A stretch of 64,000 bases of DNA from Topomyia yanbarensis (lineage: Eukaryota; Arthropoda; Insecta; Diptera; Culicidae): the NCBI RefSeq assembly GCF_030247195.1, contig NC_080671.1:71795412-71859411 (forward strand), given 5' to 3'. Below the pieces are notes generated by a model, which was given only the letters and a program-made list of their open reading frames with translations, made no database searches and was not told the origin of the DNA. This document shows, in pieces, positions 1-64,000 of this stretch. Made by a program: the position numbers and the translations under genes. The first letter of the stretch is position 1; each line of letters starts with the position of its first letter.

Positions 1-571
1 TGCGTTATTAATTGAGTAATAGGAGTTATTCTTAGCACCTACTATATATAGTAGGTTGGGCAATAATGGGTTAATCGGAAAGTAGAATAAATCGGTGACT
101 AACTCATAAGAAAACAAAAAGATTAATGACGCAAGTTTCAATTAACCTTGCCCGTCGAACTTATCCAAAATTTCTAATTTTTTATCGAGAACGATCCCTG
201 CAACCGTAGTTTTGTGTAATTTATTACATGTATTAAATTAAGCTATGGCAGTTGGCGATTCGTATTCGACAGTTTACACGACGTCACCAGCGTTACTGGT
301 TGGTACGGCCAGACTTGGATCGAAGGGTGTCAATCGAGTTTCTCTGACGTTTTCATAATGGTCCATTTCGCTGTAAAATTATTTAAAATTGAAAATCTAA
401 TTCCAGATTTTAAGAATCATAAAACATGAAATTTAAAACATATAAAAAAGAATTTTTGGAATAATGCATTGTGCTGTGTCAGATAAACAGACGGAAATAA
501 ATATTTCCTAGAAATTAACTTAAAATCAGATCTATTTATCCCGGCACCAAACTTTTCTGATGCTAACGTAT
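1..571. other. AT-rich stretch without recognisable features
   Basis: No open frame, tRNA-like promoter or inverted repeat was found. It is taken as intergenic or intronic sequence. Confidence 0.5.
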
Positions 572-2545
572 CAGTGGCGTAGCCAGAAAATTGGTGTAGG
601 GGAGCGGGTGATTAATTAAAATGGCATTTTTTTTCGAAAAATGCTGAAATTTAATGAGTTTGATAAAATATTTAAAACTCAGATACATAAGTAGACTAAC
701 AGATGTCATTCTAGAATACAAACAAGGAGAATCAACATGGAACAGTTTTTAAACTTCTATAGATTATTTTCTTGTATAATTTGTAAATGAATGAATTCAA
801 AGATTGCGATCTTTTAAAGTGGGATAAATGAACGAAAAAATTTTCAACGTTGAAGATCATCTAATTTAGCAAATCCCTCACTTTGACGTTTTGTCAACTT
901 CGAGAAGTTTTTCATCATAAAACAGCGCATGCTTCGATATATTTTAGTGATTAATTCTCAATGAGGTAATTGTGGAGAATTAACTCTTCAAAAATATTAA
1001 GAGACATGGTGCCTTCAGCAAAGTTGTTGCTAATGTCATTTTAAACAATTTTGTTGAAAATATTAAGGCTACATGAATGCAGCATATCGAGATATAAACG
1101 AACATGCTATATTTCTCCGTAGTGAAGAAAATTTAGATGAAAACTATTTTTTCTGCACTACAGACAAAATTGTTTAAAACAATCATTGCGGGTTGAAGAT
1201 ACAAAACCTATAACCAACTTAGTTATGAAACTTGCGTTTCGACTTTATATCATCAGAATCCGACACTAACTTAGTGACAGGGCAAACCTGGCGCCGAATT
1301 GATACTAGCTCCAAAAAACGGAAACACTCTTTATGTTTCTGGGCAAACCCCTAGTCCTTATAATATTTGGGAATTTTGTTTAATGTCAGTTCTCTTAAAT
1401 ATATCATTTTTTGTAAGCTTCAGAGACTCATACCTTGAATGCAATGTGAATTTATTGTTTATTAACCGCAGAAGAGATTTATCAAATACAGGAATTTCAG
1501 AATAACTTGTTGTTAAGGATTTCTACTATTGTATTTCGATACTCTGAATATTTGGGATATTCATGTCTTTGACAAAGTTGTTTGAAATAGCATTTTCGAA
1601 AACTTTGCTGAAGACATTATGTCTTGATCCGAAATTTGCTTGAAGAGTAAATTTGATAGAGAATTTACTCTTCAAGCAAATTACTTCTAGAAAGATAAAC
1701 CGCCAAAATCATTTTATCAGTAAATGAGCGGTTTTACGAATTGAAATTCTTCAATGTTACTTACATCTAATTTAGCAGACTCGAATGAATGTGATCGTGA
1801 CTGTTAAAAATTTATCGAGCATTGATTTTACTTTTCTTCATTATTCAAGCTCACAACTTCACAACGAGTCCTAGTACCTAATACACGAAATTTTAGTACG
1901 CCATTCAATTCAGCACTCAAACATACACTAATAATAGCCACTAACTTGAAATATTTATTAATTCCAATCCTGCTTAGATGCTTAATTGATTATAATTGAT
2001 AATACAACAAAAATCAAATGCTCTTAAAAAACCGATCCTGACCTGCTAGAGACAAACTGTAAACGTCGTTTATCATCAACTTCCAACTAGTTTCCGAAAT
2101 GTTATTCTTGTTATTAACTATATTGTATTTTCAGCAAATGTTGAAATTTTCAGTGAGCAAGTTTATGTTTTATAGACAATCAACCTATTCAAACATAGCT
2201 TCCCATTCAAAAAATTGTCTCTAATCTAAATTTTGGAGCATCTTTTCAAAAATGAGCTCATCATAATTCAGACAGTTATTTTATTCTACATTGAAGTAAT
2301 TTAACAACTATGGGAATTCGACTAAGAGATAAGTTACAAGATTCCCCTCCCACAATTTTCCAAAAGTCCACATGACGATTTAAACACGGTTCTCAATGTA
2401 GTGATCAGAGAATATTTTGCCAAAAATATTTTGTAGTGAATTTAATTAAATTCGTCAGCATCAATTAATTTTTTTTCAATCCAATTAATTTTAGTTTGGT
2501 AGGCAACGGCAGTTTAACCCCAGAACCCCCCTGGTTATGCCACTG
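572..2545. mobile_element. Non-autonomous DNA element with CAGTGGCG ends (hAT-like, old)
   Basis: The left end CAGTGGCGTAGCCAG and the right end CTGGTTATGCCACTG form an imperfect terminal inverted repeat, 13 of 15 positions matching. CAGTGGCG-type ends are common in hAT-like MITEs. The expected 8-bp duplication is weak: the flanks TAACGTAT and GAATATAT agree at 5 of 8, which suits an old insertion. The ~2 kb interior has only short frames and no transposase that I recognise. It holds a segment (1105-1318) also present near 13.4 kb. The two ends could instead belong to separate copies. Confidence 0.45.
1105..1318. repeat. Dispersed repeat, copy 1 of 2 (palindromic TTTCTCC core)
   Basis: This stretch matches 13355-13567 in the same orientation. 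Both contain a TTTCTCC...ACTATTTTTTCT palindromic core, then ATCCGACACTAACTTAGT and a GCGCCGRAYTGA...CTAGCTCCAAAAA block. Divergence is substantial. The class of the element is unknown. Confidence 0.6.
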
Positions 2546-3229
2546 GAATATATACGTTTTCCATCGATTGTTAGCCGCCCAGTTAATGAAGTAGCTTCCT
2601 CCCTAATCGGTCCATAGCAGATTCTTTACCCTACTTCCTTTTTTGATCGACTTAATCCATGAATACAAATAACACTACCAAATTGAAGACCAGTGTTATC
2701 CAACCGAAAGTTATGCCACTCATTTCCACCCACACAAACACCGCTCTCTGAGCGCCAGCCAAAACAAACCAACCAGACAGCAACCGGCTTCCTGGTTCCC
2801 TTCGTTTGGTAAACACCTCAACCCGAAATGAGTTACCACCCAACGGCATCAGCAGCAGCAGCAGCGACATGTGATTTTGCTTCGGCCATTCTAGTACCTC
2901 CCCAATATGCGGCTCGAAGCGAGGAGGAAAAACCCAACACCATAAACTGCCGCATCGTGGTGCTTCGGTTGTGACTCGGGAAAATTCGCCCGCTCTTCGC
3001 TGGTGGGGTGGCGTAACATCGGGTCCACAGGCAACACCGGTAGGCACCAGCACCAACCAACCAGCTGTACAAGGATGCAAATGGTGAGAAATCTCGACCT
3101 CGAGTGTTGTGAAAAATTAACTTCAGTACTATTCGGGTGTCCGCTGCTGGCGGTTGTTTTCGCTGTTCGTTGTTGGAGGCAGATTTTCTAGCTGTAATTA
3201 GCCGGTTAGTCCTGTACTCTGTGTGTGCT
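2546..3229. other. Mixed-composition spacer upstream of a candidate leader exon
   Basis: The sequence becomes more GC-rich from about 2700. Overlapping frames of 140-145 codons occur on the minus strand, but none shows a recognisable domain and they overlap each other in different frames. It may be promoter-proximal sequence for the candidate exon that follows. No core promoter motif could be placed with confidence. Confidence 0.25.
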
Positions 3230-4698
3230 CTTCTGTATAGTGCAGGCGGAACAGGTGACGGTGGCAACGACGGTGGAATTTTCGTAGGTCAGTCCGTTAT
3301 AGGGGTCGACCGGAAAAGTGGCGGATATGCTTCAGGATGCTCGTGTCGCGTGCTAATTTTTTATTCTAACCGAGAGCGATTCGAATCGAGTTTTTAATTC
3401 ACTCTGCTCAGATATGTACGTTTTGGAGAATTTTCGGGCTAAAAGTGCATGTGTGTTGAAGATAGTTTCTCGAGGAGCTGAAAAGGTGGAAGCAATAAGC
3501 TCGAAAGTATCTCACCGATTTGAAAGCTTTCCAGTGTGTAGTGTGCTGGAATGCTTCTTCGAGTGCTAAGATATACGGAAGGCGTTAAAGATGCATGCCA
3601 CGGCACAGTAAACCCCAATCTACCACATAGAAACATGTACGTATTCTTCGGTTCCTGCCGGAGCAAGGCTAATGAATAAGTAAACGAGTCTGTCGGATGT
3701 CAGCTTCCGTAGTATAGCATTTTCTGTGAAACCGTGTGTGCGGTTCAAGGAGGCTTGCAGATACAGACCGGTGGTCCGACCGGATTCAGACCGACCTGCC
3801 ATGAAGTTATGTGTAATGGCTAAACATACATCACAGAGAATTCGATTGTAAAGGTATTTGCTTTCTGAGTGTTGTGTTTGCTGTTGAGCATGTGCTAAAT
3901 AAGGGATGATTTTGAGGGAAAAAATGGACCCAAATTAGGATCCGGCCCGGGGTGCCGTGTCGTCCCGATCTATAAACATTAGAACGTGTGTTTAGGTAAA
4001 GATTAGTTGCTCCCAGTTGAGTGATTTTCGGGATCCTAAGAAACCTTTTCCTGGAGTAAGGGGCCCATGAAGTGCGAAAGTTTGCCGATAATATAAGCAC
4101 TTTTCCGTACCGCGCGGCAGAATTTATGTGCTGCAGTGGGGGGAGGGTAAGCATTACATAATAGAAAGCGCAGGCAGTAGATGAAATGTCATCAATTTAA
4201 TCCAAAAGCACTACCGATCAGCAGGCTAGTTTGCAGTGTGGAATACTCGCAGTGGGGTGGTGGAGAAGTGCGAAAGATATAATCCATCATGAAACGGTGA
4301 AGTGTTGATGTAGCAGCGCTAGTGCAAGCCGAGCAGCTTGGGAAGAAAAAGTGGAAGCAATTAATTAAAAAAGTTATATTAAAACGAACGATCGAGAGAA
4401 CTATATAAATAATGAGTTTCGACTTTCCGGATGGTGGTAAATCGAGGCTCCGGGATATGTTTTGTGAAAATTAAGTGCACAGGCCGCTGCATTAAAAGTG
4501 GTGCAATTCTAGCGCAACAAATTGTTGGTTTTATAAGTGTGCACTGGTAAAATTATTATTGGAATAAGCTATGATTCATGTTTAATGGAAAAAAAAACAG
4601 AGCGAACGGCTTCTCAGGTGAAGCGATAAATATTTGTAGTGTGTTGCAGTGAACCTGAACCAATTCACAGGATAAAAACTCCGTCATATTTGTAAAAG
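3230..4698 (+). other. Candidate 5' leader exon of an unidentified gene
   Basis: This stretch lacks the repeats seen around it and has balanced composition, with many short frames and frequent in-frame stops, as in long mosquito 5' untranslated regions. It ends at AAAAG/GTAAGAA, a near-perfect splice donor with GT at 4699-4700. A 20-codon frame starting at 4411 would be an upstream ORF. No coding exon follows in the window that could be matched to it, so the gene, if real, continues through a long intron or outside. The left boundary is arbitrary. A unique intergenic segment with a chance donor is the main alternative. Confidence 0.25.
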
Positions 4699-4950
4699 GT
4701 AAGAATGCGTTTAAGAAACACTATAAATAATACTGAGCTTGCACTTATGAAATACCAGAATCAGTGTTATCGAAATAAAATATATAAATACAATTATATA
4801 ATCAATATTTTGGTTTTGACATAGATTCTAATTTCCTATTAAAATTTTTTGATAATGTGATTTCACTTTGGAGGAGAATGAGTATCGTTGTCTACAAAGC
4901 AATATCAACCTGTTCTTGCAGGAATGTAATACATCAAAGATGAATCAATG

Positions 4951-5070
4951 GCAAACAGTCGAACGAGTGAAAGTTGAAAGACAAATGGTCGAAAATACAA
5001 AAGGTCGAAAGAACAAAATGGTCGAGTGGACAAAAGGTTGAAAAGGCCGAATAAATGAAAGGTCAAAACC
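4951..5070. repeat. Degenerate minisatellite, ACAAAAGGTCGAAAG-type unit
   Basis: About seven imperfect copies of a 13-17 bp unit (ACAAAAGGTCGAAAG and variants such as ACAAATGGTCGAAAAT) run head to tail. No coding frame crosses it. The rest of 4699-5252 is AT-rich and featureless. Confidence 0.6.
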
Positions 5071-5252
5071 AATCGCTAATATTTTCACAAAGTACGCTCA
5101 AAGTTAATTTACATTTAAATTTAAAATAAGGTTTTACAGAATATGCAGTTTTCAAAGAAAGTTTATTTTTCATTATTTTTTTCCTTTTTGGAATTATGAC
5201 TGAAAACTAAAAAAATATTTTTAGCATATCATCTTTTTGCTGCATATTTTAA

Positions 5253-6200
5253 CCTTAGAACGTTGCACTGGGGTACAAATGTACCCCACGCCTTCTTTAG
5301 CACCGTGTGAAGACGAGAATTCGGCATGACTTGGGACCCTAACCATAATTCAATTTTGAGTTCCTAGTTAGAGTAGGAAAAGGTGGTATAGCCAGTTTGC
5401 TTATGGCCTTCGTGGAAGCAGGTGTCAAAGTTGGCGTGGGGTATATTTGTACCCAGTGTACGGTTTCCGTTAGCGTTTCGTCAGGTTTTGTGTTGTCAGT
5501 GGAAATGTGACTCGTAACAATACAAGTTTAAATACTGGTTGTTTTACTACGTTAGTAACAATTAGTATTATAAAATCGTTTTTAATCATTTGTTAAATTA
5601 ATTTAACTTAATTTTGAAGTAGAAAAAATCGTTCTGATTTTGAGTGATTTTTATTGTTGTAATTTTTACTTTTTATAGTTCTTCAAAACAATGGCTCGGA
5701 AGTATAATTTGCGCACAGTAACTACTGTAACAGTAACGTTGCGTGTTACCAATGTATTACTGGTCAGAAATATTTTTTTCATTTCAATTTCCACCCCTTT
5801 TCGTGGTATTTTCCAATCCCGATTTTTAAACTTTCACTCTTCCAAATAATTGCACTTTTTCAAAAATATCGAAATTACATTTTATACCGTTTTAGACCAT
5901 ATTTTTAACTTTTTTTAGATTGAAAGTTCGTAAAGTTATAGTAATTTTTGTGAAAAAAAGTCAAAACCGCGGTTGTTTCACTCTTTTTTTGTTCAAACCA
6001 ATTTATGTATCAGTGATTCACTACATTCCATACTTTCATTTACACAGCTGTTTTCGTAATTAAAAAAACGAAGAAAATGACGTACCACACGTTTCTTTTG
6101 TTTGCATTTTTACCTGCGAAAATTGCGATCAAAGCGTGGGGTACATTTATACCCCAGTGCAACGTTCTAGGGTGGAAAACGCAAGTGCAACCTTCTAGGG
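5253..6200. mobile_element. piggyBac-like non-autonomous element flanked by TTAA
   Basis: The 948-bp element lies between TTAA at 5249-5252 and TTAA at 6201-6204. Its ends CCTTAGAACGTTGCAC and GTGCAACCTTCTAGGG are inverted repeats matching at 14 of 16. Just inside, ACTGGGGTACAAATGTACCCC recurs inverted near the right end. TTAA targets with CCY ends are the hallmark of the piggyBac superfamily. No transposase frame is present. The right end carries two near-identical copies of the 18-bp terminal motif (6156-6173 and 6184-6201), suggesting a duplicated terminus. Confidence 0.75.
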
Positions 6201-6289
6201 TTAATGAACAAAGATCTTATTTGTCGCAAATCAAACATTGTTCAGTATTTTTGAAGAATAAGAGCAACTTTTTTTTATTTTGATTGTGA

Positions 6290-6418
6290 AGGTCTTAAAT
6301 TTTTGGGTCATTCGCCTGTTTTCTCGGGTTGGAAAAAATATGTGTGGGGTTGGGAATCTATCCCGGGTGAGCTGCATACAGAGCTATCGATTTACCAACT
6401 ACACTATGTCCGGCCCAA
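6290..6418 (-). mobile_element. tRNA-headed SINE (Feilai-like), degenerate
   Basis: On the minus strand the sequence carries TAGTGTAGTTGGTAAATCG, matching a pol III A box, then a degraded B box (GGGATAGATTCC), then a tail resembling that of the better copy at 41783-41945 (ACCCGAGAAAACAGGCGAATGACC). Feilai is the known tRNA-related SINE of Aedes. The family name is used as a likely match only. Confidence 0.6.
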
Positions 6419-6450
6419 TAAGTGTAACTTATTTCATGAAACCAATGGAA

Positions 6451-7565
6451 AAACCTGTTTTATTCCACCTAGCAGTGCAATTGTGCCTTTCTCAATCGAG
6501 AATTTTTTAGTTGCTTATATTTATTAAAAACTTTCAAATGTGTACATTACAATTTTATTATACATGACTTGACAACTATATACAAGATTCGAGTTCTAAA
6601 ATTTTGCAAAAGAAAAAAACAGCCACGGTAATATTAAATTGAAAAAAGGTGCGAAATCGGCTAAGTCCCAAAAAGTCGATTTTTATAAAAAAAAAATTAG
6701 AGATAACATAAAATCTCGACGTTTCATGCATTTTAAAGATGTTTGGCATCAAAAATACGAATTCGATTTCTGAAATTTCATGGGGTCACCCCTTTGAAAT
6801 TTTTTTTTGAGCTCCGGTTTATATGGGAATTTTGTATGTGACCGGAAGGTTTAGTGCATATTTCCTTAACCATATAAGCGATCCGTACGAAATTTTATAG
6901 ACATCTGTGGGGATATTATTGCTATTATTTGGGACTAATTTTGTGAAAATCGCCTCAACCATTTCCGGGAAACTGATGTGAGTTCGTTAATTTTGAAAGA
7001 TGGCCGTTTTTCCCGGGCACTTCCGAAACCGTCTATGGTGGTCAATGTAGTCAACGAAAGTTTGGTTGGCCGTCGGTGACCTAGAACTGCAAATTTAAGT
7101 TGTTTGAGAGACATTTTAGCTAAATTTTTACCTAATACTACAAATCGAAGCAGTTGTGGTCACGTTTTGGAAAAATTTTCACCTTTATACATTAATTGCA
7201 GAATTTATTAAAATCGATATTTTCTGCGTGTTCGTACTCATCACCCTGTAATTTCGGAACCGGAAGCCGGATCCATTAGAAATTCAATAGCAGCCTATGA
7301 GAACGTTGCACCTTTCATTTGAGACTAAGTTTGTCAAAATCGGTTCGGCTTTTTCTTAGAAAAATTAGTGACATTTTTGTTCACATACACACACAGACGC
7401 ACATACACACATACATACATACACACATACATACACACGCGCAGACATTTGCCGAACTAGATGAACTGAATCGAATGGTATATGTCACTCGGCCTTCCGG
7501 GCCTCCGTTAAACAGTCGGTTTTCAGAGCAATTGCAATACCTTTTGTATTGAGAAAGGCAAAAAC
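6451..7565. repeat. Repeat family B, copy 1 (~1.1 kb)
   Basis: The copy opens with AAACCTGTTTTATTCCACC and closes with a CTTTTGTATTGAGAAAGGC stretch. It closely matches 39630-41045 and more distantly 18510-20420. Near its ends GCCTTTCTCAAT (6485-6496) and ATTGAGAAAGGC (7548-7559) form an exact 12-bp inverted repeat, so it may be a DNA element. It contains repeated CGGAACCGGAAG-type motifs and an (AC)n/(ATAC)n microsatellite. No protein is encoded. Relative to copy 2 it lacks about 300 bp of the middle. Confidence 0.8.
7383..7442. repeat. (CA)n/(CATA)n microsatellite inside family B
   Basis: Alternating CACACA and ACATACAT units. The equivalent tract in copy 2 lies at 40872-40925. The frames through it are artefacts of the repeat. 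Confidence 0.8.
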
Positions 7566-9249
7566 AATACCACTTAATGTGGTTACGCCACATCCCTTTT
7601 ATTTATGTGCTGTCCGACGTTGCCCCACTCAATCGAACCTAGCCTAATTCATAGCTTTTAAGAGTGGATTACAGGTTTGCTTACGAGGGGCCGCCACTTA
7701 TCGTCCAGTGGCCTAAGAGCGCTCGGTCTCGATTATGCGGCCAAACTGCATCAAACTGGCAACGCCTTACACACTAGAAAAATGTAGCAACCAAAAAAGG
7801 TTTCGTTTGTGTAAATATATTGTTCAAATTAGTTTTTTACTCTTAGTCGTATAAGAAAAGATAAAGCAGACAATGCTCATCTCTTCTCTTCTTCATGACA
7901 CCTGAAATCTAAGAGGAGATTTAACATGTGGTATGAGTTAAATTAAAACCTTCGGGGAAGTGCCATTGAAGTTTAAATCTTAGACGGCAAAAAACATATT
8001 CTAATTACTATATGTGGTTTTAAATAAAATATCCTTGATTCTACCCCATCATTACGAAAACCTTGAATATAATTGCTCTGAATGCTTTACAACTCCGCAT
8101 TCTTTGACATGCATTTTATTGAGCACAAGAAACGATATATTCTTATTTGTATTTTTGTCGAATTTATGATCGAAATAAACAAAAAACAAATAAATCCGAA
8201 AATATTTACTTATCCTTATCAAAATGTTTGTTATTGTCTCTAGTGAAAGTCATCATACTTGAATTTTGACTTCATAGCAAAAATACGTTTTCTTAGTACG
8301 ATATTTTTGGTGATAATGGAGATTATTAAAGTTCAAGCCTACATACCTTCCGATACAATTAATTTTATTAGATGATCTATATATTAAAATGAAAAAGGTA
8401 TGAAAATCGTTCGTCGCGAAAGTCTACGTATTTTACCGTAAATCGAAAGTTATCCTTGATAAATGAACATAATTATCAGGTCAATCATCCGTTAGAGAAC
8501 GACTCATGCTATAAAGAAGAAAAAATATCAATTCGAATCAATTTTTTGAATTACACTATGATTTTCGCAAAACTATTATTTTTAATTTTTTATTTTTTAA
8601 CGATATTTAATTAGCTTCAGATTATTAAGCAGGGAATGTTATGAAAATTTCAGAGCCATAGTACTAAAGTGAGAGCAAGGATATGAAATATACACATCGG
8701 TAAACTAGAAGTGGCAAGATCATTAGAAACAGACTTCAAATCTACTAATGTACTAATCTTTTGTCTTCTGCTGGCAGGAATCGAGCTTAAGCAAAGTTAC
8801 TACGAATCGCTCAAGTCTACCAACATGTCTCACGACAAAGACAGACTTTACCATGAGAACAGCCAATTTTTTTAATTCATCATTTTTCTCTGGCATTTTA
8901 TTTGGCTAATCTATTTTTTTCTGAATTCATTTTTAAATAAGACAATCGTCGATTCAATGAAACTTTGTAGCTGTGTTCGGTTTGTGAATCTCTATGATTT
9001 TCTCTGCCAATTGCTATATTTTAATACAAGAGCAGCTTTTCAAAAGGGCTTACACGATTCTACGCGTGAATTAATTTTATTTTTTTTGTTCGCTTGCAAT
9101 ATTTTAAATAGAAAAACTATCTGAGAATGAGTTACAGCGAATGAAAACTTCTGTGCGAAAAAATATACACTGAAAAAAATGTTTTATCATTTTTCACAAA
9201 AACAAAAATTTGTGTTGAAAATTAAAATTGCAAAAAAAAACCATTTTTT
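7566..9249. other. AT-rich stretch without recognisable features
   Basis: A moderately GC-rich patch at 7600-7780 contains no recognisable RNA gene. The remainder is AT-rich with frequent stops in all frames. Confidence 0.5.
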
Positions 9250-9850
9250 AAATTTTTTATATTTTGTCAACAAAACCTAAAGATAAAATAACATTCTGAA
9301 TGTGATTGCATGATGGAGAACTTATAATTAAAAAAAGTTTTCCTAACAATAACTTTATGTATGTTTTCAAATTTCGTGCTAATTGACATACAAAACTGTA
9401 CTTTTATTACAGAATATATTTCTAAATATCATTTTAAATCAAAATGCATTTGAAAAAATCATCCAAAATGCGAATTTCGCTCCCGCAAAAACAAATAATT
9501 CATGTGATTATGTCCTTTTTAAAAGTTATTCGCATTTCCCCTCTTTATAAAATGTCAACAATCTAATGTTTATCGTTTTAAAGACGAAGAGGAAAGTTTT
9601 TCAGTGTATTTGGATCATGAAGAAGCTTAGAATAAAACAATTTTCCTAACAACAACTATTGACATATTTTTATATTTCAAACTATTTGCAGTCGAAAATA
9701 CATTTTTTTAAATATGATTGTTATCGCCAAATTCAAATCAAAATGCTCCTAACAAAAAATTTCTTAAATGTTGTAGTTTTCGATGCATTTTAAATTTTGT
9801 TTTAACATCACAATTATTTTGTTTTATTGCGACCTTTTCATAAGATGTAC
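9250..9850 (+). repeat. AT-rich dispersed repeat H, copy 1
   Basis: This is homologous to 31560-32060 in the opposite orientation. Shared landmarks are GTATTTGGATCATG, TGGAGAACTTAT, GTTTTCAAATTTC and ACAAAACTGTA. Within the copy, a block with TTTTCCTAACAATAACT recurs about 310 bp later as TTTTCCTAACAACAACT, so it contains an internal tandem duplication. The orientation given is arbitrary. Confidence 0.55.
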
Positions 9851-10820
9851 GCGTTTCTTCATCAATCTATTGTTGTTTTTTTACTTGGATGAACTTCGGC
9901 GAGATTAAGCACCATTTTTACTTTAGCTAGTTGTTTCAACTCCTGTGGAACTGTGGACCACGAGTATTTTTTAAAGTCAATCGAAATTGTGTTATTCCAC
10001 AGTACCTTTGATTCCTTGCATTGGCTCAATTCACTGCCCAGCCGGGGGTAACGATACAATACTGTTTGTGCACCGAATATCGTACTAATCATTGATTTGC
10101 TTCACTTGCAATCCTTTTGCATTTGCTTTGTGGGAGATAGACTGCTGAATCGGCAAGCTTTGAAAAATATAGGGATTGATTGTTAACGTTGAAACGGCTG
10201 AGTTAACGTCCATAGTGTCTTCGGAATCCTTATGAAAAATAGTAAGGACTGTTTGACTTAAGTGATTAATCCTCCTAGAAGTGAGATGATTCAATTAATT
10301 TTTAACGCAGAACTACGTTTTTGTTTTCGATATTGGAATGCACTTTCCAATTTCGAAAGAAATGATGAGAAACGAAAAAGTGATAAAACTGTAGATTTTT
10401 GTTATTACGAGATTGATTACGTTATTACGAAAATTTGAATAATGTAAACCATAGTCAAAATTTCCACACAGAAGGTTGCGCTTCCCTAGTTTAGGACGAC
10501 ATATTTGAGTACCTGGCATGCTACACTTCTATGGATGACGTCAGCGTTGACTATTTAAGAAAGCATTGCTCGGACGAGCTCATTGTTTCCTCGAACGCTG
10601 GGTTCTATTTAAACACTACACTGCACGCTGCATTTGAATACCGCAACCATAAGTATATATTGAATACGGCACTCCGTGGCAGCCAGCTAGCTGGAGCAGA
10701 CTGCTCGCATGTGTGCTGCTCTCAGCCGAGCGAATAGCGATGAAACTTTCAGCCGTATTCAAGCGATTGGTTTTACGTCCGCTTGGAGAGAATTTTCTTT
10801 ATTCACTAAGTCCGCTAGAA
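9851..10820. other. Stretch without a recognisable gene
   Basis: Short minus-strand frames of 68-76 codons occur but show no domain. A GC-richer patch at 10530-10740 has a 68-codon frame without recognisable homology. Confidence 0.4.
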
Positions 10821-13011
10821 TAGGGTTACCAACCGTCCTTATTTTAAAGGACATGTCCTTAATTTCGATGATTTGGGAAAGCGTCCTTAATTTTACTTCA
10901 AATGTTCTTAGTTTTAATCCCAATCCATGTTATATTTGAAATCAATTAGATTAAATTCACTCAAGCGAATGAAACAATTTACTCGCCATTTTAGTTTTTC
11001 ACTTCGTTATAGTTTTTGATTTGTTATGTTCAGATTGATGATTCAAAAACTCTGCCCTCTAATTCGACCCATCGAATTTTAATCACTTTCTAGCACAGTC
11101 GGAAAATTTCTTAGTTACTTCATGGACTTTAATCAATAAGTTCTATACCTAAGAAAAAATTTTGATTTTTGGAAATGAAAACTACAATGGACAGCCCTAT
11201 GGGATTGTACGAACTGTAGACGTAGGACTGCAAAAAAAATTAAATATTTCATTTCTTATTACATTTGGATTAATAATTAATCAAAAATATTTATTTATAC
11301 AGTTCACTACACGTGTAACCAATCAACATCGAATGGTACATATTGAACCAAACCGTTTTGCTCATCAAGTCATTTTATTTATAAATCCAATTCAATTAAA
11401 CTTATTTAAGAAGATCTTAAGAAAGCAGACAGAAAAAATTGTAAAAGCTTTTCGACGTTATTGTAATTTTTCTGAACTACCCATAAAAGCATAAGAGTCC
11501 CATATGGATTTTTGTCCAAAACGAGTTATCTGTTGGATTGTATTCTGTATCACAACTGGATCACAATGCACAAATACGATTGTTTAGAAAATATCGAAAA
11601 AAATACCAAAACATGGTTGTCCCACCCATAATGCTCAATGAAAATGTTAATCTTGAACAACATTTTTCTCGGCTTGCTGTTTTTCAACATGGGACTCTTA
11701 TGCTTTTATGGGCAGTAAAGTACACATACAAATGTGGCAAGCAAAACATATAGAAGAATCGAAAATAATTTAATATATGAACTTAAATGTGTTTTTGCGA
11801 CGGTTTTTTGAGTAACAGTGTATTCAATCATAAATGGGCTTTGAAGTTCCTGTGTATTAGGAGAATTAAACTGGGATAGGTTGAGTGGAAATGAATCTCG
11901 TCAAATCAATAAATTGATGGAACGTATTATTTACCTTCATTACGCTTTCCATCAATTCGTGTAAATTTGTTGCTAAGAAAGTTTTCGTCGTTGATAAAAA
12001 AACGTTTTCGCTTTGCGCAACGAAATCTCAGAGATGTCTTTCATACACGCATGTGACCGCAACAACTTGGATATGCCTACACATTCACCTCAAACAATAA
12101 ACCCAAGCGAACGGTGTACAGTGCTCGGATCAAACAGCTATGTACATCGTATCCGTACACGAATGGAAGATACGCACCAAGAAAAATGATCCAACGCTAG
12201 TGATGATATGAATTAGTGCTTTCGAGATTGTACATGAAATGTGTGCTTGAAACGAGCACGACACAAGAGAAACCATGGTGTTCGATCGAACAAGTTCAGT
12301 CAATTGTTGAACTGCACTGCGTAGCGTGTCTCCACAAGCAGTGTAACGGACTTATCAGTCTGCTACACTGGCTGTGAAAGCACGTAGCGCAGTGCTCTGC
12401 TCTGCCTGCCGTTCAACAGGCAACTGAGCTTGTTCGACCAAATCTGTTCTTTAGGTAGGTACAAAAATCTGTCGTGCCAGACTTGGGAAGCGCAGCCTTC
12501 TGTGTGTAAATGCGTGGTATTTTGACTATGTTATACATAATTTAAATTTTTAATGCCATGATATTACAAATCATTGGGTTTATCTATTGGAATCTATTCT
12601 TAGAAGTATTTCTGAGCGATCTGTGCAAAAAATTTGAATATTTACCGTGAGATTGTTGAATTATAAGCGTTTAAAATTGGACTACTTTTCGTTACATACC
12701 ATTTTTGTTGAATTTGAATAGTGCACCACCATATCGAAAACAAAGACGTAGTCCTACGTCAAAAAAATTGGATTTCTCGTACTAATATCCATATAAATTT
12801 CAATTGTAACACGGGATGCCACGACCTAATATTCTGCATAGTTTCTTAGGACCCCAGAAGAACAAAAAGGCGCTGCTCTAAAAAAATATTGCAAAACTTT
12901 TCTTAACACCACTCAACCCAACACATTTTAGTCAAAGATGAGTAAAATTTGTTAGACTCGGTCAAAATTCAAGATGTCCTTACTTCGCTTTCAGCCCATT
13001 TGGTAACCCTA
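10821..13011. mobile_element. hAT-like element, TAGGGTTACCAA ends
   Basis: A perfect 12-bp terminal inverted repeat, TAGGGTTACCAA and TTGGTAACCCTA, bounds 2191 bp. GTCCTTA/TAAGGAC motifs lie just inside both ends. GCTAGAA occurs directly outside both ends (10814-10820 and 13012-13018), 7 bp of an expected 8-bp hAT duplication. Inside are small plus-strand frames (11162-11494, 110 codons; 11538-11753, 71 codons) with no transposase motif that I recognise. The copy is probably non-autonomous or decayed. It also contains the fold-back at 12284-12439. Confidence 0.65.
12284..12439. repeat. 156-bp imperfect palindrome within the hAT-like element
   Basis: The left arm (from GATCGAACAAGTTCAG to GTGTAACGGACTTA) pairs with the right arm (TCAGTCTGCTACAC to CTGAGCTTGTTCGACC), leaving almost no loop. 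The arms differ by scattered mismatches and a short insertion of GCAGAGCAGA type. It could be a nested fold-back MITE. Confidence 0.6.
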
Positions 13012-13354
13012 GCTAGAAGTAAAATTTAATCACGGTTATTTCGTTTGTACGTATCGAATGTTGGTGTTTGTAATGTTAGTTAGTTCGAATCTTATCGTGA
13101 TCCTTCCCTTTTTTTAAAACGGTATTTATAGTCAACGCACTCAATCAAATAATACCGGATTTTGTCGATTACTTCTGTTGGGCATCAAAAAAATCGCTCA
13201 AATACGGGGGACACACGAATCATGTCTATTAATTCTTTCTAACTCTAATACATGTTTAACGAAAAAACAATACATAATACTAAAATATTACAAACTGTCT
13301 AAATTGTTTGAAGTATTTGTAAAATACAATGTTTATCCATTTTATATACACTAT

Positions 13355-13567
13355 GCAATATTTCTCCTTGGTGGAGAATAATTTGCGGTATAAAACTATT
13401 TTTTCTCCACTAAGGAGAAAATTGTTTTAAACCATTTTAGCGCGTAAAGAACACGAACCCTATAACTAAATTGGTTATTGGAGAGCCGTTTCGAGTTCCT
13501 CTGATCATAATCCGACACTAACTTAGTTAACGAACTAAGCTAGCGCCGGACTGACGCTAGCTCCAAA
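13355..13567. repeat. Dispersed repeat, copy 2 of 2 (palindromic TTTCTCC core)
   Basis: This is the partner of 1105-1318. It keeps the inverted core TTTCTCCTTGGTGGAGAA...TTTTCTCCACTAAGGAGAAA more clearly than copy 1. The flanks from 13019 to 14349 show nothing else recognisable. Confidence 0.6.
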
Positions 13568-14349
13568 AATCAATTTCATATAGTTCAATCTATGTGTAAG
13601 TCTTTAATGAACACACTAAGCTCATATGTTATATGATTTTGAAGCTAAACCCCTTTTTAATTAGAATGCCCCACGAATATTTTTTTTAAATATCTTTTCA
13701 AATATCACACCTACGATGTTCATATATTCGGTAAAGTTATTATAAAGTTATTAAAATCATCATCTCTGCTGGAGACAAAGAGAGACAATTGAAATTGATT
13801 AAGTTTTTGTAGAATTGATATAGCGCGTCTAACTACAACTAGAGTCAGCTGCCTTTTTTCTTCTGTTCAAATATTATTTAAATATTTGAAACTTTCGATA
13901 ATTTTATCAAAAACTTCCCAATAATTTTAAAGTCACAATAGATAGAACAATGATCTCTTCTGAAAAGGTATGTATCTTGACAAGACAAACAACTGTTTGG
14001 ACCATGCTGAGGCTCTATCTACGATATTTAAGATGTGATGTTAACAAATGTACGCGTCCTTCCACAAACAACATTATTGAGAATTAAAAATAAGTGATTT
14101 TTTATTTATTGGATTAAAATATGCTCTAGTATGTTAAAAATGATATCCCAAAAAATGGAACGCTTCCAAAAAATGCTATTAGTGATTCTTTACTTATGTT
14201 ATAAATCCTATCTAACAAGATCTCGATTCATCTCTTTATTGCGTCAAGAAAAATTTCCGAAATATGCCTAGTTTTCGCACTTTACAGTGGTAAAACCACT
14301 TGAAAACTTGAAGCAATTATCTCACTTCAAGGGGATTTATTCACTGCAA

Positions 14350-14368
14350 CTATATTATCAAAATAAAG
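14350..14368. repeat. 19-bp target-site duplication, left
   Basis: CTATATTATCAAAATAAAG is repeated exactly at 16481-16499. It flanks the interrupted SINE and shows insertion by LINE-type target-primed reverse transcription. Confidence 0.9.
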
Positions 14369-16480
14369 GACGGTGCGGGCGGTAGAGTGGTAAGCGTGAC
14401 CGCCACTTATTCTAGTTGGTCTGAGTTCAATCCCAACCGAGGTCGTTGAGATTTTTCTAAGGTGAAAAAATCTGTGGTCACGTCTTCCTTCGGAAGGGAA
14501 GTAAAGCCGTTGCACAGTGGTCGGAAACGCCAAAAACGTGAACTTAATTCACTAGAGGCCAAACCATCGAATATATTCACAGGGTGTCTTTGGAGGAATT
14601 GTTCGTATAAATATTCCCCACAATCTGATAACAATTGAAATTAGGCATGGCTTACTATGATCGAACTAAAAAAATTAACTTTTTATACTGATGAGATAGA
14701 AAGTTGGTGTCTTCAACAAAGTTTTAGGAATGCTTATAGTGAAGAATTTTGTTGAAGAACTTGAGCTTGTAGGAGTAAAGGTTATCGATTTATAAGGCGT
14801 TTTCTATGACAACCCCCTTAAATCTAGTTTTCTTAATATAACTTTTTTTATTGTGACTTTTCGTGCAAACTATGTTCTAGACAAATGTGTAAGTAACAAA
14901 ACTACATAGTATTGTAGAAGACTGTATGTAAAAATATTCATTTTTTTCAAAGTTATTGAAGATTTTTACATTTTTTTACACCAACTTCAACTACGTATAA
15001 GAAAGAAAGGTGCAAACCAAAATACACGAACAGGCACTTTTTTACTTCTTTAAACTATGCACAATAAAGCTAAGAAGGTTTGGTGCGTGGCACTCTAGAA
15101 CCCTATGAATAGGGTAAGTTTACTTTATCATGTTTTTTGACTTTTTCCATATAAAAAACAGCAACAAAATTTTTTTCGATTTTTTCCGTAAAATTTAATA
15201 AATAATGGTATGGCATTCTTTTGTAAGCATTAAATTCATTATGACATGTCTATTTGAATATATATTAGTTTGGAATCTCCAATGATATTAAAAACTTTTT
15301 TATTTTTGCTTCTACGTTTATAAAATCTAAAATATTCAGGTATAAGTGAAAATAATACTTGTAATTGAACATTGAACCAAGAATTTCAAAAATTGGGGCA
15401 AAAAAACTTAAAAAAATTTTTTTTTGCTGATTTTTGTATGGAAAAAGTAAAAAAACATGATAAAGTAAGCTTACCCTATTCATGGGGTTCTAGAGTGCCA
15501 CGCACCAAACCTTCTTAGCTTTATTGTGCATAGTTTAAAGAAGTAAAAAAGTGCCTGTTCGTGTATTTTGGTTTGCACCTTTCTTTCTTATACGTAGTTG
15601 AAGTTGGTGTAAAAAAATGTAAAAATCTTCAATAACTTTGAAACAAATGAATATTTTTACGTACAGTCTTCTACAATACTATGTAGTTTTGTTACTTACA
15701 TATTTGTCTAGAACATAGTTTGCACGAAAAGTCACAATGAAAAAAGTTATATTAAGAAAACTAGATTTAAGGGGGTTGTCATAGAAAACGCCCTATAAAT
15801 CGATAACCTTTACTCCTACAAGCTCAAGTTCTTCAACAAAATTCTTCACTATAAGCATTCCTAAAACTTTGTTGAAGGCACCAACTTTCTATCTCATCAG
15901 TATAAAAAGTTAATTTTTTTAGTTCGATCATAGTAAGCCATGCCTAATTTCAATTGTTATCAGATTGTGGGGAATATTTATACGAACAATTCCTCCAAAG
16001 ACACCCTGTGAATATATTGGATGGTTTGGCCTCTAGTGAATTAAGTTCACGTTTTTGGCGTTTCCGACCACTGTGCGTTGGTCCCTGGTCCACGAGTTGA
16101 TGGATCGATATCTAGATTGTAGTCACCTCTGTGGCTTCTGTAATGAAGAAGTTGAATCCAACTTCTATACTTACTAACAAATATCGTCCTCCCGTGATAC
16201 TTGTGGAGTGTGCAGTAGTATATACGGCCTCTAGCTAAAGCAAGTATCGGACGAACATTTTCTTCCCCTTTCGTCCGCGATCTATGTTCGGGCCTGGGTG
16301 GCACCATTACCATTATCGATCAAAAAAACAGTTTATGACTACCAGGAGTTGCACAATGAAAGCTGTTTCTATACTCACAAGCATAATTATCTACTGATTC
16401 CCTGTGCAACCTCAGCTAGTGCAGATCGATAACAAAGTAGCAGCCAGGGGTGGTCGCATAAGCTCAAGCTCAAGGTAAAG
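14369..16480 (+). mobile_element. tRNA-headed SINE, ~544 bp, split by a Transib-like element
   Basis: The SINE occupies 14369-14512 and 16081-16480. The head has an A-box-like GGTAGAGTGG (14381-14390) and a B box GAGTTCAATCC (14423-14433). The body matches 62569-63109 along its length, and the tail is (AAGCTC)n. A 19-bp duplication flanks the whole. The second copy, which reads GCCGTTGGTCCC without a break, is a natural empty site for the element nested here. The body (from CCCGTGATATTTGTGGAG) is also found at 38568-38866 with another tail. Confidence 0.85.
14513..16075. mobile_element. Transib-like fold-back element, ~660-bp inverted arms
   Basis: The element begins CACAGTGGTCGGAAACGCC and ends with its reverse complement. 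The arms run to about 15175 and from about 15413, with an unmatched ~240-bp AT-rich centre. CGTTG flanks both ends (14508-14512 and 16076-16080). The 5-bp duplication and CACAGTG ends fit the Transib superfamily, whose termini start CAC(A/T)ATG-like and whose targets are GC-rich. An empty site in the SINE copy at 62.7 kb confirms the boundaries, although GTT with GCACAGTG ends would fit equally well. Frames on both strands in the arms are mirror images and encode nothing recognisable. Arm mismatches are few, so the copy is either young or gene-converted. Confidence 0.75.
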
Positions 16481-16603
16481 CTATATTATCAAAATAAAGA
16501 TCTTGGATTATAATAAAACATCCCTGAAGACATCATTTACAGATTTTCCGTGAAGCCGCTGTGTTATTGCGGAAACCTTTTATACATAACTTGCAACACG
16601 TCG

Positions 16604-17469
16604 CACAGTGGCTGGAGGCTGGCCAAAACCTCAAAAATTTATTTTTGAAATATTGATATTTTATATTTTTCCTAAATTTCTCATGTATTGAATAATGTAT
16701 ATCCAAAATTTTATGATCATTGGATAAGAACATGATTTTTGACATGAATTTAAACGTAGCAAAGTCCGGACTTTTTAATGATTTGCATTTCCGAAACCAC
16801 CATTGCTCTGTTCACTTCAAATGCATGTTGCTCTTTTGATTTTGGTCCAATTTTAGCACAACTAGTTTCATTGTGTAGAGGAACGAAAGAACTTCGTTAG
16901 TGAATAAAATTCATTTGGTAAATTTGCTTAGAACTATGACTTTTTAGTTTAAATATGTTTGAGGTGGTCAGATCAAAAATACTTCTTTCACTAATGTATT
17001 CTATACAAATTTCGGAATCATTTCGGAACGGTCATATAGTATACATTCTATGGGAAATAACCCCTACTTTTCGAATATCATCGTCTCGTTCTGCGCCTAG
17101 GTGCGCAAAAAATTTTAAGGAGATTTTGAAGCTTTGTTGCTGATGTGGAGGCGCATGGTGTTTTGTGTAAAATAGTTGAGCAATCTACAGTAAACTAACA
17201 CGTTATACAATGGATTTAAAGTAGTGTTCTTCATTTTTTATGATATTGCTGACATTGGTGAACAGTAACGAAAAATCTATCATGAAAACAGGATCATAGT
17301 TATAAGAAAGGTTCAATGACACTGTATGCAAAAATGCATTTAATATTTTACGACTTTTGACATCAAAAATGAGCTCAGCACCTCAAAATTAGCTTAAATT
17401 GTGATTTTCAGCCAATTTAGGTAACATTTGAGGTTTTGTCCGACTTTTGTTTGAAGACCCGCCACTGTG
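16604..17469. mobile_element. 866-bp Transib-like MITE with unequal 12/23-spaced ends, copy 1
   Basis: The ends are CACAGTGGC and GCCACTGTG, flanked by CGTCG on both sides (16599-16603 and 17470-17474). At the left end CACAGTG (16604-16610) is followed by 12 nt and CCAAAACC (16623-16630). At the right end, read inward, CACAGTG (17463-17469) is followed by 23 nt and ACAAAACC (17432-17439). The copy at 60306-61171 has the same length in the opposite orientation. No transposase is encoded. Transib assignment rests on the 5-bp GC-rich duplication and the CACAGTG ends. Without the element, a minus-strand frame from 17698 would continue to a stop near 16564, so it may sit in a former open frame. 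Confidence 0.75.
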
Positions 17470-17474
17470 CGTCG

Positions 17475-18509
17475 TCGAGCATGACCGTGTTTGAATCTAG
17501 ATACTCGACCTGAACGTTACACATGAAATAGGTGTTGCTGGCTCTCCAATAACAATGCACACAAGTGAGAACCCTGCCCAAATTGCTGCTCGTTTGTAGC
17601 CTCCAGCAAAAAAAATACGATTTACGTGTTTGTAGCTCATATGTAGGATTGCACTTTTTCGGTGCAATTGGTATCAGTTGTTTATTCAGCCAATCCAAAC
17701 TATCAGAGGTACTGAACCACTCTTCTCAGAAACAACTTCCCCTTAAATTTCCATTTGCTGCTGTATTTATCATCGGCTGATGTAGCTTCAATAATGTTGG
17801 CAGCGTGATAACAATCGTTTCCACTTAATTAATTGTGCGAAAATGAAAAATAAGAATCGTCATGCAAAATGATAAAGTTTCCATTCGCAAAGTATTTACG
17901 GTGAAGTACTGGACAGCAAATTGGTGTTTATTCGAGTTTTTTTTGTTGGTTATATATTGGCGCTCGCTTATGTTTATGATCACGTTATTTTACTTCAAAA
18001 TACAGCAGCTAGTTGAGCTTGAAATAACTAAACCTTTGTGTTAATTTGTGTGGTGATTAACGAACCTTGTCTTTAGCACGTGACAGATAATTTTTCTTCA
18101 GTGGCATACTTTTTGGTGGGTAATTGAAGCATTTCTTTCACAATGAGTCGTCCAAACAAGTTGGTAAAAGCTTTACCTCAATCCAATTTGTACGACATTT
18201 AGTTGGAAATAAACTGCACAATTTAAAGTTAAAAGCCCAATTGAAGTACAGTGAAGTATGAAAAGTGCATTGCCAGTCATTTTTATGCTTGTTTATGCAG
18301 TAAATAAGCGGTTGAATTCAGTTTAAGAGCTTCCCGAAAAGATGTAAAAATGTCCCAATGTTTATGTACAACCCTTTATTGTAGAAGTAATTATTATTAT
18401 TTAACTTTTCTATCCCATAATGATTTACTGGATTAAGCATATTTCACATCAGGGGTAAAGCCTACTTCGAAGATCACCGAAGCACAATGGTCGGAAATTG
18501 AGTTTTTTA
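17475..18509. other. Stretch without an identified gene
   Basis: A minus-strand frame (17698 down to the Transib-like element) is open and would read through if the element were absent, for about 90 codons in total, but I recognise no family. Downstream sequence is AT-rich. CACAATGGTCGGAAA at 18483 resembles a lone Transib terminus and abuts family B copy 3. Confidence 0.35.
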
Positions 18510-20420
18510 TTTGCCCTAGTGGTGTAATTGTGCTTTTCTCATTTATGCAAACTATTTTTCAGTAGCTAGTTATGATCAAAACAATTGTAGAAACATCTAT
18601 TACATTTTTATACCACTAGTTTAGTGAAAATTGGATCAATCATCACCGATGAACGGATGCGAATTTAGTTCTGGAATATGCCCGAACTTCCGGTAATATC
18701 GATAGTGGCCAATATATTCAATGGATCTGATTGGTATTCAGAGTAGATACAGAACACTAGATAAGGATTGTCGCTGGTGTTCCCATTGTTTTCGCCTCGG
18801 AACATGTTTGTTTTGCTTTTGGTATATATCTGTCAAGTTATCGAAAGTCTCTCTAGTAAAAGTCTTTGGTCCACACTTTTGATACACGCAGAAAAATATG
18901 GCCTGCTGTAACCACAAACCGTTTAGTTGAACTTCGAATAAGTAAAATGCAGAGTTTACCTTTCTTCAATTCAGTCTCGTTTATTCTGCTGTGATTTTTA
19001 TACATTCAAGATCGGAAACGTCCAATGCATAAAATTTACAGCAGAATAAACGAGAGGCAAGCAGAAAAATTACGTGATATCTGCTATGAAACAAATTTCT
19101 ATGTGGCATACTATTATAATTTCATTAGTTTTCACATGATATCTATACGTGACAGATAATTTTTATGTGCTACTACAAGTTGCAAAAAAATATGTGTGAA
19201 ATCAATATATTCAATATAACGAATTTTCTCGGTGTACATTTTCGACTGTTATTGTTATGAAATGGAAGAGTTTGTATATACCGCACAAGAAAATGAAAAT
19301 TCATTAAAATTCAGTACAGATTTAGACAATTTGTACATTCTAATTAGTGAAAATACATCAACCAAGAATGGTCATTGTTTTGCTGGCTAAAAGAAACAAA
19401 AATGATTAGTCGCTGTGAAACAACGATAGAGGATTATTTTTTTGCTTTTTTTTATTTGGCCCATTTGACAGGTATATCCCGGAATCAAAACAATGATGTT
19501 CCAACCACTGATGCCAGCGACAATCCTAATCTAGTGTTCTGTATCTACTGTATTCAGCAATCTAAACCTGTAAATCAAAATAATTTGATGTCCATTTCGA
19601 TAGATTTGACTTCTAAAGCATTACGATTGTACCAGACTATATGGGAAATTGATATGTGACCGCAGTAACCAACGCATAACACCGGAACCAAAAGTCAGAT
19701 CTGAATGACATCCAACAGCAGTCAATGGGAGTCTAGTATCTTTCCTTTGAAATCAAGTTGAAAACGGTCAAGAACTCGCAGAGTAAATAGGTGTGACATT
19801 AACTTCAAAACTTGGCTAGTTCGCTGAAGGTATCAAAAAGCGTCATAGGTGGCCAACATAGTCTAAGTTAGTTTGGTTGGTAATTAGTGATCTAGAATCG
19901 CGAATCCAAGTAATGTTGCATCCATTTAAATATGTATATCATCATTAGGACATCATGGTGGCACCAGTTTATATGGGAATCTGCTGTGTGATCGCAATCT
20001 TCAACCCGTAACACCGGAACCGGAAGTCCGTTCAACTAAAAATTCAATAGCAGCTAGTGGGAGCGTTACACCGTTTATGCAAATCGATTAAACTGAGTTT
20101 AAGCGAAGACTGCATATCAAGAAGACTGGCAACTCTGTTCAGAATCTGGAGACAGTAACAACAACGCCACTTGCGGATAAAGGTGGTACTTTCCATAGAG
20201 ATGCACACACATATACACTTTTATATTAAGCTTCCTACCTTCATACGATAGAGGTGCTGCAACTTCTGTCGCTTCTTGTTTGTATGGGTGAAGTAAAGAG
20301 ATATCAGTCTTCTTAATATGTAGTCTTCGGTTTATGTGACACATGCACACACATTTTCGATTTCGACGAACTGAATCGGCCTTCGAGCCTCGGTTGGAAC
20401 GGTTTGTGTTTATTCACGGG
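18510..20420. repeat. Repeat family B, copy 3, diverged and interrupted
   Basis: It begins with CCCTAGTGGTGTAATTGTGC, the counterpart of the CCACCTAGCGGTGCAATTGTGC start of the other copies. It ends in a CGACGAACTGAATCGGCC stretch matching the last 100 bp of copies 1 and 2. CGGAACCGGAAGTC motifs recur inside. An 810-bp element is nested at 18741-19550. This copy is clearly older than the other two. Confidence 0.65.
18741..19550. mobile_element. 810-bp TIR element nested in family B copy 3
   Basis: The left end GAGTAGATACAGAACACTAG and the right end CTAGTGTTCTGTATCTACTG are inverted repeats that continue for about 40 bp (to GATTGTCGCTGG). TATTCA lies outside both ends (18735-18740, 19551-19556). 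No transposase is evident; the 94-codon frame at 19375-19659 crosses the right end and is not taken as a gene. The superfamily is unknown. Confidence 0.65.
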
Positions 20421-20886
20421 TTTGTTTGTTTTGTTGAAACGGATTCGAAGTTGCTACAGAATATAGGTTTAAGTTTTATTTCATGTAGATAATAGTCAGA
20501 TGGAAGAATAAAGATAATAATTATTAACATAAATCCATAATCACGACATCTACTAGCTCTCACTTTCCTTCATAAACTCCGAGCAGAAATCGTTTGGTTT
20601 TGAAAACTGTTTCTGCACTCCATAATCATATGTGAAATATTATTTATGGTAACCTTAACACAAATACCAATGTGAGCAATCGGATAGAAACATGGCTGTC
20701 ACTCTGGGGAACTAAGTGGGAATAATCGCGAGAAAATTCAGAAGGTCTAAAGTAGATAACGTATTCAACTGATATGGCAGCTGGTCTACCTAGTTTATGT
20801 GAATTTTCAAGTGCAATGGGAATTTTCGCGTTCGTAAATTATCGGTGTGGTGGAAACCCAGATTCGGTGGCGTAATAAATATCTGC
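20421..20886. other. Spacer without recognisable features
   Basis: AT-rich sequence between family B copy 3 and the hAT-like nest. No repeat or gene was recognised. Confidence 0.5.
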
Positions 20887-20894
20887 ATTGGAGC

Positions 20895-23800
20895 TAGGGT
20901 TGTGGTACAGGTAATACCGGTACCGAAAATCCCGGGAATACCGACCCATTATTGGTACCGTAATACCGGTACTGAGCAAAAACCAGAACCGGTATTTTTG
21001 GTACCATACACAAGCACGTAGCCAGAGGGAGGGCTAGGGGGCTAAAGCCCCCCCCGAAATTTTTCAAAAATAAATTTAAAAAACCGGTGACTTTTAACAA
21101 AACTTGTTGCTTATTTGGTTTGAACAAATTATTGAGAAAAAGTTAAAGAAGGCTATTTCTAACCACCGAAGGCAATGGTCACGAAATTCAGTGTGCTTTA
21201 TGCTTTTGCTCGAGCCAGTGCGAAGCGAACAACAAAAAAGTAACTTTTATATTGTGTGCCTTGTCTGAAGAATACAAGAGACTGTTACTTTAATTGTAGC
21301 TGTAATAATCTGTCGAGATTAGTGATTAGCAGAAGCAAGAATTGGTGCTCCAGCCAAATGCGGTGATTATAAAATTATTGATCATTCGCATCCTGAAGGT
21401 GTAAATAGAGATTAGACTTTCGGAAACCGGCTCTATCCAGTTCTACCATGGCAGGCATTTAGCGCTCAACAAATTAGTGCAGACGAAACCATTCATTTCG
21501 CACAACTTAAAGCACAAGGTTGTGTGTGACAATGCTATAATTAAGATCCTCCTGTATATGGACTATGAGAAAATGAATGTTCCGCTACAAGATCGGATAC
21601 CGCTTACTCGCAGATTAATGTCACATTTGGGAGAAATGGAATCTATTTGGAAGGGCAATTATTGAGGGCGAAAAGCAAGGAAGATATTCGCGAACATAAA
21701 GACAGCAACTACGATGATGACACGGAAATGTACAATAGCGAGATAGAAATGAACTACTCCCCCCCAAGACATAGTTGGTGAGGAAAAAAATATTTCCTCG
21801 CCTCGTAAACAGGTTTCCACGTGCAATGGCTAAGCGCTTGCGCGAGATCTGTAGGACAACCACATAAACTCGTTATATTATTTTTATTGTTTACATAAGG
21901 AAATATATAAAAGACCCACGACCCAGTTTGTTATTTTTAAATTATAAGTTTTTGAATTGCACACAATTTTGAATTTCTGTATTAGGTCAGTGCACACTGT
22001 ACACTCTGTTCTCTGTACACTACTCTGCGCTACACAAAAAGTATTTCAATTTATCTGAGAACGATTGAGCCGAGAATAGAATTTTCATTTCGCGTCATTT
22101 TAACGCAATACCATTTTTATTAACGCTTCATTTCATTGTTACGAGTAATTCGTTCCGTACTAATACACTGTTAATCCGTAAATCCGTGATATCTTCGACA
22201 AACGTGCAAAAAAAATTCTTTTAAAAGTGGACCGGGCAAAAAGTGGTAAAATAATAGGCAATCACGAAGAGGGACTAAAATGTTGGGACTGATTGAATCT
22301 ATAAGTCAATAAGTTGGGATAACAGTTTCGATTTCATGTCTTAAGTATGTGACAGTCTTTCGTTCCGTTTTTGCTCGTCATGGAATAAAATGAGAGAGAT
22401 AATCTTAAATAAGAGAGCAAAGAGAGGAAAAAATCAACCAATCTAAATCGACTCAAGATCACTCTTCTATCTTTACTATACACTCAACACGAGTTCTTTC
22501 CGAATTGCGCTCTGATCTTCTCATTTCGTCTTCGTTGCGTTAGGTGCAACAACTTTAATTGAAACTTTTTCCCAAATAGTGATAAAACAAACATGTAATC
22601 AGACAAACATTACAACTTTCTTCAAGAAATCATACATCTCTTCCAATCTTGATGGTGATTGAAAAAAATCAAGAGCTAATTATTTTTATTCACAAACAAA
22701 CCTATTACTAAACAGATTAGTGTTCATATTTGTTTAATGAATTGGCAAAGAGTTTTGCAAAAGTTTTACAGGAAACGGATAATTTGCTGTAATTTAAAAC
22801 AGACAACTCTAAAAGAAAGCCTCGGCAAATTAGGTGCAAGTGCGATGTGTTCTCTTCCATGTGTCGGAAGCAAGTGATGCTGAAATTATTATCTATGTTT
22901 ATAGTCTCTAGTTATTTTGGTGGTGTCATCAATGTTATATTTACCAAATTTTATGTAAATTAGAAGCATTGAGTAATCAGTGCTAAGTAATTTTCTTTCG
23001 ATTTGTGAATAGATTCTGAGCAGTTTCGCTCAGTAGATTAAATTCTGGGTAGTTTCCATTAGTAGATTAAATCATTGAAATATATATTTGACATTGTCCA
23101 AAACCCCACGAATTCCGAAATAAAACCTTCAAATAAATAAATAAAACCAAAATGTTCAAATATAATATTTACTTAATCTAGGTAATCTTCTCAAGTTACA
23201 ACGGTTTTGCAAGATTGTCAAAAGTCAATAGAGCTAAGGCATTCTTGCTTTGTAGTGAAATCAGTAGTTTTTGCACTCACTTTACATTTTGACTTTTACT
23301 ATAGTTTTAGGGATCTAGGAAAATCAGTCTACGATATTTTTAATTCATAAGTACAATGATATAAAAAGTACCTAAAAAGAATCAACTTAAATAGATAAAA
23401 AGATAGTTATTCTGAGTTGCCTGATAATGTTGTCGAAGATAGTCTTTAACCCATTACCTATGAGAGTCAAATGAAAAAAACATGTGTTTTTTCAGGATTG
23501 TTTTGATTACGACATGATCAGTATCATTTAAATTGAAAATTTCATAAAGTCGAGTTAACGCAAACTTCGGATGAAGTCAAAGAGCTAGTAATAGTAGAAA
23601 GAAACCTGATCATGAAAATAAGAGTTGAACCTATTTTCTGCATCTACAAATCGCCTGCCTTATCAGAAGATTTGAAGCAAATTTCGACATTCACTTTGTT
23701 CGGACATTCTTTGCAACGGTAAACTTTGATTTCACACTGATATATTCCTATTCATGGGGACAACCTTGACGTTGGTTTCGTTCTTCTGATTAGCAAATGC

Positions 23801-25137
23801 GTGTAAAGTTTCATGAGACGGGTTTTTGGATATTTTTCTACTCATTCCAATTTAGCGTCTTCTACAAATTGTAAAGGTGTATCGAATGTGTAGCATTTTC
23901 AAGCAGCGTAGCATGCAGCGTAGCATTTTCAAGCAGCCCTTAATACTTTGAGCTCTTGACTATTCATTTTTGTATATCTTGAGAAATTTCTAACTTGTAA
24001 ATCAAAAATAATCAAATTTAATTCGTCGATGCACTATAGCCTTTCTTGTAACAGGCAACATATTATTAGAGTTTTTAGTGCCTATTGTCTTATTTTTGGA
24101 ATTGTTTTCACTAAGAACTTTTCATAATTACGTTCAGTTTCCAGTGATTGTTTCAAGTCATCAGAATTAATACATTATACAATTTATGCAATAATTTTTA
24201 AGCCCCTCCCGAAACAAAATCCTGGCTACGGGCCTGACCATACAAATTTTTTTATGAAATATATATATAGACTCTATTGGTGAACCCGTTTCCAAATATC
24301 GGTCTGCAAGATTGCTTTTAATTATATTGAATTATCTTCTACATAAATCAGCTTACGCCTTTGTGGGGAAATGAGATGGGATCATCATAATAATAATTTT
24401 AGAAGTTAAGCATTACTGACTCCCGTTATTCTGAACGATATGTTTAAATTCCTACACAATTTGGTCGAAATAAAATTTCAACTAGCTTCTACTAAACTTC
24501 AAAGTATTCACATAAGAGACGTGAAAAATTGTTTTGATTTTTTTCTATTCGCGACATTCTGATTGGTTCCAATTGGTGGCGCATAATAAGACTGTGGTCT
24601 AAGTCATGTCTGTATTTGGTTTGCGCTTAAATCTTTATCTATAAAAGAACGAACAGCGATTTAATAGCTAATAATTTGAGAGTTGATGAACTGCTTCCAA
24701 TGGTGCGATTCGTAATTTTTGGTGATCGGAAAAGTCAGCAAAATTCCATAGTTAATAGGAAATTAGGAGTCTTATTTTGCATAGAAGTCAGCACCAATTT
24801 AAAGCAAAGCGATAATGCTTAGAGGAAATGCGACCAACGTACACGGATTTACATTCATATTTCGATTTATTGTTGATTCTTACATTTACCATCTGTTGAA
24901 GGGCTTCTTACATTTACCATCTGTTGAAGTCGACGAAAGTCTCACCGTTTAGGAGTTATTGAATTCAAAGTAGCCTAGATTTCGAAATAAAAGAAGGTAC
25001 GGCATTCGAAAAATACCTTCTGCTGCAATGAGACATCAGTTTGAGCATTCATTCGAGTACCGTTACTTTACCGGTATTGGGGGCTTCAGTACCACAGTAC
25101 CGGTTCTCGCCAAAATGGGTCGATACTGCGAACCCTA
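20895..25137. mobile_element. Outer hAT-like element, TAGGGTT ends, split by another hAT-like element
   Basis: TAGGGTT and AACCCTA ends are flanked by an exact 8-bp duplication, ATTGGAGC (20887-20894 and 25138-25145). Without the nested element it would be about 1.0 kb. Sub-terminal GGTACCG/ACCGGTA motifs recur in both arms (20905-21000 and 25055-25130). The 8-bp duplication and TAGGGTT ends place it in the hAT superfamily. It encodes no recognisable transposase. Confidence 0.85.
21011..24236. mobile_element. Inner hAT-like element, 3226 bp
   Basis: The left end CAAGCACGTAGCCAG and the right end CTGGCTACGGGCCTG match at 13 of 15. An exact 8-bp duplication ACCATACA (21003-21010 and 24237-24244) shows insertion into the outer element. 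AGCCCC(T/C)CCCGAAA blocks lie just inside both ends in inverted orientation. The length could hold a hAT transposase, but frames are short (62 codons at 21477-21665, 80 codons on the minus strand at 21621-21863) and no BED finger or dimerisation region is recognisable. It is probably a decayed or non-autonomous copy. Confidence 0.85.
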
Positions 25138-25145
25138 ATTGGAGC

Positions 25146-25873
25146 GGTGGCAAAATGTTTTGCCTCAATTTTTGTTGGTTGTATCAAGCCCCCGTAAGCG
25201 AAAATGTTACTGTTTTAATCGATTTATATTTTTGCTGAATTTAATTCTGATTAATTAACGAGGCTCAAGGTAGTATCGTATGGAATATTTTAAATGCAAT
25301 TTTTCATTTCCTGAGTAGTTGGTGTTAAGTAAGACCGGACTAAGTAACAATTTATTGATTTCGAGGAGTTTAAAGTTTTAATCGCAGCATCCCTTACATG
25401 ATAATTGAAAACTACTTTTTGCCATAATTCTTGGTCATTGTTATATATTTCAAATCTGGCAAAAGTCGAATGTAGCTGAAGAAATTGTATATCCAATGCT
25501 AACATTATCTTATTTGTTGATGTTTTGCAACTTAGTCCGGTCTGACTAAACACAGACCAAGCACATACTGATTGCGTGCGTTCTCGCCTGCGACGTACAG
25601 TTCTTCGTGAGCAGTTTGCTTCTCAATTTTTAGGAGTTCTGAAAGGCATACTTTAGAAAGAACAGTTACGCAAAGAGTAAAGCTAAATCGATCTATCTAG
25701 CATAATCAGCATCCTTCTTTTTCATGGTGGCACCAGCGATGGATTCTAATTTTGCTCGTTACGTAATTTTTTTGGCACTCTTTACGTAACTGTGCTTTAT
25801 AAACTGTGTCACATAGCAGCAATATGAGACCATAATTATTTAGACTTTTTTCAAGGTTGCTGCATCGCTGCTT
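25146..25873. other. Spacer without recognisable features
   Basis: A single 87-codon minus-strand frame (25290-25553) has no recognisable domain. No repeat was identified. Confidence 0.4.
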
Positions 25874-27306
25874 GGGTTATTCCACGTCAGATTTACAACG
25901 GAAGTTTTAATTCCTTCCACAATGTGTTCGTACATTCTATAGCTAATAATAGGTGACACGTATTTTTTGTTTTGGCAGAAAATGATTTTTTCCAATTATA
26001 TGTCTTTGAATTTTATAAAATTAAATATTTTTCAATCATTTATAACTCGGAAAATATTCAATGTATGGAAAAAATAATGAAAGTTTCAATATTTGTTTTT
26101 GTTATTCTGTTTCCAGGTTAACAACACATATATTCTGCCAAGTTTAAAAGAAAATTAAATTTGTTTAAAAGTTGAACCGAAAAATAGCTTTCTATTTTCT
26201 GAAAACAATTATAATTTGTAAGCTGCGTGTTGCTCCTTTACATGGGTTTAAAAAATATTTGCCCGGTGGACCCTATTTAACAGGGCCGTTGAGATACTTT
26301 CACTAGTAATTCCGGACTTTTGTAATCACAAAGGAAACACAAGAAAAACAAACAAAATATAACTTTACCTCGGTTTCTCCTTTACTGTGCCGCTGTTACC
26401 TGTAGGTAAGGCAGATTCACTTTTTTCGACCGGTCGGAACCTTTGTGGTAAAAAATTTTCCTCGGTGCACACTTCTGTAACTTTTTTTCGCGCGCGGGTG
26501 GATTTCAAACAACGGAATAAACAACGATTTTCACCCGGAGCACTCGATAGCGCGACGAATGCTTTCGAGGTTAGAATCTATCTTGTCTTTGCTTTGTCGC
26601 GCAATCAAAACGTACCCTGTATTCCACCACCGCTGCCGCCATCGCCTGCTGAATAGTGGTTTCAGCAGTAACATTCGACCGCAAAAGCAGAATTCTTGCA
26701 TAACTAAGCTCTACATTTTTATTTACAAACATTTATCAAAAAATATCCAACCTAACTAGACCTAACCTAACATAAACGTTTCTGTAAATAAATTCAAACA
26801 AAAAATTAACGAAAAACATGAGCGAACGCAATGGATAGTAATGCACAAACATTACACTCTACTGAGTGAATTACACAAATTAGGGTATTTTTTCAGCTAG
26901 TGCTAAATTGTTACCCTGACGGGTTACAAATTATATTGAGAAGATTGTGTGAAAATTTCGGAAAGGATCTCAAAGTACTTTATGCGATATCAATTATAAA
27001 TGGCCTATCACTGGGTGCTTAAATTGCCTGGTTGTATCATTTTAAAACGATTCTCAATATTCAAAGCTAAAAATAAGTAAAAAAAGTTAGCCAAATTTTG
27101 AAAATTCAACTAGTTTCTGAGTTATCAGTGATTGAAGAATTTTCAACTTTATGAAACTCAAAAGTTAAAATGCTCATGACTTGAAATTTTTTATTTTATT
27201 CAGCCAAAACAAAAAAAAAATGCGTCAATTATTTCAGCTTAACAATGCAAAAAATATACTTGGAAGTAATTAATATGTTCACTGTAAATCTAGCGTAGAA
27301 TGACCC
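25874..27306. mobile_element. TIR element, GGGTTATTCCACG / CGTAGAATGACCC ends
   Basis: GGGTTATTCCACGTCAGATT at the left reads inverted as AATCTAGCGTAGAATGACCC at the right, about 75% identical over ~25 bp. No clear target duplication was found. Frames at 26387-26759 overlap in different phases and have no recognisable domain. Superfamily unknown. Confidence 0.5.
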
Positions 27307-27349
27307 ATCTATAATATTGTATTTTGAAAACATTTCAAAGCTCCATATC

Positions 27350-27585
27350 CAGTGGCGGATCCAGGTAGATGGCCGTGGGACTCACCCACGAAATACTTTC
27401 AACTGATTGGTAAATTTAAAATTAGTTTCAATTTTAAATTAGTTTGAAACTCAAAATCATTTCAAACCAAATATGACTGCCAGAACTAAATTTCATTAAA
27501 TGAGGTTATGATGTATTAAGTATTGTACAACGTTCATCTCAAAATCGAAATCTCTGACCAAATCCGAAATTTCTGGATCCGCCTG
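27350..27585. mobile_element. 236-bp hAT-like MITE, CAGTGGCGGATCCAG ends
   Basis: The left end CAGTGGCGGATCCAG and the right end CTGGATCCGCCTG are inverted repeats, the right lacking two bases. Only TATC is shared by the flanks (27346-27349, 27586-27589), so the duplication is degraded. A CAGTGGCGGATCC start is typical of short hAT-like MITEs. Confidence 0.65.
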
Positions 27586-28129
27586 TATCTTTTTGAGAAT
27601 TAAATTAATGATAGATGTCGAATAACAAATTGTCGCAATATCTCAAGGATTCCAATGTTGACGTTTTTCGAAAGCGTTGGTTTTAACAAAATGAAATAAA
27701 TCCTATTACAAACTGTTTTCTTTGTATAACTATTAGCGTAATAATGCAATATCAATATTCTTCCAAATATTCAACCTAGATTTTTTGTTCATGTTGGAAA
27801 TAAAAAAAATGAGTCCTGAGACAATCTAAAACTATTCTGTTTGCTGCTGGTACCCAGACTCGTAATAATATACTAAAGGGACGTGCAGTGCAGCAACACA
27901 AAGAAGAGCATTTCATCTCGAAGTAACAAACAAGCTAAAAACGATTTCTTTTTTTCAAGAGTTTTCTTACTGGAGCTGTAGAGCTTGGATCTCAAAATGG
28001 CTCCCCATCAGAATCATTCGCCACAATTGCAAACGAGAGGGGAAATGTCACCCATTAAACCACTGCTTAAAACAAATTGCAGCGAGCCGTGATTCTGAAT
28101 ACGATATTCATTGTACGGTTCGGATATGT

Positions 28130-29960
28130 GTGGGCATAGGGACTTCACGATCGCTTCATCATCGCGCGGGGCTCGAGCGTTCGTGCGCTAACGTGTTCGA
28201 TCACATGCCAAAGTGTATGTAACTACATACTTGTGCAAATTCGATTTTATAACCCTTTGTCCATTCGCATATTCGCGTGTGCTTTCACCCTTTCATGCCC
28301 AACTTTTTTCTAGTGCATGTAGGGTTTCCAAACTATTTTTCCTTAAAAACGATGGGGTCAAGAAACACGAAAAGCCTATTTTCATAAAGATTGGTGCTTC
28401 CATGGCAGTGCTAGAAGCTAGTAAATTTTTACCTTCTAATGTTCAATACAATTCTCCTAGAAAAATTTCAATAGTCCAATTACGTGGAAAACGTAGCCAA
28501 CTACAGTCTTAATTGGTAAGATTTATCAGTTTTCAATAATATTGCACAATAACGAAGATATATGAAAAAATTATTTTCCGTCGTCAACGCAAACTGTCCC
28601 TGGCAGCACTGCTCCATCGGAATCCAATCAGACTAATTACAATAACTTCAGTTCTAGAGCTGATCCTTGTAACTGTTCATACTTAAATTAAAGGCAATAA
28701 TCACATTAATGAGCCTTACTTGTTTTTGTGAGCAAATTTCGCCTCAATCAATAGTTATAGCTGTTTAAAAACGTTGTTGTCCACAAACAACATTAAGGGG
28801 TTAAGATGAACGCGCGCGGACCTTGAATCTTATACGTAATTTTTAGTGCTACAAGAGAGTAAGGTCTCCCACATCACTAGAGTTCCTGGTAATGTCGCCT
28901 TGGAACGTGTTGTTTAGTGGATATGAGTGTAATTTGTTTGACCGGCCCAACTGAAGGCATGGATTTAGGCAGCTAGAACTGAAAATAAGGACTTTCGGAC
29001 GTAAGTAGGACGCGAACACTGGCATACAGCGTTTGTAAGTGCTGAAATGTTCACTTAGTCACCGGGTGTTTTCATTCTTGCGAGATCGCGGGCGTAGGTG
29101 TACGTGAATGATCGCGAAGGGTCCGAGCGTTTGTAGGTTAAAGTGTTTGTCGCTTGCGCTAGCGTGTATATAACTTCGTGTGCATAAATTCGATTTTATA
29201 ATTGTAAAGGATTCTCATATTCGCGTGTATTCTTGAATGAAAAACGCGCGAACCGTGAATCTGATGCTTAATTTTTAGTGTATTGTACAGAAGCTGGAAA
29301 AGCGTCGGCTTCCCCATATCAATAGTTTCCGGTCATGTCGCCATAAAACGTGTCATTTTTATTGGTCCTAATGAAGGCCTATACCTAGGGTGCTAAGACC
29401 GAAGGAAGAGGTTTCTGGACGTGACCGATGCATTATCGCGCGAATATGGGCGTTTGTAGGTTCCCGCTTGAGACCACGTTATAAACGTTGCAAAGCTTAT
29501 TAGTGTTGAAACATTCACTTAATCACTGGAATGTTTTCATGGGTGCGAGGCCGCCAGCTTTGTTGTGCGTGGATAATCGCGAAGACATTAAGCGTTTGTA
29601 TGTAAGCGCGCTGTATGCTAGAAAAGAGTGAAATTCTTCACATCACTTAAGTTCCCGGTCATTTCGCCATAGAACGTGTTGTTTAGTGGATATGAGCGTC
29701 ATCTTTTTGATTGGTCCAACTGAAGGCATGGACCTATATTACTAGGGCCGAGGGTAAGGAACTTCCGGACGAGACCGGCGTTGGGTTTATGTTCGAGACT
29801 TAATTCACTTAATCACCGAGGTGTTTTAATGTTGGCGAGATCGCTGTAGTAGGTATGGATGATTTCAAGTGCGTGTTTGCGTTTGTGACCAGGTTTGTGT
29901 TATCAGGAGTGCCACGGGCGTTTATATGTTCAGAATGGGAGATATTGTAAGTGTATATGA
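28130..29960 (+). repeat. Tandem array of ~330-440 bp GATCGCG-rich units
   Basis: Diverged units share TCACCGGGTGTTTTCAT, GCGAGATCGCG, GATCGCGAAGGGTCCGAGCG and CCCGGTCATGTCGCC motifs. The CCGGTCATGTCGCC landmark recurs near 28885, 29330 and 29655. A related array lies inverted at 55340-57480. Within unit 1 a piggyBac-like MITE is inserted. No protein or RNA product can be inferred. Confidence 0.7.
28288..28800. mobile_element. 513-bp piggyBac-like MITE in the array
   Basis: The element runs from CCCTTTCATGCCC to CATTAAGGGG and is followed by TTAA (28801-28804); the left target reads TTCA, one base off. Comparison with the array unit at 29220 shows uninterrupted sequence at the insertion point. 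A second copy, with its right end CATGAATGGG followed by TTAA, ends at 53928. Confidence 0.7.
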
Positions 29961-31559
29961 GAGAATATGCAATTAATTGTGAGTGTTAGCATTCATCTAA
30001 TTTTAGATATAGTATCAAATGGAAACATAACATATCGAATAAAGAAAAAATAAGATGCAAAGAGATTAATTACAAGTGTATAAATTGACCGATATGCATA
30101 GTATACATGAGTAGTGGAAACTAATAGCAGTACAACAAAAACAGACCAATGAAGTAAAAGAAAAGAACACATGTAACGTACAATTAAACTACTTCAACTC
30201 GTCTAAATGCCAGCAAATGATGTTTATTTTCCATTAACGACAATAGCATTCTGTTAGAATTTTATCATGCTATGCTGACTGGAAATGATTGTTTCATGCG
30301 CGTCGGTAAATTAATTGTATCCAATCCGATCTTCCCGAATGAATCGAATCGAAAGCACAAATTGAACACCGGAAGGATTACCCATTATTCTATCACATAT
30401 GCCAGTTCTGCATCCATTCTCTGACCCAGCTGTCACAAATACTCAGACTACGCATACACAGATAGACATACGAATAACACATAACAATTGTACACTAGTA
30501 CTAAAAGCTACAATTACTACAAAACATCAACTAATTGGCTTCTACTTTTAAAATTATTTAATTGGCCTGTGCACAATAACGAAGTCGATCGATAAATCGA
30601 CACACACGCTGCAAGCCGTTTCCACCAACATTGCCATGAAGCTGTAGAACCATGTCTGCAAACACGGTCCAGAGTAAAAGTCAATCCACATCGACTTGCC
30701 AGTCGGCCACGCCAGCGTGCACAACCTAATGGTTGATCGCTGGTTAGGGCTGGTACAGGGTATAAGAAAACACAAAACATAAAAAGGACTACAAACTCTC
30801 TCGGTCTCCTCGATGCACCAGTATCAAAGCGTAATGTAACAACCCATCTTAAAGCAATTGTCTGTCAGAGGTTCTTAAGCACTGATACACGAAATATGCT
30901 TGATGATGTTTGCAATACCGTCAAACCCATCAACCTAGGGGAGGGACAAGTAAGCGACAATCGATTTATTATTTCTTTAATGATTCCCTGCTTTCACGAG
31001 ATGTGTGAAACTCAAAATTAACATGTATCTGTTCACTGCAAAGAAACATAATAACGGTTGATTTTGGATGCTGCAAATTTCGTCCCTCTTTACGTGAAGT
31101 GGAATAATTATATTAATAAAAATACCTATATCCAGTTTCATCAGGTAACAAATGTGGTAAAAATTGCATTTAAAAGTTTGTCACTCCGAAAACCTTTATT
31201 CGGCAACAGAACTTAATGCACTACACTTTCTATAACTTTGCTGAAGACATAAAGTCTTTAGCGTAATTTGTTGTAAAAATGTCTTCTTACTTTTTAACAG
31301 AAATAATCATTCCTTTCATTACATCAAAAACTGCATTTTTCATGTCGAGAAACATCGGCAAAAATCGAATATTACAAATCAATGGTTAGTGAGTTATACA
31401 ATTTTGATAGTGGAAATTGCGTTTTGAACTATTGTGCGCTGAGCACAAAAGCTTTCAATCAGTGGATATGATTCCGAATAAACATTGAACGTTTTGGGAT
31501 GCGTTTATTCCACGAGGTTATGATAGGTTCCTAAGAGAGATAAATAATTACTTTTGTTG
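29961..31559. other. Stretch without a recognisable gene
   Basis: The region 30400-30800 is closer to average composition and has overlapping minus-strand frames (30517-30780) in two phases, neither with a recognisable domain. The rest is AT-rich. Confidence 0.4.
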
Positions 31560-32060
31560 AAACAAAATTTAAAATGTCTTCGTTTTTTTGTATTCGCATT
31601 TTTGATTGCAAATAGCATGAATTATTAAAAATGTGTTAAAAGTTTTTAGAAAAACTTTCCTGTTAATAGCTGCTCCATGATCCAAATACACTAAAAATCT
31701 TTTTTCGTGTTTGAAACGTCAAATATTTGATTGTTGTTAGTTCATGATGGTAAAATACTAATAATTTGTAAAAAGGGTATATTTTATTTTTTTTTATATA
31801 TTTCAGCAAACTTCAAAATTTTTCGCAAGCTAAAACATTTTCGAAGATCTTTATTAAATGAATTTTGGTTTTAAATGACATTTAGAATCTATTTTTTTTT
31901 ATAAAATTACAGTTTTGTCTGTTCATTAGTATGAAATTTGAAAACAGTTGAAAGATTATTGATAGAATTTTTTTACTGATAAGTTCTCCATTTGAAATGT
32001 TTGGTTTTTTGTAATTAAATTTTTCAGCATCCATTTTTATTTCGTGACCAATATCACAAT
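31560..32060 (-). repeat. AT-rich dispersed repeat H, copy 2
   Basis: Reverse complement of the family seen at 9250-9850, sharing the GTATTTGGATCATG, TGGAGAACTTAT and ACAAAACTGTA landmarks. It is strongly diverged. Confidence 0.55.
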
Positions 32061-32294
32061 TATTTTTTCGTTGAATATTTTTTCATGCAGAATTATTCAT
32101 TCCCTGTAACTCTTTCTCACATAGTTTTCCTATACAAATTAGGATATCGAACTTTTTTTTGGTAAAAAATGCAACTTCCTGCGCTTTTTCAAAAAATTAC
32201 CGTTGAGTCTGAATGATCTCACTGACCGAGGAATATGTTTAGTTTTCCATGCCGATGAAACGTGTAAACTTTTAGCGGGATCAATGATGGTATG

Positions 32295-32855
32295 CAGGGA
32301 TGCCAACGGTACCGGCAAATTACATTTTTTCGGTATATTTACATTTGCACAAGCCGTACAGCCCGCTACAGCGACGCATCAGTACAGCTCTTGCCAGAAC
32401 AGTAGCCAAACCGAGTAAATTTTCCCGTACAGTAGTAGAATACATTTTTGTTTTGCTGCTGTACTCCGACTGCTCGGTGAGAGTGTGGCGTAGTAAAGTT
32501 TGTTCTCTAGCTTTGTACACTTTAATCTGCATAGTCAAAGGGAGAGGTCCGCACACGAAAGCGTTAATGGCAGTCGTGGCGTAAACGAACCGAATTTATT
32601 GTCGTCGTTTGTGATTAAAAATATTGAATAGATTAAAAATATTAAAAAGTGTAAAATAAGGAAAGAGAAGCTGTACCGCTCGCGTCTGGTGGCTGTACTG
32701 GGCTGTATTTTTATCGTCATGTTACTGTTTTGCTTACAGACTGCCGTACAGCGCTGGGCGTCCTGCACTAGCGAACGACAGCAGCGTCGAAAGAGAAATG
32801 AGAATGTAGGCGGCAAAATTACAGCCGTAGAAACGGTAGGCATTTTGCATCCTTG
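32295..32855. mobile_element. 561-bp hAT-like MITE, CAGGGATGC / GCATCCTTG ends
   Basis: CAGGGATGCC at the left and GCATCCTTG at the right are inverted repeats, and CGGTACCGG and CTACCG motifs follow inside. The flanks ATGGTATG (32287-32294) and ATGGTAGA (32856-32863) agree at 6 of 8, consistent with a hAT duplication. The interior is unusually GC-rich for the window, with inverted GCTGTACTG/CAGTACAGC motifs. Frames of up to 124 codons cross it and are not genes. Confidence 0.65.
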
Positions 32856-32863
32856 ATGGTAGA

Positions 32864-34548
32864 TCACGATTTTAAAGATTTTCGGACAGATCTTCGTACA
32901 ATTCCTCATATTTCATACGAACGCCAGCCGGCAAGCTCCGCTACATGTTTCACTACACACTTTTGTGCAAGTTGCGGTATCTAGGTCTTGCTTTTTTCCA
33001 TGTCGATGATTATACGATTGTTACCCCTAAACAGAAATTTCCCTCGCCGAACTGACACTACTCAGGTAAAACCCGCCCACTTCCAGGGCCCTTATTTTCA
33101 TTCTAATTTCTAGAGTACCTATCCACTACCTGTCTGTCCAACTTCAGCTGGTTCAACTTTTGCTTTCATCTATCTCTGCTGGACCAAAGACCTAGTTTCC
33201 GGCCACAGTCAGAACAGCAAACCTGCGATGGCCTAATTACGCTTTTAGGACAACCGCCATCCTACTTAAGTATGTGTTTGTACATGTGAATATTCAGTGC
33301 CAGTGGGTTAGTTTCATCGCATGAAAGGCACTCTGACTCACTATCATCGAGTGAAATGAAATAAAAAAAACCACTACGGAAGCCGTGTACAGACGACGTC
33401 AGCTAAATATGTGGAGCATTCAGTCAGGATGAGGGAACGACTTCATGGAACAACTCCGCTCCTGTCTGCTGTGGCCACTTGCAGACTCTCGTAAGGTTGT
33501 AATAGCTTATTTGGTTGCCGGCTCAAAAAGGAAAGTATCTCCACCAGGCAGGCGAGTCTTTTTCTAGGGTGCAATAAGTTTTTCCTTTTTCGGGAGAATT
33601 ACTCCCTACAAAGGTTTCTGGGGAGGAGTGCGATAAATACCTATGTACTCGGGACGGAGTGTCTGCCATCAAAGGAAGTGATTTGCAAGGCTAGCTGCTA
33701 TAACCTGTGTAATGAATTGTGAAGTTAAAGTCGACACGGAAGCGCTCTGGGTTACTGAATGTGTATTCCAGTCCGTTCGAGTGGAATGATAGTAGCCTAA
33801 TCTTTTATACATCGTCACGAGGAATGTGTGATTGACGGGAAGAGTCGGAAGATGTTGTGATATTTATTCAAATGGTGGGTGGACGAGGCACAATGAAGTA
33901 CGAAACGAAACGAATAGCTGTTGAGTTGTCTATAAAAGTAACGGAACGAAACGAACTTTGCATGTGGGCTTACCTTTCAAATGAAATGTTAGGATATTAG
34001 CAGAACAATCTTCTTCACAGGGAATTTTTTAAACACTATTTGGTATTTGGTTTATTGAACCAAGCTCCTATTTTGGGTACTTTCCTGCTGAAAAGCTAAG
34101 AAATAAAAAAGGCTGGTGAGTTAGTTTGCTCAATTATGTAATCATAAGAGCGCTATAGAGCCATTAAAACTTAACAGAAAGTGCCATCTTTGGCGTATCT
34201 CATATCTCGATTTTTATTATTATTTTTCACATAAAATAAACATATAAAAGGCCCACGGCTCCGTGAAGCTAACGCCTTGAGTCGTGTCAAATAAATTACA
34301 TAAAAAAGAGATAAGATTTCAATCTAACTTTTTAACTTTATAACACTGGATTTAAATGAGTTATTTTTTTAAATTACGACTCCTTGAGACAATTGTTATT
34401 AATTCCGTATTTTCAGCTTCGTCCTTTGAACAGAACTCTTTGAACCCACATAGTGAAATTGCTCGTTCTGCGCTGTCTCGTACTCGAAATTCAAGTATTA
34501 CCATTCGTGGTACAGTATTTTAGGAATTTTTAGTTCTTCTTCTGTTAA
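32864..34548. other. Apparently single-copy stretch, no gene identified
   Basis: It shares no repeat with the rest of the window. Composition is near average, and no frame above 70 codons or splice-site series was found. It could be intron or regulatory sequence. Confidence 0.4.
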
Positions 34549-34753
34549 AGTTTTCTGAAAGATTTTTCAAACCCCAAAAAAGGCAAATGTTAAAATTAAG
34601 ACCTCAATAATCGAAATTGACGAAAAAAATCATTTAATGGTTAAAACGCTCAAATATAACCATTAAATGATTTTTTTTCGTTAATTTCGATTATAGAGGT
34701 CTTAATTTTAACATTTGCCTTTTTTGGGGTTAGAAAAATCTGTTTCAGAAAAC
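34549..34753. repeat. Inverted repeat of two SINE 3' ends, 13-nt loop
   Basis: The left arm (34549-34643) and right arm (34657-34753) are near-perfect reverse complements separated by only AAACGCTCAAATA. Shared motifs include GGCAAATGTTAAAATTAAGA and CATTTAATGGTTA. Both arms are 3' parts of the Feilai-like SINE, arranged tail to tail; transcription across it would give a long hairpin. Confidence 0.85.
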
Positions 34754-34850
34754 TCCCCAAACCTATGGATGGGGTTAGGATTCGAACCCAGGTGAGGTGT
34801 GTACAAGGCAATAGATTTAATGAAATAAATTTCGTTAATCGCAATTGTGA
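34657..34850 (-). mobile_element. tRNA-headed SINE (Feilai-like), minus strand
   Basis: On the minus strand GGGTTCGAATCC is a perfect pol III B box, followed by CTAACCCCA...ATAGGTT and a TTTTCTAACCCC...GGCAAATG...ACCTCTATAATCG tail shared with 41783-41945. The A-box end is degenerate. Its tail forms the right arm of the inverted repeat. Confidence 0.75.
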
Positions 34851-34869
34851 CAATTGTCATGGCATAGTT

Positions 34870-35580
34870 ATGGTACTCCAATTGCTTTTAATATCGGCGA
34901 TCTCCTACACTTTCTGTTCCATTTTGAGGGCTTTTTATAATCTGCTGAACATGTTCAGCATTTTTATCTAGTTAATCCAAGGTTCTTTACCTCAGAGTAC
35001 ATTTCAATTACTGTTCCGTTGGAATATTTCCTTTTTAGAGTAAATCGAATAATAATTGTTTTGGAGGGAAATCTCTTCGAAGTGAAGTTTAGTGAAGATC
35101 GCATTCTACTTGGTGTAACATAGTCAATTTTTTTTTTCGAGAATTACAACATTGTGTAGAAATCCAATCATTTTGTATCCCATTTCATTCAATGGTTTAA
35201 TTTTCCAGCTCTTCTACAACTAGTGACCACAGTAAGGGCGATAAAACGCCGCCTTAAGGGCATCCCTTATTTGTTTTCATAGTCAGTCAATACTAACACT
35301 TCAATCGTGGGAGTTATTTCACCGTTGAGTGGATCCAAATTATTGTGTAATTATCAAACGCATGATTTTAGGTAGCAATCCTTATAGAAATATGAAATTA
35401 TTGACAGCTCCTTCTATGTTTAGAAAAGTTGCAATATAGATATTTTCTGGCTGGATAGAATTTTTTAGTCTTCCAACAAATATGTGTGATGCATCTATTG
35501 ATGAAAAAATGTGGACTACCGATATTATCTCCCTGGCAAGTCACCAGTCTTCAGATCGAGCAGTATACATCTATTAAGAT
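34870..35580 (-). pseudogene. Decayed non-LTR reverse transcriptase fragment
   Basis: Reading the minus strand across frameshifts and stops gives, in order, an INIEGAVNN-like motif (35370-35440) matching the DIEGAFDN of LOA/R1-type reverse transcriptases, then KGCP-stop-GGVLSPLLWSLV (35210-35275), the conserved RT motif with its Q codon turned to a stop, and then VKNLGLT near 34990, matching the VKYLGVT motif downstream of the active site. The catalytic (F/Y)ADD region is not recognisable. Both ends are truncated. It is a dead fragment of a non-LTR element of a different clade from the intact one at 45.4 kb. Confidence 0.75.
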
Positions 35581-35979
35581 GACAATCTAACAGAATCGTT
35601 CGAGGGAAGTTTCCTGAGGACGAATAGCACGAAACATATTTGTACGCGCTCTAGAACACTTCTGATCAGGGCGCAGTGAAGTGACTGGTGCGTTGGATTC
35701 ATCGAAGTCTGCAGTATTCTGTTTAAACAATCCTTTTGTGCCCTTGTTATATCCAGCACTTCCTCACGAATTGCGTTCATCTGTTGCCTAAATTACATAA
35801 ACACTTAGAAAAAATCGTGTGTCTCCTGACCCTGACACATATGACTATCACAAATGACATAGCGTTTGTTCTTGATTTTATTTATTCATGGTTTTATGGT
35901 TTTCTGGTGTATGTTTCACGAGCTTTTATATGAGAACGTGATCAATGCACTATGAATCAGGAACTAGAGAACGGAGTAA

Positions 35980-36450
35980 AATCAGATCCATGAATAATAT
36001 TTCGAATTTCGTGCAATAGTTCACGTGAAGTTATTGAAACCAAGGGCTCAGTTGCTTCAACTATGAACAAGATGTCGTAAGTGTAAATGATTAGGGGTAT
36101 CTTCTAAATTCGTGAACATATTCACGACCAAGTAGAATGGAACTTGGTTAATATACTACAAGTCGAGAACCAGTTCATGACACAAACATGTATCCATCAA
36201 TAATATTATGACTTCCGTGAAATTGTTCAGGTGAAAAGGTTAGGACCTAGCACAACGTGCATATTATCAGAACTATGAAAATGGAAACTTATTTTATGGG
36301 TTTGTATCATAACCAATTTACTATGAATCACGAATCCGATCATAAGGGATAGTTGTACCCAAGAATAATATTCTGAATTCTATGAAATAGTGCACGAGAA
36401 AATACCAAGACTGTTTTGATGAACACGAAAAACCATGAAAACCAAAAGTT
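35980..36450. repeat. Three diverged tandem units with AATAATATT...GTGAA core
   Basis: GAATAATATTTCGAATTTCG (near 35994), its variant at 36199 and another at 36362 are each followed by AATAGTTCACGTGAA-like sequence and ACCAAGG-like sequence. Spacings are about 205 and 165 bp. No function is inferred. The flanks 35581-35979 and 36451-36675 hold nothing recognisable. Confidence 0.5.
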
Positions 36451-37084
36451 TTCCCTAATCATTATTTTATGATTTTATTAGAAATGATGAAACAATTAAA
36501 ATGTTAAAATACTTTAGCGTGTAGTTTCAAATGGATACGTCTCGATTTATGTTTGCTTGGATTTCGGTACCTTGGTTTCGACAACAAATAGAAAATGTTC
36601 GAAATGTGTAAAAAAATTACAAGTCGATTTCAGAAAGTGTACAGAACAGGAAACCCAAATTCGCCAAATAATTATTTATTTGGCAAGCGAACTGCGGATG
36701 TTAAGCCGTGTGGTGTCCGGCGGGCTGAAATCTTTTTGCGCTATTTCAGCCAAGAATAGAACCTCTGGGAACTGCTCCCATGTCGTAAGAGGCGACTAAC
36801 AACATGCTAGAAGTTCCTAGGTCGAGGTATTGCTCCGTACCGAAGACTTAACCTGGGCGGACCTTAAGGTTCAGGGTTGTTAATCGATAATTAATCGTCA
36901 TCGTCGATAACGTTAACCACCCGTCAACGTCATCGGAAACTCCGTTAACGATAATGTATCGTTGGATTCATCGTCATCATCGATAATTCATCGGTGGTTA
37001 TCGCGATACATTTTGCGTCACTTTCCCGTTTATTGGAGTTGAAGTTGATGCGGTTAAATTTCAATTGTTTAGAGATAAATAACT

Positions 37085-37350
37085 ATTGAAGTACATGTTG
37101 TTGGCAGTTGAAAATCAATAGTTTGGACATTTTCTAAGCATAGGGGTGGGGGGGGGGGGGGGTCCGACGATGTGTCAAAATCGAATTTTTTGTCAACTTT
37201 TCGGGAGCGTTTTATATTGAAGGGAAAGTTATTGGCAGTTGACAATCAATAGTTTTGGACATTTTCAATACACAGGAGATTCGACGATGTGTGAAAATAG
37301 ATTTTGTTCAACTTTTGGGGAAAGTTTATTATATTGAAAAAGCTATTGGT
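37085..37350. repeat. ~120-135 bp tandem repeat with a 15-G run
   Basis: ATTGAA...TTGGCAGTTGA(A/C)AATCAATAGTTT...GACGATGTGT units start near 37085 and 37216, with a third partial unit near 37335. The first unit carries GGGGT followed by 15 consecutive Gs (37148-37162), capable of forming a G-quadruplex. The second unit has no G run at that place. Confidence 0.7.
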
Positions 37351-37366
37351 AAGTGAATAATCAGCT

Positions 37367-38280
37367 CCAATAAGACTTTAATTTGACTAGTATCGATGAA
37401 CGCGGATCAATACGTACTGAAAATTCGCCGCGTCTGTTTTAATGAATCTAATTTCAAGTTCCGTTTTTGGTAACAAGCCCGTCCATCAGGTTAACGATCC
37501 TTTGTATTTCCCTTCAATGTTCGATATAATCGTTCGTATACATGTATTTCACAAACAATCCGATATTAGAATCAGGAAACACTTTCGCTGATTTATAACA
37601 TCTAGAGCTATCATAACTCTTTGTCTGTATAACGTGTTATCACTCGATAGTTTGCAACCCAAAAAATATATCGTAGAGAAGGAATAGCGAAGTTAGTCTA
37701 AATAATGTCGCAATAAATAGTGATCCGGCCCATTAAGCAGATAAGATTAGTTTTTCTGGGCAATACTCCCACGATCGGCTGTGTGGAGTTGAAATTGCTT
37801 TTGTTTAAAAAACTTAGGATACTCTCGGTAGCCGGCTACCCAGATTTTAAAATAACAAAAAACTAAACAAGATCTTTTTCGAGCGATCGTGTTTTCGAAA
37901 ACTAACTGAACTACAAACTAAGGGATCATCCATAAATGACGTAGCATTATATGGAAGAGGGGAGAGTTTTGCATTTTGAGATGATGTGTGACGACGGGAG
38001 GGAGGGGGTCATGTCAGGCTATGTAGCTTTTTCAAAGGGGAATAACTAACATCGGTTTTTATTTAAAAAAAAATCACGGGGACAGGGGGGGGGAGAGTTA
38101 CCGTCGAGCTACGTAATTACCAGGGGGTATTTAGAGGTTTGTGACGAAATGCTACGATGGGGGTGGTAAAAATTACTCAAAAAATGCTACCTCATTTATG
38201 GATGATCCCTAATAAACTATGCTTTACAGGTCGCATCGCTTGCTTGGAGCGAATCCTAGACCCTATTTCCTTCCAAACCA
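37367..38280. repeat. Dispersed repeat E, copy 1, with nested MITE
   Basis: The copy matches 55661-56190 in the same orientation, from CCAATAAGACTTTAAT to GACC(C/T)TATTTCCTT. It has about 130 bp near 37640-37740 not found in copy 2, and the MITE at 37922-38209. A palindromic TAGCCGGCTA motif occurs here and again at 38441 and 38523, suggesting related sequence continues beyond the matched part. Confidence 0.8.
37922..38209. mobile_element. 288-bp PIF/Harbinger-like MITE, TAA duplication
   Basis: The ends GGGATCATCCATAAATGACG and TCATTTATGGATGATCCC are inverted repeats. TAA flanks both ends (37919-37921 and 38210-38212). Repeat E copy 2 (56130) has a single TAA at this place, giving a verified empty site. 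A 3-bp TWA duplication with GGG ends fits PIF/Harbinger. The interior is GC-rich with G runs. Confidence 0.85.
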
Positions 38281-38567
38281 CCAACTCCGCGACACCTATG
38301 GAAGAGTCTGATGAACCTTCGGTATAAGATTCCTCATTTTATTCAAACGATCGCCGGGTAAAATCAGCACCGACACGATAGAAACCATGAATAAATTCGT
38401 CGCGTGATTGAATATTATTAAAAAATATAAGCAGTGCTCCTTATAGCCGGCTATCCGGAGTTCAAGTTGCTTATTTTGCTAATCGTATTAATACAACAAA
38501 TGATAAATTTCCCAAATTCTCGGCAGCCGGCTGCCCAGAGCAATTATTACATGATAACGCTATTGGC

Positions 38568-38866
38568 ACACTTACTAACAACTCTCCCCTTCCCGTGATA
38601 CATGTGGAGATGCAGAGGATTCCTCGGTCTCTAGTAGCAACATGTATCGGACTAACATTCCTTCCTTTCCCAGAAGATCTGCATTCGGACGTGGCCGGCG
38701 TCGGTATTGATCAGCATGCAGGGATCGGAATAGATTGTACAATGTGGCTCATCATGTTATTCCCAAGCATGGTGTTCCAATCAACATTTTGCAACCTAAT
38801 TTGGTTCTGGTCAATAACGGAGTAGCAGCTACGGGCGATCTCTTATGCTTATGCTTATGCTTATGC
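38568..38866 (+). mobile_element. SINE 3' body with (CTTATG)n tail
   Basis: The sequence from ACTTACTAACAAC through CCCGTGATACATGTGGAG, TATCGGACTAACATTCC and CGGACGTGGCCGGCG matches the second half of the SINEs at 14369 and 62569. The tail is (CTTATG)n rather than (AAGCTC)n. It forms the 3' end of the composite retroposon. Confidence 0.75.
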
Positions 38867-38892
38867 TTATTTGGCAAGCGAACTGCGGATGT

Positions 38893-39629
38893 GACAATTT
38901 GACTCCTCATCATATCTAATCGTCCGTAAACGGAATGATTAAGACTGATACAGAAACAAATAACCTTGGTTTTGCACCGAAAGAAGATCAACCCTCTAAA
39001 ATCACTAGAGATTTGTCATATCATAGTATTTTGGACCACAATGAAAGCAAGAATACCTCAAAAATGATGGAAGAATAATTAAAGGGGTTAGACTACTGTA
39101 TGATTTCGAATAGTTTTGTTTAATATTTAAATTGTTATGCACTTATTTGTTGTTTAATTTTAAACACATTTAAAACTATGTTACTACTTTTGGGTTGACT
39201 ACCAAGAATCGCCATAGATTAGCTACGCAACTTTTCTTAAATAAAACTGAAACTACTTTAAGGTGTACTGTATAGTGCGAAAAAGTAGGCATATCTCGAA
39301 TTTTTTTTTGACATAATAAATAGGTGAATCGAGATTTTGTTAAATGCTTTTTATAATATTAGTAATGAATCACACAAAATAATTTTTTCGAGCAATTTCA
39401 TCACAAGATGGCGGCTGTGAAACATTTTCCCCCATGGTCGTTTTTGGAAGCGGTCCACGGCCGGAAATCTATCTCCCGTAATTTTAAACCTAGAGCCTAA
39501 AACGAATGTTTTTCTGATTCCTTCTGTCTATAGCAAACGACGTACGTATACAGATATTTAGATTTAACACGAAATTGTGCACTTTTGAATAAAAAAAATG
39601 TCATAAAAATCAACAAAAAATAGTTAATT
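38893..39629. other. AT-rich spacer without recognisable features
   Basis: No frame, promoter or repeat was recognised. Confidence 0.5.
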
Positions 39630-41045
39630 AAAAAACCTGTTTTAATCCACCTAGCGGTGCAATTGTGCCTTTCTCAATCATGAACACGAGAATGTTTGCG
39701 TTGTTTATATTCATTAAAAGCTTTCAGATGCATATATTACATTTTATTATTATACATGACATGACAACTATATACAAGAAAATAAATCATTGTTCGAGTT
39801 CCAAAATTTTGTAAAAGAAAAAAAACAGCCACGGTAATATTGAACTGAAAAAAGATGCGAAATCGGCAAAGTCCCAAAAAGTCAATTTTTATGAAAAATT
39901 CGTTTTTGTGATAACATAAAATCTCGACGTTTCATGCATTTTAAAGATGTTTGGCATCAAAAATACGAATTCGATTTCTGAAATTTCATGGGGTCCCCCT
40001 TTTGAAAAAAATTTTGAGTTCCGGCTTATATGGGAATTTCATATGTGACCGGACGGTTCAGTCTATATTTCCGGAAGCATATAAGCGATCCGTGCGAAAT
40101 TTGACAGACATCTGTGGGAATAATATTGCTATCATTTGGGACTAAGTTTGTGAAAATCAGCCCAACCATTTCCGAGAAACTGATATGAGTTTGCTAATTT
40201 TGAAAGATGGCCGCTTTTTCCGGGCACTTCCGAAACCGTCTATGGTGGTCAATGTAGTCAACGAAAGTTTGTTTGGCCGTCGGTGACCTAGAACTGCAAA
40301 TTTAAGTTGTTTGAGAGACATTTTAGCGAAATTTTTACCTTTTTTGCTTTCATCGGAGTATCGGTTTGAATCATAATTTGCTATGTGATCGCACGCCACA
40401 ACCCGTAACTCCGGAACCGAAAGTCGGTTGGGGATAAAATTTAATAGCCATTTACGGGGACGCAACATCTTTCATTCGAGACTAAGTTTGATTCGGTCTA
40501 GCCATCTCCAAGAAACCGATGTGAATGTTATTCTGAATTTGGATACTTCCGCCGGGGCTTCCGGAACCGATGATGGTGGCCAATGTGACCAAAAAGACTT
40601 TGAATGGCTGTTAATGACCTAGAATTACAAATCGAAGCAGTTGCGGTCATATTTTGGAAAAATTTTCACCATTATACATTCATTGCAGAATTTATTAAAA
40701 TCGACATTTTCTGCGTGTTCGTACTCATCACCCTGTGATTCCGGAACGGAAAGTCGGATCCATTAGAAATTCAATAGCAGCCTATGGGAACGTTGCACCT
40801 TTCATTTGTGACTAAGTTTGTGAAAATCGGTTCAGCCATCTCTGAGAAAAGTGAGTGAGATTGTGTTCGCGTACACACACAGAAGCACATACACACACAT
40901 ACATACACACATACATACACACACAGACATTTTCCGAACTCGACGAACTGAATCGAATGGTATATGTCACTCGGCCCTCCGGGCCTCCGTTAAAAAGTCG
41001 GTTTTCAGAGCAATTGCAATACCTTTCTATTGAGAAAGGCAAAAA
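39630..41045. repeat. Repeat family B, copy 2 (~1.4 kb, most complete)
   Basis: It runs from AAAAAACCTGTTTTAATCC to ATTGAGAAAGGCAAAAA. GCCTTTCTCAAT (39667-39678) and ATTGAGAAAGGC (41029-41040) are an exact inverted pair near the ends. Several internal blocks start with CCGGAAC and ATGGTGGTCAATGT, as if built from diverged internal repeats. Frames of up to 108 codons are in different phases and are not conserved between copies, so it is non-coding. A (CA)n/(CATA)n tract lies at 40872-40925. Confidence 0.8.
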
Positions 41046-41782
41046 GTTAAGCAATAAAAATATAAAATCCTACGTACGTCGCTGGCGAAATCAATTTCGA
41101 ATGTACTGTGTAAATTTGAAAGCAATCAAAAATCATTCGTTCGTGTTACGTTTCCGGCCAGCTCATAGAAAGTGGTTTTGAGAAAAACGCCGTTAAAGTT
41201 TTCAGTACGCACGTGGTATACATAAGAGGTGTTGCGGTAGAATTGAAAATCTGAACATTTATGTATTGTTTTCGTCTTCCATATTTTGGGCTATCATTTT
41301 TAACATCCTTAAGCACATTTTAGACTAATAAATACAAAATCGATTTGTTTAAAATTCTACAGTGGTGTAACCCATTCACATAATTCAATCTGCTCTCCCA
41401 CCAAAATCTTTCAGTATGCAAAAACAAAATTAAGTTTGCCCGTGCTTTCGAAATACCCACAGAAGCAGGCTGTCAGCTGCCTTAATGATACAAAATGCAT
41501 CAAGTATATCCCAAAACGAAAATTATGGGCAAAAAGACTCATTACTCTACGTACCTACACATCGTAGACAACATTTTGACATGACATCCCCTCGTATCGT
41601 CACCATAAAACACAAGCATAAAAATAAATTTATTTGTCCCAGCTCAAACGCACAAGCGACGCACATACGTTGTACCTTGCAGTGGTTAACTCAATCTAAA
41701 ACCAACTCACTTCGCAAATCATCGTGTGTACACGACTAGCACCTATCCTATTTCTTTACTCGTGCATGTATGCATACAGCAG
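41046..41782. other. Spacer without recognisable features
   Basis: One 84-codon plus-strand frame (41485-41739) has no recognisable domain. Confidence 0.4.
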
Positions 41783-41945
41783 AGAGGGGGAGATAGCTTA
41801 GTTGGTGAATCGATTGCCTTGTACGCAGCTCACATGGGTTCGATTCGCAAACCCGCACATAGGGTTAGAGATTTTTCTAAAGAGATTTTTGTAACCCGAA
41901 TAAAGAGGCTAATGACACTAAAGGTAAATCCTTTATATTCAAAAC
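41783..41945 (+). mobile_element. tRNA-headed SINE (Feilai-like), best copy
   Basis: The head has an A box TAGCTTAGTTGG (41794-41805) and a B box GGTTCGATTCG (41837-41847), 31 nt apart, as in a tRNA gene. It continues with AGAGATTTTTCTAAAG, GTAACCCGAATAAAGAGG and AATGACACTAAAGG. A genuine tRNA is excluded because no cloverleaf with a paired acceptor stem closes. No target duplication was found. Confidence 0.8.
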
Positions 41946-43991
41946 AACAAAACACACAGAAGGATGAAGAGCATACGATAAACTGGGAATTCAGCGTGGA
42001 AACGAGAGGTACTGTCACCCGAAAAACTTGTCCACGGCTTAAACGTTTTCGGGTACCGCCTATTGTACCATCCGGACGTTATAGTCATGATATTGCTCGT
42101 TTGACATGAGAGCAACAAAAGATTCAAACAGATACGTGGTACCTCTATTTATAACCTCTAGTATTTGATTGAGATAAGTAGATGCTTTCTTTTGACGGCT
42201 ATGCTTGCTGAGATTCATGAATGCTAATTTTCCCCTTTTCATGAACTTCTCAGTTTCATCGATTTTTAGTAGATTACTTTTATTGCATAAACATTAAATT
42301 ACTACAAATATCTAAGTTAGGCGTTTCTGAATCGGCTGGTGTATACATGAACAAAAGCCATCTAGTAATAGCGGAGTTATAAGAGCGTTAACCGTACATA
42401 ATGCATTACATAGGAGATATTTTGGATTTTAGAATAACACCTTGCCCTACATAGTGGAGTAAGGCATTTTTAAGAACATTATACGAACGAGCCACAATAT
42501 AGCTTTTACGCCACACACCCTTTTCCCTGCCCAACCATGTATCTGACATGAGCAAATATAAAAATACATTTTTCACCTTGCCGATGTGTCACGAAACTTT
42601 TACTTGAGGAAGCTAGAACATTTTGCTATACAATCAACACGAGATTTTGACGGAATGCAATCATACCTCTTCACTTAGGGTTTCTTTTCGAAACACTCTT
42701 ATTTTTCTTCTTCTCATTTTCATTACACTTTTTCAAATGAACTTTAATCACACACCACTGCAAAAATCATTCGCGAAACTTTAATCGTTTACTAACTAAA
42801 CTTCAAATGTTCTGCCACTGTGCAGATGACCGAAGGAAAATGTCCGAAAACTTTCAGTAGTGCGTTTTAATTTTCATTTATTAGAATTCCATTTATTCCA
42901 ATGTAAACAAGTGAGTCGGTAACTAGCAACAAGCATGCGTTCCTGGCTTCCACATATCTTCACCTTTATGTCAAAAACTGTCAGTTGAGACGCATGGTTA
43001 TTACTGAGATTAACTTTGCATAATAATTTTATGGCTGTAGAGTGGTTTCTCAGATAGTGAAGTATCCAGATTGTTTATAATTATGTTTTCAGCGTATTGA
43101 AATATGTCATTAACTGTTTCTGAGACTATTTCTTGATAACTTACGCAGTAGGTTGGTAAAACCAGTGAAACAGCACTGACTTACCGCAAATACTTGTCTA
43201 CTGTGGCTAAAGTTTGTCGTGCATCTGAAAAAGTAGATTAGTGGTTAGCTGGTTGTGTCCTGGGACGGGACATGCGAAGACGGTCTTCTTTTTCCCTCTC
43301 GGTTTTGTTGTTATTTTGCAAGGAAAAGTTCGCTCACAATATAATTTCAAGCAAAGGTCAATGATAGAGCTGTGCAGATGAGGTACAGAGTTGTGCCGAT
43401 GATGTAAGGAAAATGATGTAGCTTTCACATGACACAAAATAATGTTATCATTCATATGAATAATCTGATTATAGCTTCATTATCCGTAACTGTCAAGTAG
43501 TAGAGTTTTGTACCTATTTTTATCTAGAGACATTAATTTTTACCTAGAGCCGAAAATTAAATAACTGCTTACAAGAATTTTGAATTTGTCTTGTCATAGA
43601 CTAATAGATCGCAATCGATTGATCAATTTCACCGATCTGATATAAACAGAGCAATTGCATAACCTGTCTGCTGAGAAAGTTAAACTAATTTCTACGCACA
43701 CATTATTTTCCACAAATTTGAACGAGAGACGCAATGTTTCATAAGTTGTGCAGGTTATTTTTGCTATGGCAACCCAAAATAAGAGGAAAAGAGGCTTCTA
43801 GTTCTAGATTTTCTGTACTCCTTCCTGCGGGAAACGCGGAGACAGGTTACTATGATTATTTAACAGAACTTTGTTGGCTGTTTTTGAATTGACAGAAGTG
43901 TGCTACCACGGCTCTCAGAAGCGAGGCTTGCTACTCCGCGAATTCTGCGGTGACGTCAGAGAAATCGTTGAGATAAACAGACGGATTTCTA
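41946..43991. other. Stretch without a recognisable gene
   Basis: Short frames only (82 codons on the minus strand at 43207-43455 is the longest away from the SINE). GCCACTGTGC at 42814 resembles a Transib terminus but has no partner. Confidence 0.45.
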
Positions 43992-44344
43992 CACCCAGAC
44001 AAATCATGCAGCGAAATTCATAAGAATTACCTTATGATGCATAGAAAAATAACAAAACTATGTTTTCATAAGATGATTATGTAAAAATAAGACTTTATTG
44101 GGTATTGCATACGTTACTCGCTTGAGTTTCATACGAGCATCTTATGATTCACATAAACATAAGAGATATATAATTTTGCCTTATGAAAAATCGAAAATGC
44201 GTTATGGAAAATTAAATCATAGCAAACCGATTTGACGAAATAAAGGCCGCTTCATAAGATAGTCTTATGATTTACATACGTCCTGCTTGTGGCTAAAAAA
44301 TATACGAAATACTTATGAAGTTCACTGTATTTTTTGGCTGAGTG
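43992..44344. mobile_element. 353-bp MITE flanked by TA, rich in CTTATGA/TCATAAG
   Basis: Ends CACCCAGACAAA and TTTTTTGGCTGAGTG are imperfect inverted repeats, with TA at 43990-43991 and 44345-44346. Inside, at least eight copies of CTTATG or CATAAG occur in both orientations, some paired as short palindromes. TA targets suggest Tc1/mariner-type mobilisation, but the superfamily is uncertain. Confidence 0.55.
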
Positions 44345-44887
44345 TAGAAAGTTGATAATTGAAAATATTTAAACTCTTACGGTAAAAACAATGTGCAACG
44401 AATTCTTGACGTAATTTACGCCATAATTACACTAGACACCAGAGGTAAAAATAATCGAAGCTCTTATTTGACGGCTGAAAATGAACCTGTTGCGATTCGC
44501 ATTGAATAGAAAAAAAATATTCCTAATATGCCTATAAAGCATATGAAACAACAATCATCATCGCTTACATTTTGCCAGAGCCTACTTTGATGCGTTTGAT
44601 TCGTTGCTGTACGGTCACTTCGTGTAATAATCGGAACCGAATGAAAAAACGTGGATGGATGAATGGTCGGTTTGTTCGTTTAACGTTTTCAGCTGCGTGC
44701 GGCTGAATATGATCAATTTTAATTCAATGAATTTGAATATTTTAAACTCTGCTGGACACAGTATATAATCAGTGCAGCCATGTGATTAGTAGCGAAATTT
44801 GGGAATTTGACTGCATGTCATAGAAAACATATCTAACAGTTATTTCCTATTCCCAGCATAGGTTTTGGACATCGGCATAGCTTCCTT

Positions 44888-44984
44888 CCCTGGTAACATT
44901 TGAAGTTTTATGGTAGTTTTATAGCCACTCATAAAACATAGATTACCCTTGTAGCGTGCTATAAAACTTTGAATGCTGCTTGGG
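44888..44984. mobile_element. 97-bp palindromic MITE remnant
   Basis: CCCTGGTAACATTTGAAGTT at the left and AACTTTGAATGCTGCTTGGG at the right are imperfect inverted repeats, followed inward by TTATGG/GCTATAA. No duplication is clear. Confidence 0.4.
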
Positions 44985-45416
44985 TTGTGATCTATCAGGT
45001 GCCGATCATTAGGTGGCAGCAAACAAAATATGAATTTTATTTAATTATTTTTATTATTATTTAATGAATTAAAATATCAACAAAAGAACAAATTAATAAA
45101 ATATTCTACAATTACTACTTAAAAATGATTCAATCTACAATTTATTTATCTAACAATCTCCAATCTTATTCACACAAGGTGATGGCAAGTTTTTCATAGT
45201 GTTTAACTAATTTTATGAAATAATTATCTCACTGATTATTCAAAAAATACTCCTCAATATTTTCAATAAACATATTCGGCATTAATTTTTCACTGTCTAA
45301 TATAAATATGCATTTGTCGGTCGCTAAGGTGATCAAACTCACGAATGGAATTATTTGTTTGTTAGAAAATAAAGTAATATTTTTTTAAAATATTATTTTT
45401 TTTCATGAAAATCTAT

Positions 45417-45430
45417 ATAATAAAGCAACA
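45417..45430. repeat. 14-bp target-site duplication, left
   Basis: ATAATAAAGCAACA recurs exactly at 51580-51593. Because the element ends in an A run, the exact border with ATAATAA is ambiguous by a few bases. Confidence 0.9.
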
Positions 45431-45758
45431 GTCTCTACGCATCGCTCGATCGAGATAGAAGTGTTTTGTTTTCGGTCTGTTGGAAAAAGAACAGTGCAGT
45501 AATCCGCGTTCAAGGTTATTTTGCCATTCTCTGCCTCTTCGAGGTTTGGACTTTTATTCTTTTGTGCGTGTGTTAACCGTTAGGCTACATTCCTCAACCT
45601 TTTGTTCGTAAAGCGAGGATTGAACAATAACCAGCTATTTAAGCTGGACTGGTGCGTCGTGGGAAACGAGTATACAGATAAGTGAAATCTACCTTTTTGA
45701 TACATTTACGGCTTTTTCCCGTCTGCGCGGGTGCTGACCCCGTGCATTGACGGTGTCG
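45431..45758 (+). promoter_or_regulatory. 5' UTR / internal promoter region of the retrotransposon
   Basis: The element starts GTCTCTACGCATCGCTCGAT and has no upstream host promoter. I-like elements are transcribed by pol II from an internal promoter in the leader. No TATA box is seen. Specific core motifs could not be fixed. Confidence 0.5.
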
Positions 45759-47072
45759 ATGGCTTCCTCCCCGGATGGCCAAATGGAGATCGAGTCGACT
45801 CCTAAGGCTCTCCCCCGACCCAAACAATATCCAGAGCTCTCGACCGGTCCCTTTGTGGTCTTCTTTCGGCCCAAAACAAAATCGCTGAATCTATTACAGA
45901 TTTCAAAAGACCTGACGGAACGGTTCACGGCTGTGACCGAAATAAAAAAGGTCCGCTCAGACAGGCTGAGGGTCGTGCTGACTAACTCAAAGCAGGCAAA
46001 CGATATTGCTTGCTGCGAGCACTTTACGAAGGACTATCACGTGTATATTCCAGCTGTAAAAGTACAGTCTGAAGGCGTTGTCACCGATGACAGTTTGACA
46101 TGCGAGGATCTGCTGCAGTACGGGGTTGGCCGTTTTAGAGACCGCATACTTCAGCCAGTGAAAATACTCGAGTGCAAGCGTTTGCACTCAGTAGTAGTTG
46201 CGGGGGATGGTTCAAAAACGTACCCCCAATCAAACTCTTATCGGTTGACCTTCGCTGGTACCGCTTTGCCAAATTACGTCCTCTTGCACAAGGTTCGTCT
46301 GCCTGTGCGTTTGTTTGTGCCGCGGGTCATGAATTGCACAAAGTGTAAACAATTGGGTCACACAGCCACCCATTGTAGCAATAAGGCCCGCTGTGGAAAA
46401 TGCGGGGAGAATCATCTAGATGATTCGTGCAGTGAGAATGCTGAGAAGTGTCCTTACTGTGCAGAGAATCTGCATGATATCTCGGCATGTCCCGCGTACA
46501 AACTACGCGGGGATAAACTAAAACGTTCCCTTGCGGGACGATCCGAACGTTCTTTCGCAGAAATGCTAAAGAAAGCTACACCACCAACCTCAACAAACAT
46601 CTATGCTCACTTGCCTCCTAACGAGGGCGAGGCTGATGACCCACAAGAGGGAACATCTACTAGTGCGCCTAGAAGTTATAGGAAGAGGAGGAACATTTCC
46701 TCTCCTAAAGTTCGTTGTAAAGGCCAGAAGGTATCCCTTGACGGGACTCCGAAAGTCACATCTATTGGAAGTGTTGCAACCAAACCGAAGCAATTAGCTC
46801 CTGGTCTCGGAGGATTAAACTCAGAGAAGGAGTTCCCAGCACTTCCCGGAACATCAAAAATCCCAAGTGTTCCTCTGTTTCAGTTCGAGAATAATCGCGG
46901 CACTGGAATTATCAAACTCTCGGACATTGTGGACTGGATAATAAAAACTTTCAATATAACTGATCCAATTAAAAGTCTTATGTTAGCTTTTCTCCCTACA
47001 GTAAGAACATTTTTGAAGCAGTTGACTGCTAAATGGCCCCTCCTTTCAGCGATTGTATCCTTCGATGGCTAA
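45759..47072 (+). CDS. ORF1p, nucleic-acid chaperone (gag-like) of the I-like retrotransposon
   Basis: This 437-residue RNA-binding protein is expected to coat the element RNA and form the ribonucleoprotein. After a Pro-rich N terminus, residues ~30-190 have the look of an RRM-type fold. Three CCHC zinc knuckles follow at about residues 193-244: CX2CX4HX4C, CX2CX3HX4C and CX2CX4HX4C. The C-terminal half is basic and Ser/Pro-rich, ending in a hydrophobic segment. The start is the ATG in TCGATGGCT; the frame is open a little upstream, but only with non-ATG codons. The stop TAA overlaps the ORF2 start as ATGGCTAA, which suggests termination-reinitiation. No frameshift or stop was found. The function is by family analogy. 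Confidence 0.92.
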   Translation: MASSPDGQMEIESTPKALPRPKQYPELSTGPFVVFFRPKTKSLNLLQISKDLTERFTAVTEIKKVRSDRLRVVLTNSKQANDIACCEHFTKDYHVYIPAVKVQSEGVVTDDSLTCEDLLQYGVGRFRDRILQPVKILECKRLHSVVVAGDGSKTYPQSNSYRLTFAGTALPNYVLLHKVRLPVRLFVPRVMNCTKCKQLGHTATHCSNKARCGKCGENHLDDSCSENAEKCPYCAENLHDISACPAYKLRGDKLKRSLAGRSERSFAEMLKKATPPTSTNIYAHLPPNEGEADDPQEGTSTSAPRSYRKRRNISSPKVRCKGQKVSLDGTPKVTSIGSVATKPKQLAPGLGGLNSEKEFPALPGTSKIPSVPLFQFENNRGTGIIKLSDIVDWIIKTFNITDPIKSLMLAFLPTVRTFLKQLTAKWPLLSAIVSFDG

Positions 47073-50000
47073 CTCATCGAACGAGGTCACGGATTTGATC
47101 ACTGTTCTACAGTGGAATTGCAGAAGTATCATCCCGAAAATCGATTCCTTCAAAATTTTAATAAATAATTTGAGTTGCGATGCATTTGCATTATGTGAAA
47201 CTTGGTTAACTTCCGACATAGATCTCAACTTCCACGACTTTAATATTATTCGCCTGGATCGAGACACCCCCTATGGAGGAGTGCTTTTGGGGATCAAAAA
47301 GCGCTATTCCTTCTACAGAATTAACCTTCCCTCGATAACAGGTATTGAAGTTGTCGCTTGTCAAGTAACAACCAAAGGCAAAGATCTTTGCATAGCTTCC
47401 ATATATATTCCCCCCAACACCGCGATTGGGCATCGCCGGCTACATGACATCATAGAATCCCTGCCTGCACCGCGACTAGTTTTAGGCGACTTTAACTCTC
47501 ACGGTGCGGAATGGGGTTGCCTTTATGATGATAACCGTTCCTCTTTAATTCACAATATTTGCGACAACTTCAACATGACAATTCTAAACACGGGTGAAAT
47601 GACACGGATTCCTCCCCCACCTGCGCGCCCAAGCGCATTAGATTTATCCCTTTGCTCGACCTCGCTAAAGTTAGAATGCGCGTGGAAGGTAATCCCTGAT
47701 CCCCACGGTAGCGACCATCTGCCGATCGTAGTCTCAATCAATAACGGCTCAAGGCCATTGGAAACAATCAATGTTTCGTATGACCTCACACGAAATATCG
47801 ATTGGAAGAGCTATGCTGCCGCGATATCCGACAACATCGAATCTACTCAAGAACTTCCTCCGGAGGAAGAGTACAGCTTTTTGGCTGGCTTGATTCTCGA
47901 CAGCGCGAATCAAGCTCAGACTAAGCCAGTACCCGGCGCGAACATACAAAAACGTTCTCCCAATCCCTGGTGGGACAAAGAGTGCTCAGACGTGTACGCA
48001 GAGAAGGCCGCCGCGTTTAAGACCTTCCGGAACGACGGGTTACCCGCTAGTTTTCGACAGTACGCGACGTTAGACAAGCGAATGAAGAGTTTGATGAAAG
48101 CCAAAAAACGCGGTTATTGGCGCCGGTTCGTCAACGGATTAACGAGAGAAACATCGATGAGCACTCTTTGGGGAACAGCCCGACGTATGCGAAATCGAAA
48201 CAGTACTAATGAGAGCGTGGAATATTCAAACCGTTGGATATTCGATTTCGCCAAGAAGGTTTGTCCGGATTCCGCCCCGGCACAGAAGATCTACCGCGTC
48301 GCGTCCCGTCACGATAACGCGAACGAAACACCTTTTTCGATGGTGGAGTTCTCACTTGCTCTCTTGTCGTGTAACAATAAAGCTCCAGGGCCAGACAGAA
48401 TCAAATTCAACTTGTTGAAGAATCTGCCAGACTCTGCCAAGAGACGCTTGTTGAACTTATTTAATAAGTTTCTTGAGGCTAACATTGTCCCACACGATTG
48501 GAGGCAAGTGAAGGTCATCGCCATCCAAAAACCAGGAAAACCAGCCTCCGATCACAATTCGTATCGACCGATCGCAATGCTGTCCTGTATCCGGAAGTTG
48601 TTCGAGAAAATGATCCTATTCCGCCTCGACAATTGGGTCGAAGCAAATGGCTTACTGTCAGATACACAATTTGGCTTTCGCAAAGGCAAAGGGACGAACG
48701 ATTGTCTTGCGTTGCTCTCAACCGAAATTCAAATGGCCTATGCTAGTAAAGAGCAGATGGCATCAGTGTTCCTAGATATAAAGGGGGCTTTTGATTCAGT
48801 TTCTATCAACATTCTTTCAGAGAAGCTGCACCAGCATGGTCTTTCAGCGACTTTAAACAACTTTTTACTAAACTTGTTGTGGGAAAAGCACATGCATTTT
48901 TCGCATGGTGACTTATCGACATCACGATTTAGCTACATGGGCCTTCCCCAGGGCTCATGTCTAAGCCCCCTGTTATACAATTTCTACGTCAACGACATTG
49001 ATGAATGTCTTGACAATTCCTGCACGTTAAGACAACTTGCAGACGATGGCGTGGTGTCTGTTACGGGACCCAAAGCTGTCGATCTACAAGGACCATTACA
49101 GAATACCTTGGACAATTTGTCTGCATGGGCTATTAAGCTGGGTATCGAATTCTCCACGGAGAAAACTGAGCTAGTTGTATTTTCAAGGAAGCGTGAACCA
49201 GCACAACTACAGCTTTTATTAATGGGTCAAACTATAGCTCAGGTCTTCACAGTAAAATATCTAGGGGTCTGGTTCGACTCGAAAGGTACTTGGGGATGCC
49301 ATATTCGGTATCTGAAACAGAAATGCCAACAAAGGATCAACTTTCTTCGTACAATAACCGGAACGTGGTGGGGTGCCCACCCAGGAGACCTAATTAGGTT
49401 GTATCAAACAACGATACTGTCGGTACTGGAATACGGATGCTTCTGCTTTCGATCCGCCGCGAACATACATTTCATCAAACTCGAAAGAATTCAGTATCGT
49501 TGTTTGCGTATCGCCTTAGGGTGCATGCAGTTGACCCATACGATGAGTCTCGAAGTCCTGTCGGGCGTTCTCCCGCTGAAAAATCGATTTTGGGAACTCT
49601 CATATCGATTGCTCATTCGATGCGATATCTTGAACCCGTTGGTGATTGAAAATTTCGAAAGGCTTGTTGAGCTCAATTCTCAGACCCGTTTTATGTCCCT
49701 GTACTTTGACTACATGGCGCAAAATATTAATCCTTCTTCTTACAATCCCAACCGTGTGCATTTCATAAATACTTCTGAATCTACTGTTTTCTTCGACACA
49801 TCCATGAAAGATGAGATTAGTGGAATTCCGGACCACATACGCCCACAAGTGGTTCCAAATATTTTTTATAATAAATTCCGAGAAGTCGACTGTTCTAAGA
49901 TGTTTTATACTGACGGATCAAACCTCGAAGGGTCCACTGGCTTCGGTATTTTCAATCAAAAGTTCACCGCCTCCTACAAACTCAGTGACCCTGCTTCAGT

Positions 50001-50751
50001 TTACGCCGCAGAACTAGCTGCTATTCAGTATACCCTTGGAGTCATTGACACATTACCCGCAGACCATTACTTCATCGTCTCGGATAGTCTGAGTTCTATT
50101 GACGCTATTCGCTCGATGAAACATGGAAAGCATTCCTCGTATTTTTTGGGGAAAATACGGGAGCTACTGAGTGCTTTATCTGACAAATCTTTCCAGATTA
50201 CCTTGGTGTGGGTCCCTTCTCATTGCTCCATTCCGGGCAATGAGAAGGCGGACTCCTTAGCTAAGGTGGGTGCCATTGAAGGTGACGTTTTTGAAAGACC
50301 AATTTGCTTCCACGAATTTTTCAGTATTACTCATCAGAGAACCCTCGAAAGTTGGCAAACCTCGTGGAGCAATGGGGAGCTAGGAAGGTGGCTACGTTCG
50401 ATAGTCCCTAAGGTATCGACGAAACCTTGGTTCAAGGGGATGGATGTGGGTCGTGACTTCATTCGTGTGATGTCCCGACTCATGGCGAACCATTACACGC
50501 TGGATGCACATCTCCGACGTATTGGGCTCGTGGAGAGTGGTATCTGCGCTTGTGGCGACGGTTATCACGATATAGAGCACATAGTCTGGGCGTGCACCGA
50601 GTACAGTTCCGCCAGGTCTCGGCTTATGGACACCCTCCGGGCCCGAGGAAGACCACCCAACGTCCCGGTTCGAGATGTGTTGGCAAGCCGCGATGTCCTC
50701 TATATGTCCCTAATATACACCTTCATAAAAACCATCAATATCCAACTTTAA
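47065..50751 (+). CDS. ORF2p: APE endonuclease, reverse transcriptase, RNase H
   Basis: This 1228-residue polyprotein carries out target-primed reverse transcription. The endonuclease (residues ~15-230) shows LQWNCRSI, the E of ALCETWL, LGDFNSHGAEWG (~140) and SDHLPI (~215). The RT (~420-720) shows APGPDRI, SYRPIAML, FGFRKGKGT, FLDIKGAFDSVS, GLPQGSCLSPLLYNFYVND (~626), LADDGVV (~657) and VKYLGVWFD. LADD in place of the usual F/YADD keeps both aspartates. RNase H (~944-1065) has YTDGS, AAELAAI, SDSLSSIDAI and WVPSH with NEKAD, so all catalytic positions are present. A CXCX8HX4C motif lies near residue 1160. The start is ATGGCT at 47065; an upstream in-frame TTG is not used. The frame is intact to TAA. 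Confidence 0.95.
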   Translation: MANSSNEVTDLITVLQWNCRSIIPKIDSFKILINNLSCDAFALCETWLTSDIDLNFHDFNIIRLDRDTPYGGVLLGIKKRYSFYRINLPSITGIEVVACQVTTKGKDLCIASIYIPPNTAIGHRRLHDIIESLPAPRLVLGDFNSHGAEWGCLYDDNRSSLIHNICDNFNMTILNTGEMTRIPPPPARPSALDLSLCSTSLKLECAWKVIPDPHGSDHLPIVVSINNGSRPLETINVSYDLTRNIDWKSYAAAISDNIESTQELPPEEEYSFLAGLILDSANQAQTKPVPGANIQKRSPNPWWDKECSDVYAEKAAAFKTFRNDGLPASFRQYATLDKRMKSLMKAKKRGYWRRFVNGLTRETSMSTLWGTARRMRNRNSTNESVEYSNRWIFDFAKKVCPDSAPAQKIYRVASRHDNANETPFSMVEFSLALLSCNNKAPGPDRIKFNLLKNLPDSAKRRLLNLFNKFLEANIVPHDWRQVKVIAIQKPGKPASDHNSYRPIAMLSCIRKLFEKMILFRLDNWVEANGLLSDTQFGFRKGKGTNDCLALLSTEIQMAYASKEQMASVFLDIKGAFDSVSINILSEKLHQHGLSATLNNFLLNLLWEKHMHFSHGDLSTSRFSYMGLPQGSCLSPLLYNFYVNDIDECLDNSCTLRQLADDGVVSVTGPKAVDLQGPLQNTLDNLSAWAIKLGIEFSTEKTELVVFSRKREPAQLQLLLMGQTIAQVFTVKYLGVWFDSKGTWGCHIRYLKQKCQQRINFLRTITGTWWGAHPGDLIRLYQTTILSVLEYGCFCFRSAANIHFIKLERIQYRCLRIALGCMQLTHTMSLEVLSGVLPLKNRFWELSYRLLIRCDILNPLVIENFERLVELNSQTRFMSLYFDYMAQNINPSSYNPNRVHFINTSESTVFFDTSMKDEISGIPDHIRPQVVPNIFYNKFREVDCSKMFYTDGSNLEGSTGFGIFNQKFTASYKLSDPASVYAAELAAIQYTLGVIDTLPADHYFIVSDSLSSIDAIRSMKHGKHSSYFLGKIRELLSALSDKSFQITLVWVPSHCSIPGNEKADSLAKVGAIEGDVFERPICFHEFFSITHQRTLESWQTSWSNGELGRWLRSIVPKVSTKPWFKGMDVGRDFIRVMSRLMANHYTLDAHLRRIGLVESGICACGDGYHDIEHIVWACTEYSSARSRLMDTLRARGRPPNVPVRDVLASRDVLYMSLIYTFIKTINIQL

Positions 50752-51579
50752 CTGCCCCTTTTTCCTTATCATTCTCAGAAACGCTCTCTTCCACCTGTAC
50801 CATACACCCACGATGGTTTGATGCGACTCCAAGGCGACACAAAACATCCCTGTCAAATGAGCCAACAAACACGGGACCTAAAGCACGAACATCACACGCA
50901 CAACTCGAAATGTAGCCGATCAACATCTGAGCCGCACTACGAAATCGTCTGGAGAAACCCCTGCCATCTTAAGAACGACCACCCGGCGTCCCAGTACATG
51001 ATTCTTCCTGATGAAGGCCACCCTGATTCTGTAATCCATCCGTTGATCTCCCGAAGTCTGAAACTGAAATAATGTTCTCCCCCTGCCATGTTTGTCCACC
51101 CTACTTCCCCTGACTCTTATACACAGAAGTAACACCCCTTCCCCCCCCCCCTCAAATATCTTCATGAAGCATTTAGCTCTTCTTGCCTTTTCTAGTTTTA
51201 ACTATTATATTATATGATCTCGTTGAAAATGCCCAACTCTACTACCACATAAAATAACTCTAATTAATGTCTCCGAATCTTTACAAAATTTAATCACGCC
51301 CTCTAATTATTTCTACTTTTAAGATAGTCGTAAAAATTTTCCCCCTTAGTTAAACATTATTTGCTCCAATAATCTCATTGCTAAAAATGTCAAACCATAT
51401 TGCCATAAAAACTAAATGACCCCCTAATCTTACGAAAATTATATTACCCCCTTGTATATGTATAGTTAATCAATATGTAATCCCCTAGTTTTAAGTAATT
51501 TAAAATGTAAAACAAAACAAAATTGGCACCTTTAAGCTAACGCAAACCTGCCTTATCAAATAAACGAATTGGAAAAAAA
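50752..51579 (+). other. 3' UTR and A-tail of the retrotransposon
   Basis: About 830 bp without a long frame. The first half is C-rich and Pro-codon-rich on the plus strand; the second half has repeated TTTAATTA- and CCCCCT-type tracts. AATAAA (51559-51564) lies 8 nt before the terminal A run starting at 51573. The 121- and 84-codon plus frames around 50550-51072 are not conserved-looking. Confidence 0.75.
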
Positions 51580-51593
51580 ATAATAAAGCAACA
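51580..51593. repeat. 14-bp target-site duplication, right
   Basis: Exact copy of 45417-45430. Confidence 0.9.
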
Positions 51594-53524
51594 ATTGTAA
51601 CAATCTAATAAATGCATCCTAAAATAGCCTGGAATTTATTTTTTGATAATAAATTCTTAACTTTCTTTAGTTTAGTTACCATGGACCATGCGGTAGACTT
51701 GGGTGCAACGCCCAACTCCTACTTAGCAGAATTCTTCACATTTCCTTTCGATCATATCCATATGAGCCTGCCTAGTCCTAATTTTCCATTCTAAGTTTAT
51801 AACTGATTCGTTCTAATATACCTATCCGTCTTTCAATTTCATTGCTTTCGTTTCTCTTAGTCTCAAATTAGCCGAAAATAACCAACAAAATCGATACAGT
51901 AGAACCTTGCGGCAATTAAAACATAGTAACAAAATCAATTATTTGAAATATTTATTCTCTTTATTAATTGCCAATATATCGGGAGCAGTGCGGATAGAAA
52001 AAAAATATCTTCTTTAACGCATTCTGATAGCAATAGGAACTTCTTTCCACCTCAAAATATATCTAAAGGTTTTTTAACAAAGGCATATGAATATAGCTTC
52101 AAAACAAATTTTATAAATGCAAAAATTTTGTTTTTAATACGTCATAGACTTTGCCAGGAAATAACGATACTGCCCAAACGTTATTGCTTTCAAGAAAATG
52201 AAAATCGTCAAGATAGGTCCGGTTCGCAATGACAGGCCATTGCCGGTTCGCGGTGACATTTGCTTTTTTTCACTTTGCACGTCCCGTCCCAGGTTGTGTC
52301 TATTAGTCATAATGTGCTTTGTTTCATTAACCCTAGTAGGCGGGCGATCAAGTTACCACAAGTTTTTACAAGAATCTCGTTTTGGCTTGTTTTTCTAAAC
52401 TGTTCGTATTACTGACAGGACATAGTATTCAGATTTCCACATTATTTATAGCTCTTACAATTCGAATTGACTATCATTAAAAAGTTATGAGAAAAAAACA
52501 AAAGTGGGATAAAGTATATCCACTCTTCCCTGCTGATTCAAATTAAGAGCTAGCGTTCTTACCCAAATAAAATAGGATCATATTGACTAAATCATATAGT
52601 CGAAAAATGCATATCATGATTACCATTGGAAGATTTTTTGACTCGCACAGACAAAACAGTTACCCTAATAAGTAGCGCACAAAACTTTCTTTAAAAAGAT
52701 TATTAACCTTCATGAAAAAAAATAATTAGTTTTGGACCACACTAATGAGTAATAAGTGTTTTCTAACAAGTGCTAATATCAAAAACGGTTCAGCGTACGA
52801 AAATGACTTTACAAATATTCTAAGAACAGTTCTAACAAAAAAAAAGTTTTTTGAGTCACCCTAATGAATAGTAAATGTTTATTTTTATATGCTTTAATAT
52901 CAAAAACGAATACAGTCTACTAACATCACATAAAACCATCTTATTTGAACCGATTCGAGTTTTGAATGTAGTGCACCTACAGCCCAATGTGCAATGACAA
53001 ATCGCGAGTAGGAGCTCTAAAATTCGTTTTATTGTTTTGTTTTTCATCATGGCTCCATTTAACTAGCCGGTTGTGCCGTGTCCTATAAAAGAATTGTGAA
53101 TAATTTTTTTCAAGGATTTCCCAGGGTATCAAAATTATATTTGTTTCAATTTTTGACCTCTTTTGCAGCCAGATCTCTTAACGACCTAATAATATTTAAT
53201 TTTCTGGTGTAAATGATTAAATTTTTTTTAGGAACCTACATTAAACATTATAATGAAGGTGGCTTTTGTATTTTCAGCATACTAAAGCTCTTTTTTGATT
53301 CTATAAAATGGTAATATTCAAATGTTTTCAAAGCTATACTTAGAGAAATTGGACAATTGAGATTTATTGATGAAATCTCGATTTTTGATCTACGTCTTCA
53401 AGACGTCGAATTGGTGTTAGAAAAATCATTATAGAATACTTTAATAATAGTACTTTTTTACTGGAATTAATTGTGAATTCTATCCTTCTCCTATGTACAA
53501 TACAAAGATTTTTTTCATAAAGAT
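51594..53524. other. AT-rich stretch without a recognisable gene
   Basis: Only frames of up to 66 codons. No repeat shared with the rest of the window was found. Confidence 0.5.
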
Positions 53525-53928
53525 AGGTATTTCACCCGCAGCGCTAGAAGTTGCTTAATTTTGACCTTTTTATGCTCAATACTCAATAGAATATTAACAA
53601 AAAATATATTGCGTGGAAAACGTAGTCGAAGACAATTAAAATTGGTATTAGGTTTTCAATAATATTGCAAAATAACGAAAATATATGAAAATTTCATTTT
53701 TCGTCGTCAACGCAAGGGGTCCCTGGCAACATTGCTACACCGGAATCCAATCAGACTAATTACAATAACATCAGTACTAGAGCTGATACTTGTAACTACT
53801 AGGGCTCAAATAAAAGGAAACAGCCATGTATATTGGAATTTCTTGTTTATGTGAACAAATCTTCCCTAAATTTAATGTTATCGCTGATTAAATCGTTGTT
53901 GTTTACAAAAAGCATGGACATGAATGGG
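53525..53928. mobile_element. piggyBac-like MITE relic, copy 2
   Basis: The sequence matches 28375-28800, including TTTTCAATAATATTGCA, CGTCGTCAACGCAA and GGAATCCAATCAGACTAATT. The right end GGACATGAATGGG is followed by TTAA (53929-53932). The left terminus is not recognisable, so the copy is truncated or decayed on that side. Confidence 0.7.
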
Positions 53929-54239
53929 TTAAAAATAAATATGAATCTATTAACTTTATTTTCAGCTCTTTCTTATCGATTAAATGGTAGCACCCAAGTT
54001 TACATTTCACATTTTACTCGGGCCTCAGAGGCGTGTTTTTAACTTCCCAAAGATTATCTAAAATGTTTTCAGTGTAACAATATAAAGGTTCAACAGTACG
54101 TCCTTTCAAGTTTGCTCTAAATCGTTTAAAACAAACAATTGCGACTATACTGTTTACCGATCCCAGCTCTGCAAACTGTGGTTCCTCTAATACCACGCTG
54201 AGCGCAGCCAGCACTTAGGTACCTACAATAACTGTTTCA

Positions 54240-54640
54240 TAAATTGGAGACACATTGTTGCCCTGGTTGCTATTCTACCGCCCTCTGTACGGACCCACCC
54301 CGAACTGCTTGAACGTAGGAATTAAATGGGCTCTGGGCGAGAGAGATAAAACCGATTACAGTAAGCCCAACGACAGCGAAGGTTGCTTCGAGATAACCAG
54401 CCTAAGATCCTGCCCAATACTGGTTGGTACGTATGTACACGATTGGCTCTGACGGCCGCACGGCGGCCAGGAAAGGGAACGGTAAACGACAAAAGATTGG
54501 TCGAAATTTACGGGCGCACATTAGGGCACTGGATTATGAAAGGAGAACGCACAATACCTGTTGAGAATCTGCCGCCGGTGTGGTTGGAGAACAAATGGAT
54601 GCTATATAAACGACGCCGGATCGGGGGGACGTTTTAGGTG
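54240..54640 (+). other. Coding-like GC-richer patch, unidentified
   Basis: Two plus-strand frames overlap: 54255-54452 (65 codons) and 54383-54637 (84 codons). Composition and codon-like periodicity stand out from the AT-rich surroundings, and a single frameshift would join them into ~125 codons. The second frame is basic and Trp-rich. I do not recognise a family. It could be a decayed transposon ORF or an exon. Confidence 0.25.
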
Positions 54641-55339
54641 AAATTTATTGCCACGAACATCATAAACCAACGATGTACTAGTAAAGTGTTGATGGCGAAA
54701 AAGGTTCGATTGGGAATTGATAAAGCATACTTTCACTTCCTTGGACTGCTTAGCGAATTGATTTCATTTAATCCCAGTAAGGGTTTTCGGATTATCTTTC
54801 ATTTCCACTCTTTGATTTGTACCTAAACGCGTATCACGAGCATTTCTTGTTTTCAGTCCTAAAACTACACTAATGGTAAACACAAAACGTAATTCTAATA
54901 CGTATCCGTTATAGATACAAGTAAAAATGTAGTATTAAAACATGGGGTGATCTAAAAACTCCTACCGGAATTTTTAACGGCTGGGGAGAATAACTCGCAC
55001 TCTATATAGACAAGGATTGCAGAAAACCGGTACCTGTCAATCAGTGTTCAATGGATTGAACGCATTGAATCGATGCCACTAGCGTAAGTGCATTTTAGTT
55101 TGATGCATGCCAGACTGAAATTTATCGTAGAAAATTGAATTTTAAATTTTGACAACATTGCCGCACTATTTGTGTGAGTTTAATGGTGTTTGAACAACTG
55201 ATTCCGACGTAAAATCAATAGAATGTTTATGACTGTGCTGTTGAAATAAACCAAATAGAAACGCATTGCGTTAGGGTAAACGTTAGGGCATGGTGCATTA
55301 TTTATTGTTATTGTGGCGAAGCCACGGGGAAAAAATGGA
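54641..55339. other. Spacer without recognisable features
   Basis: AT-rich with short frames. No repeat was recognised. Confidence 0.45.
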
Positions 55340-57480
55340 TACTTGTGGTTGGAGTCTTCAGTGAGATGGGAGAGCTCACTTTCTTCTGAACCATATAGTC
55401 AGAATTGAACATTAGACTTGCGGGCCATGCGAACATTCATGAACCCACGCGAATATGCAAATGACCACACGATTATACAATCGAAACACACGAAGTTACA
55501 TACAGCACACGCGACATACAAACGTCCACGCGATCAAATACGATAACGTACAAACGATCGAACCCTTCACGATCATCCACGCATAGTTTCACCCGTGATC
55601 TCGCAAAACATGAAAAATCCCCAGTGATTAAGTCATCGTTTCAGTAGTTATAAATTTACCCCAATAAGACTTTAATTTTACTAGTATCGATGACCACGGG
55701 TCAATACGCACTGAAAATTCGCCGCGTCTGTTTTTATGAATCCCATTTCAAGTTCCATTATTGCTAACAAGCCCGTGCATCAGGTTAACGATCCTTTGTA
55801 TTTCCCTTCAAGGTTTAGTACTATTGTTCGTAAACGTGTATTTCACAAACAAGCCGATTTGGAAAATAGGAAATACTTTCCTTGATTTATAACATCTCGA
55901 GCTATCTTAACTCTTTGTCTGTTCAATGTGTTAGCACTCTGTTTTTTCTAGGCAATACTCCCACGGTCGGTTATGTAGAGTTCAAATTACTTTTGTTCAG
56001 CAAACATAGGATACTCTCGGTAGCCGGCTACCCAGAGTTTAGCAGGAACCAAAAACTGAATAAGATCTTTTCTTTTTCGAGTGATCGTGTACTCGAAAAC
56101 CAACTAAATTACTACCTAATAAATCATGCTATACAGGTCGCATCGCTTGTTTGGAGCGAAACATAGACCTTATTTCCTTTCAAGCGACTAACTAACTTTG
56201 CTCCCTTAGACTAATTGAATTTAGGGTATTCCGAATATCTCCAAGGAAAATATCAGTTTAAACAAACTTAGTGCACCAATTATCAACAATCAATACTGGT
56301 TTATTCTTAAATCTCCATGAAAAGAACAGGAATATAGCCAAAGAATATGAATGGCTATCTTGACTGTCCTTGTTATGAAGATAATCGATCTATATTGAGC
56401 TCTGAAATAAAGTTGCTTTAACATGTCGTTTGCAATAAGCCTCGATAGTGACGCATCGAGGAGGCAGGGTGGACTTATTGAGCTTTGCATGTTTATTCCT
56501 ACACTTACAAGTAGCTCAGCTAGTGTTTATTATGTACATGGTGTTCACAATACTAATGTCTTCTTAATGTGTTGTATGTTTGTACCTTTCTCACCTTCCG
56601 TTTCAATTATTTTCTATCCAGTCTGCACATGACTGTCACAATATCTAATGTCTGTCTCAAATACATTTTAGTATGCGTTCATCTAACTTTTACTGAATGA
56701 AGGTTTAGTTAATGTGTAGTTTCTTCTTTTGCTGTTTCTTTCTCGGCGATATGGAAATATGCAAACGACTATAGAAACGAATTATTATACGCTAAATTAC
56801 GAATGCGCTAGCGAACGCGACATTTTAATGCCCACGCGATAAAAAGAACACGCACAATAACATACAAACGTTCGAGCCCTTCGCGACAATTCAAACCCGA
56901 TCACAAACGCGATCACTCACGCATACTTACGCTTACAGGCTCGCAATAGTGAAAATGTCCCAGCGATTAAGTCAACGTTTTGGCAACGGATTTATAAACG
57001 CGGTCTTACACACCAACGCCGGGTCTCGCGCGTTCTCGGATCATACTTGTCCAGGTGCCCCCACTCTAAAATACGCAAATTATATACAGTAGACAACAAG
57101 ATTCAGGGCACCATAGTTGGAGTCTTCAGTGAGATGGAAGGTCATCTAAGTCATATACTTAAAATTGAGCCTCAGATTCAAGGTCTGTGCGAACATTCAA
57201 GAACCCCGGCAAATATGCAAATGACCACGCGATTATACAACCGAAACACGCGAAGTTACATAAACAGTAGCACACACGATCAAACGCGTTAACATACAAA
57301 CGCTCGAACCATTCGCGATCATCCACGCACATCTACGCACGCAATCTTACAAACATTATAACGCTCCTATGATAAACTGATCGTTTTAGTAGTTCCGAAT
57401 TTATAAGTGTGGTTTCAAGCGCGATCATACAATCGCTTATTCCCACGCGATCATGAAATATCCATCTACATCTCCGAATC
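55340..57480 (-). repeat. GATCGCG-rich tandem array, inverted partner of 28-30 kb
   Basis: On the minus strand it carries the same motifs as 28130-29960 (GCGAGATCACGGGTG, GGATGATCGTGAAGGGTTCG, TAATCACTGGGG). GTTGGAGTCTTCAGTGAGATGG recurs at about 55350 and 57117 on the plus strand, marking unit boundaries. Repeat E copy 2 splits the array. Diverged; no product inferred. Confidence 0.7.
55661..56190. repeat. Dispersed repeat E, copy 2 (empty of the Harbinger-like MITE)
   Basis: This is the partner of 37367-38280. It contains the GGTAGCCGGCTACCCAGAG motif and a single TAA at the position where copy 1 has the 288-bp MITE. Overall identity appears high (near 85-90% by eye). Confidence 0.8.
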
Positions 57481-57499
57481 TCAATCGCACACTCAATAA

Positions 57500-58323
57500 C
57501 AGTCCGCTGGAATTGGATTAAAGTAGTATTTTAGTGGATGAATTTTTTCGTCTCGTCTGCAATTGTAATGAGTGATTCCGACGATCAATTTGTATAGCTT
57601 CAGTTGGACCACTCAAGAAAAGTAACTCCAGAAACATTGATAGGTCAAAATTCTCCCTGGCAGTTGAAAAGTGTGATGAATTTGTGAAACAGTGAGTAAA
57701 AGCGACGGCAGTGGATGAAAGCGTGGGGTTTGTTGACGTTGTGAAGGAGCAGTCATCGTGGTTGGGATAGTGTGAGTCCACCGCTAAGGCATTTTCGCCA
57801 TGAAGCGTCTTCGAAGAAAAAAATCCTTCCTCGAACATTCTATCGAGCGGAAGAAAATTCATCTGCTAGTACCAACCGTGGCTCTCGACAAATTCGGGTG
57901 GTGCCGGATCGCCGTTAGTGGGAATTTAATCACCAAGGAGCATTCGCTTCCCCGGTTACCTGCCAAAGATCCAGACAAACAAATTCGCCCAAACTGGGAA
58001 ACATAAGTTGAACGAGCCTTGCTCTCTATCCGGGCTAACAGCCAGGGAGGACGAAGCAAGGTGGACAATAGCGCACCCTGGGAAGAGCACCGCAGTGTCT
58101 TCCGGGATTCTTTGCAGTGTGCTAAGAATCCGTTGAGTCGTCACCATTTTCACTAGGGGGGTTCCAACAAACGAGCCAGCGGTGCAGCGAACTGAACGAC
58201 CAACGGAGAACGCGACCGTAGAAGTCCCGGACAGTCGGATGCAGCAGTGATCACGCAGCTTTCCGCCAGCGACAGCCTTAAGTAATAGCAGCAGTATGAG
58301 GGAATTGGAGGACAATAAACACG
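57500..58323 (+). other. Candidate 5' leader/first exon of an unidentified gene
   Basis: This segment is GC-richer than its surroundings, free of the window's repeats, and ends at AACACG/GTAAAA, a plausible donor (GT at 58324-58325) before an abruptly AT-rich stretch. An ATG at 58296 opens nine codons (MRELEDNKH) that run in phase into the donor. Upstream lies a 68-codon frame (57800-58006, Lys/Arg-rich start) that could be an upstream ORF or the real product. No following exon could be matched. A chance arrangement is possible. Confidence 0.3.
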
Positions 58324-59699
58324 GTAAAATTTAGATTATTTTTTTTTTCCTTTTTGTATGTTTACATAAGAAAATTCGAAAGTCTTGGTAGAAGCACCTA
58401 GGCCGCCCTATCAATAAAGGTCTGCTGGGCAGGTTAATTATGAACCCAAGCAGTAAGGAAACAAAATCTGGGAAACGTAAGCCTCCAATAGGTTTCTTGA
58501 TTGTTTCCTGTATTCATTCCGAAAATTTCTGGTCACTTTAGTTATGCATGATCTTGGTGGTACAAGTTTATATGAGAATTTATTGTGTGACTGCACTTTT
58601 TAACGCAGAACTCCGAAACGGGTACTCTGATCCAAAACATTATATGTAAATGACAAATATTCAAAAAAATGAGAAAGAAAAAATCAAACGACAGCACGTG
58701 CGAGTATCGTTCCGAAAGTATCAATACGCACACTTAATTGCTCCTGATGAAAAGCAGAAAATGTTTTTGGAAGATTACTTGTATTGGCCGCTTGTTGTAT
58801 TTATTTTTATATTTGAGCGTTGGTTGTGTTGACGAGATGAGCGGATAGCTGATGGAATTTCCAATAGCTGTAGCTGCTTATTTTTCATTGGCACACACGT
58901 TTGTTATTACGGATTTTGATGATCTGACAGTATGCTCCTGTGGGTATTTCTAAAGCACGGTCACACTTGACTGAGTCAGCGACTCATAAGATGGTCAGTT
59001 AGAGATTGGGGTGGCTTCAGTAATCAGGAATCAGTAGTGATTGGCTTAAATGGCACATTCCCTATGTTGATCGGAGGTTTGTTGGTCTTTTCATCATTTC
59101 CCTGATGGGAAGGATTAGGGAAGTGGTAAGGTTAGGAACACGGAGAACATAGACAGCAAGTAAGTATGAACGGATGAACGGATATATCAACACCTCCGAG
59201 GGGATATTGAAATAACAGAACGACAACATCCCCGTAGAAATATTGTCATTCAAGTTCAGCTAAAACCGATTTAGGTTTATAAATTTTCGACGTGACTGTT
59301 TGGAAGCCATACTTCTGTTGAAAGCCCTTTTTTCGCTAGAAATTGCAGAAAACGGTCGTTGATACTGCAAAAATACTGGTGTATTTTCTCTGTAATCGAC
59401 TTAGTTCTCAGAACTTCTTTCCAAAATGGCCGCGAACCAGTATTATGGAAATCAAGCCTGTTACCAACCAACCGTTAACAATAGATTTAGATCACTTTAT
59501 GGAGGCCATGGTATTGGAAAGAGCTAGCGTAAAATTGAAAAAAATAGCAGATAGTAGCTTAATTTGAAAGTGGTAAATTAATAACTTATAATTTTTTAAA
59601 AGCAAAACACCCCCCTCTTCACCCCACCTTTATTACAACCCTGATCAAATGATCGACGAACGAATACACGTTTCACATCTCTACCGTCACATCTCATTA
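58324..59699. other. AT-rich stretch, possibly intron
   Basis: No frame above 75 codons with a recognisable domain. It contains the repeat at 58923-59050. Confidence 0.4.
58923..59050. repeat. Direct repeat G, copy 1
   Basis: GATCTGACAGTATGCTCCTG through GACTGAGTCAGCGACTCAT and GGTCAGTTAGAGATTG match 63850-63990 in the same orientation. Class unknown; perhaps part of a retrotransposon leader. Confidence 0.7.
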
Positions 59700-61373
59700 A
59701 CGTCACCTATCTGCAATGATGGTAAGACTGACGTTTCCGGAAGAAAGAGAAGGAGAAATTTGCGAGATAGGAAGCAAGAAAAGAGGAATGAGAGAAGATA
59801 GCGAGAGTCTGGCAGAAAGTATAGGACAGTGTCGGAAAGTTGAAGAAAAAGTGCGTTTGCCCGAAGGTCGAAAAAAGGAAAAGAGACCTCGTGTATGGGA
59901 CTGATTGGTCATCCGTGCTGCCTGTCCGCTGGGCCGAGTCGAGAGTACTCCTGTCCGGATCCAAGTGACATCGGATACTGCGTCGACCGAAGGAAGGTTC
60001 CCAACGACGAAAGCGTTTCGAAGACGGAAAAGGTTGGCGTGTTACGCCGAACCAGACTTAAGCCGGCGAGCTCCGTGCTGGTGGCCAACGAGTACCCGTT
60101 TACGTTGGGTCACACGCTGCGGGAGGACGGTAACCACAGCTTTGGAGGTGAGGGTTCTGGTGAGGTCCGGCGGGAATTCCCCCGCTTGCTAGAGCCCAAT
60201 ATCCGATGCGTTGCCGCCCCGTTAGCGAGCACGTGGGACGTCGACAGACAACGGCGAAAGAAGCACTCAAGGCAGTACCACGATTCTGGACACGCCGTGA
60301 CACCGCACAGTGGCGGCTCTTCAAACAAAAGTCGGACAAAACCTCAAATGTTACCTAATTTGGCTGAAAATCACAATTTAAGCTAATTTTGAGGTGCTGA
60401 GCTCATTTTTGATGTCAAAAGTCGTAAAATATTAAATGCATTTTTCCATACAGTGTCATTGAACCTTTCTTATAACTATGATCCCGTTTTCATGATAGAT
60501 TTTCCGTTACTGTTCACCAATGTCAGCAATCTCATAAAAAATGAAGAACACTACTTTAAATCCATTGTATAATGTGTTGGTTTACTGTAGATTGTCTAAA
60601 TATTTTACACAAAACACCATGCGTCTCCATATCAGAAACAAAGCTTCAAAATCGCCTTAAACCTTTTTGCGCACCTAGGCGCAGAACAAGACCATGATAT
60701 TCGAAAAGTAGAGGTAATTTCACATAGAATGTATACTATGTGACTGTTCCGAAATGATTCCGAAATTTGTACAGAATACATTAGTGAAAAAAGTATTTTG
60801 GATCTGACCACCTTAAACATATTTAAACTAAAAAGACATAGTTCCAAGCAAATTTGCCAAATGTATTTTACTCATTAACAAAGTTCTTTCGTTCCTCTAC
60901 ACAATGAAACTAGTTGTGCTGAAATCGGACCAAAATCAAAAGAGCAACATGCATTTGAAATGAACAGAGCAATGGTGGTTTCGGAAATGAAAATCATTAA
61001 AAAATCCGGACTTTGGTACGTTTAAACTCGTGTTAAAAATCGTGTTCTTATCCAATGATCATAAAATTTTGAATATATATCATTCAATACATGAGAAATT
61101 TAGGAAAAAAATAAAATATCAATATTTCACAAATAAATTTTTGAGGTTTTGACCAGCCTCCGGCCACTGTGCGCCGCGATCGAGATCGGAACACAGGAAC
61201 TCTGTACCAGATATTGGATACCAGCTCAGGAGGAACCAGACGGTAGGAGTGTGGCAAGTACCCTCTTCGTGCATGAAGCTCATGTGTTCCAGAACGGCCG
61301 CAACGACCCCCCCCCTTTCCCATCTTCCTTTCCCTTCCACCCTTTCTTAACCGACGATGTAAATCTTAAATAA
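59700..61373 (+). other. Coding-like segment split by a Transib-like MITE, unidentified
   Basis: Outside the nested element (60306-61171), the sequence is GC-richer and has long plus-strand frames: 59716-59904 (62 codons, Glu/Lys/Arg-rich) and 59895-60386 (163 codons, of which the end lies inside the MITE). If the MITE and one 5-bp duplication are removed, one frame is open from about 60157 to 61373 across the junction. The right part ends with a C/T-rich tract and AAATAAATATG, like a 3' end. No domain is recognised. It may be a decayed transposable-element ORF or host exon. Confidence 0.3.
60306..61171. mobile_element. 866-bp Transib-like MITE with unequal 12/23-spaced ends, copy 2
   Basis: It has the same length as 16604-17469, in opposite orientation, and appears about 95% identical by eye. 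The left end has CACAGTG (60306-60312), a 23-nt spacer and ACAAAACC (60336-60343). The right end, read inward, has CACAGTG (61165-61171), a 12-nt spacer and TCAAAACC (61145-61152). The flanks CACCG (60301-60305) and CGCCG (61172-61176) agree at 4 of 5. No transposase is encoded. Confidence 0.75.
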
Positions 61374-62163
61374 ATATGTTAACCTAATTTGTATTTCGTG
61401 CAATTCTATTGTAGATCAAATTCCTGGTTTCCCTATTGTGGGTCTTTCTTGTCAATCTACTTTGAAATGTTTTCGATGGTTAAGGTAAGTGTGTCCTCCT
61501 GAAGCAAGCTAGAACGTCGACCCTGAGTGGGTATAGCAGTGAGCTAGTCGGAATTAACAAGCCTCATCAAAATATCAGTACTCGTCAATCTTTCTTTGAA
61601 ATTCCATTTAATGTAAAGAAATACCTTATTCAGGTGAAGGCTACAAGATTTGACAATAACACGGAAGTTTACTGCCTTTCCGCTTATCTCCTGCAAATTC
61701 TGTTTCAGCCAGGTACAACTTTGTTCGTTTTTCGGAGACATGCCCTAAACCAAACCCACTGAAACTGAAAATGAATTAGTTGGAAGGGATTAAAAGAAAC
61801 ACCACAGATCATCCTTCAGCGCAATTGAATAGTGACCTTTCTCCAACCTTGCTTGCACTCGATAAGTATTGAGACTCAAAGACTATACAATGATACTAAG
61901 CATTGTTGAAGAGAGAGGTGCTCTGCGGTTGCGCTTCTTTTGTTTGATTTTGATCAATTTTTTCCCATTTTTAATAAATTTGAAGGAGCACGCTTCTGGC
62001 AACTGCCAGTAACTATTCACACCTAATGTTGTGGGAAGTGACTCAATTTCCGATTAACCAAAAATCCTAAAAGGATCAACAGGTTTAACCAAAAAGTGTG
62101 GGAATTTATAATCTAGCAAAGTCCACACAATTAAATCAATTGTTTTGCTTCAAAATTGTATTA
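61374..62163. other. Stretch without an identified gene
   Basis: A 65-codon minus frame (61544-61741) and an open plus reading across the same place show no domain I can name. No repeat shared with the window. Confidence 0.4.
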
Positions 62164-63290
62164 TCACACAGTAGAACCGCAAGAGGTTGCTACATCTAGA
62201 CGGCGGCGGAAACGATCAAAGACGATGCACTTATCATCAGATAACGACGGTTCGAGCTCGTTGGGTACGAGCCAGTTTGCCAACTCATGTGCAATACTGT
62301 TAGAATAGAGAGTTACATCTAACACCTCTTCTCTGCCAGATCGTGCAAATGTTGGGTGATTTCTTATGTTAAGCATATGCAGATTTGTGCTGCTGAACTA
62401 GTCCATAAATTTGGTGCCTCTCAAAGTGATATCTTAGGTGCCCCAAACTATGTGGTGGGTATTTGCGTCACTGCCGATTATGAGTGGAAATTCATTGCTG
62501 AGATTCTTAGAAGGTGATGATTCATGATGCGGTAAATATACTCTCCTGTTTAGATTATCATCAGCCATAACGGCGCCGGTGGTTGAGTGGTAAGCGTGAC
62601 CGCCACTCATTCCAGTTGGCCTGGGTTCAATTCCAGCCGAGGTCGTTGAGATTTTTCTGAGGTGAAAAAAGCTGTGGTCACGTCTTCCTTCGGAAGGGAA
62701 GTAAAGCCGTTGGTCCCCGGTCCATGAAATTGGTGGATCGATATCTAGTCCAGCTAGTGGATTCATCTCTCTGGCGTCGGTAAAGAAGAAGTATATCCAA
62801 CTTCTAAACTCTTACTAACAAAAATATCCTCCTCCCGTGATATTTGTGGAGTGCGCAGTAGTATACGGCCTCTAGCAAAAGCAAGTATCGGACTAACCAT
62901 TCCTTCCCTTTCCTTCCGCGATCTACGTTCGGGCTTGGCCGGCGCCGGTATTGATAAAAAAAACACTTTAGGATTACCAGGAGTTGCACATTGAAAGATG
63001 TTTCGCTACTCTCAAGCATAATTATCTACTGATTCCCTGTGCAACTTCAGCTAGTCCCGATCGATAACGGAGTAGCAGCCAGGGGTGGTCGCACAAGCCC
63101 AAGCTCAAGCTCTCCTGTTTAGATTATCATCAGTCATGTCAGTAACTGTGACAGCACAAAAATTACGAGTTGTGAGGTCGGATAGAAGATATTCGTCAAT
63201 AGCACGATTCACAAGTTTGCATACACGAAGCATTTCACGTGGATTTGTCATGCCGTTTTGTTGTAAGCTTCGAAAACGGGGTTAAATAGC
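62164..63290 (-). pseudogene. Decayed non-LTR endonuclease domain, split by a SINE
   Basis: Reading the minus strand from 63290, the frame gives LRVCKLVNRAIDEYLLSDL, then (after the SINE at 62569-63109) RRVYLPHHESSP, PLIIGSDANTHHIVWGT, a stop, and SGREEVLDVTLYSNSIAHEL to about 62164. This is the order of an APE endonuclease of a LOA/R1-like non-LTR element, with the SDANXHHXXWG catalytic motif and the EVLD(L/V)T motif. The SDHXXI end has become SDDKCI, losing the catalytic His. A stop follows the VWGT motif. RT is absent. It is a dead fragment of another clade than the intact element. Confidence 0.8.
62569..63109 (+). mobile_element. tRNA-headed SINE, 541 bp, uninterrupted copy
   Basis: The A box TGGTTGAGTGG (62580-62590) and the B box GGTTCAATTCC (62624-62634) are good pol III matches. 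The body equals that of 14369-16480 and the tail is AAGCCCAAGCTCAAG. A direct repeat of at least 24 bp (62541-62564 and 63110-63133, starting CTCTCCTGTTTAGATTATCA) flanks it; extended to 28 bp it has one mismatch. It is inserted in the decayed endonuclease. Confidence 0.88.
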
Positions 63291-63639
63291 TTTCCAACAT
63301 AGAAGTTTCTTTCATGGAAATATCCTTAACTCCTTAACTTTTGAAAGCTTTTCCTTCCTGCGAAAAGCGGTATAGATTCATAGTTACTGTACGTGTATGA
63401 TGAAGATTAATTTGGTCGGAGTATTGCACAATTCATCACCGGCGCTTATTGTGCAGCAACTAGAAGATACCAAATACGTTGGCATATAATCGCCTATAGC
63501 GAACCCCGAAATGGGGTGACATGACCATCATTTGAATCCCACAATTGGCCAAGAAACAAACGTTCACTGTGTCAGAGATTCGCTTAACACAGCAAGGATA
63601 ATACCCACGACTCCCCGTGTGCGACTGACATATTTTAAT

Positions 63640-63800
63640 TATGCCAGTCATTCAGTCCTCGGCAAGGAGAAACACTTCGACTTAAAGACTCCAGTTTTCA
63701 GCTGCTTCTTACGACATGGGATCTGGAGCCCCGTGGATCAATTCTTGGTTGAGATACTTCAACCCGCCGGATACCACACGGCCTCTAGGCTATTTTTATC
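63640..63800 (-). mobile_element. Retroposon head, same family as 36702
   Basis: On the minus strand GCCGTGTGGTATCCGGCGGG, then CATGTCGTAAGAAGCAGCTG and CCGAGGACTGAAT match the head at 36702-36870. No tail was found. The stretch 63291-63639 shows nothing recognisable. Confidence 0.6.
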
Positions 63801-63849
63801 AAGAGATAGATAATAGACTATCATCAACCTCCTAGTGGACCACAGCCAC

Positions 63850-63990
63850 GATGGTGATCTGACAGTATGCTTCTGTGGGTATTTCCAAAACACGGGCAGA
63901 CTTGACTGGGTCAGCGAATCATCAGAGCGTCAGTTAGAGATTGTGGTGGGTTAGGAGAATGATTAGTGTTGGAGTAGTTTCAATATTGAA
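63850..63990. repeat. Direct repeat G, copy 2
   Basis: Partner of 58923-59050: GATCTGACAGTATGCTTCTG, GACTGGGTCAGCGAATCATC and GTCAGTTAGAGATTGTGGTG. Confidence 0.7.
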
Positions 63991-64000
63991 TTGTTTTAAA

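Follow-up and report, generated by a model that had tools for sequence, protein, structure and literature searches.

Do the two ends of a short insect transposon work as a 12/23 pair? The question is raised by an element, A1, in the window (the whole 64-kb stretch of DNA that was analysed). An earlier note on this DNA had described A1 as carrying CACAGTG, 12 nt and a box at its left end, CACAGTG, 23 nt and a box at its right end, and a CGTCG duplication around both. All of this is borne out in A1, and the layout is repeated in a second copy, A2. A nearby element of another family, B, provides a comparison. The features are as follows.

16604..17469, plus strand: element A1, non-autonomous, Transib-type, 866 bp, 67% A+T
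16599..16603, no strand: left target-site duplication CGTCG of A1
17470..17474, no strand: right target-site duplication CGTCG of A1
16604..16610, plus strand: left heptamer CACAGTG of A1
16623..16630, plus strand: left box CCAAAACC of A1, 12 nt from the heptamer
16624-16635, plus strand: left copy of the shared block CAAAACCTCAAA in A1, beginning within the left box
17463..17469, minus strand: right heptamer CACAGTG of A1
17442..17450, minus strand: right proximal box ACAAAAGTC of A1, 12 nt from the heptamer
17432..17439, minus strand: right distal box ACAAAACC of A1, 23 nt from the heptamer
17427-17438, minus strand: right copy of the shared block CAAAACCTCAAA in A1, beginning within the distal box
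60306..61171, minus strand: second copy A2, inverted relative to A1, 866 bp, flanked by CACCG and CGCCG
14513..16075, plus strand: element B, Transib-type foldback, 1563 bp, arms of about 677 bp that are 97.3% alike, duplication CGTTG

Evidence for transposition and the Transib assignment

The heptamer as such is not enriched in the window: CACAGTG occurs 8 times against 5.06 expected, and 14 of 100 shuffles reach 8. In a test of pairs, 21 plus-strand CACWRTG sites were combined with 16 minus-strand ones at distances of 60-5000 bp and 5-bp flank repeats were recorded. An exact flanking repeat is found for two pairs only, A1 (CGTCG) and B (CGTTG), and for none at any of 40 control offsets in which the flanks were shifted by 20-215 nt, which rules out chance heptamer pairing. 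When one mismatch is allowed there are four pairs (A1, B, A2 and 14513/17469, the last a false cross-pair), and the shifted controls yield 0-3; the A2 repeat taken alone is accordingly weak. The A2 flanks are identical at 4 of 5 positions (CACCG vs CGCCG) and would fit an original CGCCG after a single CG-to-CA change. For B, a paralogous empty site is present at 62708-62712, which reads through CGTTG and whose sides match the flanks of B. An isolated CACAGTGGC lies at 42816-42822 on the minus strand; its best nonamer-like box scores 4/9, and no partner with a 5-bp repeat was found for it.

CACAGTG is present at all four A ends. In the available portions of the respective papers, CGNCG is given as the Transib insertion target (PMC4735498) and a 5-bp duplication is stated for Transib in general (PMC7204232). 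A1 has CGTCG on both sides, A2 has CGCCG on one side and CACCG on the other, and the CGTTG of B differs from CGNCG at one base. The superfamily assignment of A rests on its ends, duplication and target. The view of the earlier note that A is a Transib-like non-autonomous insect element is supported, and the element is mosquito-like.

No autonomous relative of A was found, and no transposase in a Pfam scan of 10 of the 133 stop-free frames of at least 70 aa in the window; two hits in that scan, PXB (E 0.083) and Exo_endo_phos_2 (E 0.0073), were weak and fell short of the curated cut-offs. A Pfam scan of eight frames, six in A and two in or overlapping B, gave no match, and for A1 this amounts to zero matches in 6 scanned of its 12 stop-free frames of at least 35 aa. 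A MITE is by definition short, non-coding and present in many copies. What we find in A is a length of 866 bp, a longest stop-free frame of 69 aa (counting frames inside the element) and two copies within 64 kb.

A1 and A2 are of equal length and have identical end spacings, with 53 mismatches between them. Patterns for the left end, the right end and the interior of A, and one for B, had no matches in a viral contig collection; the left-end and right-end A patterns had none in prokaryote genome contigs, and blastn against plasmids and phages gave no match. These zeros are not evidence of rarity, because the collections consist of viruses, prokaryotes, plasmids and phages.

The window holds other repeats as well. 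A two-ORF non-LTR retrotransposon occupies 45738-50751, with frames of 444 and 1241 aa stop to stop (1228 aa as query); its best match, at 74% identity, is an unnamed database protein, and it is related to proteins named I-11 aae. Among the best 120 of 207 matches, the nearest named relatives of its second protein are mosquito proteins, from Aedes albopictus (69% identity, 64% of the query covered), Topomyia yanbarensis (66%, 59% covered) and Anopheles marajoara (51%, 99% covered). The DNA thus probably comes from a culicine mosquito. An imperfect palindrome at 34549-34754, some 206 bp long and with 89.5% self-complementarity, is perhaps another small foldback element.

Box layout at the ends of A and B

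In both copies the layout reads CACAGTG-12-YCAAAACC at the left and CACAGTG-23-ACAAAACC at the right. The left box after 12 nt is CCAAAACC or TCAAAACC, the two differing at the first base only, and the spacers are 12 and 23 (plus or minus 1) in 2/2 copies when the register of the earlier note is kept. That note overlooked, however, that the right end also has ACAAAA exactly 12 nt after the heptamer. At a fixed place, nt 20, ACAAAA has a frequency of 0.0011, a figure computed post hoc, the box having been seen first. CAAAA starts at nt 21 in 4/4 A ends and recurs further in, from nt 29 in the left ends and from nt 32 in the right ends; random places have a CAAAA start at 19-21 with a frequency of 0.011, likewise computed after the boxes were seen. 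The asymmetry claimed for A thus stands in so far as a box is displaced in both copies, and is weakened in so far as it was taken to be exclusive: since the right end carries a box at 12 as well as at 23, setting a pure 12-end against a pure 23-end is too clean.

What the two ends have in common is longer than the CAAAACC octamer that had been pointed out. The shared block is the 12-mer CAAAACCTCAAA, which runs from nt 21 on the left and from nt 32 on the right; when 4000 random pairs of 51-nt stretches were compared, 2 had a word of at least 12 in common. The block is displaced by 11 bp between the ends, about one helical turn, and this displacement is independent of register. With the left box, the right proximal box has only CAAAA in common and the distal box 12 bases, and on grounds of homology it may be the distal box that works. 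The shared block (16624-16635 and 17427-17438) includes the word CCTCAA, with which the inner TIR element of the algal AanRAGL begins according to excerpts of PMC9435367; this likeness may be due to chance.

The figures 12 and 23 themselves depend on register. Scored against the nonamer reference ACAAAAACC, the left end of A1 is best at a spacing of 11 (7/9) and reaches 6/9 at 12 and at 20, the left end of A2 ties at 6/9 for spacings of 11, 12 and 20, and the right ends score 7/9 at 12 and 23 alike. Random places in the window reach 6/9 at a frequency of 0.020 and 7/9 at 0.0030. With a box that matches the RSS nonamer at just 6-7 of 9 positions, the description of the ends as exact RSS mimics is not supported.

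Element B has symmetric ends, CACAGTGGTCGG, with CAAAA from nt 19 at both. The four A ends agree with B at 9-11 of the first 12 nt and at only 9-10 of the 28 nt that follow, a pattern to be expected of related transposases that mainly read the outer part. From B it is clear that this genome has seen movement of a CACAGTGG-ended element whose ends are symmetric; since B is a different, non-autonomous family, asymmetry in A is not thereby refuted. Neither the two A copies nor the two ends of B are independent observations.

How the ends may be read

We consider it probable that A is a Transib-type cut-and-paste element, non-autonomous and moved in trans, in which CACAGTGG and a CAAAA box are read and no strict 12/23 rule applies; its host genome is probably that of a mosquito. 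A would be mobilized by a Transib transposase encoded elsewhere, a dimer of which would read each end via the terminal CACAGTGG block, with the A-rich CAAAA box some 12-13 nt inside the heptamer as a putative second contact. Cutting at the heptamer edge would be followed by insertion into a CGNCG-like target with a 5-bp duplication. On the right end, the second box 11 bp further in is the one that agrees with the left-end box over the longer stretch, and it is this extra inner box that would give A its 12/23-like look. The extra box may tune binding and probably sets no strict 12/23 rule. In keeping with this reading, Subgroup II Transibs include both symmetric and asymmetric TIRs, as stated in the accessible part of PMC9435367.

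A closer parallel to V(D)J recombination, in which the left end is bound via the box at 12, the right end only via the homologous box at 23, and synapsis needs one of each, is the reading put forward in the earlier note; it is conceivable and in our judgement rather unlikely. It draws support from the displacement of CAAAACCTCAAA in both copies, from reports of Transibs with asymmetric 12/23 (plus or minus 1) ends in Anopheles gambiae and Drosophila (PMC8355894) and from ProtoRAG, which according to part of PMC8289069 prefers its own asymmetric 27/31 pair. Against it stand the box at 12 on the right end and the symmetry of the nearby Transib-type element B. Several published statements also weigh against it: mouse RAG1 without RAG2 is indifferent between 12/23 and 12/12 pairs, showing no preference for the former (PMC8355894), and Transib is without RAG2 (excerpts of the preprint PMC11844651); invertebrate RAG-like complexes are expected to depend on the outermost 15-17 bp, with asymmetry making rather little difference to them (available text of PMC7204232); and in some Transib ends the heptamer and the nonamer equal the RSS consensus but the spacers vary in length (extracts of PMC6941560).

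It is improbable, in our view, that A has plain Transib termini whose A-rich boxes, in an element rich in A+T, are what is left of a longer terminal repeat, with no binding role and a coincidental 12/23 spacing. The conservation of the ends is in keeping with such a reading: between A1 and A2 there are 3 mismatches in the terminal 75 bp and 50 in the 791 bp of the interior (Fisher p=0.61, for two related copies only), and we have accordingly dropped a claim of selection on the boxes, the ends being no better conserved than the interior. The heptamers show no changes between the copies; the two 12-mers show none in 24 positions, which is expected 22% of the time at such divergence. Conservation of the spacing is likewise not demonstrable, because there are just two related copies. 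The modest nonamer match and the best register of 11 at the left end of A1 point in the same direction. The scarcity of shared words of at least 12 in random pairs, the low frequency of ACAAAA at exactly nt 20 and the Anopheles Transibs of like layout (in the available text of PMC8355894) all argue against it. That A belongs to a superfamily other than Transib that also has CAC ends and makes 5-bp duplications is very improbable. In favour of this, no transposase was seen in the scanned frames, which cover part of the window, and the superfamily is judged from ends, duplication and target only; against it, a full CACAGTG at both ends, a CGNCG target and a 5-bp duplication fit Transib.

As to how a right end with two boxes might have come about, an 11-bp tandem duplication of the A-rich box could have given a 12-type end the second spacing as well (12+23), and the right end of A would be a preserved intermediate. 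The right end reads ACAAAAGTCGG and then ACAAAACCTCA, with the starts of the ACAAAA boxes exactly 11 bp apart, and some 6-mer is repeated 11 bp later at about 1% of random places in an end-sized stretch. Since the two 11-bp units agree at just 6 of 11 positions (counted by eye), the duplication is a suggestion only, and we regard it as doubtful.

Comparison with published Transib and RAG-like ends

The earlier note held that so exact an asymmetry in an insect MITE would bear on the origin of the 12/23 rule. That the asymmetry is new to insect Transibs is not supported, as such ends are already in print: in its available text a 2021 review (PMC8355894, citing Kapitonov and Jurka 2005) lists 12/23 asymmetric ends for Drosophila melanogaster Transib5 and for Anopheles gambiae Transib2, N1, N2 and N3. 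A resembles these five elements, four of them from a mosquito, in having 12/23 (plus or minus 1) asymmetric ends, the likeness being one of description. This makes A one more instance of a pattern already reported, and alone it does not show how the 12/23 rule arose.

The following comparisons are drawn from parts of the cited papers. HzTransib and other symmetric Transibs share heptamer-like ends with A but differ from it in their symmetric TIRs with spacers of 20-22 bp, and HzTransib has little or no nonamer similarity (PMC8289069, PMC8355894). ProtoRAG and AanRAGL are like A in that their ends are bipartite and asymmetric; unlike A, they have spacers of 27/31 and 4/13, respectively, and, apart from the CCTCAA word, other inner sequence, and they encode RAG1-like and RAG2-like genes (PMC8289069, PMC9435367). 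With the vertebrate 12-RSS and 23-RSS, A shares the consensus heptamer CACAGTG and an A-rich box at 12 and 23 (PMC8289069). It departs from them in its nonamer of 6-7/9, in that its sites are transposon ends and in that both spacings occur on one end.

Among the papers listed in the literature searches, no title or abstract opening names the A family, and we do not claim that it is absent from print. Nor do we claim novelty for the double box on the 23-type end, for which no description was found in the literature text searched, published alignments being in figures.

A adds a probable culicine mosquito case to the few Transibs reported with 12/23-like ends. If the 11-bp duplication is true, it would be a simple route from symmetric ends to 12/23-spaced pairs. 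The end with two boxes points to a concrete way of testing which of them is read by a Transib transposase.
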